Source: Butyrivibrio sp. AE2015 (GTDB lineage: Bacteria > Bacillota > Clostridia > Lachnospirales > Lachnospiraceae). Taken from it: a stretch of 64,000 bases of DNA. A program made the position numbers and the translations under genes. Location of the stretch: the NCBI RefSeq assembly GCF_000420825.1, contig NZ_ATVR01000005.1:1-64000 (forward strand), given 5' to 3'. The notes under the pieces were generated by a model. It was not told the DNA's origin. It ran no database searches and worked only from the letters and a program-made list of their open reading frames with translations. Positions 1 through 64,000 of the stretch are shown in pieces. Positions within the stretch are counted from its first letter, which is position 1, and every line of letters begins with the position of its first letter.

Positions 1-20
1 CTAACCAAATAATAATTGTA

Positions 21-60
21 AAAATGCCTCCGGCCATCAGATGATGACCGGAGGTATAAG
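21..60 (-). terminator. Rho-independent terminator after the PD-(D/E)XK nuclease-like gene
   Basis: A 7-bp perfect stem (CCTCCGG at 27-33 with CCGGAGG at 48-54) is followed on the minus strand by a short T run. It lies just past the stop codon of the minus-strand gene that ends at 78, so it probably ends that transcript. Confidence 0.7.
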
Positions 61-77
61 CCTCTATCAACTATTTT

Positions 78-1058
78 TTATTTAATAGTTAGCGCCAAAT
101 TTACTGTACGCTCATCAACACCAGACTCTATAATGTCTGCACTGCTCTCACCATTTCTTAATCGTTTTATTACTTCGACAAGATCGGTCTGTCCTTTTTC
201 TATTCCTTTCTCTACTAATACTTCACTTAAATTACACATCTCGCCCAGCCTCCTTTCAGTCTCTATGCTCATCACAAGACCAAATTCTTCTGACAACCTT
301 TTCTTCTTTTCTATCTCATTTTCTTTACCAAGTAGTTCCTCCAGCATTGCTATCAGAGTATTCCTGGACTTTTCTACTTTTTCATTACTTCTTAATCTGA
401 TTATAACACCTTGTAACTTATCGAGATTAAAAAGTTCCATATTTTTACCGAAGATTGTTTCCTGGCGAAGGACTAGGCGATTAATAGAATCTTCATCATC
501 CGAAGCATCCATACATATCCATATGCTACGCACAGGTTTAAGATTATCATAATCAGACCTTGCAAACTCAACTTCCTTCTGAGCAGATATCATTCGTCCA
601 AGATAATAAATCACTCTGTTATCCAACTGATAACCGAGTCTCCCTTTGTCAGAACTCTTTTGAGCCTCTATGTTGATCAATATCTTTATCGGTTCACGAC
701 CAACATATGCAGAGAACCTTATATCAAAAAAAATCTTCCCCTCTCCGGGAACATTATCTTCTTCAGACTCCTTCCTGATTTTTTGTGTATTAGTTAAGCC
801 GGGTTCTATCCTCACCTTTGAAACCTCTGGCTCATCTATATTTTTGACTATCGTTTCGATGTTTGAATCTTTAAAATCCTCTAATGTATATTTCAGAATT
901 CTGGCCAGTATCTGCTTATCTGAAAGAATCTGTTTAACATTCTCATCATACTTTGCCCTTTCAGAAGATACATCAATTACCTTTGATATATTACTCTCAA
1001 TACTAATATATACTCTCTTCCCTGATATTATAATTACAGTATATCCATTAATATTCAA
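78..1058 (-). CDS. PD-(D/E)XK nuclease family transposase-like protein
   Basis: The protein resembles the PD-(D/E)XK nuclease-like (Rpn/'transposase') proteins that occur in many copies in Lachnospiraceae; that match is from memory of the family. A plausible nuclease core is FDIRF (Asp112) followed by INIEAQ (Glu131, Gln133), an acidic-residue plus ExQ variant. The C-terminus has the family's charged helical tail (EVLVEKGIEKGQ). The start is doubtful: the longest frame opens with TTG at 1056-1058, has no ribosome binding site, and recognisable similarity begins only near residue 30 (SSERAKYDENVKQ). A TATAAT at 1027-1032 lies inside the extended N-terminus, which suggests that the true start is further in, perhaps at a rare ATT codon. 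The XRE gene upstream probably controls it through the dyad at 1052-1069. Its cellular role is unknown; the family is linked to recombination or DNA mobility. Confidence 0.7.
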   Translation of the reverse strand: MNINGYTVIIISGKRVYISIESNISKVIDVSSERAKYDENVKQILSDKQILARILKYTLEDFKDSNIETIVKNIDEPEVSKVRIEPGLTNTQKIRKESEEDNVPGEGKIFFDIRFSAYVGREPIKILINIEAQKSSDKGRLGYQLDNRVIYYLGRMISAQKEVEFARSDYDNLKPVRSIWICMDASDDEDSINRLVLRQETIFGKNMELFNLDKLQGVIIRLRSNEKVEKSRNTLIAMLEELLGKENEIEKKKRLSEEFGLVMSIETERRLGEMCNLSEVLVEKGIEKGQTDLVEVIKRLRNGESSADIIESGVDERTVNLALTIK

Positions 1059-1069
1059 TTTTATGAATC
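1052..1069. promoter_or_regulatory. Candidate XRE operator copy 2 (TATTCA-N6-TGAATC)
   Basis: This is an inverted repeat ATTCA-N6-TGAAT. It belongs to a 19-bp stretch (1054-1072) repeated exactly at 1538-1556, on the far side of the XRE gene. It sits at the 5' end of the nuclease-like gene and covers a TTGAAT that could serve as a -35 element. Seen directly: repeat and dyad. Inferred: binding by the adjacent XRE protein. Confidence 0.55.
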
Positions 1070-1112
1070 TTATTCTTAAAAAATATAATGGACAAAACAG
1101 CGCATTTGCACC

Positions 1113-1481
1113 CTATTCACGTTGTTTTCTTTCCTTCTGCATTGCCGCAAACACCGCAACATATCCAAGTATTCTATTCCTTTCCTGTTTATCAAGCTTA
1201 TTAAACTCAGATAAAAGGATTCCGCTATCTGTACTCAGATCAACCGTGTAATACATTTGATTTTTTCCTCGACTCTCTGCCGGGTCAACTCCTGATAGAA
1301 GCCACTCCGGGGATACATCCAAAGCCTTACATATTGCCAGTACCTTGTCAGATGATGGATTGGTCCTGTTCTTCTTCCATTCACTAATGGTGCTCTGCTG
1401 AATCCCTGCTTTCTTGGCAAATTCTTTCTGTGTCATATCAAGCTGCCTTAAACGCTCAAATATCCTCTCACTGATAGTCAT
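1113..1481 (-). CDS. XRE-family helix-turn-helix transcriptional regulator
   Basis: This 122-residue protein has an N-terminal HTH_3 (Cro/C1-type) domain at about residues 7-62. QKEFAKKAGIQQSTISEWK carries the two DNA-contacting helices, followed by the SPEWLLSG ending typical of phage-like repressors. The rest (about 70-122) is a short helical tail that may dimerise. The ATG at 1481 is preceded by AAGGAGAGG at good spacing, so the start is firm. It lies just upstream of the nuclease-like gene on the same strand. Identical dyads lie immediately upstream of it (1536-1553) and between the two genes (1052-1069), which suggests autoregulation plus control of the nuclease-like gene. Confidence 0.9.
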   Translation of the reverse strand: MTISERIFERLRQLDMTQKEFAKKAGIQQSTISEWKKNRTNPSSDKVLAICKALDVSPEWLLSGVDPAESRGKNQMYYTVDLSTDSGILLSEFNKLDKQERNRILGYVAVFAAMQKERKQRE

Positions 1482-1535
1482 GATCCTCTCCTTTGGTGAT
1501 ATGTGGAAAAGGTAACGTTATCTATTAACATTATT

Positions 1536-1553
1536 GATTCAATTTTATGAATC
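1536..1553. promoter_or_regulatory. Candidate XRE operator copy 1 (GATTCA-N6-TGAATC)
   Basis: A perfect 6-bp inverted repeat with a 6-bp spacer lies about 55 bp upstream of the XRE start codon, within the probable promoter; the minus-strand TTGAAT at 1537-1542 could be a -35. The same sequence recurs at 1052-1069. This arrangement is typical of an autoregulating Cro/C1-type repressor. Confidence 0.6.
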
Positions 1554-1752
1554 TTAACCCCAATTAATCATATTGTCAATAGCCAGAAGCAAATATTCAT
1601 CAAATGTTCGGAGTACATGGTGTCTTACCCCGCTCATGGAAAATCCGGAAGTTTATTTCCAGGGTTAACTACAAGATGTGCTAATCCGTAATCACAGCTA
1701 AAATAATCACATAATCAGTATCTCACCGGAACATAGTAAAAAGCTTCAGGAA

Positions 1753-2070
1753 ATGCTAAAATATATAGTGTCAGGGCAGAAACCTTCTGCTCCTAATAAT
1801 GATATTGATGCAATCGAGGATATCGTTGCCAAGATTAAAAATCGCAAGGAGGTCATCGACGAATATATGAGACAGTGGGATCGTGAGTTATCTATAAAAC
1901 GTGAAACCAAGGAAGAAGATGCGTTGAATACTATCCGTTTCGGCCGAGAAGATGGATTGCCAGATGAAACAATTCATAATCTACTAAATAAAACTTATAA
2001 GTTTTCTGATCAAATGATCAACGACCTCTTCGCCAAAGTTGATTCCGAGCAGGCTATGACTACAAAATAA
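1753..2070 (+). CDS. Hypothetical protein; probable C-terminal remnant of a Rpn/PD-(D/E)XK nuclease
   Basis: This 105-residue frame has no complete domain. Its opening (LKYIVSGQ) and the following acidic helical tail resemble the C-terminal third of Rpn-type PD-(D/E)XK nuclease/transposase proteins. In-frame coding-like sequence continues upstream of the ATG (SPEHSKKLQE) to a stop at 1699-1701, so the ATG may not be a natural start; no convincing ribosome binding site precedes it. The roughly 270 bp between this frame and the XRE gene holds the XRE operator and sequence without an intact frame. I read this as a decayed copy of the gene type at 78-1058. It could instead be a small expressed protein. 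Confidence 0.5.
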   Translation: MLKYIVSGQKPSAPNNDIDAIEDIVAKIKNRKEVIDEYMRQWDRELSIKRETKEEDALNTIRFGREDGLPDETIHNLLNKTYKFSDQMINDLFAKVDSEQAMTTK

Positions 2071-2081
2071 AAAACATTAAT

Positions 2082-2117
2082 GGAGCCTTTGTTTCACAAC
2101 ACAAGGCTCCTCTTTTC
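2082..2117 (+). terminator. Rho-independent terminator, probably bidirectional
   Basis: GGAGCCTT (2082-2089) pairs with AAGGCTCC (2103-2110), followed by TCTTTTCT on the plus strand. It separates the remnant gene from the minus-strand aroC, which ends at 2128. Confidence 0.7.
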
Positions 2118-2127
2118 TAATTTCCGG

Positions 2128-3228
2128 TTATTTCTTATAAAATCCAATTATATTCTCTGCTTTTGAGAGCATATTTGACATCAAAAGATCAAGTGTACAA
2201 AGAGCACACATACTCTCCACTACAACCACAGCTCTCGGAACTACAACAGGGTCGTGTCGCCCATGGATGCTCACCTGAATATTTTCTCCTGACTTATTAA
2301 CTGTATTCTGAGTCTTTGCAATACTCGGAGTTGGCTTGAAATAAGCTCTGATCACAATTTCGCTTCCATCAGAAATACCACCAAGAATACCACCAGCATG
2401 ATTAGTTCTTTTTTCAACAGAACAATCACTCATCACAAACTCATCATTATTTTCTGATCCGTGAAATTTTGATACTCTCGTACCATCACCTATTTCAACT
2501 GCTTTAACAGCACCTATACTCATAACAGCATGAGCAATAACAGCATCGAGCTTATCAAACACAGGCTCTCCAACTCCTGCAGGAAGACCTGTAACACGGC
2601 ATTCTACCACTCCACCTACAGAATCCATTTCTTCTTTACACTTGGAAATAAGTTCCATCGCTCTTTTATCTGCTTCAGGATCAGGCATTGCTGTCGGAGT
2701 CAAAAGAATATTCTTTTCATCAAATTTCTTTTCATCAATCTCGACATCACCGATTGCTCTGGTGAACGCCATAACTTTAATGCCCATCTCATTAAGGAGT
2801 TTACTGCAAATAGCACCTGCTGCAACTCTTCCAATTGTCTCTCTTCCAGAGGAACGTCCGCCACCTCTATAGTCCCTAAAACCATACTTTTCGTCAAAGC
2901 CAAAATCTGCATGGCCCGGTCTGTAATACTGTGCGATCTCGCTATAATCCTGAGATCTTTGGGAAGTATTGTTTACAATAAGAGAAATTGGCGTACCTGT
3001 TGTCTTTCCTTCAAAAACGCCGGAAAGAATATCAACAGCATCATCCTCTTTTCTTGGTGTGCTTGCAGGAGACGTTCCAGGCTTTCTCCTGTCAAGAAAC
3101 TTCTGAATATCTGCAATATCCAGCTCCATTCCAGCCGGAAATCCATCAATCACTACCCCAAGCGCTTTTCCGTGCGACTCTCCCCAGGTAGACATCTTTA
3201 TATTTTTACCAAATACAGATCCTGACAT
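2128..3228 (-). CDS. aroC: Chorismate synthase
   Basis: It converts 5-enolpyruvylshikimate-3-phosphate to chorismate, the last step of the shikimate pathway, using reduced FMN; cytosolic. The 366-residue length fits the family. Signature segments are present: GESHG at 16-20, RRKPG at 47-51, RPGHAD at 103-108 and RGGGRSSGRET from 121, the conserved FMN- and substrate-binding arginine/glycine stretch. No other shikimate genes are nearby. A terminator from the upstream lactonase-like gene lies just before it, so it probably has its own promoter. The AGGA-type site upstream of the ATG at 3228 supports the start. Confidence 0.97.
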   Translation of the reverse strand: MSGSVFGKNIKMSTWGESHGKALGVVIDGFPAGMELDIADIQKFLDRRKPGTSPASTPRKEDDAVDILSGVFEGKTTGTPISLIVNNTSQRSQDYSEIAQYYRPGHADFGFDEKYGFRDYRGGGRSSGRETIGRVAAGAICSKLLNEMGIKVMAFTRAIGDVEIDEKKFDEKNILLTPTAMPDPEADKRAMELISKCKEEMDSVGGVVECRVTGLPAGVGEPVFDKLDAVIAHAVMSIGAVKAVEIGDGTRVSKFHGSENNDEFVMSDCSVEKRTNHAGGILGGISDGSEIVIRAYFKPTPSIAKTQNTVNKSGENIQVSIHGRHDPVVVPRAVVVVESMCALCTLDLLMSNMLSKAENIIGFYKK

Positions 3229-3248
3229 ATTTTCCTCCCAATATAAGC

Positions 3249-3277
3249 CAAAAGCCCTCGCACCTTGGCGAAGGCTC
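3249..3277 (-). terminator. Terminator between lactonase-like gene and aroC
   Basis: AGCCCTCGC (3253-3261) pairs with GCGAAGGCT (3268-3276), allowing one G-U pair. On the minus strand it is followed by TTTT. It lies directly after the stop codon of the gene at 3290-4348. Confidence 0.65.
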
Positions 3278-3289
3278 TGATTTCAAGAA

Positions 3290-4348
3290 TTAAAGTTTAT
3301 GGAAAACGATACAGTTAGGTCTTGATACAGGAAGCTCAGGTCCGTTCATGACCATTGTTCCCTTGTCCATATCAACTGTAAAGAATGTAAGTGTATCTGA
3401 CTCGTGATTAAGAGATACAAGGTGCTTGTTGTCAGGGAAAAGAGCTGCATCCTTAGGATACTCACCTGCAACAGGAAGCTGGATCTTATTAGTGATAAGT
3501 CCTGTCTCTTTATCTACTTTAAATACAAGTGCATTGTTTTCACCTGCTGTTGAACTTACAAGATAATTGTAGTCCTCTGAGAAGGTAAGTGCGCTGCTTG
3601 CAACACCGATTGAATCAGCCTCTTCAGAAGTTGATACTGACTGAATCCTTTCAAATTCAGGATCTCCGTTCTTATCTTCATAAGAATAAACTTCTATAGA
3701 GCACTTCTGCTCAAGACAAACATAAAGGAATTTGCCCTCCTTTGAAAACTGCATATGTCTAGGAGATGATTCCTGATCGCAGTGGATCACATCAACTTCT
3801 TTTATCTTTCCTGTTTCCATATCAAGTGAATAAACATTGATCCTGTCCATTCCAAGATCTGCTGCAAGAAGATACTTGTTGTCTTTTGTAACCTTGATGC
3901 ACTGAACATGAGGAACATGATTACGTCCTGCTGCAGTACCAAGGCCCTTGTGATATTTCTCATCAGTGATCTCACCGATGCTGCCATCCTTATTAAGTCT
4001 CAATATTGTAACCTTGCCATCATGATAGCCTGCAGTAATAAGGAACTTATCACTCTGATCCATATTGAGGTAGCAACCACGCATACCATTGATAGAAGCC
4101 TCATTTAAAAATTCAAGGCTTCCGTCAGGAAGAATATGATAAGACTCTACTCCTGCATCAGTTATGGAATAAAGAGTTTTATTGTCATGTGAAATTCCAA
4201 TATAAGAAGAATTGGTTATTTCAACCTTCTGCTTTTCATAAAGCCTTCCATTCTCAAGATCTACATCATAAATTCTGATTCCATACTTTGTGCCCAGTCC
4301 GGATGTATAACTTGACACATAAGCTACGTATTTATCTTTACCAGCCAT
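3290..4348 (-). CDS. Lactonase-family beta-propeller (6-phosphogluconolactonase-like)
   Basis: The 352-residue protein belongs to the lactonase (Pgl) seven-bladed beta-propeller family, whose characterised members hydrolyse 6-phosphogluconolactone. Repeating blade segments such as GCYLNMDQSDKFLITAGYHDG, PRHMQFSKEGKFLYVC and PKDAALFPDNKHLVSLN recur roughly every 50 residues. A longer frame opens with GTG at 4393, but AGGAGG precedes the ATG at 4348 with about 10 nt spacing, so I start there (MAGKDKYVAY). No pentose-phosphate gene is adjacent. In propeller families substrate cannot be assigned from sequence alone, so the lactonase label is a family name. Confidence 0.85.
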   Translation of the reverse strand: MAGKDKYVAYVSSYTSGLGTKYGIRIYDVDLENGRLYEKQKVEITNSSYIGISHDNKTLYSITDAGVESYHILPDGSLEFLNEASINGMRGCYLNMDQSDKFLITAGYHDGKVTILRLNKDGSIGEITDEKYHKGLGTAAGRNHVPHVQCIKVTKDNKYLLAADLGMDRINVYSLDMETGKIKEVDVIHCDQESSPRHMQFSKEGKFLYVCLEQKCSIEVYSYEDKNGDPEFERIQSVSTSEEADSIGVASSALTFSEDYNYLVSSTAGENNALVFKVDKETGLITNKIQLPVAGEYPKDAALFPDNKHLVSLNHESDTLTFFTVDMDKGTMVMNGPELPVSRPNCIVFHKL

Positions 4349-4407
4349 TACTAGTTTGCCTCCTAGAATTACGTATTTTCTACATTCTATCACAAGAAAT
4401 CAAAACT

Positions 4408-5505
4408 TTAAACGTCTTTTGCTTTATACTCTGCAATAACTTCCTTGATCCTGTCCTGTGGTCTTACAAGTTTATACATGGATTTTCCTCTATTTAAGGT
4501 GTCTATGGCAGATGCTATATACCTGTTCATATTGACGCTGTAATAGTATTCTTTACTTAGCAGTTCTTCTTTCTGATAAATAAGATTAGTTGTAAATATC
4601 TTTTCAAAAAAGCCATTTTCATATGCTTCATCAAATTCCTTAAAGCCATAAGAAAACAGACCAAAGGTTGCAAAAATAAATACTCTTTTTGCGCCTCTAT
4701 CCTTGAGCTGCCTGCAGACATCAAGCATACTCTTGCCTGAAACGATCATATCATCAATTACGATCGCATCCATACCACTTATGTCGCCGCCGCAGAAATC
4801 ATGCGCAATTATGGGATTCATCCCATCAACAACACGGCTGTAATCCCTTCTTTTATAAAACATACCAAGATTAACGCCATAAACGGAAGAAAGAAATACC
4901 GCTCTCTCAGTTGCTCCCTCATCAGGTGCTATGATAAGGAGATGCTCCGAATCAATTTCAATATCATCATACTCAGTCAAAAGAGCCTGGGTAAACTGTA
5001 AAGTTGGAGAAATATTCTCAATACCATTTAAAGGAAGTACATTTTGCATTCTTGGATCATGGGCATCAAAGGTGATCAGATTATCAACCCCAAGCAGCTC
5101 TAATTCTCTTAGCATAAGAGCACAGTCAAGGGATTCCCTCAAAACCTTTCTGTGCTGCCTGCTTTCATAAAGAAACGGCATAACCACAGTAATGGATTTT
5201 GCTTTACCATTGCAGGCGCCAATAGCCCTCTTAAGATCAGCATAATGATCGTCGGGAGACATTCTGTTATACTCTCCGTCGAATTTGTACTTTATAGAAT
5301 TGTTGCACACATCCACCAGGATAAAAATATCCTTTTCCCTGACAGATTCTTTTAACACAGCTTTACCTTCACCGCTTGAAAATCTTGGGCATATACATTC
5401 AATTAGAAAACTGTCTGCGCCGCGCCACTCGCAAAGGATCTTATCGATTCTTTTTGCTGATTCTGCAAATGATTCAAGAGCTATAATTCCTAATCCACCA
5501 CTCAT
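4408..5505 (-). CDS. prs: Ribose-phosphate pyrophosphokinase-like protein
   Basis: PRPP synthetases make 5-phosphoribosyl-1-pyrophosphate from ribose-5-phosphate and ATP. Family features are present: an N-terminal ligand region with RFSSGEGKAVLKESVR (about 41-56), YESRQHRK (113-120), FDAHDPRMQN (146-155) and the PRPP-binding loop IVIDDMIVSGKS (248-259). At 365 residues it is longer than the usual ~315, and the loop differs from the common VDDMIDTAGT, lacking the third acidic residue. It may therefore be a divergent second PRPP synthetase. A longer frame begins at 5559, but GAGGTG sits 5 nt before the ATG at 5505. Its promoter lies within a large palindrome (5545-5579), so it is probably regulated. 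Confidence 0.85.
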   Translation of the reverse strand: MSGGLGIIALESFAESAKRIDKILCEWRGADSFLIECICPRFSSGEGKAVLKESVREKDIFILVDVCNNSIKYKFDGEYNRMSPDDHYADLKRAIGACNGKAKSITVVMPFLYESRQHRKVLRESLDCALMLRELELLGVDNLITFDAHDPRMQNVLPLNGIENISPTLQFTQALLTEYDDIEIDSEHLLIIAPDEGATERAVFLSSVYGVNLGMFYKRRDYSRVVDGMNPIIAHDFCGGDISGMDAIVIDDMIVSGKSMLDVCRQLKDRGAKRVFIFATFGLFSYGFKEFDEAYENGFFEKIFTTNLIYQKEELLSKEYYYSVNMNRYIASAIDTLNRGKSMYKLVRPQDRIKEVIAEYKAKDV

Positions 5506-5544
5506 TGGAACACCTCGCATTATTATCAATATTACATTTCTAAT

Positions 5545-5579
5545 TTGATTATATATCATGTGTACATGAAGGTAATCAA
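5545..5579 (-). promoter_or_regulatory. Palindromic promoter/operator of the prs-like gene
   Basis: A 35-bp two-part dyad reads TTGATTA-N4-TCATGT-GT-ACATGA-N3-TAATCAA. On the minus strand the outer arms contain a -35-like TTGATT (5574-5579) and a perfect -10 TATAAT (5548-5553). The spacer is 20 bp and the inner dyad is centred in it. Overlong spacers with a centred dyad are known for MerR-family targets; no such regulator is encoded here. Confidence 0.6.
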
Positions 5580-5666
5580 TAATTAAGCTTTTTTATTATT
5601 TTTTTACACACCCGACACAAAATAATGCCATAATAAAACTAATAAAAAAACAAAAAAGGATAGCAA

Positions 5667-6563
5667 ATGAAGAAAAACAAATCACGCTCAGGTCTATTAC
5701 TAATTCTTATCATATGTCTTTTGATCCTATTGATAGGTCTTGCTCAGTTTATAGCACATGGCAATTCCAGCACCTCTGATATACCATCAGAAATCGCTGG
5801 AGGTAGTCTTACCATAACCAATTTAAACGTAGGAAAAGCTGACTGTGCCGTACTGCAGGTCGATGACATTGTCGGAATGATCGATACAGGAACTTATGAT
5901 GCCTATTCTACTATCGATAGTTTCCTAAAGGATAATTCAATTACAGAAATAGACTTTCTTATCCTCACCCACTATGACCAAGATCATATAGGAAGTGCTG
6001 TAAAAATACTATCCTCAGTAGATGTAAAGAACATTTATCTTGCCGACTATGTGAGCCAGAAGGAATATTATGCAGGTCTGATGGACAGCATAAAGACAAG
6101 GGAAAATGTTTATTTTGTAAATGAAAATATCTCTTTTGACTATAATGACCTTTCTGTTGATATTTACCCTGCATCATCACCGGAAGCTTTACTCTCAGAC
6201 AGTCAGAATATGGACAACAACATGTCATTGGTTTCAATGATAACCTTTGGTACAAAGAAATTTCTTTTTGCGGGAGACATTGAAAAAGACAGGATTGAGC
6301 AGGTAATAAATGATGATTACTCTTTGACCGCAGACTGGATCAAAATGCCTCACCATGGAGGCTATACCAAAAACACAGCCACCCTGCTTTCTATTGTTGA
6401 TCCTGATTTTGCTATTATTAGCACTTCAAGCGAAAGGCCCGCTGAAGATAAGCTTATTGATCTATTATCTTCACTTGGTATAGAAACTTACGATACCACC
6501 TACGGAACAATCGTTACTGTCTGTGACAAAAACAGCATAAAGATCACACAAAAAAGTAATTGA
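5667..6563 (+). CDS. Membrane-anchored ComEC/Rec2-like metallo-beta-lactamase-fold hydrolase
   Basis: The 298-residue protein has one N-terminal membrane segment (about 9-28), then an extracytoplasmic metallo-beta-lactamase domain like the C-terminal domain of ComEC. Metal-site motifs are THYDQDH (101-107, the HxHxDH-type motif with His102, Asp104, Asp106, His107), FAGD (about 206-209) and MPHHGG. ComEC's competence channel region is absent, so this is a free-standing hydrolase of unknown substrate, perhaps extracellular nucleic acid or phosphoesters. An AAAGGA site precedes the ATG. It is followed 68 bp later by potA on the same strand. Confidence 0.85.
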   Translation: MKKNKSRSGLLLILIICLLILLIGLAQFIAHGNSSTSDIPSEIAGGSLTITNLNVGKADCAVLQVDDIVGMIDTGTYDAYSTIDSFLKDNSITEIDFLILTHYDQDHIGSAVKILSSVDVKNIYLADYVSQKEYYAGLMDSIKTRENVYFVNENISFDYNDLSVDIYPASSPEALLSDSQNMDNNMSLVSMITFGTKKFLFAGDIEKDRIEQVINDDYSLTADWIKMPHHGGYTKNTATLLSIVDPDFAIISTSSERPAEDKLIDLLSSLGIETYDTTYGTIVTVCDKNSIKITQKSN

Positions 6564-6631
6564 CACTTACTACAACTTTATTAAAATAAAGTAAGTCAAC
6601 TTTATACTTTTTTAATAATCAGGAGCAGGAA

Positions 6632-7705
6632 ATGGGTAAAGACTTAATTACACTTGAACATATCAGTAAGTCATATGATGGCCAGCTTATATTGGATGAC
6701 CTTAATCTTTCTATATATGAGAATTCTTTTGTTACACTCCTTGGTCCAAGCGGATGTGGCAAGACTACAACTTTGCGTATAATAGGTGGTTTTGAAACAC
6801 CTGATAATGGACATGTTATATTTGACGGAAAAGACATAACAAGTCTTTCTCCCAACAAAAGGCAGCTTAATACTGTCTTTCAGAAGTATGCTCTGTTTAC
6901 ACATATGACAGTAGCAGAAAATATCGCATTTGGTCTTAAAATAAAGAACAAATCTGACAGTTATATAAAAGACAAGATCAAATATGCCCTTAAACTTGTA
7001 AATCTTGAAGGCTATGAAAACAGAAGCCCTGAATCTTTATCCGGTGGTCAGCAGCAAAGAATTGCTATAGCCAGAGCTATTGTAAATGAGCCAAAAGTTC
7101 TTTTACTTGATGAGCCTTTGGGAGCACTTGACCTTAAAATGCGTCAGGACATGCAGTATGAGCTTAAAAGACTTAAAGAAGAACTGGGAATTACCTTTAT
7201 TTATGTAACACACGATCAGGAAGAAGCCCTCACAATGTCTGATCACATCGTTGTCATGAACCAGGGCTACATCCAGCAGGAAGGTTCTCCCGAAAAAATA
7301 TATAACGAACCTGAAAATGCCTTTGTTGCAGACTTTATTGGCGACAGTAACATTATCAGATCAACAATGATCCGCGATGAACTTGTAGAGATTCTAGGAG
7401 CTAAATTCGCATGCGTAGATAAAGGCTTTGGTGAAAATAAACCTGTTGACGTTGTGATAAGACCTGAGGATATTGAACTGGTTGCACCTGAAAACGGCAC
7501 TTTAAAAGGCATAGTTACTGACCTTACCTTCAAGGGCGTCCATTATGAAATGGATGTTGAGGTTGGAGGTCGTGAGCTTTTAGTGCACTCAACAAAGCTT
7601 TCACCTATAGGCACTAATGTTGGTATAAATGTTGACCCATACAATATTCAGATAATGAACGTTCCTGAGTCAGAAGACGAGGAGGCAATAAGTGAAACTA
7701 TTTAA
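6632..7705 (+). CDS. potA: Spermidine/putrescine ABC transporter ATP-binding protein
   Basis: The ATPase subunit energises polyamine import. It has Walker [10 protein letters not shown] (38-46), signature LSGGQQQR (135-142), Walker B LLLDEP (156-161), the switch histidine in [10 protein letters not shown], and a C-terminal TOBE-type regulatory domain from about residue 265. The 357-residue length is typical of PotA. A GGAGCAGGAA site precedes the ATG. It overlaps potB by 14 bp and starts a four-gene potABCD operon ending at the terminator at 10385-10418. Confidence 0.95.
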
Positions 7706-8516
7706 AAACAAAAATACCGCCCCTCTTCTGTCATCACCATACATGGCCTGGGCTCTTATCTTTATACTTGTACCACTTGGAATGGTCATCTATTACGGTT
7801 TCACAACTGAGGACGGATTTTTTACCTTTGAAAATATAGCAACTATTGCAAAGCCAGGTTACATGAAAGCTCTGATAAGGTCTATAAGACTTGCCCTTAT
7901 CAGCACTTTGGTGTGCCTTCTTTTGGCATACCCCCTTGGAATGATCCTTTCATCCATGAAGCTTACAAGGAATACTTATATAGTTACTCTTTTCATTCTT
8001 CCTATGTGGATGAACTTTCTTTTAAGAACTCTGACATGGATGACTTTGCTTGAAGGAAAAGGCGTTATCAATACTGTTTTGGAATCACTTCACCTTCCTA
8101 CCATAAATATAATCAATACGCCATCAGCCATAGTCCTTGGTATGGTTTACAACTTTTTACCCTTTATGATACTTCCAATCTACAATTCTCTTAGCAAAAT
8201 AGATGAAAATGTCATAAATGCTGCAAGAGACCTGGGAGCTGATTCTCTTCAGACTTTCCTTAAGATAACATTCCCATTGTCACTTCCTGGCGTTTTAAGC
8301 GGAATAACAATGGTATTTATTCCTGCCCTCACAACTTTTGCCATTTCCTCTATGCTTGGAGGTTCCAAAATCCTTCTTATCGGAAATATCATTGAGCAGG
8401 AATTTACACAGCTGTATGATTGGCACCTTGGAAGTGGGCTTTCAATCGTGCTTATGATCTTCATCTTCATAAACATGATCATTGAAGCTCTTTCAGGCAA
8501 TCATGGAGGTAAATAA
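7692..8516 (+). CDS. potB: Spermidine/putrescine ABC transporter permease
   Basis: One of two inner-membrane permeases of the polyamine importer. It has about six hydrophobic segments and the cytoplasmic coupling (EAA-type) loop [20 protein letters not shown] that contacts PotA. It starts with GTG at 7692 inside the end of potA; GGAGG at 7681-7685 is well placed for that start. The stop is 2 bp before potC, so translation is probably coupled. The 274-residue length is normal. Confidence 0.94.
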
Positions 8517-8518
8517 AA

Positions 8519-9292
8519 ATGAGAAAAGTTCTTGAAAGATTATATCTGGGGCTTTTACTTATCTTTATGTATGCCCCCATAATCACATTAATTGTTTTAT
8601 CTTTTAACTCAAGTAAATCCAGAGCAAAATGGGGAGGCTTCACACTTGAATGGTATGTTAATCTTCTTTCAGATGAAGCCGTTGCCGGCGCACTTATAAA
8701 CACTTTATCAATTGCAGTACTTGCCACTATCATCTCGACTATTATCGGCACCATCTCCTGTATCGCAATGATAGGGCTTAATACCAGACTTCGTTCTTTT
8801 ATTATGAGCATCACAAATATACCAATGATAAATGCTGATATTGTAACAGGTATATCACTTATGCTGCTCTTTAGGTTTTTACATATAAGTTCCGGCTTTA
8901 CCACTATTCTTTTGGCGCATATTACATTCAATATTCCATTTGTCATGCTAAGTGTAATGCCCAGAATAAAGAATATGAATGTCTATGTATATGAGGCAGC
9001 CCTGGATCTTGGGGCAGCTCCCTTGTACGCCTTTTACAAGACTGTTCTCCCTGATTTATGGCCTGGTATCGTATCAGGAGCACTTATGGCTTTCACAATG
9101 TCTCTTGATGACTTTATAATCACCTACTTTACAAAAGGCTCTGGTTTTGAAACCCTTTCAACTCTTATTTACAACGAGGTAAAAAGAGGTATCCAGCCTG
9201 AAATTTACGCTCTTTCTGCAATAATATTTGTAGTTGTTTTGACTCTGCTCATGCTTGTCTACAGAGTTCCTGCAAAGAAGAATAAAGACTAA
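8519..9292 (+). CDS. potC: Spermidine/putrescine ABC transporter permease
   Basis: The second polyamine permease, 257 residues, with about six membrane segments and a coupling loop EAALDLGAAPLYAFYKTVLP. SLDDFIITYF in the C-terminal third is characteristic of PotC/PotI-type proteins. A GGAGG at the end of potB serves as ribosome binding site. It pairs with PotB to form the membrane channel. Confidence 0.94.
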   Translation: MRKVLERLYLGLLLIFMYAPIITLIVLSFNSSKSRAKWGGFTLEWYVNLLSDEAVAGALINTLSIAVLATIISTIIGTISCIAMIGLNTRLRSFIMSITNIPMINADIVTGISLMLLFRFLHISSGFTTILLAHITFNIPFVMLSVMPRIKNMNVYVYEAALDLGAAPLYAFYKTVLPDLWPGIVSGALMAFTMSLDDFIITYFTKGSGFETLSTLIYNEVKRGIQPEIYALSAIIFVVVLTLLMLVYRVPAKKNKD

Positions 9293-9306
9293 CTTTGGAG
9301 TTACAT

Positions 9307-10377
9307 ATGAAAAAGAAATTCTTAAGTATATTTCTATCTCTCACAACATTAAGTACACTGATATCCGGATGCGGAGTAAAAAACAGCGCTTCATATCCAA
9401 ACGGGAAGTTGTATGTATACAACTGGGGCGAATATATAGATGAAGAGGTCATAAAAGAGTTTGAAGATGAAACCGGAATTGATGTTATATATGATATGTT
9501 TGAAACTAACGAAATAATGTTTGCAAAGCTGGCTCAGGACACCTCCGCTTATGATGTTATATGCCCGTCAGATTATATGATTCAAAAGCTTATTGAAAAT
9601 GACATGATACAGGAGCTTAACTTTGACAATATTCCAAATATTGTAAACATTGGTGACCAGTACTTTGAATCATCCAAAGATTTTGATCCCGAAAACAAGT
9701 ATTCTGTGCCCTACTGCTGGGGAACAGTCGGAATCCTGTATAACAAGACTATGGTTGACGAAACTGTAGACAGTTGGGATATTCTATGGGACAGCAAATA
9801 TTCAGGACAGATCCTTATGCAGGACTCTGTCAGAGATGCATTCATGGTGGCACTTCTCAAAAACGGTTTTTCAATGAATACAAAAGATGCTTCAGAAATT
9901 GATATTGCAACAGATGATCTTATTGCTCAAAAGCCTCTTGTTCAGGCCTACGTTGTTGACCAGGTTAGGGATAAGATGATCGGTGGCGAAGCAGCTCTTG
10001 GCGTGATCTATTCAGGCGAAGCAATCTATACAGCCCGTGAGAACCCTGATCTTGAATATGTAGTACCAAAGGAAGGCACTAATGTATGGATTGATTCCTG
10101 GGTAATAACCAAAGGTTCCAAAAATGTCGAAAATGCAGAAAAGTGGATAGACTTTATGTGCCGCGGAGACATAGCTCTTAGGAACTTTGAGTACATTACC
10201 TACTCCACTCCTAACACAGTCGCTCAGGATAATATTGAAGACGACGCAATACGCAACTCCAAGGTTGCCTTTCCTGACCTCGACAAAATAAATACTGAGT
10301 CATACCAGTATCTGGGAATTGAGACAGACAGGCTCTACAATGATGCCTGGATGGAAGTAAAGTCAGCTGATTACTAA
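9307..10377 (+). CDS. potD: Polyamine-binding lipoprotein of the PotABCD transporter
   Basis: The extracellular solute-binding protein captures spermidine or putrescine. The N-terminus is a lipoprotein signal (MKKKFLSIFLSL) with lipobox LISGC. The mature protein shows the PotD/PotF-like opening LYVYNWGEYID and a conserved PYCWGTVGILYNK segment. A TTG at 9295 could extend the frame, but TTGGAG at 9295-9300 is better read as the ribosome binding site for the ATG at 9307, giving 356 residues. It is the last gene of the operon. Confidence 0.94.
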   Translation: MKKKFLSIFLSLTTLSTLISGCGVKNSASYPNGKLYVYNWGEYIDEEVIKEFEDETGIDVIYDMFETNEIMFAKLAQDTSAYDVICPSDYMIQKLIENDMIQELNFDNIPNIVNIGDQYFESSKDFDPENKYSVPYCWGTVGILYNKTMVDETVDSWDILWDSKYSGQILMQDSVRDAFMVALLKNGFSMNTKDASEIDIATDDLIAQKPLVQAYVVDQVRDKMIGGEAALGVIYSGEAIYTARENPDLEYVVPKEGTNVWIDSWVITKGSKNVENAEKWIDFMCRGDIALRNFEYITYSTPNTVAQDNIEDDAIRNSKVAFPDLDKINTESYQYLGIETDRLYNDAWMEVKSADY

Positions 10378-10384
10378 ATAAAAT

Positions 10385-10421
10385 GAGGTACTTTCCACTA
10401 TAACCTGGAAAGTACCTCTAT
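10385..10421. terminator. Strong bidirectional terminator between potD and the LD-carboxypeptidase gene
   Basis: A 13-bp perfect stem (10385-10397 with 10406-10418) has an 8-nt loop and is followed by TATTTTTAT on the plus strand. On the minus strand a weaker A/T-rich tract follows. It separates the convergent potABCD operon and the gene at 10424. Confidence 0.85.
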
Positions 10422-10423
10422 TT

Positions 10424-11491
10424 TTATGAAAGATATTTAATATTAAACAGATTACCCTTAGCAGTAACTCTCGCCTGAGCTCCCATTATAACCGGAAGCA
10501 TTGGAGAAATATGTCCTATATCAGCGTCCATTATGATAGGAACACCAAAGCCTTCCAAAATATCAGTTACAGCGTTGTACTCATCAACTCCTGTAAATTC
10601 TTCGCCTCTTGCTCCTCTTGCCCTTCCGATGATAAAGCCCTTTGCATCATCAAACCATCCAGCTTCTCTGAGGTTCCAAAGCGCTCTTCTGTATGACATA
10701 ACATTAAGATCGCATTCTTCCAATACCCAGATTATATCCTTGTGCTCTTTCTTAAACTCTTTCATATTGTCAAACCTGGTACCAACAAGGTCAAAGAGCA
10801 CATCAAGGCAACCGCCAAGAAGTATTCCTTCACACTTAAGTTCTTTATCCTCCCCCACTTTCACAGCCTTCTTGCTGCTGCAGTCAAAAGAACTCAATAT
10901 CTTTTTCTGGTTAAGATCATAGGTCATGAGTTTATCGTAATCTATAGGAGCATCAGGATCAGATGGCTCATCGCTGTAGGAATACATATCGTAGCCCTTA
11001 AAATCCGTCTTTGTTCCTTCTAAAAGTGCAAAAGCATCATTTTCTGTGTCCTCCCATGTCTTGCCATATCCATTTATGCAAGGGCCATAGATTCCCATTG
11101 TCCCGGATATAGTTACAAGAGGAAAAATAAAATGAGTATTATCTGAATAGCCAATATACCACTTTGGTTTACAGTTCTTAAGCTCTTCAAAGTCTACGTA
11201 AGTGATGGTTTCATTCATAAGCTCACCACCACCGGCAGATATAATGGCATCTATGGCGTCTGATTTATAAAACTCCATAAGCTCAGCACTTGTGACTTTC
11301 GGGTCTGTACTTATTCCCTTTCCATCGCCCATTCGCGCTGTCTTGCCTTCTATTATGTTATAGCCTCTCTCTTTTAGATTTTTTATGGCTATATCAATAA
11401 GAACACTGTAGGGTTCTGTTGCTGCACCAAAAGAAGGTGCTGTTATACCTATCGTATTTCCTTTTTTGATACTTTCCGGCCTTCTGATCAT
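10424..11491 (-). CDS. S66-family LD-carboxypeptidase / MccF-like peptidase
   Basis: S66 serine peptidases cleave the L,D-bond of tetrapeptide side chains in murein recycling (LdcA) or inactivate microcin C (MccF). The nucleophile motif GYSDNT is at 114-119, with Ser116. The later EECD and DADIGHISPMLP segments supply the probable Glu and His of the catalytic triad. The 355-residue length is closer to MccF-like members than to ~300-residue LdcA, so either role is possible. It lies 15 bp after the class II aldolase-like gene, probably as the last gene of that transcript. No typical signal peptide is visible, which suggests a cytosolic protein. Confidence 0.88.
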   Translation of the reverse strand: MIRRPESIKKGNTIGITAPSFGAATEPYSVLIDIAIKNLKERGYNIIEGKTARMGDGKGISTDPKVTSAELMEFYKSDAIDAIISAGGGELMNETITYVDFEELKNCKPKWYIGYSDNTHFIFPLVTISGTMGIYGPCINGYGKTWEDTENDAFALLEGTKTDFKGYDMYSYSDEPSDPDAPIDYDKLMTYDLNQKKILSSFDCSSKKAVKVGEDKELKCEGILLGGCLDVLFDLVGTRFDNMKEFKKEHKDIIWVLEECDLNVMSYRRALWNLREAGWFDDAKGFIIGRARGARGEEFTGVDEYNAVTDILEGFGVPIIMDADIGHISPMLPVIMGAQARVTAKGNLFNIKYLS

Positions 11492-11506
11492 GTTATATGC
11501 TGCCTT

Positions 11507-12616
11507 TCAATTTATTTTTTTTACAATTTCTGCTCTCTTTGAGTAAGATTTTCTATAAAATCTATTCATCTTTATGCATTCCAAAAGTGATAGGAAGTGG
11601 CCTTCGCCATGTCTCATTACAGCAACATGAGCAATGCATCCCTTATCAAGAACATCTGCCACATCCATGGCATCGTCATAAGAATCGCCAAGGCAGTAAG
11701 CTCCATCATATAGTGAAAAGACAACATTAACGTTCTTTTTAATATTGTGATAGCTCATACCATCTTTGCCATGTTCATTACTTGGGACCTTTACGCTTAC
11801 GCCAATAAGCTGTGCAAAATCATACAAAAGGGGACGCATATGGTTGGCACGTCTTGATACTGTCATTACAGCTTCCGATTTATTGTGGATAATGTATTTT
11901 ACATCTTTCCTCTTGGCATAAATAAGCTCATGAATATGCCTTACACGTTTTGGAGTGTCAGGGATATCATAAACTATCTCACCATTTTCAAGATGCGAAT
12001 TAAAGCCAAACTCAACGCCGTGTTTAATATCTGTCTTGCAGACATCAATAAGGAAATTGTTGCAGGCAACTTCCATTTTTTCTGCCTCATAAATAGCCTC
12101 TTTTGAATTCTTACCAAAACACAATGTTCCATGGTTAGCCATAATAAAGCCATTGCAATCAGGGAACTTTTTTATAGCTTTAACCGTATTTTCAACAAGC
12201 TTTTCGCTCCCCGGAAGGGCAAATGCTGCGACAGGAATCTCAACATCCTCATCATCAAGATATGATAATACTTTCTTAATTCCAAGTGTTCCCACACAGG
12301 AGGCATAAACCTGGTGTGTATGAATAATAAAATCTATATCTTTTCTTTCCTTGTAGCAGGCTGCATGAACACACTTTTCTGTGGAAGGTAAAATATCTCC
12401 CTCGTAAGAAAGATCATCAATATTCACCACTACTACCATATCCTCAGTAAGATCTTCATATTTGATGCCACTTGGTGTGATCAAAAAACTCTTTTCATCA
12501 ATCCTCTGACTTACATTTCCCCAAGTTCTTACAAGAAGCCCTATCTCATGAAGTTCTCTTGCTACTTCAATAATATGTTTCTTTGCTTCTAGTATTTCTT
12601 CATTACCCTGTAACAT
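11507..12616 (-). CDS. Tandem class II aldolase/adducin-family protein with degenerate second domain
   Basis: The first domain (about 10-190) looks like an active zinc-dependent class II aldolase (fuculose/ribulose-phosphate aldolase family): TWGNVSQR (31-38), Glu80, HTH (99-101) and NHG (161-163, His162). The second half (about 222-335) repeats the layout: KRKDVKYIIHNKS parallels ERKDIDFIIHTHQ, and YDGAYCLGDSYDDA parallels NHGTLCFGKNSKEA. The metal ligands are lost in the second copy: HTH becomes HNK and NHG becomes YDG. At 369 residues it is roughly twice some single-domain members. The substrate is unknown. It lies between proA and the S66 peptidase gene with short gaps, so co-transcription is likely. 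Confidence 0.85.
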   Translation of the reverse strand: MLQGNEEILEAKKHIIEVARELHEIGLLVRTWGNVSQRIDEKSFLITPSGIKYEDLTEDMVVVVNIDDLSYEGDILPSTEKCVHAACYKERKDIDFIIHTHQVYASCVGTLGIKKVLSYLDDEDVEIPVAAFALPGSEKLVENTVKAIKKFPDCNGFIMANHGTLCFGKNSKEAIYEAEKMEVACNNFLIDVCKTDIKHGVEFGFNSHLENGEIVYDIPDTPKRVRHIHELIYAKRKDVKYIIHNKSEAVMTVSRRANHMRPLLYDFAQLIGVSVKVPSNEHGKDGMSYHNIKKNVNVVFSLYDGAYCLGDSYDDAMDVADVLDKGCIAHVAVMRHGEGHFLSLLECIKMNRFYRKSYSKRAEIVKKIN

Positions 12617-12639
12617 AAAAACCCACTCCTTCTTATGCC

Positions 12640-13884
12640 TTATTTTCTAGTCTGACCATTTCCGCAGATCTGGTACTTATAGGAAGTAAGCTCTTTTAGC
12701 CCCATTGGTCCCCTTGCATGGAGTTTCTGTGTACTAATTCCTATCTCAGCCCCAAAGCCAAATTCAAAACCATCTGTAAATCTTGTTGATGCATTAACAT
12801 AAACACATGCTGCATCAACAAGTGCCAAAAACTTATCTGCTGCGTCCTTGTTTTCAGTGATGATAGCCTCTGAATGACCTGTGCCATATTTATTTATATG
12901 GTCAATTGCCTCGTCAACACTCTTTACAGACTTAACAGAAATAATGTAATCAAGATACTCTTTTCCGAAGTCCTCTTCTGTTGCATCAATGGCCAAAGAC
13001 ATATATGCCTTACTTGGCTTATCTGCTCTGACTTCAACAGAGTGTTCTTTCATGGCCTTTTCAAATTCAGGAAGGAACTTCTCCATTATATCTTCATGAA
13101 CGATAAGTGATTCTGCCGCATTGCACACGCCAATTCTCTGGGTCTTAGCATTAATTATGATAGGAATTGCCTTCTGAAAATCAGCATCCTTATCAACGTA
13201 AATATGACAGTTACCTGTTCCGGTCTCAATAACAGGAATGTTGGAGTTTTCTACAACCGCTCTTATAAGTCCTGCACTTCCTCTTGGGATCAGAACATCA
13301 ACGTATTCTTTCATCTTCATGAAATCAGTTGTAACCTGTCTGTCCGTAGCTTCTATGAGCTGAATGGCATTTGCTGTAATGCCAAGACTTTGAAGAGTGT
13401 TTCTGATAGAATTTGTAATTGCAATATTGCTGTTTATGGCATCACTTCCACCCTTAAGAATAGTCACGTTGCCTGACTTAAAAGTAAGAGCAAATGCATC
13501 AGCTGTAACATTTGGACGTGATTCATAAATTATTCCAACAACGCCAAGTGGAACTCTTATCTTTTTTATCTTAAGGCCATTTGGTCTCTCAAAATGTTCA
13601 ATTTCCTGCCCTATAGGGTCTTCAAGTGCGGATACTTCTCTGATACCTTCAGCCATAGCTTCTACTCTTTTTTTATCGAGTTTTAGCCTGTCTAAAAGCC
13701 CTTGATTCATGCCATTTTTTTCACCATTTTCATAATCGATGCGGTTTGCTTCAAGGATCTTGCTACAATCTTTAATAAGACCATCTGCAACCGCCAAAAG
13801 AGCCCCATTTTTTTCTTTTGTTGAAAGCTTTATCATTGCTGGCTTTGCAGCCTTCGCATTTTTACAAATATCAAGTAATACCAT
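12640..13884 (-). CDS. proA: Glutamate-5-semialdehyde dehydrogenase (gamma-glutamyl phosphate reductase)
   Basis: It reduces gamma-glutamyl phosphate to glutamate-5-semialdehyde with NADPH, the second step of proline synthesis. The 414-residue length and motifs fit: RPNVTADAFALTFKSGN, IPVIETGTGNCHIYVD and the catalytic-cysteine segment RIGVCNAAESL, ending in GPMGLKELTSYKY. GGAGGAGC precedes the ATG. The partner proB is not adjacent but lies at 56336-57130, so the usual proBA operon is split. Confidence 0.96.
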   Translation of the reverse strand: MVLLDICKNAKAAKPAMIKLSTKEKNGALLAVADGLIKDCSKILEANRIDYENGEKNGMNQGLLDRLKLDKKRVEAMAEGIREVSALEDPIGQEIEHFERPNGLKIKKIRVPLGVVGIIYESRPNVTADAFALTFKSGNVTILKGGSDAINSNIAITNSIRNTLQSLGITANAIQLIEATDRQVTTDFMKMKEYVDVLIPRGSAGLIRAVVENSNIPVIETGTGNCHIYVDKDADFQKAIPIIINAKTQRIGVCNAAESLIVHEDIMEKFLPEFEKAMKEHSVEVRADKPSKAYMSLAIDATEEDFGKEYLDYIISVKSVKSVDEAIDHINKYGTGHSEAIITENKDAADKFLALVDAACVYVNASTRFTDGFEFGFGAEIGISTQKLHARGPMGLKELTSYKYQICGNGQTRK

Positions 13885-13960
13885 AGCTCCTCCACTTCTA
13901 AGATCAAGTCACCAGAAAATTTCGTTATTTAAAATAATACCACAAATGGCCTAAAATACA

Positions 13961-15520
13961 CTACTCTTTGCTCATACTACGTGGAGAATTTCCATAATAT
14001 TTTTTGAACACATTTGAAAAATAACTCACATCGCTATAGCCAACTTTTTCTGCAATCAATGATAATTTTTCATCTGTTGCAGCGATAAGTCTTTTTGCCT
14101 CCTGCATACGCACCTGTGTTATATATTCAGAGAGAGTCATATTCATTTCACTTTTGAACATCTTTCTGAGATAAGTCTGGTTAACGCAAAGCACTTCCGA
14201 TATGTCAGCAACTGATAGTTCACTGTTAATATAGTTTTGTTCTATATATTCCTTGGCAGAAAGCGCAACATCTCTTGACTTGGACTTTTTCTTATCCTTT
14301 TCAAATTCAATCCTCTTTTTAAAAAGATATATCACCTTATCCTTCATTTCATCAGAACCTATCGATCCGGAAAAAAAGTCTTCCGGCGAAAAGCCATCGC
14401 CATAAATCTTCTCTATTGAAAATCCCGAATTGATAATATTAGTCATAAGTACGCTGAGAGCACTGCTTATAATATTCATATCCGTGATAACGTGGCCATC
14501 TTCCTTAGGATGCGCTTCTCTAATATGCTGCCACATCGTATTGATAACATTTTCAACGTCATCTGATAAGAGATTTTCAATATCCTTATTGAGCCTGAAG
14601 ATTGCGTCAAGTGAAGTAAAAACAGGTGGCTCTGACTCTTCTCTAAGGTCTATAAGTTTTCCATGTCCCTTGACCATCACTGTTCCAAGCGCTCTTTCAT
14701 AGGCCTTTTTTACACCTTTTAGCTCATCAGCCCTTGAAAGAACTATTGTAATATCAAAGCCAAGCTGGTTCTTTACTACATCGATAATATCTGTAAACTC
14801 ATATCCCTTGAAATTGCTTATATCAAAAGCTCTATTGAAGCGCATGAGAATGATGATGTTATTTTCAAAATCATTAAAAATCTTTACTTCACCATCTATA
14901 TCGAGTTTATCCTCAAGCATTTTTGCAATGAGGCGCTCCCAGTTCATTAGTTCTTCCCTTGAACTGTTATTATTTATATCCCCGTCAAATTTAACCAGCC
15001 CCAGCAAATATCCTGCCCCGGAGCCCCATCCAAATATCTTCTCTTCAATCTCATTTGAATGCTCAGAATCTGATATCCCGGCATATATAAGAGCTTTGAG
15101 CTCATCTGTCAAAACGTAATCATCTCTAAGAGAGTTCTCTACAGCTTTTCCAATATTATCCTGTAGCTTTAAAAGACTAAGGATCAGTTCTTCTTTTTCA
15201 AAAGGCTTTACTATATAATCGCAAACACCGATCTTTACAGCTTTTCTCGCATATTCAAATTCATTATTTCCTGTTATCAGAACTACTGCAGTGTCAGGAT
15301 AATCTTTAATGATCTTTTCAGAAAGCTCAAGACCGTTTAGGTATGGCATAGTTATATCTGTCAGAACTACATCAGGAAGATATTCCTCCATCTTTTGCAG
15401 CGCTTCTCTGCCATCATGGGCTTCGCAGCAGATTTCAAAACCATATGCATTCCAATCAATGCAGCCTCTTAAATACTCCAAAAAAATAGGCATATCATCG
15501 ACAATCATAATCTTATTCAA
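13961..15520 (-). CDS. YesN-type response regulator with AraC DNA-binding domain
   Basis: The 519-residue regulator has an N-terminal receiver domain with the phosphoacceptor Asp55 (VVLTDITMPYLNG), a long middle region of about 290 residues, and a C-terminal AraC/XylS double helix-turn-helix (about 419-519) with ADISEVLCVNQTYLRKMFK and the closing GYSDVSYFSNVFKKYYG motif. It is 6 bp after the YesM-type kinase gene, and both follow the sugar transporter. By analogy with YesMN/LplR-type systems it probably activates the transporter operon in response to an extracellular saccharide. Confidence 0.93.
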   Translation of the reverse strand: MNKIMIVDDMPIFLEYLRGCIDWNAYGFEICCEAHDGREALQKMEEYLPDVVLTDITMPYLNGLELSEKIIKDYPDTAVVLITGNNEFEYARKAVKIGVCDYIVKPFEKEELILSLLKLQDNIGKAVENSLRDDYVLTDELKALIYAGISDSEHSNEIEEKIFGWGSGAGYLLGLVKFDGDINNNSSREELMNWERLIAKMLEDKLDIDGEVKIFNDFENNIIILMRFNRAFDISNFKGYEFTDIIDVVKNQLGFDITIVLSRADELKGVKKAYERALGTVMVKGHGKLIDLREESEPPVFTSLDAIFRLNKDIENLLSDDVENVINTMWQHIREAHPKEDGHVITDMNIISSALSVLMTNIINSGFSIEKIYGDGFSPEDFFSGSIGSDEMKDKVIYLFKKRIEFEKDKKKSKSRDVALSAKEYIEQNYINSELSVADISEVLCVNQTYLRKMFKSEMNMTLSEYITQVRMQEAKRLIAATDEKLSLIAEKVGYSDVSYFSNVFKKYYGNSPRSMSKE

Positions 15521-15526
15521 AACAAT

Positions 15527-17323
15527 TTACCTCTTTTCGCTTACGTCAGGTATCCTGATCGTAAAAGTCGTCCCCTGATCTTTTTGGCTGTCAACGCTAA
15601 GGCCATACTCATCACCAAAGTATAATCTGAGCCTGTGATCAACACTATATACGCCAAAATGCTTTCTGTCCGCATCTTCAGGAATCTCATTTCTCTTTAG
15701 ATTTTCCTGCATTGACGCAAGTTTATCTTCATCAATACCAATTCCATCATCTGTTACATACAGTTTTATAATGTCGCCGTTTTTTTGCCCTGTTATAGTG
15801 ATCTTGCCCCAGTCTTCCTTGTACTTAAGTCCGTGGTAAATTGCATTTTCTACCAGTGGCTGAAGCGTCATCTTAGGAATATTAATCCCAAATAGCTCTT
15901 TAGGAATATCAAAATCGTACTTAAACTTATCTCCATATCGCATGGTCTGAAGATCAAGATAATCCCTTGTTATCTGAATTTCCCGTTCAATACTGACAAT
16001 CTCTTCACTGCCGGATAAAGAATTCTTGTAGTAGTTAGCAAGTTTTTGAGTGACTCTCGCAGCCTCTTTTGACCTGTTCATCTCAATGAGCATTATGATA
16101 ATATCCAGAGTATTATATAAAAAATGCGGCTTTACCTGCTCCTGGATCAAGGCAAGCTCGTATTCTCTTTTCTTTTTGGCCTCTTCATCTACCTGATTTA
16201 GGAGTTCTAAGTTCCTCTGAGTCATATAGTTAAAGATTCTTCCAAGTCTTCCTATTTCATCCCTTGTCTTGAATCTGAACCTGTAGCTCATATCACCCTC
16301 GGCTATCTGCTGGGCTCCGTCATGCAATATCTTAAGAGGCCTTGTTATTATATTGGTTGAGAAAACAACTGATAAAAGAAGCAGAACTGCAGAAATAGAA
16401 CCTGTAGTAAGCAAAATAAACCAAAGGTCCTTACCTGTCACATTAAACTTGTTTAAATTTGTGATCCCGACAACAGTCCACTTAAATTCATCAAGTGTGT
16501 CCTTTGCCATAAGATAGGTCTCGCCGCCATACTTTAAGCGTTCCTTAGGACTTTTGATCAGGCCACTTAAAAAATCTGTATCAGAATAGAACTGCTCTTT
16601 ACTGTCGCTTTCAGAAATACAGTTTCCCAATGTATCATAAAGGAAATAATAGCTTATCTCACTTTGCGAAGATTCAATAAGATAATCCTTGTCCATATTC
16701 ACAAAAAGATATCCTATAGGGCTTCCTGTCACAATATTTATGACATGTTTTCCCATGGTTACTATCTCTTTGTCATCCCTGTTCATAATGTTTTCAGCCT
16801 GATCCATCATTACAGTTTTACCGCCCATATCCTTTAAATATGATATGTACTCCGAAGCCATTATCTTATCCTTTATATCTTCAAGCTTGGGATCACTTGA
16901 GTAAAATCTCCCTTCAGAGTCAATAAAAACAATAGATGATATTCCATTATAAATAAGCAGTGATTGGGAAAGCTGCGATGTTATCCTCGCATCCCTTGTT
17001 ACCTGCTTCATGATCCTTTCGTTATAGAAATTACTAAACTCGATCGTCAGATTATTTGAGCAAAGCTCGCCATTTTTCAAAACAGATGTGATCCTGTCCG
17101 ACATGATCCTGATATTTTCTTCAATCTGTTTTTCTGCTCTTTGCATAATTGCTCTGTTATAAAAAATAAGCATCAAAACAGTAAGTAGCACTATTGGTAT
17201 TAGTGCTACTACAACTGTCATTGATGCTATTTTATACTTTATTGACATGTTGCGGGCTTTATCCTTACCGGAAAGCTTCCTGTCAGAATGCTGCCTCTCC
17301 ATGTCCTTTAATGTCATATTCAA
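15527..17323 (-). CDS. YesM-type sensor histidine kinase
   Basis: The 598-residue membrane kinase has transmembrane segments at about 33-55 and 300-322 flanking a ~240-residue extracytoplasmic sensor region, a HAMP domain (about 322-375), then the His_kinase domain with VKPHFLYNTLD (His400 is the predicted phosphorylation site). A HATPase domain follows, with LQPLVENAIYHGL and DDGIGI motifs. It forms a two-component pair with the gene 6 bp downstream. The sugar permease stop is 3 bp upstream, so kinase and transporter appear to be co-transcribed. Confidence 0.94.
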   Translation of the reverse strand: MNMTLKDMERQHSDRKLSGKDKARNMSIKYKIASMTVVVALIPIVLLTVLMLIFYNRAIMQRAEKQIEENIRIMSDRITSVLKNGELCSNNLTIEFSNFYNERIMKQVTRDARITSQLSQSLLIYNGISSIVFIDSEGRFYSSDPKLEDIKDKIMASEYISYLKDMGGKTVMMDQAENIMNRDDKEIVTMGKHVINIVTGSPIGYLFVNMDKDYLIESSQSEISYYFLYDTLGNCISESDSKEQFYSDTDFLSGLIKSPKERLKYGGETYLMAKDTLDEFKWTVVGITNLNKFNVTGKDLWFILLTTGSISAVLLLLSVVFSTNIITRPLKILHDGAQQIAEGDMSYRFRFKTRDEIGRLGRIFNYMTQRNLELLNQVDEEAKKKREYELALIQEQVKPHFLYNTLDIIIMLIEMNRSKEAARVTQKLANYYKNSLSGSEEIVSIEREIQITRDYLDLQTMRYGDKFKYDFDIPKELFGINIPKMTLQPLVENAIYHGLKYKEDWGKITITGQKNGDIIKLYVTDDGIGIDEDKLASMQENLKRNEIPEDADRKHFGVYSVDHRLRLYFGDEYGLSVDSQKDQGTTFTIRIPDVSEKR

Positions 17324-17325
17324 GA

Positions 17326-18165
17326 TTAACCCTTTACTGCTCCTCCGATAGTCATGGCGCTTTCCACCTGCTCAGAGAAGATCGAATAAACTATAATTGC
17401 AGGGAATGATGCTATAACCATTGTGGCTCCCATTCCACCCCAGTCTGTCGTAAACTCCCCCTGGAAGAACAACACTCCAAGAGGAAGTGTCTTAAGCTGA
17501 GGAATACTTCCAACTACTACATTGGCAAGAATGAATTCATTCCATGCATTTAGGAAAATATAAATTACAAGCGTAACTGTAGCCGGCCTTACAAGTGGTT
17601 CAATGATCCTAAAGAATGTCTGATAAATATTGGCTCCATCCATACATGCAGCCTCTTCAAGTTCCATAGGAATTCCTTTAAAAAATCCATAATATACCAT
17701 ACAGGCAAATGCAAGGTTTATAGCTATATAAGGGAAAATCAGGGACCATCTTGTTCCCATGAGATTAAACCTCTGAACAACCTTAACTACAGGTATCATG
17801 ATCGCCTGTACAGGAATAAACATTCCAAGCCCTAAAAACAGTCTTGTAAAAGTTCTGCCCTTCCAAATCATTCTACTTGTTGCATAGGAAAATAGCAATG
17901 CACAAAAGATTGTAATAACTACTGTTCCTATAGATACAAGAAGTGAGTTTAAAAAGTATAATGGCACGTCATATTTTGTCCATGCAGTTATGTAATTTTC
18001 GTAATGTAAAGGCCATGGAAATCCAAAAGGATTTGTGACAAATATTTCCTGATTGGTCTTAAATGAATAAAAGAGCATCCATATAAGTGGATATAGTGAA
18101 AAAGCTGCATATATCCAACAAAAACATACAAAAACTTTATGTAAAACGCTTCTTTTAGTTTCCAT
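17326..18165 (-). CDS. Carbohydrate ABC transporter permease (MalG-type)
   Basis: The 279-residue inner-membrane permease of the carbohydrate uptake-1 family has about six membrane segments and the coupling loop LEEAACMDGANIYQTFFRII. It overlaps the upstream permease gene by 11 bp. No ATPase gene is in this cluster; CUT1 importers of Firmicutes often share an MsmX/MsmK-type ATPase encoded elsewhere, which is an inference here. Confidence 0.93.
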   Translation of the reverse strand: METKRSVLHKVFVCFCWIYAAFSLYPLIWMLFYSFKTNQEIFVTNPFGFPWPLHYENYITAWTKYDVPLYFLNSLLVSIGTVVITIFCALLFSYATSRMIWKGRTFTRLFLGLGMFIPVQAIMIPVVKVVQRFNLMGTRWSLIFPYIAINLAFACMVYYGFFKGIPMELEEAACMDGANIYQTFFRIIEPLVRPATVTLVIYIFLNAWNEFILANVVVGSIPQLKTLPLGVLFFQGEFTTDWGGMGATMVIASFPAIIVYSIFSEQVESAMTIGGAVKG

Positions 18166-19075
18166 ATGACAGCCTCCTCTTCTTAGATTTTTCTTCCTCT
18201 TTTAACTGATTCTTTTCTCTGAAAATGAAGTTGATAAGGAGCATTACAAGCATGCACTCAATAACCATGATTGATGCAGATGCAAGACCATAGCCGTAAT
18301 CAGACTTCTTAAATGCTGCATTATACATCATGTACGTCAGCGTGAACGTTGATTTATTCGGGCCACCACCTGTCAAAATATTCATTTCAGTAAATGCCTT
18401 TATACCACCTGTTAAGGATATGATCAGGCAAAACTTATATGTTTCCGCAAGAAGAGGTATCGTGATCTTCATATGTGCTCTCACATTTGAGCATCCGTCA
18501 ATTTTAGCCGCTTCATAATAATCTGCAGGTATTGACTTGATTCCTGCAACAATAAGTGCAAACTGATAGCCCATCCACTGCCATGCATTTACAAATGCAA
18601 TGACATAGATTGCCTTATATCTATCTCCTAACCAGTTTTGAGTATAGTCAGAACCAAATGTCTCAAACAGTTTATTCAATAGTCCCTGGCCACTTAAAAT
18701 CGCGCTCCACAACTGACATACAACTGTTACTGACAGGATTACAGGTATGAAATAAGCAACTCTCAAAAACTTTCTGCCCTTCATCTTTTTGTCAGAGATT
18801 GTTATGGCAAATACTGTTGCAAAAAACATCTGATATACAGTTATAATAACTGCAAAAATAAGCTGATTTCTGTTGGAGGTATAAAAAACTCTATCATTAA
18901 AAAGGTCTATGTAATTCTTTAAACCCAGAAAAGTCGGTGTTGTAAGACCATTCCAGTCAGTGAAGCTGTAAGCAAATACCTGGATGATCGGAAAAAAATC
19001 AAAAATTATAAAAATTGCAAGTGCAGGTAAAACAAATAGAAATATTGCAAGCTTGTTGCCCATGTATTTTTTCAT
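18155..19075 (-). CDS. Carbohydrate ABC transporter permease (MalF-type)
   Basis: The 306-residue partner permease has an N-terminal hydrophobic segment, about six membrane spans and the coupling loop YEAAKIDGCSNVRAHMKI. TGGGPNKSTFTLTYMMYN is typical of UgpA/LplB-type CUT1 permeases. It follows the binding-protein gene after a 70-bp gap that contains a strong hairpin (19100-19123), which may lower permease expression relative to the binding protein. Confidence 0.93.
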   Translation of the reverse strand: MKKYMGNKLAIFLFVLPALAIFIIFDFFPIIQVFAYSFTDWNGLTTPTFLGLKNYIDLFNDRVFYTSNRNQLIFAVIITVYQMFFATVFAITISDKKMKGRKFLRVAYFIPVILSVTVVCQLWSAILSGQGLLNKLFETFGSDYTQNWLGDRYKAIYVIAFVNAWQWMGYQFALIVAGIKSIPADYYEAAKIDGCSNVRAHMKITIPLLAETYKFCLIISLTGGIKAFTEMNILTGGGPNKSTFTLTYMMYNAAFKKSDYGYGLASASIMVIECMLVMLLINFIFREKNQLKEEEKSKKRRLSYGN

Positions 19076-19099
19076 GGTGGTTCTCCCTTATCATAAAAT

Positions 19100-19130
19100 C
19101 AGGCGGCCGTTGTAAGCCGCCTGGTTTATC
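19100..19130 (-). terminator. Intercistronic hairpin, partial terminator or mRNA-stabilising stem
   Basis: CAGGCGGC pairs with GCCGCCTG (8 bp, 19100-19107 and 19116-19123), followed on the minus strand by ATTTTATG after the stop of the binding-protein gene. The T run is short, so read-through is likely. Such hairpins commonly let the binding protein be made in excess of the permeases. Confidence 0.6.
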
Positions 19131-19145
19131 AAGTTTTGATAATTA

Positions 19146-20501
19146 TTATTCCATCACGTCTTTCATATCTGCAATGAACTCATCTGCTGTAAACTGACCT
19201 GAAACAAGTCCCTGTGACTCTGACTGTATACCATCGTTAAATGTTGAATTTGTAAGTCCCCATGTGAACTTTGTTGTTGCTGTGATTGAAGGAAGTGTGT
19301 CTGAAAGCTTCTTCATCATTGCAGGATACTCAGAATCTGGTTCTTTGCCTGTATCAAGAGCAACAAGTGGATTATGTCTGTACATAACCTTTGCTTCGCA
19401 GTACTTCTCTGTGATAAACTCTGCTACTTCTGCTGCGAGCTCAGCATTCTCTGAATCAGGGTTAACTGCAAATCCAGATGCACTTCCACCGCCTGAGAAT
19501 ACGCTCTTACCAGCTTCATAAGAAGCTTCATCTGCTGCAGGATAGAACATCCAGTCAACATTCTCACCAAGAGCTGCTGTTGCATCCTCAATATACCACT
19601 GTCCATTTATGAACATTGCAGCATTTCCTGAAAGGAACATCTCAGATGCCTGATCATAATTTGTTGTTGTTGCTGAATCCTGGAAAAGACCTGCTGCAAC
19701 AAGCTCTTCCAATGTCTTTGCTGCTGTAAGGTAAGCTTCATCAGTGATGCTTGCTGTTCCCTCATCAAGTGCCTTAATACCGCCCTCTGTGTATCTTGTA
19801 GCTACAACGTCATAGGCAGCTGCTGTATTCCAGCCTTCCTGTCCAAAAAGTGCAAGAGGAGTAATTCCCTTTGACTTAAATACTTCAATACAATTCTTTA
19901 ATTCATCATATGTCTTTGGAACTTCAAGGCCATTTTCTTCAAAGAGAGCCTTGTTGTAATACCAGAGCACATATTCCTGTCCAGAAAATGGGAATGCGTA
20001 GATATTTCCATCTTCTGCATATGCAAGATCCTTATTGGCTTCATAAAGCTTATCAAGGAAGCCTGTTGACTTTGCAACATCATTTAATACCATGATCTGA
20101 TTTGACTCACGGAAAGTATTGATAATATCAGTACTTGCCTGGTAGATATCAGGTAACTGTCCTGTAGCTGCAAGAGTTTTAAGTGTCTGTCCGTCATCCT
20201 GAGCCTGAACAATAAGATTAAGCTCAACATTAGGATAAGCTTCTTTAAGCTGCTCTACTGCATAATCATATGGAACTTTTGTATCATCATCTGCATACTG
20301 TGTGTAAATTGAAAGTGTAACCTTCTCCCCTGGCTCCTTAGCCTGAGTATTTTCTGCCTCAGCAGTAGCTTCAGCTGTAGCAGCCTCACTTGGTGCTTCG
20401 CTCTGAGTCTCTGTAGTTGTTTGTGCGCTCTGCCCACAGCCAATAATTGTTGTAGCCGCAACTGTAGCGCAAAGCAGAGAACTTAAAATCTTCTTTTTCA
20501 T
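19146..20501 (-). CDS. Extracellular sugar-binding lipoprotein of a CUT1 ABC transporter
   Basis: The 451-residue solute-binding protein (SBP_bac_1 family) has a signal MKKKILSSLLCATVAATT and lipobox IIGC. A Thr/Ala/Glu-rich linker (about 25-58) precedes the binding domain starting KVTLSIYTQYAD. FINGQWYIED and GGGSASGFAVN are typical family segments. AAGGGAAGGGAA precedes the ATG. It is the first gene of the cluster encoding the permeases and the YesMN-like pair. The sugar is unknown because no glycosidase is adjacent. Confidence 0.93.
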   Translation of the reverse strand: MKKKILSSLLCATVAATTIIGCGQSAQTTTETQSEAPSEAATAEATAEAENTQAKEPGEKVTLSIYTQYADDDTKVPYDYAVEQLKEAYPNVELNLIVQAQDDGQTLKTLAATGQLPDIYQASTDIINTFRESNQIMVLNDVAKSTGFLDKLYEANKDLAYAEDGNIYAFPFSGQEYVLWYYNKALFEENGLEVPKTYDELKNCIEVFKSKGITPLALFGQEGWNTAAAYDVVATRYTEGGIKALDEGTASITDEAYLTAAKTLEELVAAGLFQDSATTTNYDQASEMFLSGNAAMFINGQWYIEDATAALGENVDWMFYPAADEASYEAGKSVFSGGGSASGFAVNPDSENAELAAEVAEFITEKYCEAKVMYRHNPLVALDTGKEPDSEYPAMMKKLSDTLPSITATTKFTWGLTNSTFNDGIQSESQGLVSGQFTADEFIADMKDVME

Positions 20502-20741
20502 AATAATTCCCTTCCCTTCTCTAAATGGCTTCCCTTGGGGAAACTCATATATTGATTACAGTATTCAGTATAAGAAAAAATAATCTCTAAAAAAATGAAA
20601 TATTCAAAATTCTTTTTGTAAAAATCGAAATACCCAAAAGCTATTTTTTTATTATTTTTTACAAACTGTTTATACTCGTAATAATGGCAAGATATTATCA
20701 TGCTTCAGATGATCGACGAAGATAAAAACTATGAAATGCGT

Positions 20742-20785
20742 GAAAAAGGCGATGAAGATACCTGATCTTCAATCGCCTTTTTAGT
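20742..20785 (-). terminator. Terminator after the GGDEF gene
   Basis: AAAAGGCGATGAAGAT pairs with ATCTTCAATCGCCTTTT (about 20743-20759 and 20765-20781, one mismatch or bulge), with T/A runs on both sides. It lies past the stop of the diguanylate cyclase gene (20793). The remaining 20502-20741 region holds the A/T-rich promoter region of the binding-protein gene; I see no gene there. Confidence 0.75.
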
Positions 20786-20792
20786 TTTCAAA

Positions 20793-22232
20793 TTAGTTTC
20801 TTGCAGCTTTTGATTTCATTTTGTCTTCATACATAAGCTTATCAGCTCTTTTAAATACATCGTTCATAGAAGAATCCTTATCCTTGTCAAATACAGCCAT
20901 TCCAATTGCTGCCGAGTATTTTTCCCAAGGCTCCCTGCTATCGTCTTCCATAAACAATTTGAAAGAATTCTTAAGTTCTTGTAATAGAGTTTCTCTGTTA
21001 TCAAAATCCCTGTTTTCCAAAAGAACTACAAATTCATCTCCGCCCACGCGAAATACAGGAGAATGATCGTAAATTACGCATATCTCATGACAGGCTCCGA
21101 AAATATAGTCATTACCATGCTCATGGCCATAATTGTCATTGATCTTTTTCAGATTGTTGAGGTCTATCATGATAATTCCAAATCTGGCTGCCCCCTTTGA
21201 AATATCATCATTTACACGAATCTCTGTTTTATCGTACCATGCCTTATTTTTTACGTGTGTAAGAGCATCCTGATAAGCCAGAATATCCATATGGCTCACC
21301 TGATTTTTCATGTCCTGAACTTTACCTTCTGCATCGATGATGTTTTTCACATACACCTGCATATCCTTGGACATTTGATTTACAGCATTAGAAAGAGATT
21401 CAACTTCATTCTTTGTGTGAATCCCGGGATCTTCATAATGAAGGAGCGAAGGATCATGCTGATAGTGACTTCTTTGAGCAAAAGAGACAACACTTCTTTC
21501 AAGTTTTCTTATTGGTTCTGTAATATTGCGATTCATCCATAAAAGAAACAGAATAAAGAACATTGCTCCCAAAAAGGCAATAAGAATAACATTGGCTACT
21601 GTGTAAGTCTGAATTGTACGCTCTACATCATCGACCTCAATATCTACGCAAAGAGCTGCAAAATGTTCGCCTTTGCTATTTATAAGAGGCATCATAGCAG
21701 TGTAGTCATAGCCCCAAGTACTAAAATTTTTAAAGTAGGAAATGTTATCTTTATCCAGATACATTTGATAACGCACAATTTCCTCGCGTTCATAGACATC
21801 TTTAAGTATAAATCCAAGATAATATCCATCAGGATCTGTTTCTCTTCCCTCCGCTGTATCAGCAGATATAACATTCATCATCACATAATCATCACCATTA
21901 ATATATGGCTTTATTATATATAGGTAATGAATATCAAAATCCTCCATAATTGAATCCATAAAAGAAACAAGTTCAGTATATTTTTCAGATTCAATTCCTG
22001 TTTCCACGCACTCTGAGAGATCTTCAATATCTATATGGCTGTAGACATACTCTAAGACATCAATCATTCGCTTATTGTAGGATTCATAGAGTGAATAATT
22101 GAATGACCTGTAAGTAAGTATGCTCAGCACAAGACAAAGCAGTGTTATAAAAGAAAGAACAAACAAAAAAATGCTACGTTTTAAAGGTCTCTTACTTTTG
22201 CCTAAAATCTGTTCATCTTTTCGTAAATCCAT
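20793..22232 (-). CDS. Membrane-bound GGDEF diguanylate cyclase
   Basis: The 479-residue protein has membrane segments at about 20-42 and 206-230 flanking an extracytoplasmic sensor region of ~160 residues, then a HAMP-like linker (NRNITEPIRKLERSV) and a C-terminal GGDEF domain. The intact active-site motif RVGGDEF indicates c-di-GMP synthesis from two GTP. The RxxD product-inhibition site usually five residues before GGDEF is not present (the sequence there is YDHSPVF), so feedback inhibition is not expected. GGAGAG lies 6 nt before the ATG at 22232; a TTG 15 bp further upstream is less likely. It is divergent from the dehydratase genes. Confidence 0.9.
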   Translation of the reverse strand: MDLRKDEQILGKSKRPLKRSIFLFVLSFITLLCLVLSILTYRSFNYSLYESYNKRMIDVLEYVYSHIDIEDLSECVETGIESEKYTELVSFMDSIMEDFDIHYLYIIKPYINGDDYVMMNVISADTAEGRETDPDGYYLGFILKDVYEREEIVRYQMYLDKDNISYFKNFSTWGYDYTAMMPLINSKGEHFAALCVDIEVDDVERTIQTYTVANVILIAFLGAMFFILFLLWMNRNITEPIRKLERSVVSFAQRSHYQHDPSLLHYEDPGIHTKNEVESLSNAVNQMSKDMQVYVKNIIDAEGKVQDMKNQVSHMDILAYQDALTHVKNKAWYDKTEIRVNDDISKGAARFGIIMIDLNNLKKINDNYGHEHGNDYIFGACHEICVIYDHSPVFRVGGDEFVVLLENRDFDNRETLLQELKNSFKLFMEDDSREPWEKYSAAIGMAVFDKDKDSSMNDVFKRADKLMYEDKMKSKAARN

Positions 22233-22353
22233 ATAAACTCTCCACAATAAACCATATTATATAAATGATTATATCAATATAACGATATATTGTGCTCATT
22301 TTATAAAGATTTATCAAAATTTTCATAGTGTTCCAATAAAAATGCACAATAAA

Positions 22354-22382
22354 TTGACACTAATTAAGTATTACATTAGACT
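22354..22382 (+). promoter_or_regulatory. Promoter of the 2-hydroxyacyl-CoA dehydratase-like genes
   Basis: A consensus -35 TTGACA (22354-22359) is followed by a 17-bp spacer and -10 TAGACT (22377-22382). It lies about 45 bp upstream of the GTG start at 22427. Confidence 0.7.
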
Positions 22383-22426
22383 AAATATATAAATTTATTA
22401 AATTTTTATAAAGGTAGGGGAACTTA

Positions 22427-23629
22427 GTGAAAGACTTAAAAAATCTAATATTCTTTGAAAACCTGCTCCTTGAGGCAAACAATGAGCTGGTTCAAAAAGC
22501 GCAGGCTGGGGGAAAGATATGCGTTGCATATACCTGCGAAAACACTCCTGAACCGCTCCTAAATCTTCCCGGATGCTTTTCTGCAAGGCTCCGTGCTCCA
22601 AGGACAGGTTCTCTTGATATTTCCACTTATTACATGACAAGCTTTTTATGCGAATACTCTCGTGCTCTTTTAGAAAGAGCTATCGAAGGCGGTTTTAACT
22701 TTGCAGATTGTATTATCACGCCCGATGGCTGCTCTATGATAAACAGATGCATAGAAAACATGGAGGTCCTTAAGGCTCTTGGCAAGGATAAGAAGAACTT
22801 CTTTTTTGAGTATATGGAAGTCCCCATGAAAGCCGATGATAATGGGCTGAACTTATATGTATTACAGTGTAAAAATCATATATTAAAGCCGCTCTCAGAA
22901 TCCTACGGAATCGACGTAAGCGATGCAGCTATAAGAAAAGCTGTGACTGAACACAATCATGTTTGCGAACTTATACGTGCTATTGGGGAATTCAGAAAAG
23001 AGGATAACCCAAGAATAACAGGCTATGAATTTAGCGTGATCACTCTTGCAACTTATGTAGCACCAAAATATCTTTTGATAGAAAAATTAGAAGAAACTCT
23101 TAAAGAACTGCAAACGCGTGAACCTGATGAAAAGCAAAATTATAGAGCCAGAGTCCTGGTGGTAGGTTCAGAAATGGACGACACAGATTTTATAAAACTC
23201 ATAGAAAACTCAGGTGCTTATGTCTGCGCTGACCGCTACTGCTACGGATCTCTTCCCGGAAGGAATCCTATTATCCTTAATGATGAGGAAGATGCTCTTA
23301 CCCAGATATGCCGCGCATATATGAACAGAGGAGAATGCCCTCGTTTCATGAACACACAAAAAATGGACCACAGACGCGAATATGTAAATGAACTTGCTAA
23401 AGAATACAAAGCTGACGGAATCATTTATGAGCAGATGAAATTCTGCGATCCATGGGCTTACGAAAAAATGATGGGCTCTACTATCCTAAGAAATAAATAT
23501 GGTTATCCGGTACTTGCTGTAGACAGACCATATTCTATTGGAATCTCAGGTCAGATGCAGACAAGAGTCCAGGCTTTTGTTGAAAGCATAGAAATCAAAA
23601 AAATACAGCGAGGTAATGTAAATGGCTAA
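22427..23629 (+). CDS. 2-hydroxyacyl-CoA dehydratase family protein, shorter subunit
   Basis: The 400-residue protein belongs to the HgdA/HgdB (D-component) family, whose members dehydrate 2-hydroxyacyl-CoA or reduce benzoyl-CoA using [4Fe-4S] clusters. The N-terminal opening AYTCENTPEPLLNLPGC and cysteines at 37, 50, 75, 95 and 102 fit cluster ligands; the C-terminal part has the GIIYEQMKFCDPW segment. A GTG start is supported by AGGTAGGGG and a consensus promoter. It overlaps the next subunit gene by 8 bp. No activator ATPase (HgdC), CoA-transferase or electron-transfer flavoprotein is nearby, so the substrate is unknown. Confidence 0.85.
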   Translation: MKDLKNLIFFENLLLEANNELVQKAQAGGKICVAYTCENTPEPLLNLPGCFSARLRAPRTGSLDISTYYMTSFLCEYSRALLERAIEGGFNFADCIITPDGCSMINRCIENMEVLKALGKDKKNFFFEYMEVPMKADDNGLNLYVLQCKNHILKPLSESYGIDVSDAAIRKAVTEHNHVCELIRAIGEFRKEDNPRITGYEFSVITLATYVAPKYLLIEKLEETLKELQTREPDEKQNYRARVLVVGSEMDDTDFIKLIENSGAYVCADRYCYGSLPGRNPIILNDEEDALTQICRAYMNRGECPRFMNTQKMDHRREYVNELAKEYKADGIIYEQMKFCDPWAYEKMMGSTILRNKYGYPVLAVDRPYSIGISGQMQTRVQAFVESIEIKKIQRGNVNG

Positions 23630-25187
23630 AGAAATTGGTGCCGACAGACTCGGCGATTTTTATAAAGACGGTTCTCTTGTCAGAAAAAGACGTGAATGGC
23701 GCGGTCTTGTTGATACAATGTATGACTATTCCAAATGGCTTGGTATCATGTTAACTCTTGGTAAATTCGTTGCAAAACCAAGAAATGTAAAAGCAATGTT
23801 CCGCTATAGATGGATGTCAAACTACCTGGCTGTTCCAATGATGGTTGACAGGCACACTCAGGGCCTTCGCGGAGAATATCTTAGAATATGTCATACTGAG
23901 CAGGATCTTGTAATAAAAGACGTAGCTAATCTTCTAGACTCACTTTTTAGAGGTGACAGAAGAATTGGTAACGACAAGAAATTTTCAGACAAGGTTGTTC
24001 TGGTTGATGAAAATGAAATGACTGCTGTAATGATGGGATTTCCTGATCTTAAGGTATTAAGTCGAGAAACACCTTCTACCTATGTTTCAGTTCTTCTCAA
24101 TCAGTATGCGGCTTGCCACTACATTGACGTAGCCCAGGAATATGGTCTTGCAGGTGATGTATGTCCTATGCCTGAAGCCGAGGCCGGCGTTTCAATAGAT
24201 GATGACGCTCCTATTCTTGGTGCCTGTGCAATTCAATGTAACACTACATGTGATGGTTCACTTTTAGGAAATGGTGTCATTTCCCAGAGGCTTGAGCACG
24301 AAGACAACATTCCTGTATTCCAGCTTGCTGCTCCACTTCGTCACAAAGAGGATGATGTACAGGAATATGCCGCTCAGGAAATCCGTAATGCAATAGCTTT
24401 TGTCGAAAAGCACACCGGTCACAAGTGGAACTGGGATGCATATTTTGAATGTGCAAAAAGAGTCAACTATGCCACAAAGTGCAGACAGGAATGGCTTGAA
24501 ATGAACAGAACTCCATATCCCCAGGTATTTGGTTCAAACCTTGCACTCTACACTGAAACCAACTATATGGCTATCTGCGGCAGAGTTCCCGCTTTTGAAA
24601 AGGCTGATAAGACAATAACAAAGCTAGCAAGAGCGGCATATGCCAAAAAGAAAATGGCTGCAAAAGAATACCGTCACCGCGCCATCGTATGGGGTGTTCA
24701 GTCACATTATTACATGGATTTTCTTGTATGGCTTTTAAACTGTTGGGGAATTGTTCCTCTCACAGATATGCTTTCTATGGTTTCTACAAAAGAAATTGCT
24801 GAGGTAGATACTCCTAAAAACAGGGAACAGGCCTATTATGATATGGCCTGGCTTACAGAAAACATGATAATGAGAAACCGAACTCATGGAGGATATAAGG
24901 TTCTTTTAGATGAACTTTGGGAATTTGTTGAGATGTTCAATGCAGATATGGTAATACTTTGGGAGCACATGAGCTGTAAGGCTCTGGATGGCATGCACGG
25001 GCTTTTTGAAGAAAAGGCCAGAGAAAAAGGCATTCCTCTTGTATGGGTATCTCATGATCTCTTTGATCCAAGGATCATATCCCGACAGGGTGTCAGAGAT
25101 CAGATCAACTCATTTATGAGAACTGTTATGCAGGAAGAGCCTATTGATCCATCACTTGAGGTTCTGCCTGATGAAAAGAGCTGGTAA
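23622..25187 (+). CDS. 2-hydroxyacyl-CoA dehydratase family protein, longer subunit
   Basis: The 521-residue partner of the preceding gene shares the family fold. The middle region carries GACAIQCNTTCDGSLLGNG, with three cysteines in a cluster-binding-like context, and the C-terminal part has ILWEHMSCKALDGMHG. At 521 residues it is longer than classical HgdA (~480) or HgdB (~380). The tight 8-bp overlap argues for an obligate heterodimer. It is followed 14 bp later by a small membrane protein gene. Confidence 0.83.
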   Translation: MAKEIGADRLGDFYKDGSLVRKRREWRGLVDTMYDYSKWLGIMLTLGKFVAKPRNVKAMFRYRWMSNYLAVPMMVDRHTQGLRGEYLRICHTEQDLVIKDVANLLDSLFRGDRRIGNDKKFSDKVVLVDENEMTAVMMGFPDLKVLSRETPSTYVSVLLNQYAACHYIDVAQEYGLAGDVCPMPEAEAGVSIDDDAPILGACAIQCNTTCDGSLLGNGVISQRLEHEDNIPVFQLAAPLRHKEDDVQEYAAQEIRNAIAFVEKHTGHKWNWDAYFECAKRVNYATKCRQEWLEMNRTPYPQVFGSNLALYTETNYMAICGRVPAFEKADKTITKLARAAYAKKKMAAKEYRHRAIVWGVQSHYYMDFLVWLLNCWGIVPLTDMLSMVSTKEIAEVDTPKNREQAYYDMAWLTENMIMRNRTHGGYKVLLDELWEFVEMFNADMVILWEHMSCKALDGMHGLFEEKAREKGIPLVWVSHDLFDPRIISRQGVRDQINSFMRTVMQEEPIDPSLEVLPDEKSW

Positions 25188-25201
25188 AAGGAGAAACACT
25201 A

Positions 25202-25369
25202 ATGTACGTATTTTTGCATATATTAAAAGTAATTGTTATCATTGTTTTAATTCTCTTTGTTGTAACATTTGGAGTTTATATCTTTAATCTTGATATGAAA
25301 CTAACTGCCGCCATTTATCCATGGCTTCAAAAACACTACGACAAAATTGACAGAGATCAGCATTTATAA
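25202..25369 (+). CDS. Small single-span membrane protein (55 aa), third gene of the dehydratase operon
   Basis: The 55-residue product has a very hydrophobic segment at about 5-28 (valine/isoleucine/leucine/phenylalanine) and a charged, probably cytosolic tail with YPWLQKHYDKIDRD. An AAAGGAG site lies about 9 nt before the ATG, which follows the dehydratase stop by 14 bp. A terminator comes directly after. Position and ribosome binding site suggest a real gene that works with the dehydratase pair, perhaps by tethering it to the membrane. I recognise no family. Confidence 0.75.
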   Translation: MYVFLHILKVIVIIVLILFVVTFGVYIFNLDMKLTAAIYPWLQKHYDKIDRDQHL

Positions 25370-25376
25370 TAAAAAA

Positions 25377-25411
25377 AAGCCTTTCACCTACAAAGGTGGA
25401 AGGCTTTTTTT
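25377..25411. terminator. Bidirectional terminator between the dehydratase operon and the cyclo-ligase gene
   Basis: A 12-bp stem (25377-25388 with 25395-25406, one G-U pair) is flanked by A8 on the left and T7 on the right, so it can act in both directions between the convergent genes. It overlaps the stop codon of the minus-strand gene. Confidence 0.9.
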
Positions 25412-25982
25412 ATGCATTTAATATAATATCAATTGGAATATCATGTACATCATAAGGAACATCGTCCACAAGCTGCTCAGTAAATGCAAGCGCTGCAGAT
25501 CTGATACCAGTAAACCTAAAAAGAAATCTGTCATAATATCCACCCTTATACCCTATTCTGTTGCCTCCTTTATCAAAAGCAACCCCCGGAACTACTACAA
25601 GAGTTTTTTCTATTGGTCCATCAAATATAATTGAATCGTCAAGAATCTGCGGCTCTCTGATTCCCATGTAGCCTTCCTTTAGATCCAATATGCTTTTTAT
25701 TTGGATGAACTCCATAATTCCTTCCTGCCTGTTCATGCACTTTGGGCAAAAAACCTTTTTACCATCCTTCAAAGCTCTGTCAATTATGCCGTCTGTTATG
25801 ACTTCGCTTTTCATAGAAGCATAGATCAAAAGATTCTCTGAAGCATAATAGTCTTCAAGCGCAAAAAGCTTTTCAGAAATTAAGCTGCTTTTTTCCAAAA
25901 GATCCTTTGGTGAGATCTGATTTCTTTTATCCAGGACCTCTTTTCGTATCCTGTCTTTTTCCTTAACTATTTCTTTTTGCAT
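25410..25982 (-). CDS. 5-formyltetrahydrofolate cyclo-ligase
   Basis: It converts 5-formyl-THF to 5,10-methenyl-THF with ATP, recovering a folate storage form. The 190-residue length fits. Signature segments are RKEVLDKRNQIS near the N-terminus, YASMKSEVIT and the C-terminal VVPGVAFDKGGNRIGYKGG followed by YYDRF, which binds nucleotide and folate. It overlaps the upstream ECF S-component-like gene by 20 bp and is the last gene of a long minus-strand cluster. The fhs and folD genes at 39-42 kb act in the same one-carbon pathway. Confidence 0.94.
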   Translation of the reverse strand: MQKEIVKEKDRIRKEVLDKRNQISPKDLLEKSSLISEKLFALEDYYASENLLIYASMKSEVITDGIIDRALKDGKKVFCPKCMNRQEGIMEFIQIKSILDLKEGYMGIREPQILDDSIIFDGPIEKTLVVVPGVAFDKGGNRIGYKGGYYDRFLFRFTGIRSAALAFTEQLVDDVPYDVHDIPIDIILNA

Positions 25983-26544
25983 AACTCTTGATTGCTACGA
26001 GAATAATAGCGAAATAAATAAAGCCAATACATGCTGTGATAAACTGCACTACTGAAAATGTGTACTGGAATACAGGCATTTTCTGGCGAAGTGGTGACTG
26101 CTCAGGAATAAATGTAGGTAAAAGCCATAAGGAAATTGTTACGCCCATAAAAGCTGCCTTTAAAAGTGCACATAAAACTGCCTTTAGAATAAGCATAAGG
26201 CTAAATCTTCCATCAAGTTTTAAATCATTTAGATTTCCCTTTAAGAGATAATTCATAGCTACTACAAGTACCACATTTCCAAGCATGATAAATGGAATTA
26301 TGCCCGGTACTACCATCATTACAGGCGATGCCGCTATAAAGTAAGCTGTTATCGGAGTAATAACAGATAACACGATCGCACATGGCAGATTAACAAGTGA
26401 AGCTGCCAATAGAAGGCACGCATTTATAACCGGCCCTGTAATAAAAACACTTAAAGATTTGAAGATCTGACTTATAAGACAGATTGCCAAAAGAATCGCC
26501 GTTATCGCAATCTGCTTTGTTCCAAAAGAATTACTTTTTTTCAT
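25963..26544 (-). CDS. Integral membrane protein, ECF transporter S-component-like
   Basis: The 193-residue protein is mostly hydrophobic, with about five to six membrane spans, and opens with KQIAITAILLAICLISQIFK, the kind of first helix seen in substrate-binding S components of energy-coupling-factor vitamin transporters. No ECF ATPase or T component is nearby, as is usual for group II systems. Its start codon overlaps the stop of the flavoprotein gene (ATGA), and its end overlaps the cyclo-ligase gene by 20 bp. This coupling makes a folate (FolT-like) role attractive but unproven; riboflavin or another vitamin is possible. Confidence 0.65.
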   Translation of the reverse strand: MKKSNSFGTKQIAITAILLAICLISQIFKSLSVFITGPVINACLLLAASLVNLPCAIVLSVITPITAYFIAASPVMMVVPGIIPFIMLGNVVLVVAMNYLLKGNLNDLKLDGRFSLMLILKAVLCALLKAAFMGVTISLWLLPTFIPEQSPLRQKMPVFQYTFSVVQFITACIGFIYFAIILVAIKSYAKRNS

Positions 26545-28220
26545 TTTTTACATATCCTCCCTGCAACATATTCTGCTATTTTCATTCCGTCCATCGCTGC
26601 AGACATTATGCCACCTGCATAGCCTGCGCCTTCACCACAGGGAAAAAGTCCTTTCACATTAACAGATTCCCCGTTATCCCCCCTGACTATCCTGACTGGA
26701 GAAGATGTTCTGGACTCCACTCCTGATACAAGAGCATATTCGCTGTTGTATCCTTTAATCATTCGTCCAAATTTTTCCATTCCTTGAACAAAAGCATTAT
26801 TTAAATCATCCGGAAGAATATCATGTACATTTGCAAATACATAATCTCCTTTCATGGATGGAGTGTTCTCTATCAGTTTAAAATCTTTCTGAGTCTGAGC
26901 CAATGTATCATCCTCATTAGTGGAATCAGGCTCACCTGATACAGCTTCTTTAAACTTTCCATAATACTCAACAGGAATCTTACCATTTCCTGCTTTAAAG
27001 GCCTTTTCCTCAAGACCTCTTTGAAACTCTACACCGGAAAGTACATCATCACCGCCAAAATCTTTAGGATCAACTGTAATAATTATGGCAGAATTGGCAT
27101 TTTTACTGTCACGCTTGCTATAGCTCATTCCATTTACAGCAAGTCTTCCCTTCTCAGATGATGCATTTACAACAAAGCCTCCGGGGCACATGCAAAAAGA
27201 ATAAACTCCTCTTCCGGAATCTGTAGTTGTTGTAAGCTTATATGGTGCAGGCTCCAAGGCCTTTGGATCAGCTATTTTATACTGAGAATAATTTATCAGA
27301 GCCTGAGGATGTTCAACTCTGAATCCTACAGCGAAAGGCTTAGGATTCATTTCTACATTTTTGTCCTTAAGCATATAAAATGTATCACGGGCGCTGTGGC
27401 CGATTGCAAGGACAGCTTCGCTGCAAGGGATACATTCATCACCAACTTTGAGAGCTTTTATCTCACTGTCTTTTGAAACCTCAATCTCATCGACCCTTGA
27501 TTTAAACCTTACTTCGCCTCCCCATTTTATGATATTGTTTCTCATATTCTTAACAACAGCTCTTAATATATCAGTACCTATATGTGGTTTGGCATCATAC
27601 AAAATATCTATGGGAGCACCATTTTCTACAAATATCTCAAGTGCAGCTCTTCCTCTGCCATCCTTATCTTTGACCATTGTATTAAGTTTCCCATCAGAAA
27701 AAGTTCCTGCTCCACCTTCCCCGAACTGAACATTGGTAGTTTCGTCAAGCTCACCGCTCTTCCAAAAATGTTCAACAATTTCTGTTCTTCTATCTACGTC
27801 AGAACCTCTTTCAAGAATAAGTGGCTTAAATCCGTTCTTTGCAAGTACATATCCGCAAAAAAGTCCTGCCGGACCGGCACCTATAATAACAGGCCGAAGG
27901 TCTTCCCCCTTACTATGCTGATACTCATAAGGAAATGCATATCGTACAGGTTCAATTATAGAAACATCCTTATTCCTGCATTTCTTTACGACACCTGCTT
28001 CACTATTATTTTTCAAAGTAACATCAACAATATAAATATGATAAATCTCAGGCTTTTTCCTTGCATCTATTGAATGCCTGATGATTTCAAAGGATTCCAT
28101 ATTGTCCGCAGACACTCGAAGTAGCTTTGCAACCTTCGCCTTCAGGACCTCCTTTATCGTGTCATAGTCATAGCTCTTATTCTCATCATGTATTACTTTT
28201 ATCTGGTTAATTCTTATCAT
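26541..28220 (-). CDS. FAD-dependent oxidoreductase (COG2509-like)
   Basis: The 559-residue flavoprotein has a ~95-residue N-terminal extension, then a Rossmann FAD-binding motif VIIGAGPAGLFCGYVLA (about 111-127). GGAGTFSDGKLNT and the C-terminal GLFPCGEGAGYAGGIMSAA segment are typical of the uncharacterised 'FAD-dependent protein' family found across Firmicutes. The reaction is unknown. It is 17 bp downstream of another flavoprotein gene and overlaps the S-component-like gene by 4 bp. Confidence 0.88.
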   Translation of the reverse strand: MIRINQIKVIHDENKSYDYDTIKEVLKAKVAKLLRVSADNMESFEIIRHSIDARKKPEIYHIYIVDVTLKNNSEAGVVKKCRNKDVSIIEPVRYAFPYEYQHSKGEDLRPVIIGAGPAGLFCGYVLAKNGFKPLILERGSDVDRRTEIVEHFWKSGELDETTNVQFGEGGAGTFSDGKLNTMVKDKDGRGRAALEIFVENGAPIDILYDAKPHIGTDILRAVVKNMRNNIIKWGGEVRFKSRVDEIEVSKDSEIKALKVGDECIPCSEAVLAIGHSARDTFYMLKDKNVEMNPKPFAVGFRVEHPQALINYSQYKIADPKALEPAPYKLTTTTDSGRGVYSFCMCPGGFVVNASSEKGRLAVNGMSYSKRDSKNANSAIIITVDPKDFGGDDVLSGVEFQRGLEEKAFKAGNGKIPVEYYGKFKEAVSGEPDSTNEDDTLAQTQKDFKLIENTPSMKGDYVFANVHDILPDDLNNAFVQGMEKFGRMIKGYNSEYALVSGVESRTSSPVRIVRGDNGESVNVKGLFPCGEGAGYAGGIMSAAMDGMKIAEYVAGRICKK

Positions 28221-28237
28221 TTATCTTTACCTATGCG

Positions 28238-29470
28238 TTATATAGATGCCACAGTTCCTGCGATGCTGCCTGAAGTAAAGGCCCATTGAAGATTGTAGCC
28301 TCCACATCTTCCATCAACATCCAAAAGCTCTCCGACCACAAATATTCCATCATGGGATATTGTGGTCATATCATCCCTCACATCACCAAGACTTACTCCA
28401 CCTGATGTAACCTGGGACTGCAAATATCCATAATTGGAATCCAGCTTTATCTTATAGTTCCTGTAGCTGTCAAGAATACTAAGGGCCATACTCTCAGATA
28501 TGTTCTTCATTTTCATGGATCTGCCCATTTTCATTTTTTTTATTATCATATCTGTGATATAGCTATTATGAAATCCTGTCAAAAAGTCAGAAAGTGTTCT
28601 CTCATCACGAAGCCTAAGCATCTCTTTTTCCAAGGAAGCATAATCGTCATCGTCATAATCAGGGAAAAAGTTCACAACAGCTGTTATGGGCTTTTTTTCT
28701 TCTAATAGTCTTACAATTTTAGAACTCGCCTGCATTACAGGGATTCCTGAAATTCCATCTTTAGTTATCTGAAGTTCACCATATTCTTTTGCAACGACTT
28801 CTGTTCCAAGTAAAAAAGAAATCTCAGCAAGACTTCTGACACCGCCCTCAGGCATTATCTCATCCGGATCAGCTTTAAATCCAACAAGAGCCGGATAAGT
28901 ATCTTTAATGGTAAGCCCAAGCTTTTTGCATATATAGTATCCGTCTCCGGTAGACATAGTTGTTTTAGGGCCGGATAAAGAGCCCGTGGCGATAATCACC
29001 CTATCTGCCTCATAGAAAGTGTTATTTGTAATAACGCGGTACTTTTTTTCCTGCCCGTCAGCGATAGGTTCAACAGATTTTAGCTGCTCACCATATATTA
29101 CATTGATCCCAAGTCTTTTTATCTCATTTTCAAAGGCCTGCACAACGCTTTGCGCCTGCCCTGATAAAGGATATAAATATCCGTCTTCGCTTTTTACAAC
29201 TATTCCCAGGGATTTAAAAAAGCTTATAACATCCAAAACTCCATAGACAGAAAGCCACTGTTTCATTCTCTTTTCAGCAGCAGCATTATACATTTTCTCA
29301 TTCATGTTGAGGTTAGAGATATTGCATCTGCCATTTCCTGTCATTGAGAGCTTTTTACCAAGCTGATTATTCTTTTCAATTATGGTTACTGATGCACCAT
29401 TCCTGGCAGCATATATAGCGGCACACATTCCTGACGCACCACCACCGGCTACAATTATTCTTCTATCCAA
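28238..29470 (-). CDS. HI0933/YhiN-family flavoprotein
   Basis: The 410-residue protein has the N-terminal FAD motif VAGGGASGMCAAIYAARNG, the family segment MTGNGRCNISN, and a C-terminal GGVSLGDV plus LLDVDGRCGGYNLQWAFTSG. These mark the HI0933-like (BaiN/RdsA-like) flavoprotein family. Family members include enzymes proposed to reduce bile-acid or other unsaturated substrates, but most are uncharacterised, so no substrate is assigned. It lies 2 bp after the flippase gene. Confidence 0.9.
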   Translation of the reverse strand: MDRRIIVAGGGASGMCAAIYAARNGASVTIIEKNNQLGKKLSMTGNGRCNISNLNMNEKMYNAAAEKRMKQWLSVYGVLDVISFFKSLGIVVKSEDGYLYPLSGQAQSVVQAFENEIKRLGINVIYGEQLKSVEPIADGQEKKYRVITNNTFYEADRVIIATGSLSGPKTTMSTGDGYYICKKLGLTIKDTYPALVGFKADPDEIMPEGGVRSLAEISFLLGTEVVAKEYGELQITKDGISGIPVMQASSKIVRLLEEKKPITAVVNFFPDYDDDDYASLEKEMLRLRDERTLSDFLTGFHNSYITDMIIKKMKMGRSMKMKNISESMALSILDSYRNYKIKLDSNYGYLQSQVTSGGVSLGDVRDDMTTISHDGIFVVGELLDVDGRCGGYNLQWAFTSGSIAGTVASI

Positions 29471-29472
29471 TT

Positions 29473-31113
29473 TTAATCCTCTAAACTTTTTTGAACTCCA
29501 AAATTACCGGCCAGCATCATAAATACATTTCCAAAAGGAATTCTGCTTATTTCTTTTGCCGTAAGGCCTCTGAAGATGATCATAAGTACAATATAAAGAA
29601 CTGAATATAAAAGAAGTGCAATAACCAAAGTCAATATATCTCCTATCAGATTCAGGAAGATCACATTGATGATAAAAGCAAGAAGTCCTGAAAGTGCAGA
29701 ACACAAAAGCGGCACTCCTACAGTTCTTATGAATTCCTGTCTGTATTTGAGCATCTTGCAAAGTAATAGATAGCAGACAATGTCATACAAAACAAATGAA
29801 ACTATAAGTGATATAAGGATTCCATATGCTCCCATATTTGTAAAGATCACTAAAACTACCATCATTACAACATGAAGTATCCAGGAGAGCAAAATTGAAA
29901 CAAGTGCAAGTATTGCCTTTCCCATATGATTAAGTAGCCATGAAAAGAAAATTGCTATAGGTGCAAAAACAATAAGAAGGCTCCCAAGTTCGATGAGATA
30001 ATTTGAAAGATCATTATTCTTTCCAAATACAGCAATTTCAACCGTTTTGGCCATGACAAATATGAAGACCATAACCGGCACAGACAGGGCAAAGAAACTG
30101 TGAGCAATAGACTTCATTCTGTCTCTTGCACCTGTTATCTCATCTCTTTCTATACGCGCCATTATCCTGTTCCACATCTTAATAAACGGAAGGATGCATA
30201 ATATAACAAGTACAGCGATCAGGCTAAGCACACGTCCTGTATATACTCCATAGTTAAGAATATAATCTCCCTCTGCAGCAATGCGCTTTTGATTAATAAC
30301 ATAAAAAACAATATCAAAAAGGATCACCAGTGCAGGTGTGATATATAAAGGGATTATTGACCTTATAGTAATAAGAACATCATTCTTATTATCAAGGTAC
30401 CTTGGTGCTCCCTGCTTTACTATTTCTTTTATCTCATTTTTCCTGAGAACAAAGCTTACAACAATTTGAATAAAGCCGGCCACAACACCAATAAGTATTC
30501 CGATCATCATTCCCGTTGAGCCATAGACGCTGCTGAGCTCATTAACATGGAAAAGATTATTGACCTTAAGGCCATAGTTATAGAGTACTGCAGATATTAT
30601 AGTTCCTGATACAAGAGCACACAGTGCAATAAGCACATCGGAAATAACTATTGGCTTTGTATAGCCAAGTCCCTGAAGATAACCTCTTAACACGCCCTGT
30701 ATTGACATAAATAGAGCGCATATAGCTACTATAATGTAATGAAACAAAGATCTTGTAGACCCAAAGAGGATTTCTGAGCAGTAATAACTGCTGATCAAAA
30801 GCACAGCAAAAACCATTAAACCACAAACTGCAAAAATCCTAAATGACCTTACCATATTGGTCTGAGCATTCAAATACTGTGACCTTCTGGCTCGTAGCCG
30901 TACCATTATCCAAACTGACTTTTGTACAGCAAGGATAAATGCCAGGTATAAAATATAAAAAATGGCAATAGGTCCTGCTACAAAGCCAGCTCCCTTGTCT
31001 CCATAGATCCTAAGGGTTATGATCTCATAAATCATCATTATAAAAACAGAAAAGAAAAACATTGATGTAATAACATCAGGTCTTATTCTTTTTTCCTCAA
31101 AATACTGCTTCAT
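29473..31113 (-). CDS. MOP-superfamily polysaccharide flippase-like membrane protein
   Basis: The 546-residue protein has about 14 hydrophobic segments, in line with oligosaccharide/lipid-linked flippases of the MOP superfamily (Wzx, MurJ, SpoVB). The GVLRGYLQGLGYTKPIVISD segment resembles the SpoVB/YtgP group that flips lipid-linked cell-wall precursors. An extra soluble stretch (about 215-240) carries charged residues. No polysaccharide cluster surrounds it, so a cell-envelope housekeeping role is more likely than capsule export. Confidence 0.83.
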   Translation of the reverse strand: MKQYFEEKRIRPDVITSMFFFSVFIMMIYEIITLRIYGDKGAGFVAGPIAIFYILYLAFILAVQKSVWIMVRLRARRSQYLNAQTNMVRSFRIFAVCGLMVFAVLLISSYYCSEILFGSTRSLFHYIIVAICALFMSIQGVLRGYLQGLGYTKPIVISDVLIALCALVSGTIISAVLYNYGLKVNNLFHVNELSSVYGSTGMMIGILIGVVAGFIQIVVSFVLRKNEIKEIVKQGAPRYLDNKNDVLITIRSIIPLYITPALVILFDIVFYVINQKRIAAEGDYILNYGVYTGRVLSLIAVLVILCILPFIKMWNRIMARIERDEITGARDRMKSIAHSFFALSVPVMVFIFVMAKTVEIAVFGKNNDLSNYLIELGSLLIVFAPIAIFFSWLLNHMGKAILALVSILLSWILHVVMMVVLVIFTNMGAYGILISLIVSFVLYDIVCYLLLCKMLKYRQEFIRTVGVPLLCSALSGLLAFIINVIFLNLIGDILTLVIALLLYSVLYIVLMIIFRGLTAKEISRIPFGNVFMMLAGNFGVQKSLED

Positions 31114-31131
31114 ACTTCTGCTCCCAAAATG

Positions 31132-31635
31132 TCAGTCCCTGGTAATTCCAAGTGCTTCTAAAACTTCTCTCTGTTTATTTTCCATTACTGCAGCTTCATC
31201 TTCTTCCATATGATCATAGCCGCATAAATGAAGCATACTGTGAGCTATCAGAAAAGCAAACTCCCTCTTTTCGCTATGTCCATACTCTTTAGCCTGCTCT
31301 CTTACCCTATTCTCATTGACAACAATGTCCCCAAACATTATATTGCCTGTATCCGGGTTCAAAAGATCTATATTCTGCTCACCATCCATTACGGTAAAAT
31401 CACCGGGAGCATCGTAACTGACATTAGGAAAAGAAAGAACATCAGTAGGTCTGTCAATTTCTCTGAATTCATTATTCATCTCCCTGATGCCCTCGTCATC
31501 TGTAATTATAAGACTTATCTCAACTTCATGATCGCACCCCTCTGTCTCAAGGACCTTAGCTGCCACAAGAGTAGCGACCTCTTCTATATCAAAATCAAAT
31601 TTTGCATCTACTTCATTATCTACGTAAAAAACCAT
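31132..31635 (-). CDS. ybeY: rRNA maturation endoribonuclease YbeY
   Basis: YbeY is a zinc-dependent single-strand endoribonuclease in 16S rRNA 3'-end maturation and ribosome quality control. The metal motif H-x3-H-x5-H is intact in HSMLHLCGYDH near the C-terminus, and RPTDVLSFP is the conserved core. The 167-residue length is typical. AAGGAG precedes the ATG at 31635, which lies inside the end of the pseudo-HD gene (20-bp overlap). The order phoH, HD protein, ybeY is the common Firmicute arrangement. Confidence 0.96.
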   Translation of the reverse strand: MVFYVDNEVDAKFDFDIEEVATLVAAKVLETEGCDHEVEISLIITDDEGIREMNNEFREIDRPTDVLSFPNVSYDAPGDFTVMDGEQNIDLLNPDTGNIMFGDIVVNENRVREQAKEYGHSEKREFAFLIAHSMLHLCGYDHMEEDEAAVMENKQREVLEALGITRD

Positions 31636-32830
31636 AATATAGTTTCTCCTTCTTAAGGATTTTCCTCATTTCATTAAGTTCCCTAAAGGTAACATCGTAA
31701 GCGTTAAGCTCACCATTCTCTATTTTTTTATCTATTATTCCATCAATCAGATGATCATAATCAATATTCACATTAGAGTCTTTTTTTATAAGCAGCATTA
31801 TGGTCGCAATAACTGTCTCCGACAATTGCACTGTAAGAGACTCCTTAGACCTTATTGAGGCTTTCGAAGGCACCATATACTCACGTAAAAACTCAATAGC
31901 TTCAAGAGGAAAGCTGTTTTCTGTGTAATAATGTGAAACATCATCATAGTCCATCTTTCCATCAAGAATTCCTATCCTGTGATAATAGGAACATGACTTA
32001 ACAGCTCTCGCATTAAACCCAAGTCCCATAGCGATTCTCTCTGAGAGATAAGCTGTATGGATAGCCCTGTAATACTCTTCAGGATTCTTCTCTTTTAGTG
32101 CCTGAAGAAGTGAAAACTCAGGGTCATTGATCTCCATATACATGTCATTGGACTTTCGGATAACATAGACTCCAAACATATTAAGAAAGATCAAAAGGAT
32201 CAAAAGATTTAGCATCAGATTAAGAATTGGCAATAAAAGCACCTTAATTCCCAGAGTTCTGTTCTGAAACAGCACATTAAAAGCCACAAGTAAAACAGCC
32301 TGCATGGTCAACGAAATAAATGTAGGAAAAGCTATCTTTGTATTCTCATTAAGATCTCTGAAAACAGCTATAGCTACAGCGCCTGCAAGCATATACATGA
32401 AAAGCTCTGAAAAGCTGCCATTCTCTTCAAGCATCACTGTCAGCATCACAAAGCTGGTACCTGATATCATTCCAATCTCATTATTTGAAAAAAGAGCCAA
32501 TATCACAAAGAATGACATATATGGCCAAAACTGGTCGGGAACAAGAGACAACACGCAGGAAAGAATAAGAGTTATAACATATGCAATTATAAATCTTATT
32601 TTTTTATCATAATTATCATATGAAAAACCGCTCTTTCCTCTGCCGGCAGCATCTAAAAGCATAAAAATAATTGTTCCTGCCATTATAAGAGAAACTATCA
32701 CGTTCCGTAAAATTGCTTCATAGCTCTTGCTGAGTATAAAGGAAAATAAGCCAACTAATAAGCCGGTAAGAATAAACATACCAGCATATAACAACTCAAT
32801 TTTGTTGAAAGACAGTTCTTTCTTTTCCAT
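31616..32830 (-). CDS. Membrane protein with degenerate HD domain in the PgpH position
   Basis: The 404-residue protein has about seven membrane segments (within 12-222) and a C-terminal HD-like domain. PgpH, the c-di-AMP phosphodiesterase usually found between phoH and ybeY, is ~700 residues with a large extracellular domain; that domain is missing here. Around 240-287 the match is clear (NDPEFSLLQALKEKNPEEYY; YYHRIG for YYHDIG), but the HD motif is His284-Arg285 and the first metal-binding His is replaced (YHH-type segment reads YYR). The later LADSVEAA-type motif reads LSETVIAT. Loss of phosphodiesterase activity is likely. The ATG at 32830 overlaps the phoH stop (TGATG). Confidence 0.8.
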   Translation of the reverse strand: MEKKELSFNKIELLYAGMFILTGLLVGLFSFILSKSYEAILRNVIVSLIMAGTIIFMLLDAAGRGKSGFSYDNYDKKIRFIIAYVITLILSCVLSLVPDQFWPYMSFFVILALFSNNEIGMISGTSFVMLTVMLEENGSFSELFMYMLAGAVAIAVFRDLNENTKIAFPTFISLTMQAVLLVAFNVLFQNRTLGIKVLLLPILNLMLNLLILLIFLNMFGVYVIRKSNDMYMEINDPEFSLLQALKEKNPEEYYRAIHTAYLSERIAMGLGFNARAVKSCSYYHRIGILDGKMDYDDVSHYYTENSFPLEAIEFLREYMVPSKASIRSKESLTVQLSETVIATIMLLIKKDSNVNIDYDHLIDGIIDKKIENGELNAYDVTFRELNEMRKILKKEKLYYGFLRR

Positions 32831-33867
32831 CACTTATGAGACTTCTCCAGTTTTCTAATAGATTTTGTTTTCTGTTTATTTACTGCTTTTTTCTCATAAT
32901 CCTCATATGCTTTAACTATCTTTTGAACAAGCGGATGTCTTACAACATCATTACTTGTAAGAGTACAGAATTCAATATCATCAATGCCTTTAAGGACACT
33001 CTGAGCCACATCAAGACCTGACTTAACATCTGGTGAAAGGTCTTTCTGGCTGGCATCACCTGTAATAATGACCTTTGATCCAAATCCGATTCTTGTCAAA
33101 AACATCTTCATTTGAGCAGGAGTTGTATTCTGTGCCTCATCAAGGATAATAAACGCATTATCAAGAGTTCTTCCTCTCATATATGCTAGAGGTGCCACTT
33201 CTATAAGCCCTTTTTCCATATTCTTGATGAAATTTTCAGTGCCCATTATTTGATAGAGCGCATCGTACAAAGGCCTTAAATATGGATCAACCTTGCTCTG
33301 AAGGTCTCCCGGCAAAAATCCAAGTTTTTCGCCTGCCTCAATTGCCGGTCTTGTCAGAATTATGCGGCTTACTTCTTCTCTCTGAAAAGCTGTAATAGCC
33401 ATTGCCATCGCAAGATATGTCTTTCCTGTTCCGGCAGGTCCAAGTCCAAACACTATCATTTTGTTTCGGATTGCATCAATATACTTTTTCTGGCCAATAG
33501 TCTTGGGCTTTATAGGCTTGCCTGATATAGTATGGCAGATAACATCCTTATCTATATCCACAAGAACATTCTCACTATAGCGCGGCTTTGAAGAGCTTTT
33601 TTCCTCTTCTTTAAGTGTTATGGCGTAATTAATTGACTGTTCCTCTATTCCGCCACCTCTTCTATAAAGCTGAACAAGTTCTCTGATGATACTTGCTGCT
33701 TTCCCGGCGCCTTCTTTATCACCAATGATATGAAGCTCGCCGTTTCTGTCGATTATCTCAACGTGAAAACTGTCTTCTATTTTTCTGATATAACTATCAT
33801 TCTCCCCAAAAATCCCTCTCTCATCTTCTGCAGAAAGTGATAATCTAAGTTCTGTAATTTCACTCAT
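32830..33867 (-). CDS. phoH: PhoH family ATPase
   Basis: The 345-residue cytosolic P-loop protein has a short N-terminal KH-like region (about 1-75), Walker A GPAGTGKTYLAMA (about 142-154) and Walker B FIILDEAQNTTP. PhoH/PhoL proteins are predicted RNA-acting ATPases that associate genetically with YbeY. The order rlmH, phoH, HD protein, ybeY, with the stop overlapping the next start, points to co-transcription in a ribosome and RNA maintenance cluster. Confidence 0.94.
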   Translation of the reverse strand: MSEITELRLSLSAEDERGIFGENDSYIRKIEDSFHVEIIDRNGELHIIGDKEGAGKAASIIRELVQLYRRGGGIEEQSINYAITLKEEEKSSSKPRYSENVLVDIDKDVICHTISGKPIKPKTIGQKKYIDAIRNKMIVFGLGPAGTGKTYLAMAMAITAFQREEVSRIILTRPAIEAGEKLGFLPGDLQSKVDPYLRPLYDALYQIMGTENFIKNMEKGLIEVAPLAYMRGRTLDNAFIILDEAQNTTPAQMKMFLTRIGFGSKVIITGDASQKDLSPDVKSGLDVAQSVLKGIDDIEFCTLTSNDVVRHPLVQKIVKAYEDYEKKAVNKQKTKSIRKLEKSHK

Positions 33868-33894
33868 ATAAAATTAATCCCCAATAAATAATCT

Positions 33895-34377
33895 TTATTT
33901 ATGATATGGCTCACCACTTATGATCTTGTAGCCCCTGTAAATCTGCTCAAGAAGAATTACCCGCATCATCTGATGAGGGAAAGTCATATCTGAAAAACTA
34001 ATAAGCTGATTGGCAAGATCAAGAACACTTTTATGCAGTCCCAAAGATCCGCCAATTATAAACTGAATATGGTTTATCCCCTTTACTCCCTGACTGTCTA
34101 TAAACTCAGAAAAACTCTCTGATGTGAACTTCTTACCGTTTATGGCAAGTGCACAGACAAAGGCAGAAGGATCGATGTTTTTTATTATCCTTTTTCCCTC
34201 TTTATCTTTTATCTGCTCTTCAATAGCTGGTGGCGCATTATCAGGAGTCTTTTCATCTGCCACTTCGATTATGTTAAGCTTACAGTATCTGGACAGCCTC
34301 TTGGAATATTCAGAAATGGCATCATTCCAGTATTTTTCTTTTATTTTCCCTACACAAATAATTGTTATCTTACTCAA
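33895..34377 (-). CDS. rlmH: 23S rRNA (pseudouridine1915-N3)-methyltransferase
   Basis: RlmH is a SPOUT methyltransferase that methylates pseudouridine 1915 of 23S rRNA on assembled ribosomes, using S-adenosylmethionine. The 160-residue length fits. The C-terminal knot has FIIGGSLGLHKSV and MTFPHQMMRVILLEQIYRG with the ending YHK, all conserved. It begins 4 bp after the MORN protein gene and is 27 bp before phoH. Confidence 0.96.
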   Translation of the reverse strand: MSKITIICVGKIKEKYWNDAISEYSKRLSRYCKLNIIEVADEKTPDNAPPAIEEQIKDKEGKRIIKNIDPSAFVCALAINGKKFTSESFSEFIDSQGVKGINHIQFIIGGSLGLHKSVLDLANQLISFSDMTFPHQMMRVILLEQIYRGYKIISGEPYHK

Positions 34378-34381
34378 ATCT

Positions 34382-35425
34382 TCAATTAGCCTTTTTTTCG
34401 CCTACTATGATACCTGAAACTTTGTTATCCTTTGTTCCTTCCTCTGTCATGTAAACAAAGTCCTTTTCATCATTCTTGTTCTGAAGAACAGGGATCTTTC
34501 CATTTTTGTCTAAGTGTGTATTTACTACCTGCATCAAAACGCCATCTTCACAGGTTCCGTACCACTCCTCTGTGTCCTGATCTCTATCAACTGTTATGAT
34601 ATACATTTTGCCATCATAAAAGCCATTATCAAAACTGCCAATAGCATTCTGAACATAAATGTCATCACCATTCATTTTGGTGAAGTCATAGTCATAATGC
34701 TCCTGACCATCGCCACTTGGAAGATCATCTACCCATCCACCTGTATACATATGCTCAGTAACAACATAGTTACTATACTCAGGATAGAAATTTATCCATG
34801 AACCATTTCCGTTTCTTTTTCCATTTTTCCATTCGCCAAAATAGTACTGATCATCTCCATATACAGCAAGGCCTGTTCCTTCCGGAAGTCCGGAAGAATT
34901 AAGATCACCGTAATAATAGAAATCAGAAGTACCTGAAAGCTTATAAGACATAGCCTCAAATCTTTCAAGATGAGCAAGATCTCTTACCGCCTCAGTATTA
35001 TTATCTGCCCAATATGTATACATTTCCTTAAGCTGCGCATTAGTATCTATGGCAAGACCTTTGTATACATTCTTTAGAACAGCCGCTTTAGTTGAATACA
35101 AACTGTTTCCTGAAATGTCGTTTGTTGTACTTCCTGTTTCTTTTGACTGTAAATCTGTTTCTGTACTACTTTCATCTGTACTTGAACTATCTTCAGCTTT
35201 GTCTGAAGATTCACTGTTTGATTCTTCTGAAGATGCCAAAACACCAGAATCAAGGTTCTGGTCCAAAGAACTCTCTAAAGATGCATACTCGCTTATGTTC
35301 TCATCAAGAAGCTTTTCATCATTCTTATTTTTACCTGAAAGAGCTAAAAACAGTACTAAAATCAGTAATATTGCAGCTACTATACCTGATGTAATAGCAA
35401 CTTTAATTTTTTCATTCTTATCCAT
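34382..35425 (-). CDS. Membrane-anchored MORN-repeat protein
   Basis: The 347-residue protein has an N-terminal membrane anchor (about 9-30), a Ser/Glu/Asp-rich linker (about 45-105) that is probably extracytoplasmic, a short helical region, then MORN-type repeats: YYFGEWKNGKRNGNGSW, YTGGWVDDLPSGDGQ and GSFDNGFYDGKMY. MORN repeats act as membrane- or protein-binding scaffolds; no catalytic domain is seen. GGAG precedes the ATG at 35425, which is better than a TTG 12 bp upstream. It is the first gene of the rlmH-phoH cluster, so it could share expression with ribosome maintenance genes. Confidence 0.8.
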   Translation of the reverse strand: MDKNEKIKVAITSGIVAAILLILVLFLALSGKNKNDEKLLDENISEYASLESSLDQNLDSGVLASSEESNSESSDKAEDSSSTDESSTETDLQSKETGSTTNDISGNSLYSTKAAVLKNVYKGLAIDTNAQLKEMYTYWADNNTEAVRDLAHLERFEAMSYKLSGTSDFYYYGDLNSSGLPEGTGLAVYGDDQYYFGEWKNGKRNGNGSWINFYPEYSNYVVTEHMYTGGWVDDLPSGDGQEHYDYDFTKMNGDDIYVQNAIGSFDNGFYDGKMYIITVDRDQDTEEWYGTCEDGVLMQVVNTHLDKNGKIPVLQNKNDEKDFVYMTEEGTKDNKVSGIIVGEKKAN

Positions 35426-35470
35426 ATTATTCTCCAATCCGCAATCCTACTAATTATAGCATAAAACACA

Positions 35471-35512
35471 AATCTTCCCAAACCTATTAAAAGGCCTGGG
35501 AAGATTTTATTG
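35471..35512. terminator. Terminator between nfnB and the MORN gene region
   Basis: AATCTTCCCA pairs with TGGGAAGATT (35471-35480 and 35497-35506), flanked by T/A runs. It follows the nfnB stop (35530, minus strand) and lies upstream of the MORN gene cluster. Confidence 0.7.
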
Positions 35513-35529
35513 TTAAAAATAATATTTAT

Positions 35530-36918
35530 TTACTGCTTTGATGAAAGATATTCATCGATACCCTTTGCTGCTGCTTTACCAGCACCCATGGCAAGAATAA
35601 CTGTTGCAGCACCTGTAACTGCATCACCACCTGCAAAAACACCTGGTTTTGATGTCTGTCCATTTTCTTCCTGTGCAACAATACACTTTCTGCGATTTAT
35701 CTCAAGTCCTTCAGTAGTTGATGAGATCAAAGGATTAGGTGATGTTCCAAGAGACATGATGACAGCATCACAGTCAATGTCAAACTCTGAACCAGGAACT
35801 TCAACAGGGCTTCTTCTTCCTGACTCATCAGGTTCACCAAGTTCCATTCTGATACATGTAATACCTGTTACCCAGCCATTTTCATCAGCGTGGATCTCAA
35901 CAGGATTTGTAAGAAGATCAAAAATGATCCCTTCTTCTTTTGCATGTCCAACTTCCTCTTTTCTTGCAGGAAGCTCTTCTTCGCCACGACGATATACAAC
36001 ATGTACCTCAGCACCAAGACGAAGTGCTGTTCTGGCAGCATCCATAGCTACGTTACCACCACCAACAACTACACATTTCTTAGGTCTCATTATAGGTGTT
36101 CTTGAATTCTCATCAAAGGCCTTCATAAGATTGCTTCTTGTGAGGAACTCATTGGCAGAGAACACACCCATAGCCTGCTCTCCGGGAATATTCATAAATC
36201 TTGGAAGACCTGCGCCTGAACCAATAAACACAGCTTCAAAGCCTTCCTTTTCCATAAGTTCATCTATAGTTACTGACTTACCAATAACAACGTCTGTTTC
36301 AAGCTTTACACCTAAAGACTTAACATTTTCAATTTCCTTTTTTACAACAGCTGTCTTTGGAAGACGGAACTCAGGAATACCGTATACCAATACACCACCA
36401 GCCTCATGAAGAGCTTCAAAAATAGTTACATCATAACCCATCTTTGCAAGATCTCCGGCACATGTAAGACCTGAAGGACCTGAACCAATAACTGCGACCT
36501 TCTTACCTTTCTTTTCCTTTGCGCCCTCTGGCTTGATTCCAAGTTCTCTTGCTGTATCAGCTACATATCTCTCAAGCTTACCGATTGAAACTGCATCGCC
36601 TTTGATACCTCTGATACATTTTCCTTCACACTGGCTCTCCTGTGGGCAAACACGTCCGCAGACAGCTGGAAGCGCACTAGACTTACTGATAGTCTGATAA
36701 GCGCCTTCTACATCGCCTGTTTTAACCTGTGAGATAAATGCAGGAATATCAATTGAAACAGGGCATCCCTGAACACACTGAGGATTCTTGCAGTTTAAAC
36801 ATCTAAGTGCTTCTTTTTCAGCTTCTTCTTTATTATATCCAAGGCATACTTCCTCAAAATTGGTAGCACGCACTTTTGCATCCTGCTCTCTGACAGGAAC
36901 TCTTACAAATCCGTCCAT
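35530..36918 (-). CDS. nfnB: NfnB subunit, NADH-dependent ferredoxin:NADP+ oxidoreductase (GltD-like)
   Basis: The 462-residue protein resembles the glutamate synthase small subunit but lies directly after an NfnA-like gene with no large subunit gltB. This identifies it as the NfnB half of the electron-bifurcating transhydrogenase that couples NADPH to NADH and reduced ferredoxin. The N-terminal two [4Fe-4S] cluster region has CLNCKNPQCVQGCP and CGRVCPQESQCEGKC; FAD motif VIGSGPSGLTCAGDLA and NADP motif VVVGGGNVAMDAARTALRLG follow. The C-terminal FAGGDAVTGAATVI is typical. It forms a two-gene operon with nfnA. Confidence 0.9.
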   Translation of the reverse strand: MDGFVRVPVREQDAKVRATNFEEVCLGYNKEEAEKEALRCLNCKNPQCVQGCPVSIDIPAFISQVKTGDVEGAYQTISKSSALPAVCGRVCPQESQCEGKCIRGIKGDAVSIGKLERYVADTARELGIKPEGAKEKKGKKVAVIGSGPSGLTCAGDLAKMGYDVTIFEALHEAGGVLVYGIPEFRLPKTAVVKKEIENVKSLGVKLETDVVIGKSVTIDELMEKEGFEAVFIGSGAGLPRFMNIPGEQAMGVFSANEFLTRSNLMKAFDENSRTPIMRPKKCVVVGGGNVAMDAARTALRLGAEVHVVYRRGEEELPARKEEVGHAKEEGIIFDLLTNPVEIHADENGWVTGITCIRMELGEPDESGRRSPVEVPGSEFDIDCDAVIMSLGTSPNPLISSTTEGLEINRRKCIVAQEENGQTSKPGVFAGGDAVTGAATVILAMGAGKAAAKGIDEYLSSKQ

Positions 36919-36991
36919 AGTTGATCTCCTTATTTTTTATTTAAAGGTGTTAATGATATACGGATTGCTCCACTTCGTTCTCGCAATCCTA

Positions 36992-37867
36992 TCATTCACA
37001 GTTTCCGCATCCACCGTGATGAGTATCACCTTCCTGTGCTTTTAAGAACAATCTGCCTTCTTCTGTCTTATACAGTTTCATACGGTTCATAGCCTGATCG
37101 AAATCCACCTTATGTCCGTCAAATTCTGGCCCGTCAACGCAGGCGAACTGAACCTTTCCATCTACTGTAAGACGGCATGCACCACACATTCCGGTTCCAT
37201 CAACCATAATAGGGTTCATACTTACGACTGTTGGAATTCCAAGTTCCTGAGTTAATTTGCATACAAATTTCATCATGATCATTGGTCCGATAGCTACGCA
37301 GTGATCATATTTATTGCCTTCATCCCAAAGATCCTGCAAAGCCTTTGTAACCATTCCACTTCTTCCATAAGAGCCATCATCGGTTGTGATATGAAGGTTA
37401 CATACCTCTTTAAATCTGTCCTCAAGGATTACAAGGTCCTTGGTTTTTGCACCAATTATAACGTCGCAATCAACACCATGTTCTTTAAGATATTTAGCCT
37501 GAGGATAAACAGGTGCTGTACCGACACCACCTGCTATAAATAAAATTTTCTTTTTCTTAAGTTCATCTACGCTCATCTCACAAAGGTCAGAAGGTTTGCC
37601 AAGTGGTCCAACTACATCTGCAAGTTCATCGCCGGCCTTTAACTTTGAGAGCTTGTATGTTTCAGCTCCGATTGCCTGAGCAACGATCTCAACTGTACCT
37701 TTTTCCCTGTTGTAATCACATATAGTAAGAGGAATTCTCTCACCTTCCTCGTCAACACGAATAATCAGGAACTGGCCGGGTAAACACGCGCTTGCTACAC
37801 GTGGAGCTTCAACAATCATTTGATAAATGTTTGTAGTAAGCTCATTTGCCTCTAAAATTTTGAACAT
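36992..37867 (-). CDS. nfnA: NfnA subunit, ferredoxin-NADP+ reductase alpha subunit
   Basis: The 291-residue protein belongs to the sulfide/dihydroorotate dehydrogenase-like FAD/NAD-binding group. It has a ferredoxin-reductase FAD domain (RVDEEGERIPLTICDYN), an NAD-binding segment FIAGGVGTAPVYPQAKYL and the [2Fe-2S] cysteines in DGTGMCGACRLTVDGK and QFACVDGPEF. AGGAGGAAG precedes the ATG, with a promoter at 37907-37935. It is immediately upstream of nfnB. Together they would balance NADH, NADPH and ferredoxin pools in a fermenter. Confidence 0.9.
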   Translation of the reverse strand: MFKILEANELTTNIYQMIVEAPRVASACLPGQFLIIRVDEEGERIPLTICDYNREKGTVEIVAQAIGAETYKLSKLKAGDELADVVGPLGKPSDLCEMSVDELKKKKILFIAGGVGTAPVYPQAKYLKEHGVDCDVIIGAKTKDLVILEDRFKEVCNLHITTDDGSYGRSGMVTKALQDLWDEGNKYDHCVAIGPMIMMKFVCKLTQELGIPTVVSMNPIMVDGTGMCGACRLTVDGKVQFACVDGPEFDGHKVDFDQAMNRMKLYKTEEGRLFLKAQEGDTHHGGCGNCE

Positions 37868-37906
37868 AGTCTTCCTCCTACATTAATAAAAATTTACATT
37901 GCATCA

Positions 37907-37935
37907 ATGATAAAATAAATTGCTTAAAATTTCAA
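37907..37935 (-). promoter_or_regulatory. nfnAB promoter
   Basis: On the minus strand TTGAAA (37930-37935), a 17-bp spacer and TATCAT (37907-37912) lie about 40 bp upstream of the nfnA start. The match is good in an otherwise A/T-rich gap. Confidence 0.6.
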
Positions 37936-37968
37936 TTAGTAATTTAAATTGGTAAAGTGTTAAAATAT

Positions 37969-39411
37969 CTATCTATTAGAAATTGTGATAAGTGTATACT
38001 TACCACTCGAATCATATCCAAGTCTGTTAACTGTACCATCATGTGTGTTTACCGCATACATAAGTCCTGTTGGTTTAACTGTTCCGTCATTGGAAACATG
38101 ATTTTCCATAACAACATAATATTCACCAGCACCCTGAATTTCAATAATAGAATTGTAAATATATTCGTTATGTCCATCCTGGCCTCTCACCTTACCACTT
38201 GTATCCAAAAGGATATCCAGCCTTACAAGTGTATTAACAATACTGTTAACAGCCTGTTCAGTAGAAACAAGCCTCGTATAGATAAGGTGATACTGTCTTT
38301 CAACTATCTCACTGCAGTCACCATCCTGATTAAATGCAATAAACTTGAAGACAGAAGTTCCTACAGGCATAGTTATTGGTGAAATATACTGCTTTGATTC
38401 AACAGTCGGGTCACTGCCATCGGTTGTGTAGAAAATAGTACTGCCAGCTTCAGCCACAGCAACTATCATTGTATTCTGATTATATTCACCACTTGGTTCC
38501 ATTATCTCCGGAGCAGCTGGTGCTCCATGTTCTACTACATAGCTTTGCTCGGTCATCTCACTATAAAGACCGTATTCATTTACACATACAGCCTTTATGT
38601 CATACTCACCGCTTTCATCAAGTACAATTGCATTCTCATATGCAATACTGCTGTTATCTGGATTGTCTCCATTTACAGTATAGAAAATGCTACAGTTCTC
38701 ATCTGCCGTAACTTCTACATTTACAGTACCTTCATAGGCACCTGAAACAGGAACCATTTTGGGTGATGAAGGAATATATTTTTCCCTAAGAGTCCTTGTT
38801 ATATCTGTATCTTTCTCAGTCAAAAGAACTGTCACTTCCTGATAAGCTCCCTCCTGCTTGTATATTGAGATTATTCCCTCATAGGCAGAAAGGACTTTTT
38901 CATCAGAAAAAGATGAGCTCCCTGTTATCTGTTTAAGTGCATCAACAGCTTCCGCATTCTTGCCGACCTCAAGATAATAATCAGAAAGTCTGAAAATAAT
39001 ATCTGAATCATTCGGAAATTCTTGATTTCCTTGGGCCAGATAATCTATGGCCTGGTCCATTTCCCCTGAATTTTTTGATTCACCGGCAAGCCTTAGATAA
39101 TATTTGGGCGACCTGCTGTTATAGCCTGCAAAAGTAACAAAAAGACAGACCACAAGAATTACAGCCAAAGCGCAAACAAGAAAAGTAAGCTTTTTCTTTC
39201 TGCAAGCAGCAAAGAAAGACATTATCTTCTTTTTGCGCTCAAGCCATTTCTTTTCATCTTTGGTCAGCTCATTCGCAAGACCAGTGAGACTTTCCTTTAT
39301 TTTGTTTTCTACTTCCGGCTCAAAATCAGGGACAAAGTTAATCTCTGTACCGCAATCATCACAGTACATATGTCCCTCTGGAATTTCTTTGCCGCAATTA
39401 GGACAAATCAT
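37969..39411 (-). CDS. Zinc-ribbon, TPR and chitobiase-repeat membrane protein
   Basis: The 480-residue protein combines an N-terminal zinc ribbon (CPNCG and CDDCG within 3-20), a basic linker, one membrane segment (about 75-95), TPR-like helices (about 103-200) and two chitobiase/hexosaminidase C-terminal-type beta repeats (IFYTVNGDNPDNSS and IFYTTDGSDPTVES). A C-terminal domain from about 385 is unrecognised. The zinc ribbon is predicted inside the cell and the repeats outside. It follows folD on the same strand. This architecture is common in Lachnospiraceae as an uncharacterised envelope protein. Confidence 0.8.
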   Translation of the reverse strand: MICPNCGKEIPEGHMYCDDCGTEINFVPDFEPEVENKIKESLTGLANELTKDEKKWLERKKKIMSFFAACRKKKLTFLVCALAVILVVCLFVTFAGYNSRSPKYYLRLAGESKNSGEMDQAIDYLAQGNQEFPNDSDIIFRLSDYYLEVGKNAEAVDALKQITGSSSFSDEKVLSAYEGIISIYKQEGAYQEVTVLLTEKDTDITRTLREKYIPSSPKMVPVSGAYEGTVNVEVTADENCSIFYTVNGDNPDNSSIAYENAIVLDESGEYDIKAVCVNEYGLYSEMTEQSYVVEHGAPAAPEIMEPSGEYNQNTMIVAVAEAGSTIFYTTDGSDPTVESKQYISPITMPVGTSVFKFIAFNQDGDCSEIVERQYHLIYTRLVSTEQAVNSIVNTLVRLDILLDTSGKVRGQDGHNEYIYNSIIEIQGAGEYYVVMENHVSNDGTVKPTGLMYAVNTHDGTVNRLGYDSSGKYTLITISNR

Positions 39412-39426
39412 AGGCTCTCTTTCTCG

Positions 39427-40290
39427 TTATGATTCCATATGCATCAAAGCAGCTTCATAACAGTTATTCATAAGCATTGCTATAGTCATTGGTCCTACAC
39501 CACCAGGTACAGGAGTGATAGCAGAGGCAATTTCTGATACTTCGTCAAATTTTACGTCTCCGCAAAGCTTGCCATCTTCACCTCGATTAATACCAACATC
39601 TATTACAACTGCGCCTTCCTTTACATGATCCTTGGTGATCATACCGGCTTTTCCGACAGCTGCAATAAGAATATCTGCTCTTTTACAGACTTCTTCAAGG
39701 TTTTTGGTCCTTGAATGAGCAATTGTTACAGTAGCATTTTCTCTTAGCATTAAAAGAGACATTGGTTTGCCGACGATATTTGATCTTCCGACAATAACGC
39801 ATTCTTTTCCAGCTATATTAATCTTGCCATCACAACCTCTTTTTAAAAGCTGTATTACACCAGCAGGAGTACAGGATACAAATCCCTTCTCTCCAATGCA
39901 GAGCGCACCAACATTCATAGGATGAAAACCGTCAACATCTTTGGAAGGTGAAATCGCATTGATGACAGTTTTCTCGTCGATATGCTTCGGAAGAGGCATC
40001 TGAACAAGTATACCGTCTACATCCTTTCTTCCGTTAAGCACATCAATAAGTTTTAATAATTCTTCCTGTGTTGTCTCTGCAGGAAGTTCATAAGATAAAG
40101 ATCTAAAGCCAATGTATTCACATGCTTTTTTCTTATTTCTTACATATACCTGTGATGCAGGGTCCTCTCCTACCAATATTACAGCAAGCGTTACCTCTAT
40201 TCCTTTTTCTTTTAAAAGAGCTGTCTTTTCTCTTAATTCATCTTTGATCTGGCTAGAAATAAGCTTACCATCAATGATCTGTGCTGCCAT
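39427..40290 (-). CDS. folD: Bifunctional methylene-THF dehydrogenase/methenyl-THF cyclohydrolase
   Basis: FolD interconverts 5,10-methylene-, methenyl- and 10-formyl-THF using NADP. The 287-residue length is normal. Conserved segments are YVRNKKKACE with the catalytic lysine, VDGILVQMPLP, IVGRSNIVGKPMSLLM and the closing TPVPGGVGPMTIAML. It follows fhs by 28 bp, a natural pairing in one-carbon metabolism. Confidence 0.97.
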   Translation of the reverse strand: MAAQIIDGKLISSQIKDELREKTALLKEKGIEVTLAVILVGEDPASQVYVRNKKKACEYIGFRSLSYELPAETTQEELLKLIDVLNGRKDVDGILVQMPLPKHIDEKTVINAISPSKDVDGFHPMNVGALCIGEKGFVSCTPAGVIQLLKRGCDGKINIAGKECVIVGRSNIVGKPMSLLMLRENATVTIAHSRTKNLEEVCKRADILIAAVGKAGMITKDHVKEGAVVIDVGINRGEDGKLCGDVKFDEVSEIASAITPVPGGVGPMTIAMLMNNCYEAALMHMES

Positions 40291-40318
40291 ATAAATTCCT
40301 TTCGTACTGGTATCTACT

Positions 40319-41995
40319 TTAGAACAATCCTGTTATTTTGCCATCAGCATCAACATCGATATCGAAAGCTGCCGGATGCTTAGGAAGTCCAGGCATAGTA
40401 ACAATTGATCCCGTAAGCGCTACAACAAAGCCTGCGCCGGCAGAAACATATGCTTCTCTGACAGTGATCTTATAATTTGTTGGTCTTCCTAAAAGTGATG
40501 GATCATCTGACAATGAATACTGTGTCTTAGCCATGCAGACAGGAAGATTCTTAAAGCCCATATCCTCTATCTTAGCAAGCTGCCTGGATGCAGCAGGAGT
40601 AAAGTTTACGCCGTCTGCTCCATAAATCTTGGTTGCGACTGTCTCAATCTTTTCCTTAAGTGAAAGATCATCCGCATATATTGGAGCATAGTTTGACGGC
40701 TTAGTATTTATAGTATCAAGAACTTCTTTTGCAAGAGCCTCTCCACCTTCACCACCTTTTGCCCAAACTTCAGAAAGAGCAAATTTGCAGCCTCTCTCCT
40801 CGCAGAACTTCTTAACAAACTCAGTCTCAGCATCAGTATCTGTGATAAATGAGTTAAGTGTTACAACAACAGGCACTCCATACTGCTGTATATTCTCTAT
40901 GTGTTTCTCAAGGTTTACTATTCCCTTTTTAAGAGCTTCAAGATTTTCAGCGCCAAGTTCAGCCTTGGGAACTCCGCCATTATATTTAAGGGCCCTTATA
41001 GTAGCTACAAGAACAACTGCATCTGGCTTTAGGCCTGCAATACGACACTTGATATCGAGAAACTTCTCAGCACCAAGATCTGCGCCAAATCCGGCTTCTG
41101 TAACTGTAATATCAGAAATTCCAAGAGCTGTCTGTGTAGCTCTTACAGAATTACAGCCATGTGCAATATTGGCGAATGGGCCACCGTGAACAATTACAGG
41201 TGTATGCTCAAGTGTTTGAACAAGGTTAGGCTTAATAGCATCCTTTAAAAGAGCTGCCATAGAGCCAACTGCCTTCAGGTCGCCTGCAGTAACTGGTTCT
41301 CCATTAAAGTTATATGCAACTATTATCTTGGATAATCTCTTTTTAAGATCATCCATATCACTTGCAAGGCACAAAATTGCCATGATCTCAGAAGCAACTG
41401 TTATAACGAAATGATCCTCTCTCGGTACTCCGTCAGCCTTAGCGCCAAGACCTACAACAATATTTCTGAGAGCTCTGTCATTCATATCTTCAGCTCTTTT
41501 CCATATTATCTGTCTTGTATCGATTCCAAGTTCATTGCCCTGCTGAATGTGATTATCCAAAAGAGCTGCCAGAAGGTTATTGGCAGATGTGATAGCATGG
41601 AAATCACCGGTAAAGTGCAGATTTAAATCCTCCATTGGAACAACCTGCGCATATCCGCCACCGGCTGCGCCGCCCTTAATTCCGAAACATGGTCCAAGTG
41701 AAGGTTCTCTAAGTGCTATTACTGTTTTGTATCCTAATCTGCTTAAGGCATCGCCAAGTCCAACGCTTGTGGTTGTCTTGCCTTCTCCTGCAGGAGTAGG
41801 ATTAATAGCAGTTACAAGAATAAGTTTTCCCTTTTTGTTTGCCTTAGCTCTCTTTAAGTAATCCTCAGACAACTTAGCCTTATACTTGCCATAGTACTCG
41901 AGGTCATCCTCTGAAATGCCTAATTTCTCAGCCACTTCCCTAATGTGAAGCATTTTTGCTTCCTGAGCGATTTCGATATCACTTTTTACAGCCAT
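40319..41995 (-). CDS. fhs: Formate-tetrahydrofolate ligase
   Basis: Fhs makes 10-formyl-THF from formate, THF and ATP. The 558-residue length is typical. The ATP-binding loop [14 protein letters not shown] is at 67-80; [19 protein letters not shown] and [17 protein letters not shown] are signature segments. A longer frame starts at 42022, but AGGAGGA lies about 10 nt before the ATG at 41995 and this choice avoids overlapping ftsK. It is followed by folD. Without CO dehydrogenase/acetyl-CoA synthase genes here, it is read as supplying formyl groups for biosynthesis. Confidence 0.97.
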
Positions 41996-42018
41996 TAATA
42001 ACTCTCCTCCTAGCTCTT

Positions 42019-44886
42019 TCAAAGTATTTCTTCAAACTGTTCCTTTGTCATAAGTACTTTCCTGGGCTTGGTTCCTTCTTCGTCACCAACAACACCTGCT
42101 TCACAGAGCTGATCCATGATCCTTGCTGCCCTGTTAAAGCCAATCTTGAATACTCTTTGGAGCATTCCAATTGATGCCTTTTCTTTTTCTATAATGATCT
42201 CGCCTGCCGCAGCGAAGTACTCATCCCTATCGGAGAAAGGATCACCGGATGAACCATTTGATGATCCGCCCTGACTCTGGATGCTGCTTATCTGCATCTC
42301 GATCTCTTCTCCATATCCAGTTTCAATTCCTTGATTTCGAAGGAAATCAGTAACAGCCTGTACCTCTTTATCAGATACAAATGCTCCCTGCACTCTGGCA
42401 GGTTTCGTATACCCCTGAGGGTAGAACAACATATCACCCTTACCAAGAAGCTTTTCAGCGCCATTGATATCAAGAATGGTTCTGGAATCAACACCACTTG
42501 AAACAGCAAAAGCAACTCGGCTAGGCATATTAGCCTTAATAAGGCCGGTGATAACGTCAACAGAAGGTCTCTGTGTTGCAATAATAAGATGGATACCTGC
42601 AGCTCTTGCCAGCTGAGTAAGTCTGCATATAGCGTCCTCTACCTCATTGGCAGATACCATCATAAGGTCTGCAAGCTCATCAACAATAACTACGATCTGA
42701 GGCATTACTGACATACTTCCATCAGTGCAGCCCTCTGCAATCTTATTATATCCTTTAAGATCTCTGACTCCGGAATCCGCAAACTTTTTATATCTGTTTG
42801 TCATCTCCGCAACGGCCCAGTTCAGAGCTGCTGCAGCCTTTTTAGGATCAGTGACAACAGGTATCATAAGATGTGGAATACCGTTATATACGCTAAGTTC
42901 GACGATCTTAGGATCGATCATGATCATCTGAACTTCTTCAGGCTTAGCCTTGTATATAAGGCTCATGATAATGGTATTGATACATACTGACTTACCTGAA
43001 CCTGTGGCACCCGCAATAAGAAGGTGAGGCATCTTTGCAATATCTGTAACAACAGTTTTACCTGCAATATCCTTACCAACGGCAAATGCAAGCTTTGATG
43101 AAAATTCCTTGTATTCCTTGGACTCAATAAGGTCTCTGAAGGCAACAGCCTGATTCTCCTTATTGGGAACCTCAATACCTACCGCCGCTTTACCCGGAAT
43201 AGGCGCTTCAATACGAATATCCTTGGCAGCAAGGTTCATCTTGATATCATCAGCCAGTCCGACGATCTTATTGACACGAACTCCCGCTTCAGGCTGAAGT
43301 TCAAACCTTGTAACAGCAGGTCCCTGACTTATATCTGTGACAGTTACATTAACACCAAAGGTCTTAAGTGTCTCCTGCAATTTAAGTGCTGTTTCTTTAA
43401 GCTGTCTTGCAGAATCCGCATTCTTGTTCTTTGTTCCCTTTTCCAAAAGAGATACCGGTGGAAATACATATTTCTTTGGAATGGCTTTTTTATGAGCCTC
43501 AATCTCTTTTTCCATTCCGGGGCTTGTAGTAACAGGTCCTGACGCGTTAATTACAGAATGTGAAGATGAAGGCGCTGTTGAGTCTATTCTGGTAGAAGCA
43601 TTTTTGCTCATGGAAATATGATCCTGCGCATGAATAGAATACTCTCCGTTCATACCATTGCCGATATCCTCTGCATGAATAGGAACATCGGGTAAAATAT
43701 CCTCTTCTTCTACCGGCTCAGAAGTCGCTGCCACAAGCCTGCCGTGCGCTACTGGCATTTCAGGCTCATACTCAGGCTCTTCTATTGCAGGGGGCACCTG
43801 CCTGATCGCATGCTCAGTAGCTGGTTCTGAATGAATCTCTCTGATATCTGATTCCTCATATGTATCAGGATTTTCATCATCAAATCCCATTCCATGAATA
43901 ACAGGATCAGTTATAAGAACCCTCTGACCATCTGGCTCAACCTCTGTTCTAACTTCATTATGGTTCAGAACGATCTCATGAATGTCATCATGGAAATCCT
44001 CTTCATCAGGAATAAATATATTCTTTGCAGGAGGTTCATTCTCATCATGAACATGGATCTCAGAACGATTTTCTTCCTCGTCCTCTTCATCCTTAAGGTC
44101 AGTTTCAAGCATAACCCCTCGGACATTCTTTTCCATTCTTAGAATCTTTTCATCCTCTTTCTGCTCGATGGCAAGACGTCTTTCCTCTTCTATTTCAGCG
44201 CGTCTTTGTTCCATCTTTTCTCTGCGGCGTTCAGCATAATCCCTGTAATTGGCAGCATCTTCCCTGGTGCGCTCAATAATCTTTCTTCCACCCTTTTTAA
44301 GGCCTCCGACAAAAGACTGCTCGGTAAATACCACTATGCTCGCTATTCCTATAACCAGCAAAAGCAGCGCTGTTCCTGCAAATGAAAGATATTTGTAGAT
44401 TATATATGCTAAAGACCCAGCGAAGAATCCACCGCCGTTTCTTGCGGCGCTGGACTGACTATAAATAAAAGCAATATCGTATTTAGTTAATGACTGAGGT
44501 CTTCCGGTGATCAGATCCGCAATTATTCCAATCACAAAGAATATAACTATTCCGGATACAATTTTCCTGACTGAGGCACTTGATCCAAAATTAGCTATAC
44601 CAATAGCAACTGCTCCAAGCATAACCAAAGGAGCAACATAGGCCGTAATTCCAAAAAGTCCAAAAAGAATGGAACTTACAGCGTTGCCAAAATCTCCACA
44701 TATTCCAAAATTACATAAAAAAAGGAAAATAGTCAGAGCTATCACAAGAATCACAACAAGCTCACTTTTAAGAGAGTAATCGAATTCCTCTTCCTGCCTT
44801 TTGGGCGCACGAGTGCTTCTGGCTTTCGATGAACTTCTTGTAGTTGTTTTTCTAGACTGTTTTCTCCCCTTACCAGACTGTGTCAT
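42019..44886 (-). CDS. ftsK: FtsK/SpoIIIE DNA translocase
   Basis: The 955-residue protein moves chromosomal DNA through the septum at division or sporulation. Its N-terminus is basic with four to five membrane spans (about 36-180), followed by an acidic linker (about 260-480), an alpha/beta motor with Walker [11 protein letters not shown] (near 622-632), Walker [14 protein letters not shown], and the gamma winged-helix domain at the end that reads KOPS/SRS-like sites. It is divergent from the orphan gene at 45007 and precedes fhs. Confidence 0.95.
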
Positions 44887-44942
44887 ATGATCCCCTTATT
44901 CCATACAAAACTCTTAATAGTATATCATTTTTAGCAGGTTTA

Positions 44943-44951
44943 TGCTATACT
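44943..44951 (+). promoter_or_regulatory. Extended -10 promoter of the orphan gene at 45007
   Basis: TGCTATACT contains a TG extension and -10 TATACT (44946-44951) about 55 bp before the start. The matching -35 region is weak, as often seen with extended -10 promoters. Confidence 0.5.
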
Positions 44952-45006
44952 AACAACTGATTTAATATGCATTTGAAACGCATTCAATAATGAATAGGAG
45001 AAAAAA

Positions 45007-45579
45007 ATGGAATTTAAACAGGAAGTTGAAACTGGCACATTTAAAATTGTCAGCAACACTGATACATCTTTAAAGATCAAGGAAGTTGCAACAAAGTGCA
45101 GATTAGTTAAAACAGATAACGGGGTTAAGGTTGAACTTGCGTATACAGGTCCTAACGCCAGCAAATATATGCAGTATGTTGAAAAGCACAAAGAAGATCT
45201 CACAAAATATCTCATGAATCCTGATGAAGCTGATCTTTACGAATGGATGGAGACATCTCACCAGACTCCTGAGACACTCAAAAAACATGAGAAAGAAAAT
45301 CTTATTCTATATGTAAGTTTCGACCCAGATACACATAAAATGTCTACAGGAATTGCAGACGAAAACATCACAATGAAGCTTGGCTCAACTCTTATGAATG
45401 TCAACATAGATGAACTTACAAGAGATGAATTTAAACTTGCCATTTATAATATGCTTCTTCTTGCAGATGAAATTTCTGTAATGATGGGAAATGCAGGGCT
45501 TCGCAAAATGGCAAACATCCAGATCGTAAAGACTTATCTCACAGAGATATATGACAAGTATCACGAGAATATCGATTAA
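45007..45579 (+). CDS. Hypothetical cytosolic protein, unrecognised family
   Basis: The 190-residue protein has no signal, membrane segment or motif that I recognise. The N-terminal half is beta-rich (EVETGTFKIVSNTDTSLKIK) and the C-terminal half helical. An AGGAGA site precedes the ATG, an extended -10 lies upstream and a strong terminator follows, so it is a complete single-gene transcript between ftsK and glmS. Base composition matches its neighbours, arguing against recent transfer. No function can be proposed. Confidence 0.8.
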   Translation: MEFKQEVETGTFKIVSNTDTSLKIKEVATKCRLVKTDNGVKVELAYTGPNASKYMQYVEKHKEDLTKYLMNPDEADLYEWMETSHQTPETLKKHEKENLILYVSFDPDTHKMSTGIADENITMKLGSTLMNVNIDELTRDEFKLAIYNMLLLADEISVMMGNAGLRKMANIQIVKTYLTEIYDKYHENID

Positions 45580-45622
45580 TAAAAAGCTTATTGCTAATAA
45601 TTAAATTATTCTTATAAAAAGA

Positions 45623-45663
45623 GGCTGTGAAAAATATATTACTCATTTTTCACAGCCTTTTAT
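45623..45663. terminator. Bidirectional terminator between the orphan gene and glmS
   Basis: A 13-bp perfect stem (45623-45635 with 45645-45657) is followed by TTTTATTT on the plus strand and by TCTTTTTAT on the minus strand. It sits between convergent genes ending at 45579 and 45670. Confidence 0.9.
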
Positions 45664-45669
45664 TTATTC

Positions 45670-47538
45670 TTATTCTACTGTAACAGATTTAGCAAGATTT
45701 CTTGGCTTATCAACATCAAGTCCTCTTGCAACTGATACATAGTATCCTAAAAGCTGAAGCGGAACAACTTCAAGTGATCCAACAAAATGCTTATCCATCT
45801 TAGGAACATAAGTAACGAAATCTGCTGTATCTTCGATCTCATATCTTCCATATGGTGCAAGTCCCATAAGATAAGCGCCTCTGCTCTTACACTCTACCAT
45901 GTTGGAAATAGTCTTCTCATAGAGATTATCCTGACAAAGAAGGCCGATCACCAAAGTACCATTCTCAATAAGACTGATAGTACCATGCTTAAGCTCACCT
46001 GCAGCGTAAGCCTCTGAATGGATGTAGGAGATTTCCTTCATCTTAAGGCTGCCCTCAAGTCCGATTGCATAGTCGATACCTCTTCCGATAAAGAAGATGT
46101 CTTTTGAGTTAGCAATCTTAGCTGCAAACCACTGAAGTCTTTCCTTGTCATCAAGAATCTTCTGAATGCATTCAGGTATTCTTGAAATTTCTGCAAGGTA
46201 TTTATCGTAAATATCTTTTTCGATTTTCCCACGTACAGCTGCAAATTCAAGCGCAAGTAAGTATGTAACAACAAGCTGACAGCTATATGCCTTAGTAGTA
46301 GCAACTGAAATTTCAGGACCTGCTACAGTATAAATTACATAATCAGCTTCTCTTGCAATTGAAGAACCTACTACATTAACAATAGCAAGTGTCTTAACGC
46401 CTCTTTCCTTAGCCTCACGAAGAGCAGCTAAAGTATCTGCTGTCTCACCAGACTGTGAGATAACCACAACAAGATGATCATCTGTAAGAAGTGGTCCTCT
46501 GTATCTAAACTCTGATGCAAGCTCAACTCTTACAGGTATTCCTGCAATATCTTCTATTACATACTGGGCTGCCATTCCAACGTGCCATGCACTTCCGCAT
46601 GCAACAATCGTGATCGCTGATATGGATTTAATTGTCTCTTCATCCATTTCAAACTTGGAAAGATCAACTTTTCCATTAGTTATAAGTGAATTGATTGTAT
46701 TCTTTATTGCTGTTGGCTGCTCATGGATCTCCTTCATCATGAAGTGCTCAAAGCCGCCTCTCTCAGCAGCCTCAGCTGAAAACTTGATCTCAACAAGCTC
46801 TTTTTCAATAAGATCGCCGTTTAAGTCATAGAACTCAGCCTTACCAGGAAGGAGTCTTGCCATCTCATTGTTGCCAATATAGTAAACATTCTTTGTGTGA
46901 TTAAGGATAGCAGGAACATCTGATGCAACAAATGTTTCATCACCTGCGATTCCGATGATCATTGGGCTGTCTTTTCTGGCAACATAAATCTCATCAGGAT
47001 AATCAGCAAACATTACTTCCAGAGCGTATGAACCACGAACTCTCACCATAGTCTTAGCAAGGGCATCGATAGGTCCAACTTTATACTTCTTGTAGTAATA
47101 GTCAACGAGCTTGATAGCAACCTCTGTATCTGTGTCACTATAAAACTCATAACCATTCTTTAAGAGCTTTTCTTTTAATTCCTGATAGTTTTCGATGATA
47201 CCGTTGTGAACACCTACAACTTCAGATTCTACTGTTCCGGAAGCAGATCCGGTGCAGTTGCCTGATACATGAGGATGCGCATTGATCTGTGAAGGACCAC
47301 CATGTGTTGCCCATCTTGTGTGACCGATACCACAACATCCAACAACGCTCATTCCGTTATCAGTCTTCTCTTCGAGATTCTTAAGTCTTCCGACTGCCTT
47401 AACAACCTCTGCCTTATTATTACCATCACGAACAGCGATTCCTGCTGAGTCGTAACCTCTATACTCCAGTTTTGAAAGGCCTTCAAGCAGTATAGGTGCT
47501 GCCTGATGCTTTCCGATAAATCCTACTATTCCGCACAT
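45670..47538 (-). CDS. glmS: Glutamine-fructose-6-phosphate aminotransferase (isomerizing)
   Basis: GlmS makes glucosamine-6-phosphate, the first committed precursor of murein amino sugars. It has the N-terminal nucleophile Cys2 (MCGIVGFIG), glutamine amidotransferase motif GIGHTRWATHG, and two SIS sugar-isomerase domains with ACGSAWHVG and ISQSGETADT. The ending KPRNLAKSVTVE is conserved. At 622 residues it is slightly longer than the usual ~609. Only about 66 bp separates it from the upstream HAD gene, so there is no room for a glmS ribozyme. Confidence 0.97.
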   Translation of the reverse strand: MCGIVGFIGKHQAAPILLEGLSKLEYRGYDSAGIAVRDGNNKAEVVKAVGRLKNLEEKTDNGMSVVGCCGIGHTRWATHGGPSQINAHPHVSGNCTGSASGTVESEVVGVHNGIIENYQELKEKLLKNGYEFYSDTDTEVAIKLVDYYYKKYKVGPIDALAKTMVRVRGSYALEVMFADYPDEIYVARKDSPMIIGIAGDETFVASDVPAILNHTKNVYYIGNNEMARLLPGKAEFYDLNGDLIEKELVEIKFSAEAAERGGFEHFMMKEIHEQPTAIKNTINSLITNGKVDLSKFEMDEETIKSISAITIVACGSAWHVGMAAQYVIEDIAGIPVRVELASEFRYRGPLLTDDHLVVVISQSGETADTLAALREAKERGVKTLAIVNVVGSSIAREADYVIYTVAGPEISVATTKAYSCQLVVTYLLALEFAAVRGKIEKDIYDKYLAEISRIPECIQKILDDKERLQWFAAKIANSKDIFFIGRGIDYAIGLEGSLKMKEISYIHSEAYAAGELKHGTISLIENGTLVIGLLCQDNLYEKTISNMVECKSRGAYLMGLAPYGRYEIEDTADFVTYVPKMDKHFVGSLEVVPLQLLGYYVSVARGLDVDKPRNLAKSVTVE

Positions 47539-47604
47539 ACTTTTTTCCCTTTCTTATGAGGATATCTTTAACATAATAAACGAAATGTTTTAAAATAGCA
47601 AATT

Positions 47605-48387
47605 TTAGATAATTTCAAAATGTTTCATAGCGTGATAAATACCATCTTCATCAAGGGGCAAAGTGATATAGTCCGCATAATCAGACAGGTCATGATATGT
47701 GCCTCCCATTGCCACGCCTGTTCCCGCTGCGATAAGCATTTCTTTATCGTTTATGCTGTCGCCAAAAGAAAAGGTATTTTTAATATCCTCTCCCAAAAGC
47801 TCACAGACTTTCTTAATTCCTGTCCCTTTGTCAAACCCTCTTGGAACCATCTCAACTACAGTATCGCTGTGAATAATATAACTGTAGAGATCAAGCAGCT
47901 CTTTGTAGCAGGCATTTCTTTCCTCTTTAGAAACATCTGTTGCACATGAGAGCTTATTCATTTCCCACTTGCCCCAGTTTTCTTTGATTCCCCTTAAGTG
48001 ACTGCCCATCTCCTGCATGACCTTTTCGCCATACATATCGCCGTCAAAATCAGACCTGTCCATATACAGGTATTTGGGACCTTCCAAAATAGGGCGAAAT
48101 CCATATTTTCTGACAGTTTCTACTGTTCTTATTGCATCATCCTTCGGAATTATCCTGTTAAAAATAACTTCACCATTATATTCAATCATGGTCCCGCAGG
48201 CAGAAACTATTCCGTCAAATCCTATAGATAAGAGTTCTTTGTTAGTAACAAATCCCCTTGCTCTTCCGGTATTTATAAAGCACTTGTGGCCATTCTCCCT
48301 GGCTGTTTTAATTGCAAGCCTTGTCTTTTCCCTTATGTTGTTGTTGTAATCCCACAAAGTGCCGTCAATGTCAAAAAATAAAACCAT
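47605..48387 (-). CDS. HAD-superfamily (Cof-type) phosphatase
   Basis: The 260-residue protein has the HAD nucleophile motif FFDIDGTLWD (Asp6, Asp8), a Cof/IIB-type cap domain, and a C-terminal SFGDSINDKEMLIAAGTGVAMGG motif that binds magnesium. Substrates of this family are sugar phosphates or cofactors. It follows cbiB by 25 bp at the end of the cobalamin cluster, with an AGGAG site. The usual CobC-type alpha-ribazole phosphatase is absent from the cluster, so a role there is conceivable but unproven. Confidence 0.88.
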   Translation of the reverse strand: MVLFFDIDGTLWDYNNNIREKTRLAIKTARENGHKCFINTGRARGFVTNKELLSIGFDGIVSACGTMIEYNGEVIFNRIIPKDDAIRTVETVRKYGFRPILEGPKYLYMDRSDFDGDMYGEKVMQEMGSHLRGIKENWGKWEMNKLSCATDVSKEERNACYKELLDLYSYIIHSDTVVEMVPRGFDKGTGIKKVCELLGEDIKNTFSFGDSINDKEMLIAAGTGVAMGGTYHDLSDYADYITLPLDEDGIYHAMKHFEII

Positions 48388-48412
48388 ACTAATAAAAAAC
48401 TCCTGTCAAAAA

Positions 48413-49387
48413 TCATCTGATACCAAGATAGATAAAAAGACAAACAAGCGCAAACAGCGCTTCTGTGGCATGCATTAAACTGATACTTCTCAAAACATCT
48501 TCTTTATCTATCAGCTTTATATCATCACCGATAAAAGGTTTGTCCTTAATCTTGCCAAAATATGAAGCAGGACCTGCAAGTCTAAGACCAAGGGCTCCTG
48601 CGCACACACTCTCACACTGGGCTGAATTGGGACTCTCATGATTATACCTGTCCCTGCGCCATATCCTGAAAGCTCCAAAAGGATCATAGCCAAGTATAAG
48701 AGCCGAAAAGATCATATATATAGCACTTATTCTAGCCGGAATGAAAGCAAGAATATCATCCAGCCTTGCTGCTACAGTGCCAAAATACCTGTATTTATCA
48801 TTTTTATAGCCGATCATTGAATCCATTGTACTAACTGCCTTATAAAGAAAAGCAAGCACCGGTCCGCCGATGATAAGATAAAACATCGGACATATTACTC
48901 CGTCGTTGGTGTTCTCAGAAACAGTTTCAACTGTCGCACGAAGTATCCCTGCTTCGTCAAGGCTCTGTGTATCTCTCCCAACGATCATTGAAAGAGCTTT
49001 TCTTGCACTCTCAATATCTTTTGGAAGTCCGGCAAGAGGCCTGTAAACATCCATCGCTGCATCCCTTAAGCTTTTTCCGGCAATTGCAAAAGATGACAGC
49101 ACACTCATTATCAAAACTCCAAACACACGGCCTATTTTAAATGAAATATACGCAATAAGTCCTGTGACACCTCCGGTAATTGCAAGAACTATTATTACTA
49201 AAAGTGCTCCTTTTGCTCTTTTTTTCTCATTGGAATCATCTTCTTTAAGCAATCTCTTTTCCAAACATGATATAAGAGCACCGATTGCCTGCACAGGATG
49301 ATAAAGCCAATTTGGATCGCCGAAACACATATCAAGCGTAATTCCAATCAAAAAAGAAACCAAAAAATCCCTGTAAAATAAAGCCAC
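48413..49387 (-). CDS. cbiB: Adenosylcobinamide-phosphate synthase
   Basis: CbiB (called CobD in some species) attaches aminopropanol phosphate to adenosylcobyric acid. The 324-residue membrane protein has about four to five spans; DMCFGDPNWLYHPVQAIG at the start and ETVSENTNDGVICPMFYLIIG are signatures, as is FGTVAARLDDILAFIPAR. A GTG start has GAGGAG at 6 nt spacing. It lies 50 bp after cobS, within the minus-strand cobalamin cluster. Confidence 0.94.
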   Translation of the reverse strand: MALFYRDFLVSFLIGITLDMCFGDPNWLYHPVQAIGALISCLEKRLLKEDDSNEKKRAKGALLVIIVLAITGGVTGLIAYISFKIGRVFGVLIMSVLSSFAIAGKSLRDAAMDVYRPLAGLPKDIESARKALSMIVGRDTQSLDEAGILRATVETVSENTNDGVICPMFYLIIGGPVLAFLYKAVSTMDSMIGYKNDKYRYFGTVAARLDDILAFIPARISAIYMIFSALILGYDPFGAFRIWRRDRYNHESPNSAQCESVCAGALGLRLAGPASYFGKIKDKPFIGDDIKLIDKEDVLRSISLMHATEALFALVCLFIYLGIR

Positions 49388-49437
49388 TACAAACTCCTCA
49401 ACGTATCAAGAAAGCCCCCGTTAACACAACAAATCCC

Positions 49438-50217
49438 CTACATCAAAAGCCAGATCATATATACAAAAGAGGAAATCAATTCACAAATGCAGACAAAATA
49501 GCCCGCAATGTCTCCTGTTATTCCTCCGAATTTGTCATTTGCCATACGATGATAATATACAAAAACTAATAATGAAGCAATAGTTTCCAACACTCCGGCA
49601 ATTTTTCCAAAATAAATCATAAATAAAGAGCAAATTATAGCCTCAACGATAAGCAGAACTCTGCACCACTCCTTTTGAGCCCCTTCTGCAAAAGTGTACA
49701 AAGTTCCATTACTTTTAGCACATTTAAAGCTAACCACTGCTATTCCGGAAAGGATACGGGAATAGAAAAATATAAGTGCCCATGCAAAAAACATATCAGA
49801 ACCTGTATGAGCACTTATAATTGTCAGTGCCGTAGCAAAGAAAATACAGCCGTATAAAAGAAGTCTTATCACAGCAAAAGCCCCAATATGAGGGTCTTTT
49901 AGAATCTCTAGCCTCTTTTCCATGTCCCTGTATGAACTTAGCGCATCACTGGTGTCCATATATCCGTCTAAATGTATCCCTCCGGATACTATAACCGGAA
50001 CTGCCAAAATAAAAAGCGTTTTGGCAACATCCGGAACAGACGCCAAATAACCTGTAAAGAGATAACTCAGCAAGGACATGGCAAAAGAAATAACAAGACC
50101 AACTAATGGAAAAAAGCAGATGCTATATCTCATGTTTTCTTTCTTCCACTCAAATACTGGCATAGGTATCCGTGAGTACATGGAAAAAGCAATTGCAATA
50201 GATTTTAAGACATTCAT
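49438..50217 (-). CDS. cobS: Adenosylcobinamide-GDP ribazoletransferase (cobalamin synthase)
   Basis: CobS joins adenosylcobinamide-GDP with alpha-ribazole (phosphate) at the membrane to complete cobalamin. The 259-residue protein has about six spans and the conserved GGIHLDGYMDTSDAL and KDPHIGAFAV segments with metal-binding aspartates. A longer frame begins at 50238, but GAGG lies 9 nt before the ATG at 50217, which overlaps the cobU stop codon (ATGA) and implies translational coupling. Confidence 0.94.
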   Translation of the reverse strand: MNVLKSIAIAFSMYSRIPMPVFEWKKENMRYSICFFPLVGLVISFAMSLLSYLFTGYLASVPDVAKTLFILAVPVIVSGGIHLDGYMDTSDALSSYRDMEKRLEILKDPHIGAFAVIRLLLYGCIFFATALTIISAHTGSDMFFAWALIFFYSRILSGIAVVSFKCAKSNGTLYTFAEGAQKEWCRVLLIVEAIICSLFMIYFGKIAGVLETIASLLVFVYYHRMANDKFGGITGDIAGYFVCICELISSFVYMIWLLM

Positions 50218-51140
50218 AGCTTTATTCCTCTTTTGCAAAAAACTCTGTAAACATCTGAATGTGCAGCGATCTTCTGCATGAATCTTCCCGCTTCTTCGCG
50301 ATAGCGCCTTATCAGCTCATCCATGGGCACTACACCGCAAAAGATGTCGTCTATTATAATAACAGAATTTTCAGGAAAACTGTTAACAGGTTCTTTCTCA
50401 TTCTTTATACAGGCATAGACATACCTTTCAATATGCTCATAGCACCTGTATCCCAATGGAATCTCGGCATCATCTTCCTCAAAGGTATATATTTCTTCCG
50501 GTAAAATACCAAAATTCTCGATCACATAATCTCTTTTTCCCTGAAAAGCACCACCTAAAACAAGAACATTTCTATTTTTTGTTTTGGTCTCTATAACTGA
50601 TCTTCCTTTTATAAGCATCTCTTTTCCTGCAGCGATCTCAATAGCTTTATCAGACAGGCCGCAAAGCCTTTCTTCCAAAAATGCAAGTCCATTTCTATAC
50701 AGCTGCGTATATTCATCATACATAGCAGCGTCGCTTTGAATATAGTCACTAACTATAACAAGATTTAAAACTCTGTCATTCAAAGCTTCGATATCCTTTA
50801 GTACCTTCCCGGCAGCTTCTTTAAAAATAACAAACCTGCCATCATCTGAAGTTTTGAACATTTCATTGGACAAAAGAGCTGTGAGACTATCCAAAAGAAC
50901 TGTCGCATTTTCAGGGATCTTTTCTATTACAGCATCAATATTCCTACCTTTTTCTATTGTAAAAAAAGGCATATCTTTCCTGCTGTCTATATGCTTTTTT
51001 ATACGCTCTTTGTCCTCATTGTCAGAGGCGATCATGGTCGCAAGGTAGTAGAGGTTTTCACCTTTTGAAAGTTCAAAGGCTATAGTTTCAGCTTTTGAAG
51101 ACTTACCATTTTTGCAGCCACCTGTAATTAGTACAAGCAC
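50214..51140 (-). CDS. cobU: CobU, adenosylcobinamide kinase/guanylyltransferase with a second CobU-like half
   Basis: CobU phosphorylates adenosylcobinamide and forms its GDP ester. Typical CobU is ~180 residues; this is 308. The N-terminal half keeps P-loop GGCKNGKSSKAE (7-18) and the guanylylated histidine context RIKKHIDSRK (His50), but its end has lost the NEVG-GIVPEN...RR-R motif (it reads SDYIQSDAAM). The C-terminal half (about 190-308) has a degraded P-loop (GGAFQGKRDY, 196-205) yet keeps CGVVPMDELIRRYREEAGR. The two halves therefore look complementary. It starts with GTG and sits between cobT and cobS. Confidence 0.88.
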   Translation of the reverse strand: MLVLITGGCKNGKSSKAETIAFELSKGENLYYLATMIASDNEDKERIKKHIDSRKDMPFFTIEKGRNIDAVIEKIPENATVLLDSLTALLSNEMFKTSDDGRFVIFKEAAGKVLKDIEALNDRVLNLVIVSDYIQSDAAMYDEYTQLYRNGLAFLEERLCGLSDKAIEIAAGKEMLIKGRSVIETKTKNRNVLVLGGAFQGKRDYVIENFGILPEEIYTFEEDDAEIPLGYRCYEHIERYVYACIKNEKEPVNSFPENSVIIIDDIFCGVVPMDELIRRYREEAGRFMQKIAAHSDVYRVFCKRGIKL

Positions 51141-51142
51141 TC

Positions 51143-52249
51143 TTATTTCTCCTGTTTTCTTATTTCTTCCAGATAATCATCACATATGCCGCCGCTTTTA
51201 AATGTTCCCATATTGCAGACAAAAGCACAGGCGGCCTCCATTATCTGAAACGCCACAACACAGCCGCTTCCTTCTCCAAGGCCCATATCAAGATTAAACC
51301 AGGGCTTAAGATCAAGAAGCGAGATTGCAATTTTGTAGCCCTTTTCTTTCGACTCATGAGATGGAAAAAGATATCCCGAAACCTTTTCGTTTAATCTGCT
51401 GGCACAAAGAGCCGCAACCACTGATATGTAACCATCTATCACAACAGGGATCCTGTTTTTAGCGGCGCCTAAAAAGACTCCGCACATAGCTGCTATATCA
51501 AGGCCTCCAAGCTCAGAAAGTATATCAATTATATCTCCATTATCTGAGCTGCTATTTAAAAACCTCTTTACAGCTCTTTCAACAACGCTTATCTTTTTCT
51601 GAAAGGCCTCATCTGTAAGGCCACCTCCTCTTCCAACCAAATCTCCGGGCAAAGCCCCTGAAATGGCAGCTAAAACCGCAGCACTTGTTGTGGTGTTTCC
51701 AATCCCCATCTCTCCAACACCCAAAATATCTACATAATCCAAAGCAGCCCTGTCTGCGCTTTCCATTCCTACAAGGATTGCTCTTATAACCTCTTCTCTT
51801 GTAAGAGCAGGCTCTATAGCAATGTTCCCGGTGCCTTTCCTTATTCTCTTGTTAAGGACCTCTTCGCAGTTATAATCTGTTGCGATCCCAACATCAACGA
51901 TTTCAGTCTCAACCCCAAAATGCTTAGCCATTGAAGACATACCGGTAATGCCTTTTGTCATATTAACAGCCTGACTTGCCGTTACAGAAACAGGAGCTGA
52001 AGAAACACCCTCACAGGTTACGCCATTATCTGCACACAGCACGATTATGCGCTTTTTCTTAAGTGTATTTTTAACCTTCCCTGTGATACCAGCCAGTGAA
52101 ATTGCTATCTTTTCAAGCTTTCCAAGGCTTTTTGGAGGTTTGATAAGGCTGTCGATATATTCTGAAGCTTCGCGCATTTTTTCAGAATCTACGCTATCTA
52201 TATCTTTAATTTTTTCCTTAAGTTCTAATTCAAAATTCAATGTCTGCAC
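51143..52249 (-). CDS. cobT: Nicotinate-nucleotide-dimethylbenzimidazole phosphoribosyltransferase
   Basis: CobT activates the lower-ligand base (such as dimethylbenzimidazole) to alpha-ribazole phosphate using nicotinate mononucleotide. The 368-residue length fits. MGIGNTTTSAAVLAAISG and NLDMGLGEGSGCVVAF, with the catalytic glutamate, are signatures. It probably starts at GTG 52249, 1 bp past the stop of the aminotransferase-like gene. Substrate range for lower ligands cannot be told from sequence. Confidence 0.95.
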   Translation of the reverse strand: MQTLNFELELKEKIKDIDSVDSEKMREASEYIDSLIKPPKSLGKLEKIAISLAGITGKVKNTLKKKRIIVLCADNGVTCEGVSSAPVSVTASQAVNMTKGITGMSSMAKHFGVETEIVDVGIATDYNCEEVLNKRIRKGTGNIAIEPALTREEVIRAILVGMESADRAALDYVDILGVGEMGIGNTTTSAAVLAAISGALPGDLVGRGGGLTDEAFQKKISVVERAVKRFLNSSSDNGDIIDILSELGGLDIAAMCGVFLGAAKNRIPVVIDGYISVVAALCASRLNEKVSGYLFPSHESKEKGYKIAISLLDLKPWFNLDMGLGEGSGCVVAFQIMEAACAFVCNMGTFKSGGICDDYLEEIRKQEK

Positions 52250-52250
52250 C

Positions 52251-53318
52251 TCAGATAAGTTTCTCTATAACCTCTATGAGCTTTTTGTTGTCTTCATGTC
52301 CTCTTATGGCTATTCTATAGTATTCATCTGTAAGTCCCGGGAAATTGGAGCTTTTCCGAAGATATATCCCCTTACTCAAAAGCTTCTCATAAAAACCATC
52401 TTTTGCATTCACCTTTATCAAAAGGAAATTTACATCTGAAGGAAATACTCTGATTCCAAGCCTTTCAAGTTCTCTTTTCAGGTATTCTCTTTCATTTTTA
52501 ATATCCAAAAGACACTTTTTTATATCAAGATCACGATCTAACAGCTTTGCACCGGCAACCTGAGCCAGCCCCGAAATACTCCATTCAGGCTGCATAAGCC
52601 TCATCTTTTCTACGACCTTTTCATCACTACATATGCCATATCCAAGTCTGATCCCCGGTATAGAATAAATCTTGGTAAAAGACCTGATGATAAAAAGATT
52701 CTTATGATCATCTATGAAACATATGAGGCTCTTATCCCTTTTGTCATCAGTAAAATCAATAAAAGACTCATCAACCACAAGAAAAGCCCCATATTTTTTG
52801 CAAATATCAAGCACATCCTTCAAGGTATCTTTTTTAATTACTCTTCCTGTCGGATTATTGGGATTACAGATATAAACAGCACTGTTTTCCTGGCCTTCGT
52901 AATCTTTTACAAATCTCTCTATTTCTTTTAACCGGCTTTCACCAAATAAAAAGTCATCCTTCTCATCAAGAAAAAGGTAGCTTACGCTAGCGCCTTTCGC
53001 CCAAAGAGCTCTCTCATATCCGGAAAAAGTAGGCTCTATAATAAGTGCATTTTTTATATCAAGGCAATAAGGCAAAAGCGTTATGATCTGAGATGCACCA
53101 TTTCCAATAACTATATAGTCTGCTGAAATATCATTTTTATCAGCTACTTTAAGAACAAGGTCATTACTCTCCCTGTCAGGATACAAACAAGTAGCCTTTT
53201 GAATCTCCTCTTTCGTAAACTCAAGTTCATCTGCAAAAAAGTTGGTATTAACGCTAAAATCAATCAGCGAATCACTCTTAATTTCACCGCCATGATAATA
53301 ATCTTTGTTTTCTTCCAT
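52251..53318 (-). CDS. cobD: Threonine-phosphate decarboxylase-like PLP enzyme (CobD)
   Basis: CobD makes (R)-1-amino-2-propanol phosphate, the linker added by CbiB. The 355-residue protein is a fold-type I PLP enzyme related to histidinol-phosphate aminotransferase: CNPNNPTG, VDESFIDF and the PLP-lysine segment SFTKIYSIPGIRLGY are present. Its place between btuD and cobT favours CobD over HisC. It starts 9 bp after btuD. Confidence 0.9.
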   Translation of the reverse strand: MEENKDYYHGGEIKSDSLIDFSVNTNFFADELEFTKEEIQKATCLYPDRESNDLVLKVADKNDISADYIVIGNGASQIITLLPYCLDIKNALIIEPTFSGYERALWAKGASVSYLFLDEKDDFLFGESRLKEIERFVKDYEGQENSAVYICNPNNPTGRVIKKDTLKDVLDICKKYGAFLVVDESFIDFTDDKRDKSLICFIDDHKNLFIIRSFTKIYSIPGIRLGYGICSDEKVVEKMRLMQPEWSISGLAQVAGAKLLDRDLDIKKCLLDIKNEREYLKRELERLGIRVFPSDVNFLLIKVNAKDGFYEKLLSKGIYLRKSSNFPGLTDEYYRIAIRGHEDNKKLIEVIEKLI

Positions 53319-53327
53319 AAATAAACC

Positions 53328-54101
53328 TTATATCCAATGTGAATACTGCTTTTTCATATACTGCTTTACATCAATATCAAAAGCCTCGACTAGGTACTTG
53401 CTTTCTATAAGCTCCTCTTTACTTCCGTCAGCAAGAATTTTTCCATTTTTAAGCAAAATAAGCTTATCTGAGGCTTCCAACGCAATATTGATGTCATGAA
53501 AAACACCTATGAGTGTATGTTTTTTGCTCTCTTTTTTCCAATCAGAAAGGTAACTTAGAAATTCAGACTGATATTTAAGATCCAAATGATTGGTGGGCTC
53601 ATCCAAAATGATAATATCAGTATCCTGAGCCATGGTCCTGGCCAGAAACACTCTTTGGAGCTGACCTCCGGATAACTGGCTTATCTGCCTGTCTCTAATA
53701 TCTTCAAGGCCATATTCTCTAAGGCTTTTATATACAATCTCTTTGTCACGGCTATTGGCAATTCCAAAAACATTGTTGGAATATAGATACCTTCCAAGCA
53801 TGACCGTTTCTTCGACAGTATATGAAAAATAGATGTCAGAAAACTGCATCATTACAGAAATCTTTTTTGCTATATCTTTTCTCTTAAGATTTCTTACTTC
53901 TTTATTGCCAAGAAGGATGCTTCCGTCATATGAGAGCATGCCTGCAAGAGTCTTGATAAGCGTAGTTTTACCGCATCCATTTGCACCCAAAACAGCAATA
54001 CTTTCCCCTTCATTTACACCAAAAGAGATATCCTTTATAACCGGGTTATCACCAGGTCTTTTTCCATATCCGCAGATCAGATTCTTACACTCAAGCAGCA
54101 T
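53328..54101 (-). CDS. btuD: Vitamin B12/iron-chelate ABC transporter ATP-binding protein
   Basis: The 257-residue ATPase belongs to the FecE/BtuD family. Walker A GANGCGKTT (about 39-47), signature LSGGQLQRVFLART, Walker B IIILDEPTNHLDL and the switch histidine in GVFHDIN are intact. It lies 3 bp after the permease gene and before cobalamin synthesis genes. The context favours corrinoid over siderophore uptake. Confidence 0.92.
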   Translation of the reverse strand: MLLECKNLICGYGKRPGDNPVIKDISFGVNEGESIAVLGANGCGKTTLIKTLAGMLSYDGSILLGNKEVRNLKRKDIAKKISVMMQFSDIYFSYTVEETVMLGRYLYSNNVFGIANSRDKEIVYKSLREYGLEDIRDRQISQLSGGQLQRVFLARTMAQDTDIIILDEPTNHLDLKYQSEFLSYLSDWKKESKKHTLIGVFHDINIALEASDKLILLKNGKILADGSKEELIESKYLVEAFDIDVKQYMKKQYSHWI

Positions 54102-54104
54102 TTA

Positions 54105-55127
54105 TTATCTCTTACCTCTAAAATATATATATGCAAAAAACGGTGCTCCAACCAGTGCTGTAATAGCCCCAACGGGTATCTCCTGCGGAGCAAGTACAGT
54201 TCTCGACAACATATCTGCAAAAGCCATAAAGGCCCCGCCCATTACAAAGGACATAGGAATCACATATTTATGTTTTGAACCAAATAAACGTCTTACGATA
54301 TGAGGAATTGTGAGATCAACAAAGCCAATGATACCTGAAAAGCAAACAGCTGCTCCTGTCAAAAACGTTGAAACAGCCAAAAGAAAAACTTTTACTTTCT
54401 TTGTCTCAACTCCGATGCTCATGGCCTCTTCCTCTCCAAAGGTCATAATATCAAGTTCCCTGACAAAGAGACATATTATAAGTGTTCCCAGCACTGCACA
54501 CACGCTCAAAACAGCCACATGTATCCATCTTCTTCCGGAAAATGAACCCATCTGCCATAAAATAAGTCTCTGCATGTGTTCACTGTTCAAAGCACTTATA
54601 AGAGTCAAAATAGCATTTACAAAAAGAGAAAAGACCATTCCGAACAGAATGATCGTATGATTGCTCATGTTATGATCCAGCCTTCCGGACACAGCAATAA
54701 CAAAAAACACTGTAAAAAGTCCTGCCAAAAAGCCTGCAGCAGGTAGCAGAAAAAAGCCAAGTAATGAACTTGTTATTCCGGAAGTAATAACGATTGCAGC
54801 TCCTAAAGATGCACCGGCAGAAACGCCAAGAGTATAGGATGAGGCAAGGGGGTTTTGCAAAAGAGACTGGATCACTGCCCCGCTTACCGAAAGAGCTGCA
54901 CCAACAAAAAAAGCGGTCAAGGCTCTGGGTATCCTTATATCCCAGAGTATTGAGATATAAGAACCCTCAATACTCTTAGTCAAAGGCAGGTTAAAGAGCT
55001 TGTTTAACAGTACTGATACTATATCTGACGCTGGGATATATACACTGCCCAGCCCTATACTAAGGATCAGCACTAATATCGATATCAATACTAAAATTAC
55101 TATCTTAAGCTCTTTTTCTTTTTTCAT
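54105..55127 (-). CDS. btuC: Vitamin B12/iron-chelate ABC transporter permease
   Basis: The 340-residue FecCD/BtuC-family permease has about nine to ten membrane spans; SGAVIQSLLQNPLASSYTLG and IGFVDLTIPHIVRRLFGS are signature segments. A longer frame could open with TTG at 55175 inside btuF, but the ATG at 55127 begins 1 bp after the btuF stop, so coupled translation is likely. It forms the membrane part of the corrinoid importer with the flanking genes. Confidence 0.92.
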   Translation of the reverse strand: MKKEKELKIVILVLISILVLILSIGLGSVYIPASDIVSVLLNKLFNLPLTKSIEGSYISILWDIRIPRALTAFFVGAALSVSGAVIQSLLQNPLASSYTLGVSAGASLGAAIVITSGITSSLLGFFLLPAAGFLAGLFTVFFVIAVSGRLDHNMSNHTIILFGMVFSLFVNAILTLISALNSEHMQRLILWQMGSFSGRRWIHVAVLSVCAVLGTLIICLFVRELDIMTFGEEEAMSIGVETKKVKVFLLAVSTFLTGAAVCFSGIIGFVDLTIPHIVRRLFGSKHKYVIPMSFVMGGAFMAFADMLSRTVLAPQEIPVGAITALVGAPFFAYIYFRGKR

Positions 55128-55128
55128 A

Positions 55129-56214
55129 TTATGCAGCAGGCTGCTCCTTGCTATCTTCTGTGCTAAATGGATCAACTAACGCCTCATAGTAATCAGGATA
55201 AATATCCTTAGCCATCTCGATCATAGCACTTACAACATGATGATTTGGTCTGTTAACTGTATCATTATCAATCTGATATACAGCTTCTTCCTTAATAGCA
55301 GATACGTTCTCCCATCCACTCATCTTAAGAATAACATTTATAACATCATCTGTGTACATGTCAGCAGTAAGAATAACCTGTGGATCCATAGCTACAGCTG
55401 CTTCTTCTGTAAGTGCAGGCCACTGTGATTCTTCCTCTCCTGCAACATTAGTTGCTCCGATAAGACTTATCATCTCATTGATATAAGTATTTGAACCACA
55501 TGTATAAATTGTTGGTGAATCAGCAGATGGAGTAAAGAGTTCGAAAAGCACAGTCTTCTTCTCCTCTTCAGGAATAGTAGCAGCTATTTTTGATATCTCT
55601 TCAATAGTTGCTTCCATCTCTTTAACAATAGCCTCTGCAGCTTCACTTGTTGATGTAGCTGCTCCAATAAATCTGATATCATCAGAAATATCCTGAAGGC
55701 TTGCGCTGCTTGGAATATCAAGAACGCATACACCAGCCTCTTTTACAGCTGCAAAAACATCATCTCCATGGCTGGCACTCATACCTGTTGTGAAAACAAC
55801 ATCTGCGCCAAGAGCAATGATCTGCTCCTGATCAGGAGTCATCATGTCAAACTGTGGAATATCAGCACTAAGTGAATCTGCGTAGCTTGCATATGAATAT
55901 GTATCACATGCAACGATCTTATCACCAAGTCCAAGGTCTATAAGAATCTGTGTTGTTGAAGGAGCCATTGATACAATTGAGTTTACTTCTTCAGGAATTG
56001 TAACTTCATTGCCACTTCTATCAGTGGTTGGCTTTGCTGATACATCTGTATTTTCAGTGGATTCTGTCTGAAGAGTAGATGCTTCGCTGGTAGCTGTAAC
56101 ACTTTCCTCAGCTACTGTTTCTGAAACTGTTTCTGCTGTGGTATTTCCGCATCCAACAGCAAAAGTAGACATCATGGCAACAGCCATGACAATAGATAGA
56201 ATTTTCTTTTTCAT
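55129..56214 (-). CDS. btuF: Vitamin B12/iron-chelate ABC transporter substrate-binding lipoprotein
   Basis: The 361-residue protein has a lipoprotein signal (MKKKILSIVMAVAMMS) with lipobox FAVGC, a Ser/Thr/Glu-rich linker (about 25-63) and a class III (BtuF/FepB) binding domain starting RSGNEVTIPEEVNSIVSMAP. LGADVVFTTGMSASHG and FELFTPSADSPTIYTCGSN fit the family. GAGGGAG precedes the ATG. It is the first gene of the cobalamin cluster, behind a promoter and structured leader at 56242-56313. Confidence 0.9.
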   Translation of the reverse strand: MKKKILSIVMAVAMMSTFAVGCGNTTAETVSETVAEESVTATSEASTLQTESTENTDVSAKPTTDRSGNEVTIPEEVNSIVSMAPSTTQILIDLGLGDKIVACDTYSYASYADSLSADIPQFDMMTPDQEQIIALGADVVFTTGMSASHGDDVFAAVKEAGVCVLDIPSSASLQDISDDIRFIGAATSTSEAAEAIVKEMEATIEEISKIAATIPEEEKKTVLFELFTPSADSPTIYTCGSNTYINEMISLIGATNVAGEEESQWPALTEEAAVAMDPQVILTADMYTDDVINVILKMSGWENVSAIKEEAVYQIDNDTVNRPNHHVVSAMIEMAKDIYPDYYEALVDPFSTEDSKEQPAA

Positions 56215-56241
56215 AATTCTCCCTCACTTTATTACCTATTA

Positions 56242-56280
56242 AGTGCCCCGGAGAATCTCCCTTGGGCCACCATTTGCACT
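56242..56280 (-). promoter_or_regulatory. Structured 5' leader of the btuF-cob cluster
   Basis: AGTGC (56276-56280) pairs with GCACT (56242-56246), enclosing CCC/GGG and an inner GGAG-ATT-CTCC hairpin. The element begins close to the predicted transcription start and lies about 28 nt before the btuF start. It does not match the cobalamin riboswitch core as I know it, so any ligand role is speculative. Confidence 0.4.
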
Positions 56281-56284
56281 GACA

Positions 56285-56313
56285 AAAATAACATCAAATG
56301 CCCGCATTGTCAA
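56285..56313 (-). promoter_or_regulatory. Promoter of the btuF-cob cluster
   Basis: Minus-strand TTGACA (56308-56313), a 17-bp spacer and TATTTT (56285-56290) lie in the 121-bp gap between proB and btuF. The -35 matches consensus exactly. Confidence 0.6.
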
Positions 56314-56335
56314 TGTCAGAGCACGCATAAGCTTC

Positions 56336-57130
56336 TTATTTTGCCACAAACAAAGTTCCCACAATCTTTTTCTCAATGACATCATAGAGCTTTTCAGGAT
56401 TCTTACCATTTGTGATGATCACATCGATTCCATGCTCTGTAGCATACTCTGCTGCATCAAGCTTTGTTATCATTCCGCCTGTTCCACGATTTGAACCCGA
56501 GCCTGATGCAATTGACTTTAATTCATCTGTAATCTCTTCAACCCTGCTAATAAGCTTTGCATCAGGATTAGTACTTGGATTGCCATCATAAAGTCCATCA
56601 ATATCTGAGAAAATTATAAGCTTACTTGCGTTGCAAAAAGCTGCAACAAAAGCTGACAACATATCATTATCAGAAAAGAGCTTCTTTTCAGATTCAATCT
56701 CTGCGTGGCTTACTGAGTCATTCTCATTAACAATTGGAATAATATGATTCTCTAAAAGAGCATCAAAAGTGTTCTTTAAGTTCTTACTCCTTATAGGATC
56801 TGCAATATCCTCATTGTCAAGCAGTATCTGACCTACCATTCTTCCGTATTCACTAAAGAACTTATCATAAAGATGCATAAGCTCTGTCTGCCCAACGGCA
56901 GCTGCAGCCTGCTTCATCCTGATCTCTTTTGGCTTCTGGGCAAGTCTCATCTTACCTGCACCAACGGCAATAGCACCTGATGAAACAAGCACAAGATCAT
57001 ACCCCAGATTTTCAACACCTGCCAAAGCTCTGCAGAGATGGTCAAGAGCCCTTATATCAACGTTTCCATCACTATTTGTTATTGTGGAAGTACCTACTTT
57101 TACAACTATTCTCTTCTTACTGACGCTCAT
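56336..57130 (-). CDS. proB: Glutamate 5-kinase
   Basis: ProB phosphorylates glutamate in the first step of proline synthesis and is normally feedback-inhibited by proline. The 264-residue protein is the amino-acid kinase domain only: VVKVGTSTITNSDG, LVSSGAIAVGAGKM and FSDIDGLYDGNPSTNPDA are present, and GSNRGTGGMITKLDAA closes the active site. The C-terminal PUA domain found in E. coli ProB (367 residues) is absent, as in many Firmicutes. It stands alone; proA is 42 kb away. Confidence 0.95.
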   Translation of the reverse strand: MSVSKKRIVVKVGTSTITNSDGNVDIRALDHLCRALAGVENLGYDLVLVSSGAIAVGAGKMRLAQKPKEIRMKQAAAAVGQTELMHLYDKFFSEYGRMVGQILLDNEDIADPIRSKNLKNTFDALLENHIIPIVNENDSVSHAEIESEKKLFSDNDMLSAFVAAFCNASKLIIFSDIDGLYDGNPSTNPDAKLISRVEEITDELKSIASGSGSNRGTGGMITKLDAAEYATEHGIDVIITNGKNPEKLYDVIEKKIVGTLFVAK

Positions 57131-57170
57131 AGTTTTCCCCTTTACCTTGCTAAATCATATGTTAATACTA

Positions 57171-57204
57171 TATAAAAAGAACTACCATAAATCAATGGTA
57201 GTCC
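57171..57204 (-). terminator. ssrA terminator
   Basis: ACTACCAT (57181-57188) pairs with ATGGTAGT (57195-57202), followed on the minus strand by TTCTTTTTATA. It lies 9 nt beyond the mature 3' end of the tmRNA. Confidence 0.85.
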
Positions 57205-57212
57205 TTAAAAAA

Positions 57213-57566
57213 TGGATTAGAGGGGAGTCGAACCCCTGTCCAAAAATTCATCCCCTGTACTTCTACTATCATAGCTTATTATTCCGAGATTCTTCATCTC
57301 TGTTCCCTCTTACCTGCGGTAACAAGCAACTACAAATAATCGGTAGCTTCATGATACGACCATAACCGCAAAGCTTAGGCTATGTCGTTTCCTACAAAGT
57401 TTGACGCCAGTTACCGAGTGTGTAGGTGCACACGGGCTGACGGGCTGCGCTTAGGCAGCGAGTGCTAAATTATCGTTAGCGTTTAATTTTAATTTGAGGT
57501 TTAACGCGACCATCCTGCGGATAGCTTCTCCAGCTTCAAAATCCCTGTCGAAACCTTTACTAACCC
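57213..57566 (-). ncRNA. ssrA: tmRNA (transfer-messenger RNA)
   Basis: tmRNA rescues stalled ribosomes together with SmpB by adding a degradation tag. The 3' end carries the T-arm GACAGGGGTTCGACTCCCC and an acceptor strand CTAATCC plus discriminator A (57213-57220). It pairs with GGGTTAG at the 5' end (57560-57566), followed by the conserved GGTTTCGACAGG. The tag frame at 57451-57480 reads ANDNLALAA then TAA if the resume codon is GCT, and the LALAA ending is the usual protease signal. CCA is not encoded. Length is about 354 nt. smpB lies directly upstream on the same strand. Confidence 0.95.
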
Positions 57567-57576
57567 TTATTTAATT

Positions 57577-57603
57577 GTGCTTACCCATTATATCGGTAAG
57601 CAC
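57577..57603 (-). repeat. Perfect inverted repeat enclosing the ssrA -10 box
   Basis: GTGCTTACC (57577-57585 read on the plus strand) and GGTAAGCAC (57595-57603) form a 9-bp perfect inverted repeat with a 9-nt loop that holds TATAAT. No T run follows, so it is not a normal smpB terminator. It could be an operator or a processing stem in the smpB-ssrA read-through transcript. Confidence 0.6.
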
Positions 57604-57615
57604 AGATAAAATCAA
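57587..57615 (-). promoter_or_regulatory. ssrA promoter
   Basis: Minus-strand TTGATT (57610-57615), a 17-bp spacer and consensus TATAAT (57587-57592) place transcription start about 12-15 nt upstream of the mature tmRNA 5' end, in keeping with RNase P trimming of a short leader. Confidence 0.75.
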
Positions 57616-57634
57616 TACTCCGGCAGTTTAGTTT

Positions 57635-58105
57635 TTATTTAAATTTGACCTTGAACTCTTTTTCTGCTTCTCTTTGCTGATCTTTCTTGGCCATATCTGC
57701 TCGTTTATCATAGAGCTTTTTACCTTTGGCAAGTCCAAGCTCCACCTTTACTCTGCCATTCTTAAAATAAACTTCAAGAGGAACCAAAGTGTATCCCTGA
57801 ACCATCTTCTGCTGATCAAGTTTTCTGATCTCAGCTTTATGTAAAAGAAGCCTCTTTACACGAAGGGGATCCTTATTAAAAATATTACCCTTTTCATATG
57901 GGCTTATGTTCATACCCATAATGAAAGCTTCCCCCTTATCAATACTGATCCAAGCTTCCTTGATACTACATTTTCCCTGTCTTATGGATTTAACTTCTGT
58001 TCCAAAAAGTTCGATACCTGCCTCATACTTCTCTTCTATAAAGTAGTCATGATATGCCTTTTTATTATTTGCTACCAGTTTTCTTGCCTTATTATCTTCT
58101 GCCAT
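57635..58105 (-). CDS. smpB: SsrA-binding protein
   Basis: SmpB binds tmRNA and delivers it to stalled ribosomes. The 156-residue length is normal. [36 protein letters not shown] and the basic C-terminal tail ending [12 protein letters not shown] are conserved. It lies between rnr and ssrA, the classic Firmicute order, and probably shares a transcript with rnr. Confidence 0.97.
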
Positions 58106-58126
58106 AATACACCTGCACTTTATATT

Positions 58127-60535
58127 TTATCTTTTCTTTTTTCTGCCTTTTTGCTGCGAGCTTCTTGCTGCCTTACTTGTAGCAGACTTTTTATATTTAT
58201 GAACCTTATAGACCTTTCGGGAAGACTTAGATTTTTCCTTATTGGAAGAGACGTTTTTTCTTCCTTTTCCTTTATCGCTTCCTGATTTACGCTTTTTCCT
58301 AAACTCGCCAGTTAGTGTATCCGGTTCATACTCGCTAAGATCAATAAGCTTGCCGTTATATTCTACAAGGCGTCCCTCAGTGGCTTGAATGTCATCGCTC
58401 TCTTCATAACCATCGTCACCGTTTCTTTCTTCCTGAGCGATTTCTCCAAGCTTTCTGACCTTCCTTGCTCTGTCCAAAGCTACCTTTTTGGCCTTTGGAA
58501 TATCTTCAAATCCATCATAGTCAAACTCATCGTCTTCATCTTCAGACAAAACAAGCTTAAAATCAATAGATTTTGTAAGTCTGTCAGCACCGGCTACTTT
58601 GATCACAACTCTCTGACCAAGAGTATACTCCTTATGAGTTCTCTCGCCTACAAGCTTCATGTTTCCTTCATCATACACATAAAAATCATCGCTCATTGCT
58701 GCAGCTCTGACCATGCCCTCACAGGAATTCTCAAGCTCAACAAATAATCCCCAGGCTGTAACTCCAGAAACAATACCTTCAAAGCGCTCACCAATATGAT
58801 TTTCCATATACTGAGCCTTCTTTAGCTTATCAGTCTCTCTCTCGGCTTCCTCAGCTCTTCTTTCAGTTTCTGAAGAGTGCTTTGCAACTTCATCAAGAAT
58901 CGCTTCATAGTGCGAGGACTTGGCCGCTGTCATTCTTCCCCTCAGGTGGTCCTTGATGATCCTGTGGATCTGAAGGTCAGGATATCGCCTTATAGGAGAA
59001 GTAAAGTGACAATAATAGTCAAAAGCAAGTCCAAAATGCCCTGTACACTCTGTGCTGTACTTGGCCTGCATCATGCTCCTTAATGTCATTCTGCTGATAA
59101 CAGCTTCTTCTTTTGTCCCCTCTATTCCCTTTAGGAGTTTCTGAAGCTCTTTTGGCCTTACACCTTCATCCTTTCTGGTTCTTATATGATAACCAAGATT
59201 GTTTACAAATGCAGCAAGGGAGCTGATCTTCTCCGGATCCGGCTGCTCATGGATACGATATACAAAAGGACTTTGAAGGTAAAAGAAATGCTCTGCAACT
59301 GTCTGGTTCGCAGCAAGCATAAAGTCCTCGATGAGCTTTGTTGCAGTATTTCTCTCATGAGGAACTATATCGATCGGATTTCCTTCTTCATCCAAAATGA
59401 TCTTGGTTTCAGGAAAATCAAAGTCAATTGCGCCCTTGGATTCTCTTTTCTTTCTGAGGATACTTGAAAGCTCAGCCATTTCCTCGAACATAGGAACCAG
59501 CTCTTTGTACTTCAGAGTTTCCTCTTCATCTTTATCTTCAAGAATCTTGGCAACGCTAGTATAGGACATTCTTTCATTGACATTGATCACAGACTCAACA
59601 ATATCATGGTCTATAACTTTACCGCTCTTATCTATTGTCATAAGACAGCTGAGTGCAAGTCTGTCCTCTCCGTGATTCAAAGAGCAGATACCATTTGAAA
59701 GTCTGTGTGGAAGCATAGGGATTACCCTGTCCACGAGATAGACACTTGTTCCTCTTTTAAGGGCTTCTCTATCAAGCGCAGAACTCTCCTGCACATAATT
59801 TGTAACGTCAGCAATATGAACTCCCAAATGATAAAGACCTTTATCATCTATAGTAAGGCTGACTGCATCATCAAGATCTTTTGCGTCCTCGCCATCGATC
59901 GTCACCATCATTACATCGCGAAGGTCCTCTCTGCCGTACATGTCGGCTTCGCTTATCTGATCTGGGCATCTGTTGGCCTGATTTATGACCTTTTCCGGGA
60001 ATTCATAAGGAATATCATAGTTTTTTACAATGGACAAAATATCAACACCTGGGTCATTTATATTGCCAATGACCTCTTTTACTTTGCCCTCCGGCTTTCT
60101 GTGAAGTGCCTGATTGCCATAATCTGTTATAGTTACAACTACTTTATCACCTGTAACAGCACTTCCATGGTGTTCTATAGGAATAAAAATATCCTGAAGA
60201 ACTTTTGAATTGTCAGGAATAACAAAACCAAAGTTCTTTTCCCCTTGGTATGTTCCCACAAGCTCTTCCATTCCTCTTACAAGAATATTCCTGATACGAC
60301 CTTCCTGCCTTTTACCTGTTGATTCAGGCAAAATCTCAACTTCTACAGTATCTGAATGAAAGGCGCCATGAACATACTCTTCAGGAATAAAGATATCTTC
60401 ATCCATTCCTTCTACTTCAACAAAACCAAAGCCTCTTGGGTTTGCTACGAACTGTCCTACTATATAGTTTTTATGTTTCTTTGAAGTTCCAAAAGAACTC
60501 TCTTCTACTCTTTTTAACTTTTTTCCCTTACTCAT
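58127..60535 (-). CDS. rnr: Ribonuclease R
   Basis: RNase R is a processive 3'-5' exoribonuclease that degrades structured RNA and helps tmRNA-linked mRNA decay. The 802-residue protein has two N-terminal cold-shock/OB domains (about 20-150), the RNB catalytic core with TIDGEDAKDLDDAVSL (212-227) holding the metal-binding aspartates, an S1 domain (about 635-715) and a Lys/Ser-rich basic tail (about 750-802). It lies between secG and smpB. Confidence 0.96.
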   Translation of the reverse strand: MSKGKKLKRVEESSFGTSKKHKNYIVGQFVANPRGFGFVEVEGMDEDIFIPEEYVHGAFHSDTVEVEILPESTGKRQEGRIRNILVRGMEELVGTYQGEKNFGFVIPDNSKVLQDIFIPIEHHGSAVTGDKVVVTITDYGNQALHRKPEGKVKEVIGNINDPGVDILSIVKNYDIPYEFPEKVINQANRCPDQISEADMYGREDLRDVMMVTIDGEDAKDLDDAVSLTIDDKGLYHLGVHIADVTNYVQESSALDREALKRGTSVYLVDRVIPMLPHRLSNGICSLNHGEDRLALSCLMTIDKSGKVIDHDIVESVINVNERMSYTSVAKILEDKDEEETLKYKELVPMFEEMAELSSILRKKRESKGAIDFDFPETKIILDEEGNPIDIVPHERNTATKLIEDFMLAANQTVAEHFFYLQSPFVYRIHEQPDPEKISSLAAFVNNLGYHIRTRKDEGVRPKELQKLLKGIEGTKEEAVISRMTLRSMMQAKYSTECTGHFGLAFDYYCHFTSPIRRYPDLQIHRIIKDHLRGRMTAAKSSHYEAILDEVAKHSSETERRAEEAERETDKLKKAQYMENHIGERFEGIVSGVTAWGLFVELENSCEGMVRAAAMSDDFYVYDEGNMKLVGERTHKEYTLGQRVVIKVAGADRLTKSIDFKLVLSEDEDDEFDYDGFEDIPKAKKVALDRARKVRKLGEIAQEERNGDDGYEESDDIQATEGRLVEYNGKLIDLSEYEPDTLTGEFRKKRKSGSDKGKGRKNVSSNKEKSKSSRKVYKVHKYKKSATSKAARSSQQKGRKKKR

Positions 60536-60565
60536 ATATACCTCGGCAAGTGCCAGACTTTGGAA

Positions 60566-60597
60566 TTTTAAAAGGCACTCTATTTCTAGAGTGCCTC
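60566..60597 (-). terminator. Terminator between secG and rnr
   Basis: GGCACTCTA (60574-60582) pairs with TAGAGTGCC (60587-60595) with a 4-nt loop, followed on the minus strand by TTTTAAAATT. It separates the secG transcript from rnr-smpB, at least in part. Confidence 0.8.
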
Positions 60598-60615
60598 ACA
60601 TAACAATAATAATCT

Positions 60616-60858
60616 TTAGAACATATTCATGTTGAGAATTACGCTAAATACGATAAACAAAACTGATAAAACAAATGTAGCTCTCTTAAGAACACCTTCT
60701 CTTGAACGGCCTTTGTTTTTGCTCCAGTATGTATTCTCTACTGTTCCCTGAATTGCTCCAAGTCCCTGATTCTTGCCTTCCTGTGCAAGTACAAGAACAA
60801 CCAATGCGGCACAAACTATAATAAATACTACTCCGAAAACATAATCTAAAGCACTCAC
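60616..60858 (-). CDS. secG: Protein translocase subunit SecG
   Basis: SecG is the small accessory subunit of the SecYEG channel. The 80-residue protein has two membrane spans (about 3-22 and 58-78) separated by the conserved EGKNQGLGAIQG and YWSKNKGRSREG segment. It has its own promoter (60928-60956) and terminator. Confidence 0.94.
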   Translation of the reverse strand: MSALDYVFGVVFIIVCAALVVLVLAQEGKNQGLGAIQGTVENTYWSKNKGRSREGVLKRATFVLSVLFIVFSVILNMNMF

Positions 60859-60927
60859 GAAAAACTTCCCTCCCAGTACCTGTATAAAAATAGTCTTGCT
60901 AATTTTTTAAAGTCACAAGCACGTATT

Positions 60928-60956
60928 ACTTTATCATATTTATGCAATATCGTCAA
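60928..60956 (-). promoter_or_regulatory. secG promoter
   Basis: Minus-strand TTGACG (60951-60956), a 17-bp spacer and TAAAGT (60928-60933) lie about 70 bp before the secG start, in the gap after gpmI. Confidence 0.65.
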
Positions 60957-60967
60957 ACAATGCAACC

Positions 60968-62515
60968 TTATTTTTTGATAAGAAGTGACTTACCAGTCAT
61001 CTCTTTTGGCTGTTCCTCACCCATGCACTCTATAAGTGTAGGAATGATATCTGCAAGGCATCCATTCTCTCTAAGAGTATAAGCCTCATCATAGTTAACA
61101 AGGATAAATGGAACAGGGTTTGTTGTATGAGCTGTCCAAGGCTCACCTGTCTCATAATCGATCATCATATCAGCGTTACCGTGGTCAGCGCAGATAAACA
61201 TTGTTCCGTTTGTTGCCTTAACAGCATCAACAATCTTGCCAACACACTCATCAACTGTTTCAATTGCCTTTACTGCAGCCGGAATAACACCTGTATGTCC
61301 AACCATATCAGGGTTAGCAAAGTTAGCAATGATAACATCATATTTCTGAGAATTTATTGCATCAAGAATCTTCTCACAAACTTCAGGTGCGCTCATCTGA
61401 GGCTTAAGGTCGTAAGTTGGAACATCCTTAGGGCTGTTAACAAGAACTCTGTCCTCGCCCTCGTTTGGCTGCTCAACACCACCGTTAAAGAAGAATGTAA
61501 CATGAGCATACTTCTCAGTCTCTGCGATACGTGCCTGCTTCATTCCCTTAGCAGCAAGCCACTCGCCAAATGTATTGTTAAGAAGAACCTTCTTAAATGC
61601 AACTTCCTTATTAGGGATAAGAGGATCATAATCTGTGAAGCATACATATGTAACATCAAGACGCTGTCCTCTGTTAAACTTATCAAACTCATCATCGCAG
61701 AAGCAATGTGTGATCTCTCTTGCTCTGTCTGGACGGAAGTTATAGAAAATAATTGAATCTCCATCCTTAACTGTTGCTACAGGAGCACCATTCTTCATGA
61801 TAACTGTAGGAATAACAAACTCATCTGTCTTGCCATCCTTGTATGACTGCTCCATGCACTCATGTGCACTGTTTGCCTTGTTGCCTTCGCCCTTTGTGAT
61901 AGCGTTATAAGCAACCTCAACACGGTCATAGTTATTATCTCTGTCCATTGCATAGTAACGACCTGAGATAGAAGCAATCTGCCCAACGCCAAGCTCTTTC
62001 ATCTTGTTCTCAAGTTGAGCAACAAAATCAATTCCGCTTTCAGGTGGAGTATCTCTACCATCAAGGAAGCAATGAACAAAGACCTTATCAAGTCCGTTCT
62101 TTTTTGCAAGCTCTAAAAGTCCGTAGATATGTGTGATGTGGCTGTGTACACCACCATCAGAAACAAGACCATATAAATGAAGAGCTGAATTTTTCTCTTT
62201 GCAGTTATTGATAGCTGCCAAAAGACCTTCGTTTGTGAAGAAATCACCGTCTTCAATAGATTTTGTGATTCTTGTAAGTTCCTGGTAAACAATACGGCCG
62301 GCACCCATATTCATATGTCCAACCTCTGAGTTACCCATCTGTCCATCAGGAAGACCTACTGCAAGACCTGACGCATATCCCTTTACAAAAGGATAATCCT
62401 TCATAAGACCATCCATTACAGGAGTCTTAGCCATTGCAATGGCATTTCCTTCCGGATTATCATTAAGTCCATATCCATCAAGGATCAAAAGAACTGTTGG
62501 TTTAGAACCTCTCAT
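60968..62515 (-). CDS. gpmI: 2,3-bisphosphoglycerate-independent phosphoglycerate mutase
   Basis: GpmI interconverts 3- and 2-phosphoglycerate in glycolysis with two manganese ions. The 515-residue length is typical. LLILDGYGLNDNPEGNAIA opens the phosphatase domain; the phosphoserine nucleophile is Ser63 in MGNSEVGHMNMGAGR, and ICADHGNADMM carries metal ligands. GGAGG lies 9 nt before the ATG at 62515, preferred over a frame opening at 62536. It is not clustered with other glycolytic genes here. Confidence 0.96.
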   Translation of the reverse strand: MRGSKPTVLLILDGYGLNDNPEGNAIAMAKTPVMDGLMKDYPFVKGYASGLAVGLPDGQMGNSEVGHMNMGAGRIVYQELTRITKSIEDGDFFTNEGLLAAINNCKEKNSALHLYGLVSDGGVHSHITHIYGLLELAKKNGLDKVFVHCFLDGRDTPPESGIDFVAQLENKMKELGVGQIASISGRYYAMDRDNNYDRVEVAYNAITKGEGNKANSAHECMEQSYKDGKTDEFVIPTVIMKNGAPVATVKDGDSIIFYNFRPDRAREITHCFCDDEFDKFNRGQRLDVTYVCFTDYDPLIPNKEVAFKKVLLNNTFGEWLAAKGMKQARIAETEKYAHVTFFFNGGVEQPNEGEDRVLVNSPKDVPTYDLKPQMSAPEVCEKILDAINSQKYDVIIANFANPDMVGHTGVIPAAVKAIETVDECVGKIVDAVKATNGTMFICADHGNADMMIDYETGEPWTAHTTNPVPFILVNYDEAYTLRENGCLADIIPTLIECMGEEQPKEMTGKSLLIKK

Positions 62516-62583
62516 TATATATATCCTCCATTTCACGTGTAATACGTTAAAAGCAATTAAAAAGCTTTGTAATTCCTTGCATA

Positions 62584-62613
62584 GTATATATCAATTGTTA
62601 GCATTTTGACAAG
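62584..62613 (-). promoter_or_regulatory. gpmI promoter
   Basis: Minus-strand TTGTCA (62608-62613), an 18-bp spacer and TATACT (62584-62589) lie about 70 bp upstream of the gpmI start. Confidence 0.65.
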
Positions 62614-62617
62614 CCAT

Positions 62618-63523
62618 TTACTTAAGGGCAACTTCCTGCTCCGCGCCATTCATACTAACTATCATACCAAGTGACTTGATAGATGTGGAATCATCTTCGC
62701 TTATCTGAGTAAGTATAACAAGGCTCTCATGGGCCTTTGACTCAACCTCACCAATATAGGATGACAGATCATTAGGCAAAAAAGTAACAGCTGAATAGCC
62801 CAAATTCTTGCCGTTTAAAAGTATCTGGAAAAGTAGCTTTTGATTTATCATATTGATCTTTTTGGTAGAACCTGATGCATTATAAAGATCAAATCGTAGA
62901 ACAAGTAGTTTTTTACCCTTATCAGCATTTACAACATAGCTCTTTGAGCTTTCAGGATATGTACTTGAAACAGAATATCCCTGGTAAGAAAGGAATATAT
63001 TGCTTTCTATTTCCTGCGTCTGATCTGAAGAAAGCACGATTGCATTGCTGCTTACTTCAGTTGGTTTTTCTTCCTCATCAGTTTCCTGGGCAGCTGTAGA
63101 TGCAGTTGTAGCGGCAGCTCCCACTTCAGTACCTGGCTCAGATGAGCCGATTGCTGATGAAGCATCATCCGTTTTATCCGGCACTTCAGAAAAATCTTCG
63201 CTTGAATCCATTGTTGGTACAACCTCTTCTACTCTTACAGGAGTGGTCGGCTGAGTAGTTGTAGCCTGACTTTCCTGTTTTTTCTGTTCGTCTTTAGCTG
63301 CTTTTCTTGCCTCTTTTTCGCGCTCTTTTTGAACTTCTTTCGCATCGACGTAGGTCAGTTTCTCTTTATCGTTATTTGAATACTTCATCAAAAGACCTAC
63401 AGCAAATTCGACAGTCTGTTTATACTCATCTTCAGTAAGCTCCGGAAATTTTTCTCCGCAGCCTGAAAGAGATAAGACGATCATAACAGTAAGTGAAAGT
63501 AATACAGCTCTTTTAACCCTCAT
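62618..63523 (-). CDS. Hypothetical lipoprotein
   Basis: The 301-residue protein has a signal MRVKRAVLLSLTVMIVLS and lipobox LSGCG, a short helical region, a Lys/Glu-rich stretch (about 60-86), a long low-complexity Thr/Ser/Glu linker (about 87-160) and a C-terminal beta-rich domain (about 165-301) with KKLLVLRFDLYNASGSTKKI, reminiscent of extracytoplasmic DUF4352-like immunoglobulin folds. No function is known. It follows the histidine kinase gene on the same strand by 23 bp, so it may be a target or accessory of that system. Confidence 0.75.
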   Translation of the reverse strand: MRVKRAVLLSLTVMIVLSLSGCGEKFPELTEDEYKQTVEFAVGLLMKYSNNDKEKLTYVDAKEVQKEREKEARKAAKDEQKKQESQATTTQPTTPVRVEEVVPTMDSSEDFSEVPDKTDDASSAIGSSEPGTEVGAAATTASTAAQETDEEEKPTEVSSNAIVLSSDQTQEIESNIFLSYQGYSVSSTYPESSKSYVVNADKGKKLLVLRFDLYNASGSTKKINMINQKLLFQILLNGKNLGYSAVTFLPNDLSSYIGEVESKAHESLVILTQISEDDSTSIKSLGMIVSMNGAEQEVALK

Positions 63524-63546
63524 AAAAGTACCCTCATATCATTACT

Positions 63547-64000
63547 TTATTCTGTCTCTAGTTCAAAGTAAAACTCAACACCGTTGTCATAGTTGATCAC
63601 GCCGTAAGCCTGATTCATACTCTCCATTATAGCTTTTACGATAGACAGGCCTACACCGCTTCCCCCGTACTCTCTGGTTCTGGCCTTATCAACCTTATAG
63701 AATTTCTCCCAAATATGTCCAATACTTTCCTTGGGAATAGGTTTTCCTGTGTTAAATACTGAAACTCTTGCATGATTATCAAGTTTGACCACTTTTATCT
63801 CTATGATCTTTTCACCGTCAATATGGTTAAGAGCGTTACTGTAATAATTCTGCAAGACCTCCTCTACCTTGAATTCATCCCCCCAGACAAATATAGGTTC
63901 CTCAACATCAAATTGTATTGTGACTTCTTTTTGCCTTGCCAGTAGCTCTGCTGATTTAATATAGTTACGGACCATTTCAACAATATCAAATCTGTCCATA
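63547..64000 (-). CDS. Sensor histidine kinase, C-terminal part (cut by window edge)
   Basis: About 150 residues of the ATPase domain are inside the window. The N box LQNYYSNALNH, the glycine box VSVFNTGKPI, WEKFYKVDKAR and GGSGVGLSIVKAIMESM are all intact, so the kinase is probably active. The sensor, membrane and phosphoacceptor regions lie beyond position 64000. It is followed by the lipoprotein gene at 62618-63523. The partner regulator is expected upstream but cannot be seen. Confidence 0.9.
   Translation of the reverse strand, partial: MDRFDIVEMVRNYIKSAELLARQKEVTIQFDVEEPIFVWGDEFKVEEVLQNYYSNALNHIDGEKIIEIKVVKLDNHARVSVFNTGKPIPKESIGHIWEKFYKVDKARTREYGGSGVGLSIVKAIMESMNQAYGVINYDNGVEFYFELETE

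Follow-up and report, generated by a model that had tools for sequence, protein, structure and literature searches.

A fused CobU with complementary motif loss between its two halves in Butyrivibrio, and its separate-gene counterparts in Clostridia

The late cobamide genes of the window

The window, that is, the whole stretch of 64,000 nucleotides analysed, carries on its minus strand a series of late cobamide genes encoding, in order, a CobD-like aminotransferase, CobT, a fused CobU (cobU-AB), CobS and CbiB:

52251..53318, minus strand: aminotransferase whose best NCBIfam match is CobD (269.4 bits, under its cut-off of 290.55)
51143..52249, minus strand: cobT, upstream neighbour of cobU-AB
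50214..51140, minus strand: cobU-AB, fused two-half CobU of 308 residues with a GTG start
49438..50217, minus strand: cobS, downstream neighbour of cobU-AB
48413..49387, minus strand: cbiB

The cobU-AB gene begins 2 bases past the cobT stop codon, and its own stop overlaps the ATG of cobS at position 50217 as ATGA; an alternative in-frame cobS start, a TTG at 50238, is the one given in the open-reading-frame list. The neighbouring cobT, cobS and cbiB are the late cobamide genes expected around an ordinary bifunctional CobU. The gene is present as a single copy in its genome, which also contains CbiD and is thus probably that of a de novo cobamide maker. An artefact of assembly or annotation that merged two adjacent genes is extremely improbable, given that a single open frame spans both halves (hereafter A and B) in five of five other searched genomes of the genus and in the named Butyrivibrio isolates. 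Butyrivibrio are the closest named relatives among the best 80 of 357 kept from a scan of named organisms with one pattern, the B motif, a scan blind to frequencies and to genomes having A only.

Immediately upstream of this series lies an ABC transporter set (ATPase, permease and binding protein; 53328-56214, minus strand), whose NCBIfam matches include BtuC, BtuD and BtuF, all under cut-off. A tmRNA gene (57210-57566, minus strand, 135 bits) was also detected, near an open frame (57635-58105) that resembles SmpB by eye.

Both halves belong to the CobU family

The sequence-only reading of this DNA had proposed that the protein consists of two CobU-like halves. Separate profile searches bore this out: against PF02283 (CobU/CobP), half A alone scored 97.7 bits and half B alone 33.3 bits, both above the cut-off of 27, and both halves are CobU by predicted fold as well. 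The AlphaFold2 model of the fused chain had a pLDDT of 91.8 and a pTM of 0.86, so the arrangement of its two domains is a confident prediction. An origin of the second half (residues 186-308 in the earlier reading) from a family other than CobU was checked, and was rejected by the profile match and the predicted fold. The features of the two halves are as follows:

50601..51140, minus strand: half A, residues 1-180, predicted full-length CobU fold
51099..51122, minus strand: P-loop of half A, residues 7-14, GGCKNGKS
50991..50993, minus strand: His50 codon of half A, aligned with His46 of Salmonella CobU
50571..50600, minus strand: linker, residues 181-190
50217..50570, minus strand: half B, residues 191-308, predicted shortened CobU fold
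50532..50555, minus strand: P-loop-like GGAFQGKR of half B, residues 196-203, without Ser/Thr
50283..50339, minus strand: CGVVPMDELIRRYREEAGR of half B, residues 268-286, aligned with Salmonella CobU 138-156

The linker has a block mean pLDDT of 62 and 50% identity to a sister sequence. Half B is without the His-bearing region and keeps the C-terminal segment, and both A and B are under purifying selection.

Against NF004469 (PRK05800), the model of the bifunctional enzyme with an equivalog cut-off of 161 bits, the whole protein scored 108.4 bits, A 82.7 and B 30.8. Three A (80.0-104.8 bits) and three B (38.7-45.2 bits) encoded by separate genes, called split A and split B below, were also under 161, and one ordinary clostridial CobU scored 216.7 bits. 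The protein of the window is CobU by homology but scores too low for the curated model of the ordinary bifunctional enzyme. That Pfam CobU matches both halves would also suit a tandem of CobU domains, each complete and redundant with the other. This can practically be dismissed in view of the scores under 161 bits for the whole protein and for each half, the missing His region of B and the missing C-terminal motif residues of A.

Separate A and B genes

At 89 loci, A and B were found as separate genes, on one strand in 89/89, with A upstream in 88 and with a gap the size of one gene, usually cobS, in 81; A was present at every one of these split loci with B. Separate A and B genes around cobS are the common state. 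The order was also A then B in all 63 fused loci, and these, like the 93/89 split loci, contain some duplicate genomes (L001 is the window, and L068 and L104 come from one genome). In a set of 61 split-A loci, four had no B in the stretch analysed; for three of them (L020, L098 and L103), B lies on another contig, and no B was found in the genome of the fourth (L067, genome G253). In this last locus, A is fused to a domain of the siroheme type, Pfam NAD_binding_7 (3986-4975).

In the Lachnospiraceae, the family of the window, 299 genomes were searched and 185 matched the fused protein. These 185 CobU-bearing genomes were classed as follows: 162 have A and B, fused genes included (161 called from a strong B score and the match to the fused query, with part of the loci inspected, plus G072, whose B is part of a fusion with a CbiG-like protein); 17 are A-only (among them G296, so classed despite a B-profile match of E=2.5e-8 because its single CobU match is of A type); and six have an ordinary CobU. 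The A, B and C profiles were built from sequences that they later scored.

In the class sample, at least 51 of 391 genomes had a B match of at least 72 bits, three of these matches being confined to the C-terminal part of the profile. Those that followed among the matches listed were at most 65 bits, covered the C-terminal part and were mostly frames already found as CobU. Among the matches listed, genome G508 had B and no second CobU match, and genomes G400, G422 and G436 had CobU matches and no B-profile match. In the phylum sample, 25 of 398 genomes had B matches of at least 67 bits, the next being 58.3, and A was beside or joined to B at 18 of the 20 loci inspected; the two loci without a visible A (L188 and L192) are both short and end on the side where A is expected. 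A divergent single CobU was also encountered (L094, 4956-5528, genome G658), which fits poorly to the A profile (37 bits) and to the ordinary profile (C, 105 bits) and whose His context is absent by eye.

In Vescimonas fastidiosa, Roseburia sp. 831b and [Eubacterium] eligens (three of three annotated records), A and B are both annotated as bifunctional adenosylcobinamide kinase/adenosylcobinamide-phosphate guanylyltransferase. Literature searches covering openly licensed PMC papers listed none seen to describe a split or two-part CobU.

Conserved residues are divided between A and B

An alignment of 36 ordinary CobU sequences has 53 conserved positions (Salmonella numbering), and these were compared in 89 split A and 86 split B sequences, a position being regarded as kept when conserved in at least 85%, similar residues allowed; the motif patterns and the 85-86% limits were picked after the alignments were viewed. 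Sixteen positions were kept only in A, all of them N-terminal, at or before position 123 (S13, E17, Y28, A30, T31, E38, R42, H46, R50, W54 as F, T56, E58, L78, D80, M85 and N88). Eleven were kept only in B, all C-terminal, at or after position 132 (E135, G137, G139, V141, P142, R148, D152, G155, R156, G174 and I175). Nine were kept in both and 17 in neither, R9 of the P-loop being one of the latter. The complementary loss suggested for the window's protein is confirmed for the two CobU-derived halves, with the P-loop and His on the side of A and G-x-V-P...R..R on the side of B.

The title of a paper cited in PMC8092220 gives His46 of Salmonella CobU as the guanylylation site. All 89 split A sequences have its equivalent, as have all 47 fused A and all 17 A-only sequences. 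Inspection of this column in B found no His, the column being a gap in 94% of split B and in 100% of fused B. None of 93 split A sequences matched a pattern that ends in G[ILV][VI]P, compared with all 89 split B and 28 of 30 ordinary CobU sequences. In 63 of 89 split B sequences the P-loop has the conserved variant form GG..QGK, and a strict Walker A motif was matched by 14 of 89.

In the protein of the window, half A has H50 at the position of Salmonella H46, and half B has P272, R278, R281, G285 and R286. The P-loop, the guanylylated His and GIVPEN...R..R do not all stand in one CobU domain but are divided between A and B, whereas Salmonella CobU (PDB 1CBU and 1C9K), a bifunctional adenosylcobinamide kinase/phosphate guanylyltransferase, has all the motifs in one protein. 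The sequence-only reading was to be given up if the first half alone aligned to full CobU through the GIVPEN region. Formally this is the case, A aligning to CobU over 178 columns that include this region; within the aligned region, however, the conserved residues are gone (G139 in 3% of split A, P142 in 3%, R148 or Lys in 20%), and the idea of complementary loss therefore survives.

Among CobU structures, the entries for Akkermansia muciniphila (9VIO, 9VIP, 9VIS and 9VIT) and Methylocapsa palsarum (8YEP and the related 8YES, 8YK8 and 8YKC, which we take to be from the same organism) contain one CobU chain sequence each, point mutants apart. By their titles, 8YES has a corrinoid and 8YKC has GDP as ligand; the ligand of Salmonella 1C9K is GMP. 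The Akkermansia protein (9VIO, 9VIT) is without the Pro of GIVP in the alignment and, since it has one kind of chain, this Pro is not needed in every CobU.

Fusion of A and B in more than one lineage

Trees were made by a quick method, with starred branches less reliable where rows are long. In the A tree, a single branch (100, starred) separates A from ordinary CobU. In the tree of the shared C-terminal block, a short alignment of 56 columns with seven of 100 branches starred, B forms one side of a branch (93). With the 47 fused sequences left after an 88% filter, the fused state needs seven changes on the A tree, at least three of them forced by starred branches, counts that cannot separate gain from loss.

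The fused groups comprise Butyrivibrio, Mediterraneibacter/Extibacter, a group in which A and B are joined to a phosphatase, and single lineages such as Cuneatibacter. At two fused loci without adjoining cobT or cobS, in Mediterraneibacter and Muricomes, cbiC-like and siroheme-like genes were seen by eye beside the fusion.

The sequence-only reading had placed duplication and fusion before subfunctionalisation. This order is not upheld: in many clostridial families, split genes show an identical pattern of complementary loss, A and ordinary CobU are parted by one branch, B falls on one side of another, and the fused state changes several times on the A tree. Fusion thus reads as secondary, and a scenario with fusion before loss was rejected. 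Fusion is read as derived because the split state is so widely spread; duplication and loss probably came first, with fusion later and more than once. As judged by sequence comparison, the homology of both halves, the complementary residue loss, the gene order and fusion in more than one lineage can be regarded as shown.

B is also found joined to other proteins. Triple fusions of A, B and a CobC-like histidine phosphatase occur in uncultured Lachnospiraceae (L112, 4998-6659; L117, 509-2152; L124, 4965-6533), B is joined to a CobC-like phosphatase in L069 (3179-4195), and a B-like domain ends a 480-residue open frame that resembles CbiG by eye in L248 (1465-2904, genome G072). Such joints, together with the membrane complex of late cobamide enzymes proposed in the excerpted text of PMC8092220, would be in line with B being a pseudo-enzyme, a non-catalytic partner serving to stabilise A or to link it with neighbours such as CobS or CobC. 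We consider this unlikely, since what B keeps goes beyond core positions and includes the very residues of ordinary CobU that A has lost (G139, P142, R148, D/E152, G155 and R156).

Genomes with A and no detected B

The A-only loci (L208-L217 and L230-L247) have late cobamide genes, no detected B and mostly degenerate A tails. Only two of the 17 A-only sequences keep the tail motif of A, which is present in 53 of the 89 split A and in 18 of the 47 fused A sequences, and the P-loop residues G11, K12 and S13, like His46, were kept in 17/17. On the tree, from which L067 was omitted and in which L244 was shifted to the rows with A and B, the A-only sequences form three groups, the starred branches being also compatible with one origin. 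Ten loci were viewed widely, one of them (L213) being read gene by gene: cobT and cobS are beside A in all ten and cbiB in nine. In one genome without detected B (G167), CobT and A share one open frame of 546 residues (L210, 1161-2798).

CbiD was found in 15 of the 17 A-only genomes, most of which thus probably make cobamides de novo. According to the excerpted text of PMC8123684, guanylyl transfer without CobU can be carried out by CobY, a non-homologous guanylyltransferase of a separate family. None of the 17 A-only genomes had a CobY match (TIGR00454) over the cut-off; CobY as the replacement in these genomes was rejected, as the 17 genomes gave weak matches only, the same as in 14 of 14 controls. 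Unless it has been replaced by another enzyme, A must work without B in these genomes, and A can apparently serve without B somewhere. This favours A doing the guanylyl transfer, B mattering for the kinase step or for efficiency.

One could go further and regard A alone as the guanylyltransferase, sufficient for the de novo route, with B required only for the kinase step of cobinamide salvage. The retained P-loop GKS and His46, the late genes adjoining A and the presence of CbiD without CobY are all in agreement with such a division, as is the statement, in the excerpted text of PMC8092220, that CbiB yields a phosphorylated intermediate that CobU then guanylylates. It remains doubtful, however: the scarcity of an intact Walker A motif in B makes it unlikely that B is a kinase by itself, and CbiD was present in all 11 tested genomes with A and B or a fused gene, so CbiD does not separate the states. 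No contrast between salvage and de novo synthesis that would explain B was found in these CbiD counts or at the two fused loci beside cbiC-like and siroheme-like genes.

A two-part CobU

The active site of homomeric CobU spans subunits, and the ordinary bifunctional enzyme is a homotrimer. The reading that we prefer, with a probability of roughly 0.6, is that of a two-part CobU in which A would bind the nucleotide and carry the GMP-accepting His, and B would complete the site. An old duplication of cobU would have given rise to a pair of genes, and the loss of conserved residues in one would have been complementary to that in the other, A retaining nucleotide binding (the P-loop) and the histidine that takes up GMP in Salmonella CobU, and B retaining the core fold together with the C-terminal G-x-V-P...R..R.E..GR segment. 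A and B may fit together as adjacent subunits do in the homomeric enzyme, forming from both partners one site that would run the adenosylcobinamide kinase and guanylyltransferase steps feeding CobS. The two genes would have been fused later in Butyrivibrio and some other lineages.

Physical pairing, a shared site and the assignment of the reaction that needs B are what we infer. In support of pairing, both halves are under purifying selection, the gene neighbourhood is fixed and fusions occur, and the confident domain placement in the predicted model of the fused chain agrees with it. The composite site is weakened by the A-only genomes (17 of 185), which argue that B is not always needed and which keep viable the other option of the sequence-only reading, kinase and guanylyl-transfer duties split between the halves. 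The class-sample genomes G508, G400, G422 and G436 and the Akkermansia CobU also count against it. For a large part of the Clostridia, we put at slightly better than even the chances of a still broader picture, in which CobU would be an obligate heteromer with one active site divided between paralogs by complementary loss, fused several times (as A-B and as A-B-phosphatase), with B dropped in at most three lineages to leave a reduced one-part enzyme, and in which the annotation as two bifunctional enzymes would be wrong for both genes.

Significance

CobU is used as a marker gene for calling cobamide makers from genomes, as mentioned in the excerpted text of PMC8123684. If CobU is a two-part enzyme in many gut and rumen Clostridia, neither a lone A nor a lone B should be scored as the whole enzyme, and an operon in which two genes are both labelled "bifunctional" misleads. 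Split, fused and A-only lineages also offer a natural experiment for assigning residues to the kinase or to the guanylyltransferase step.
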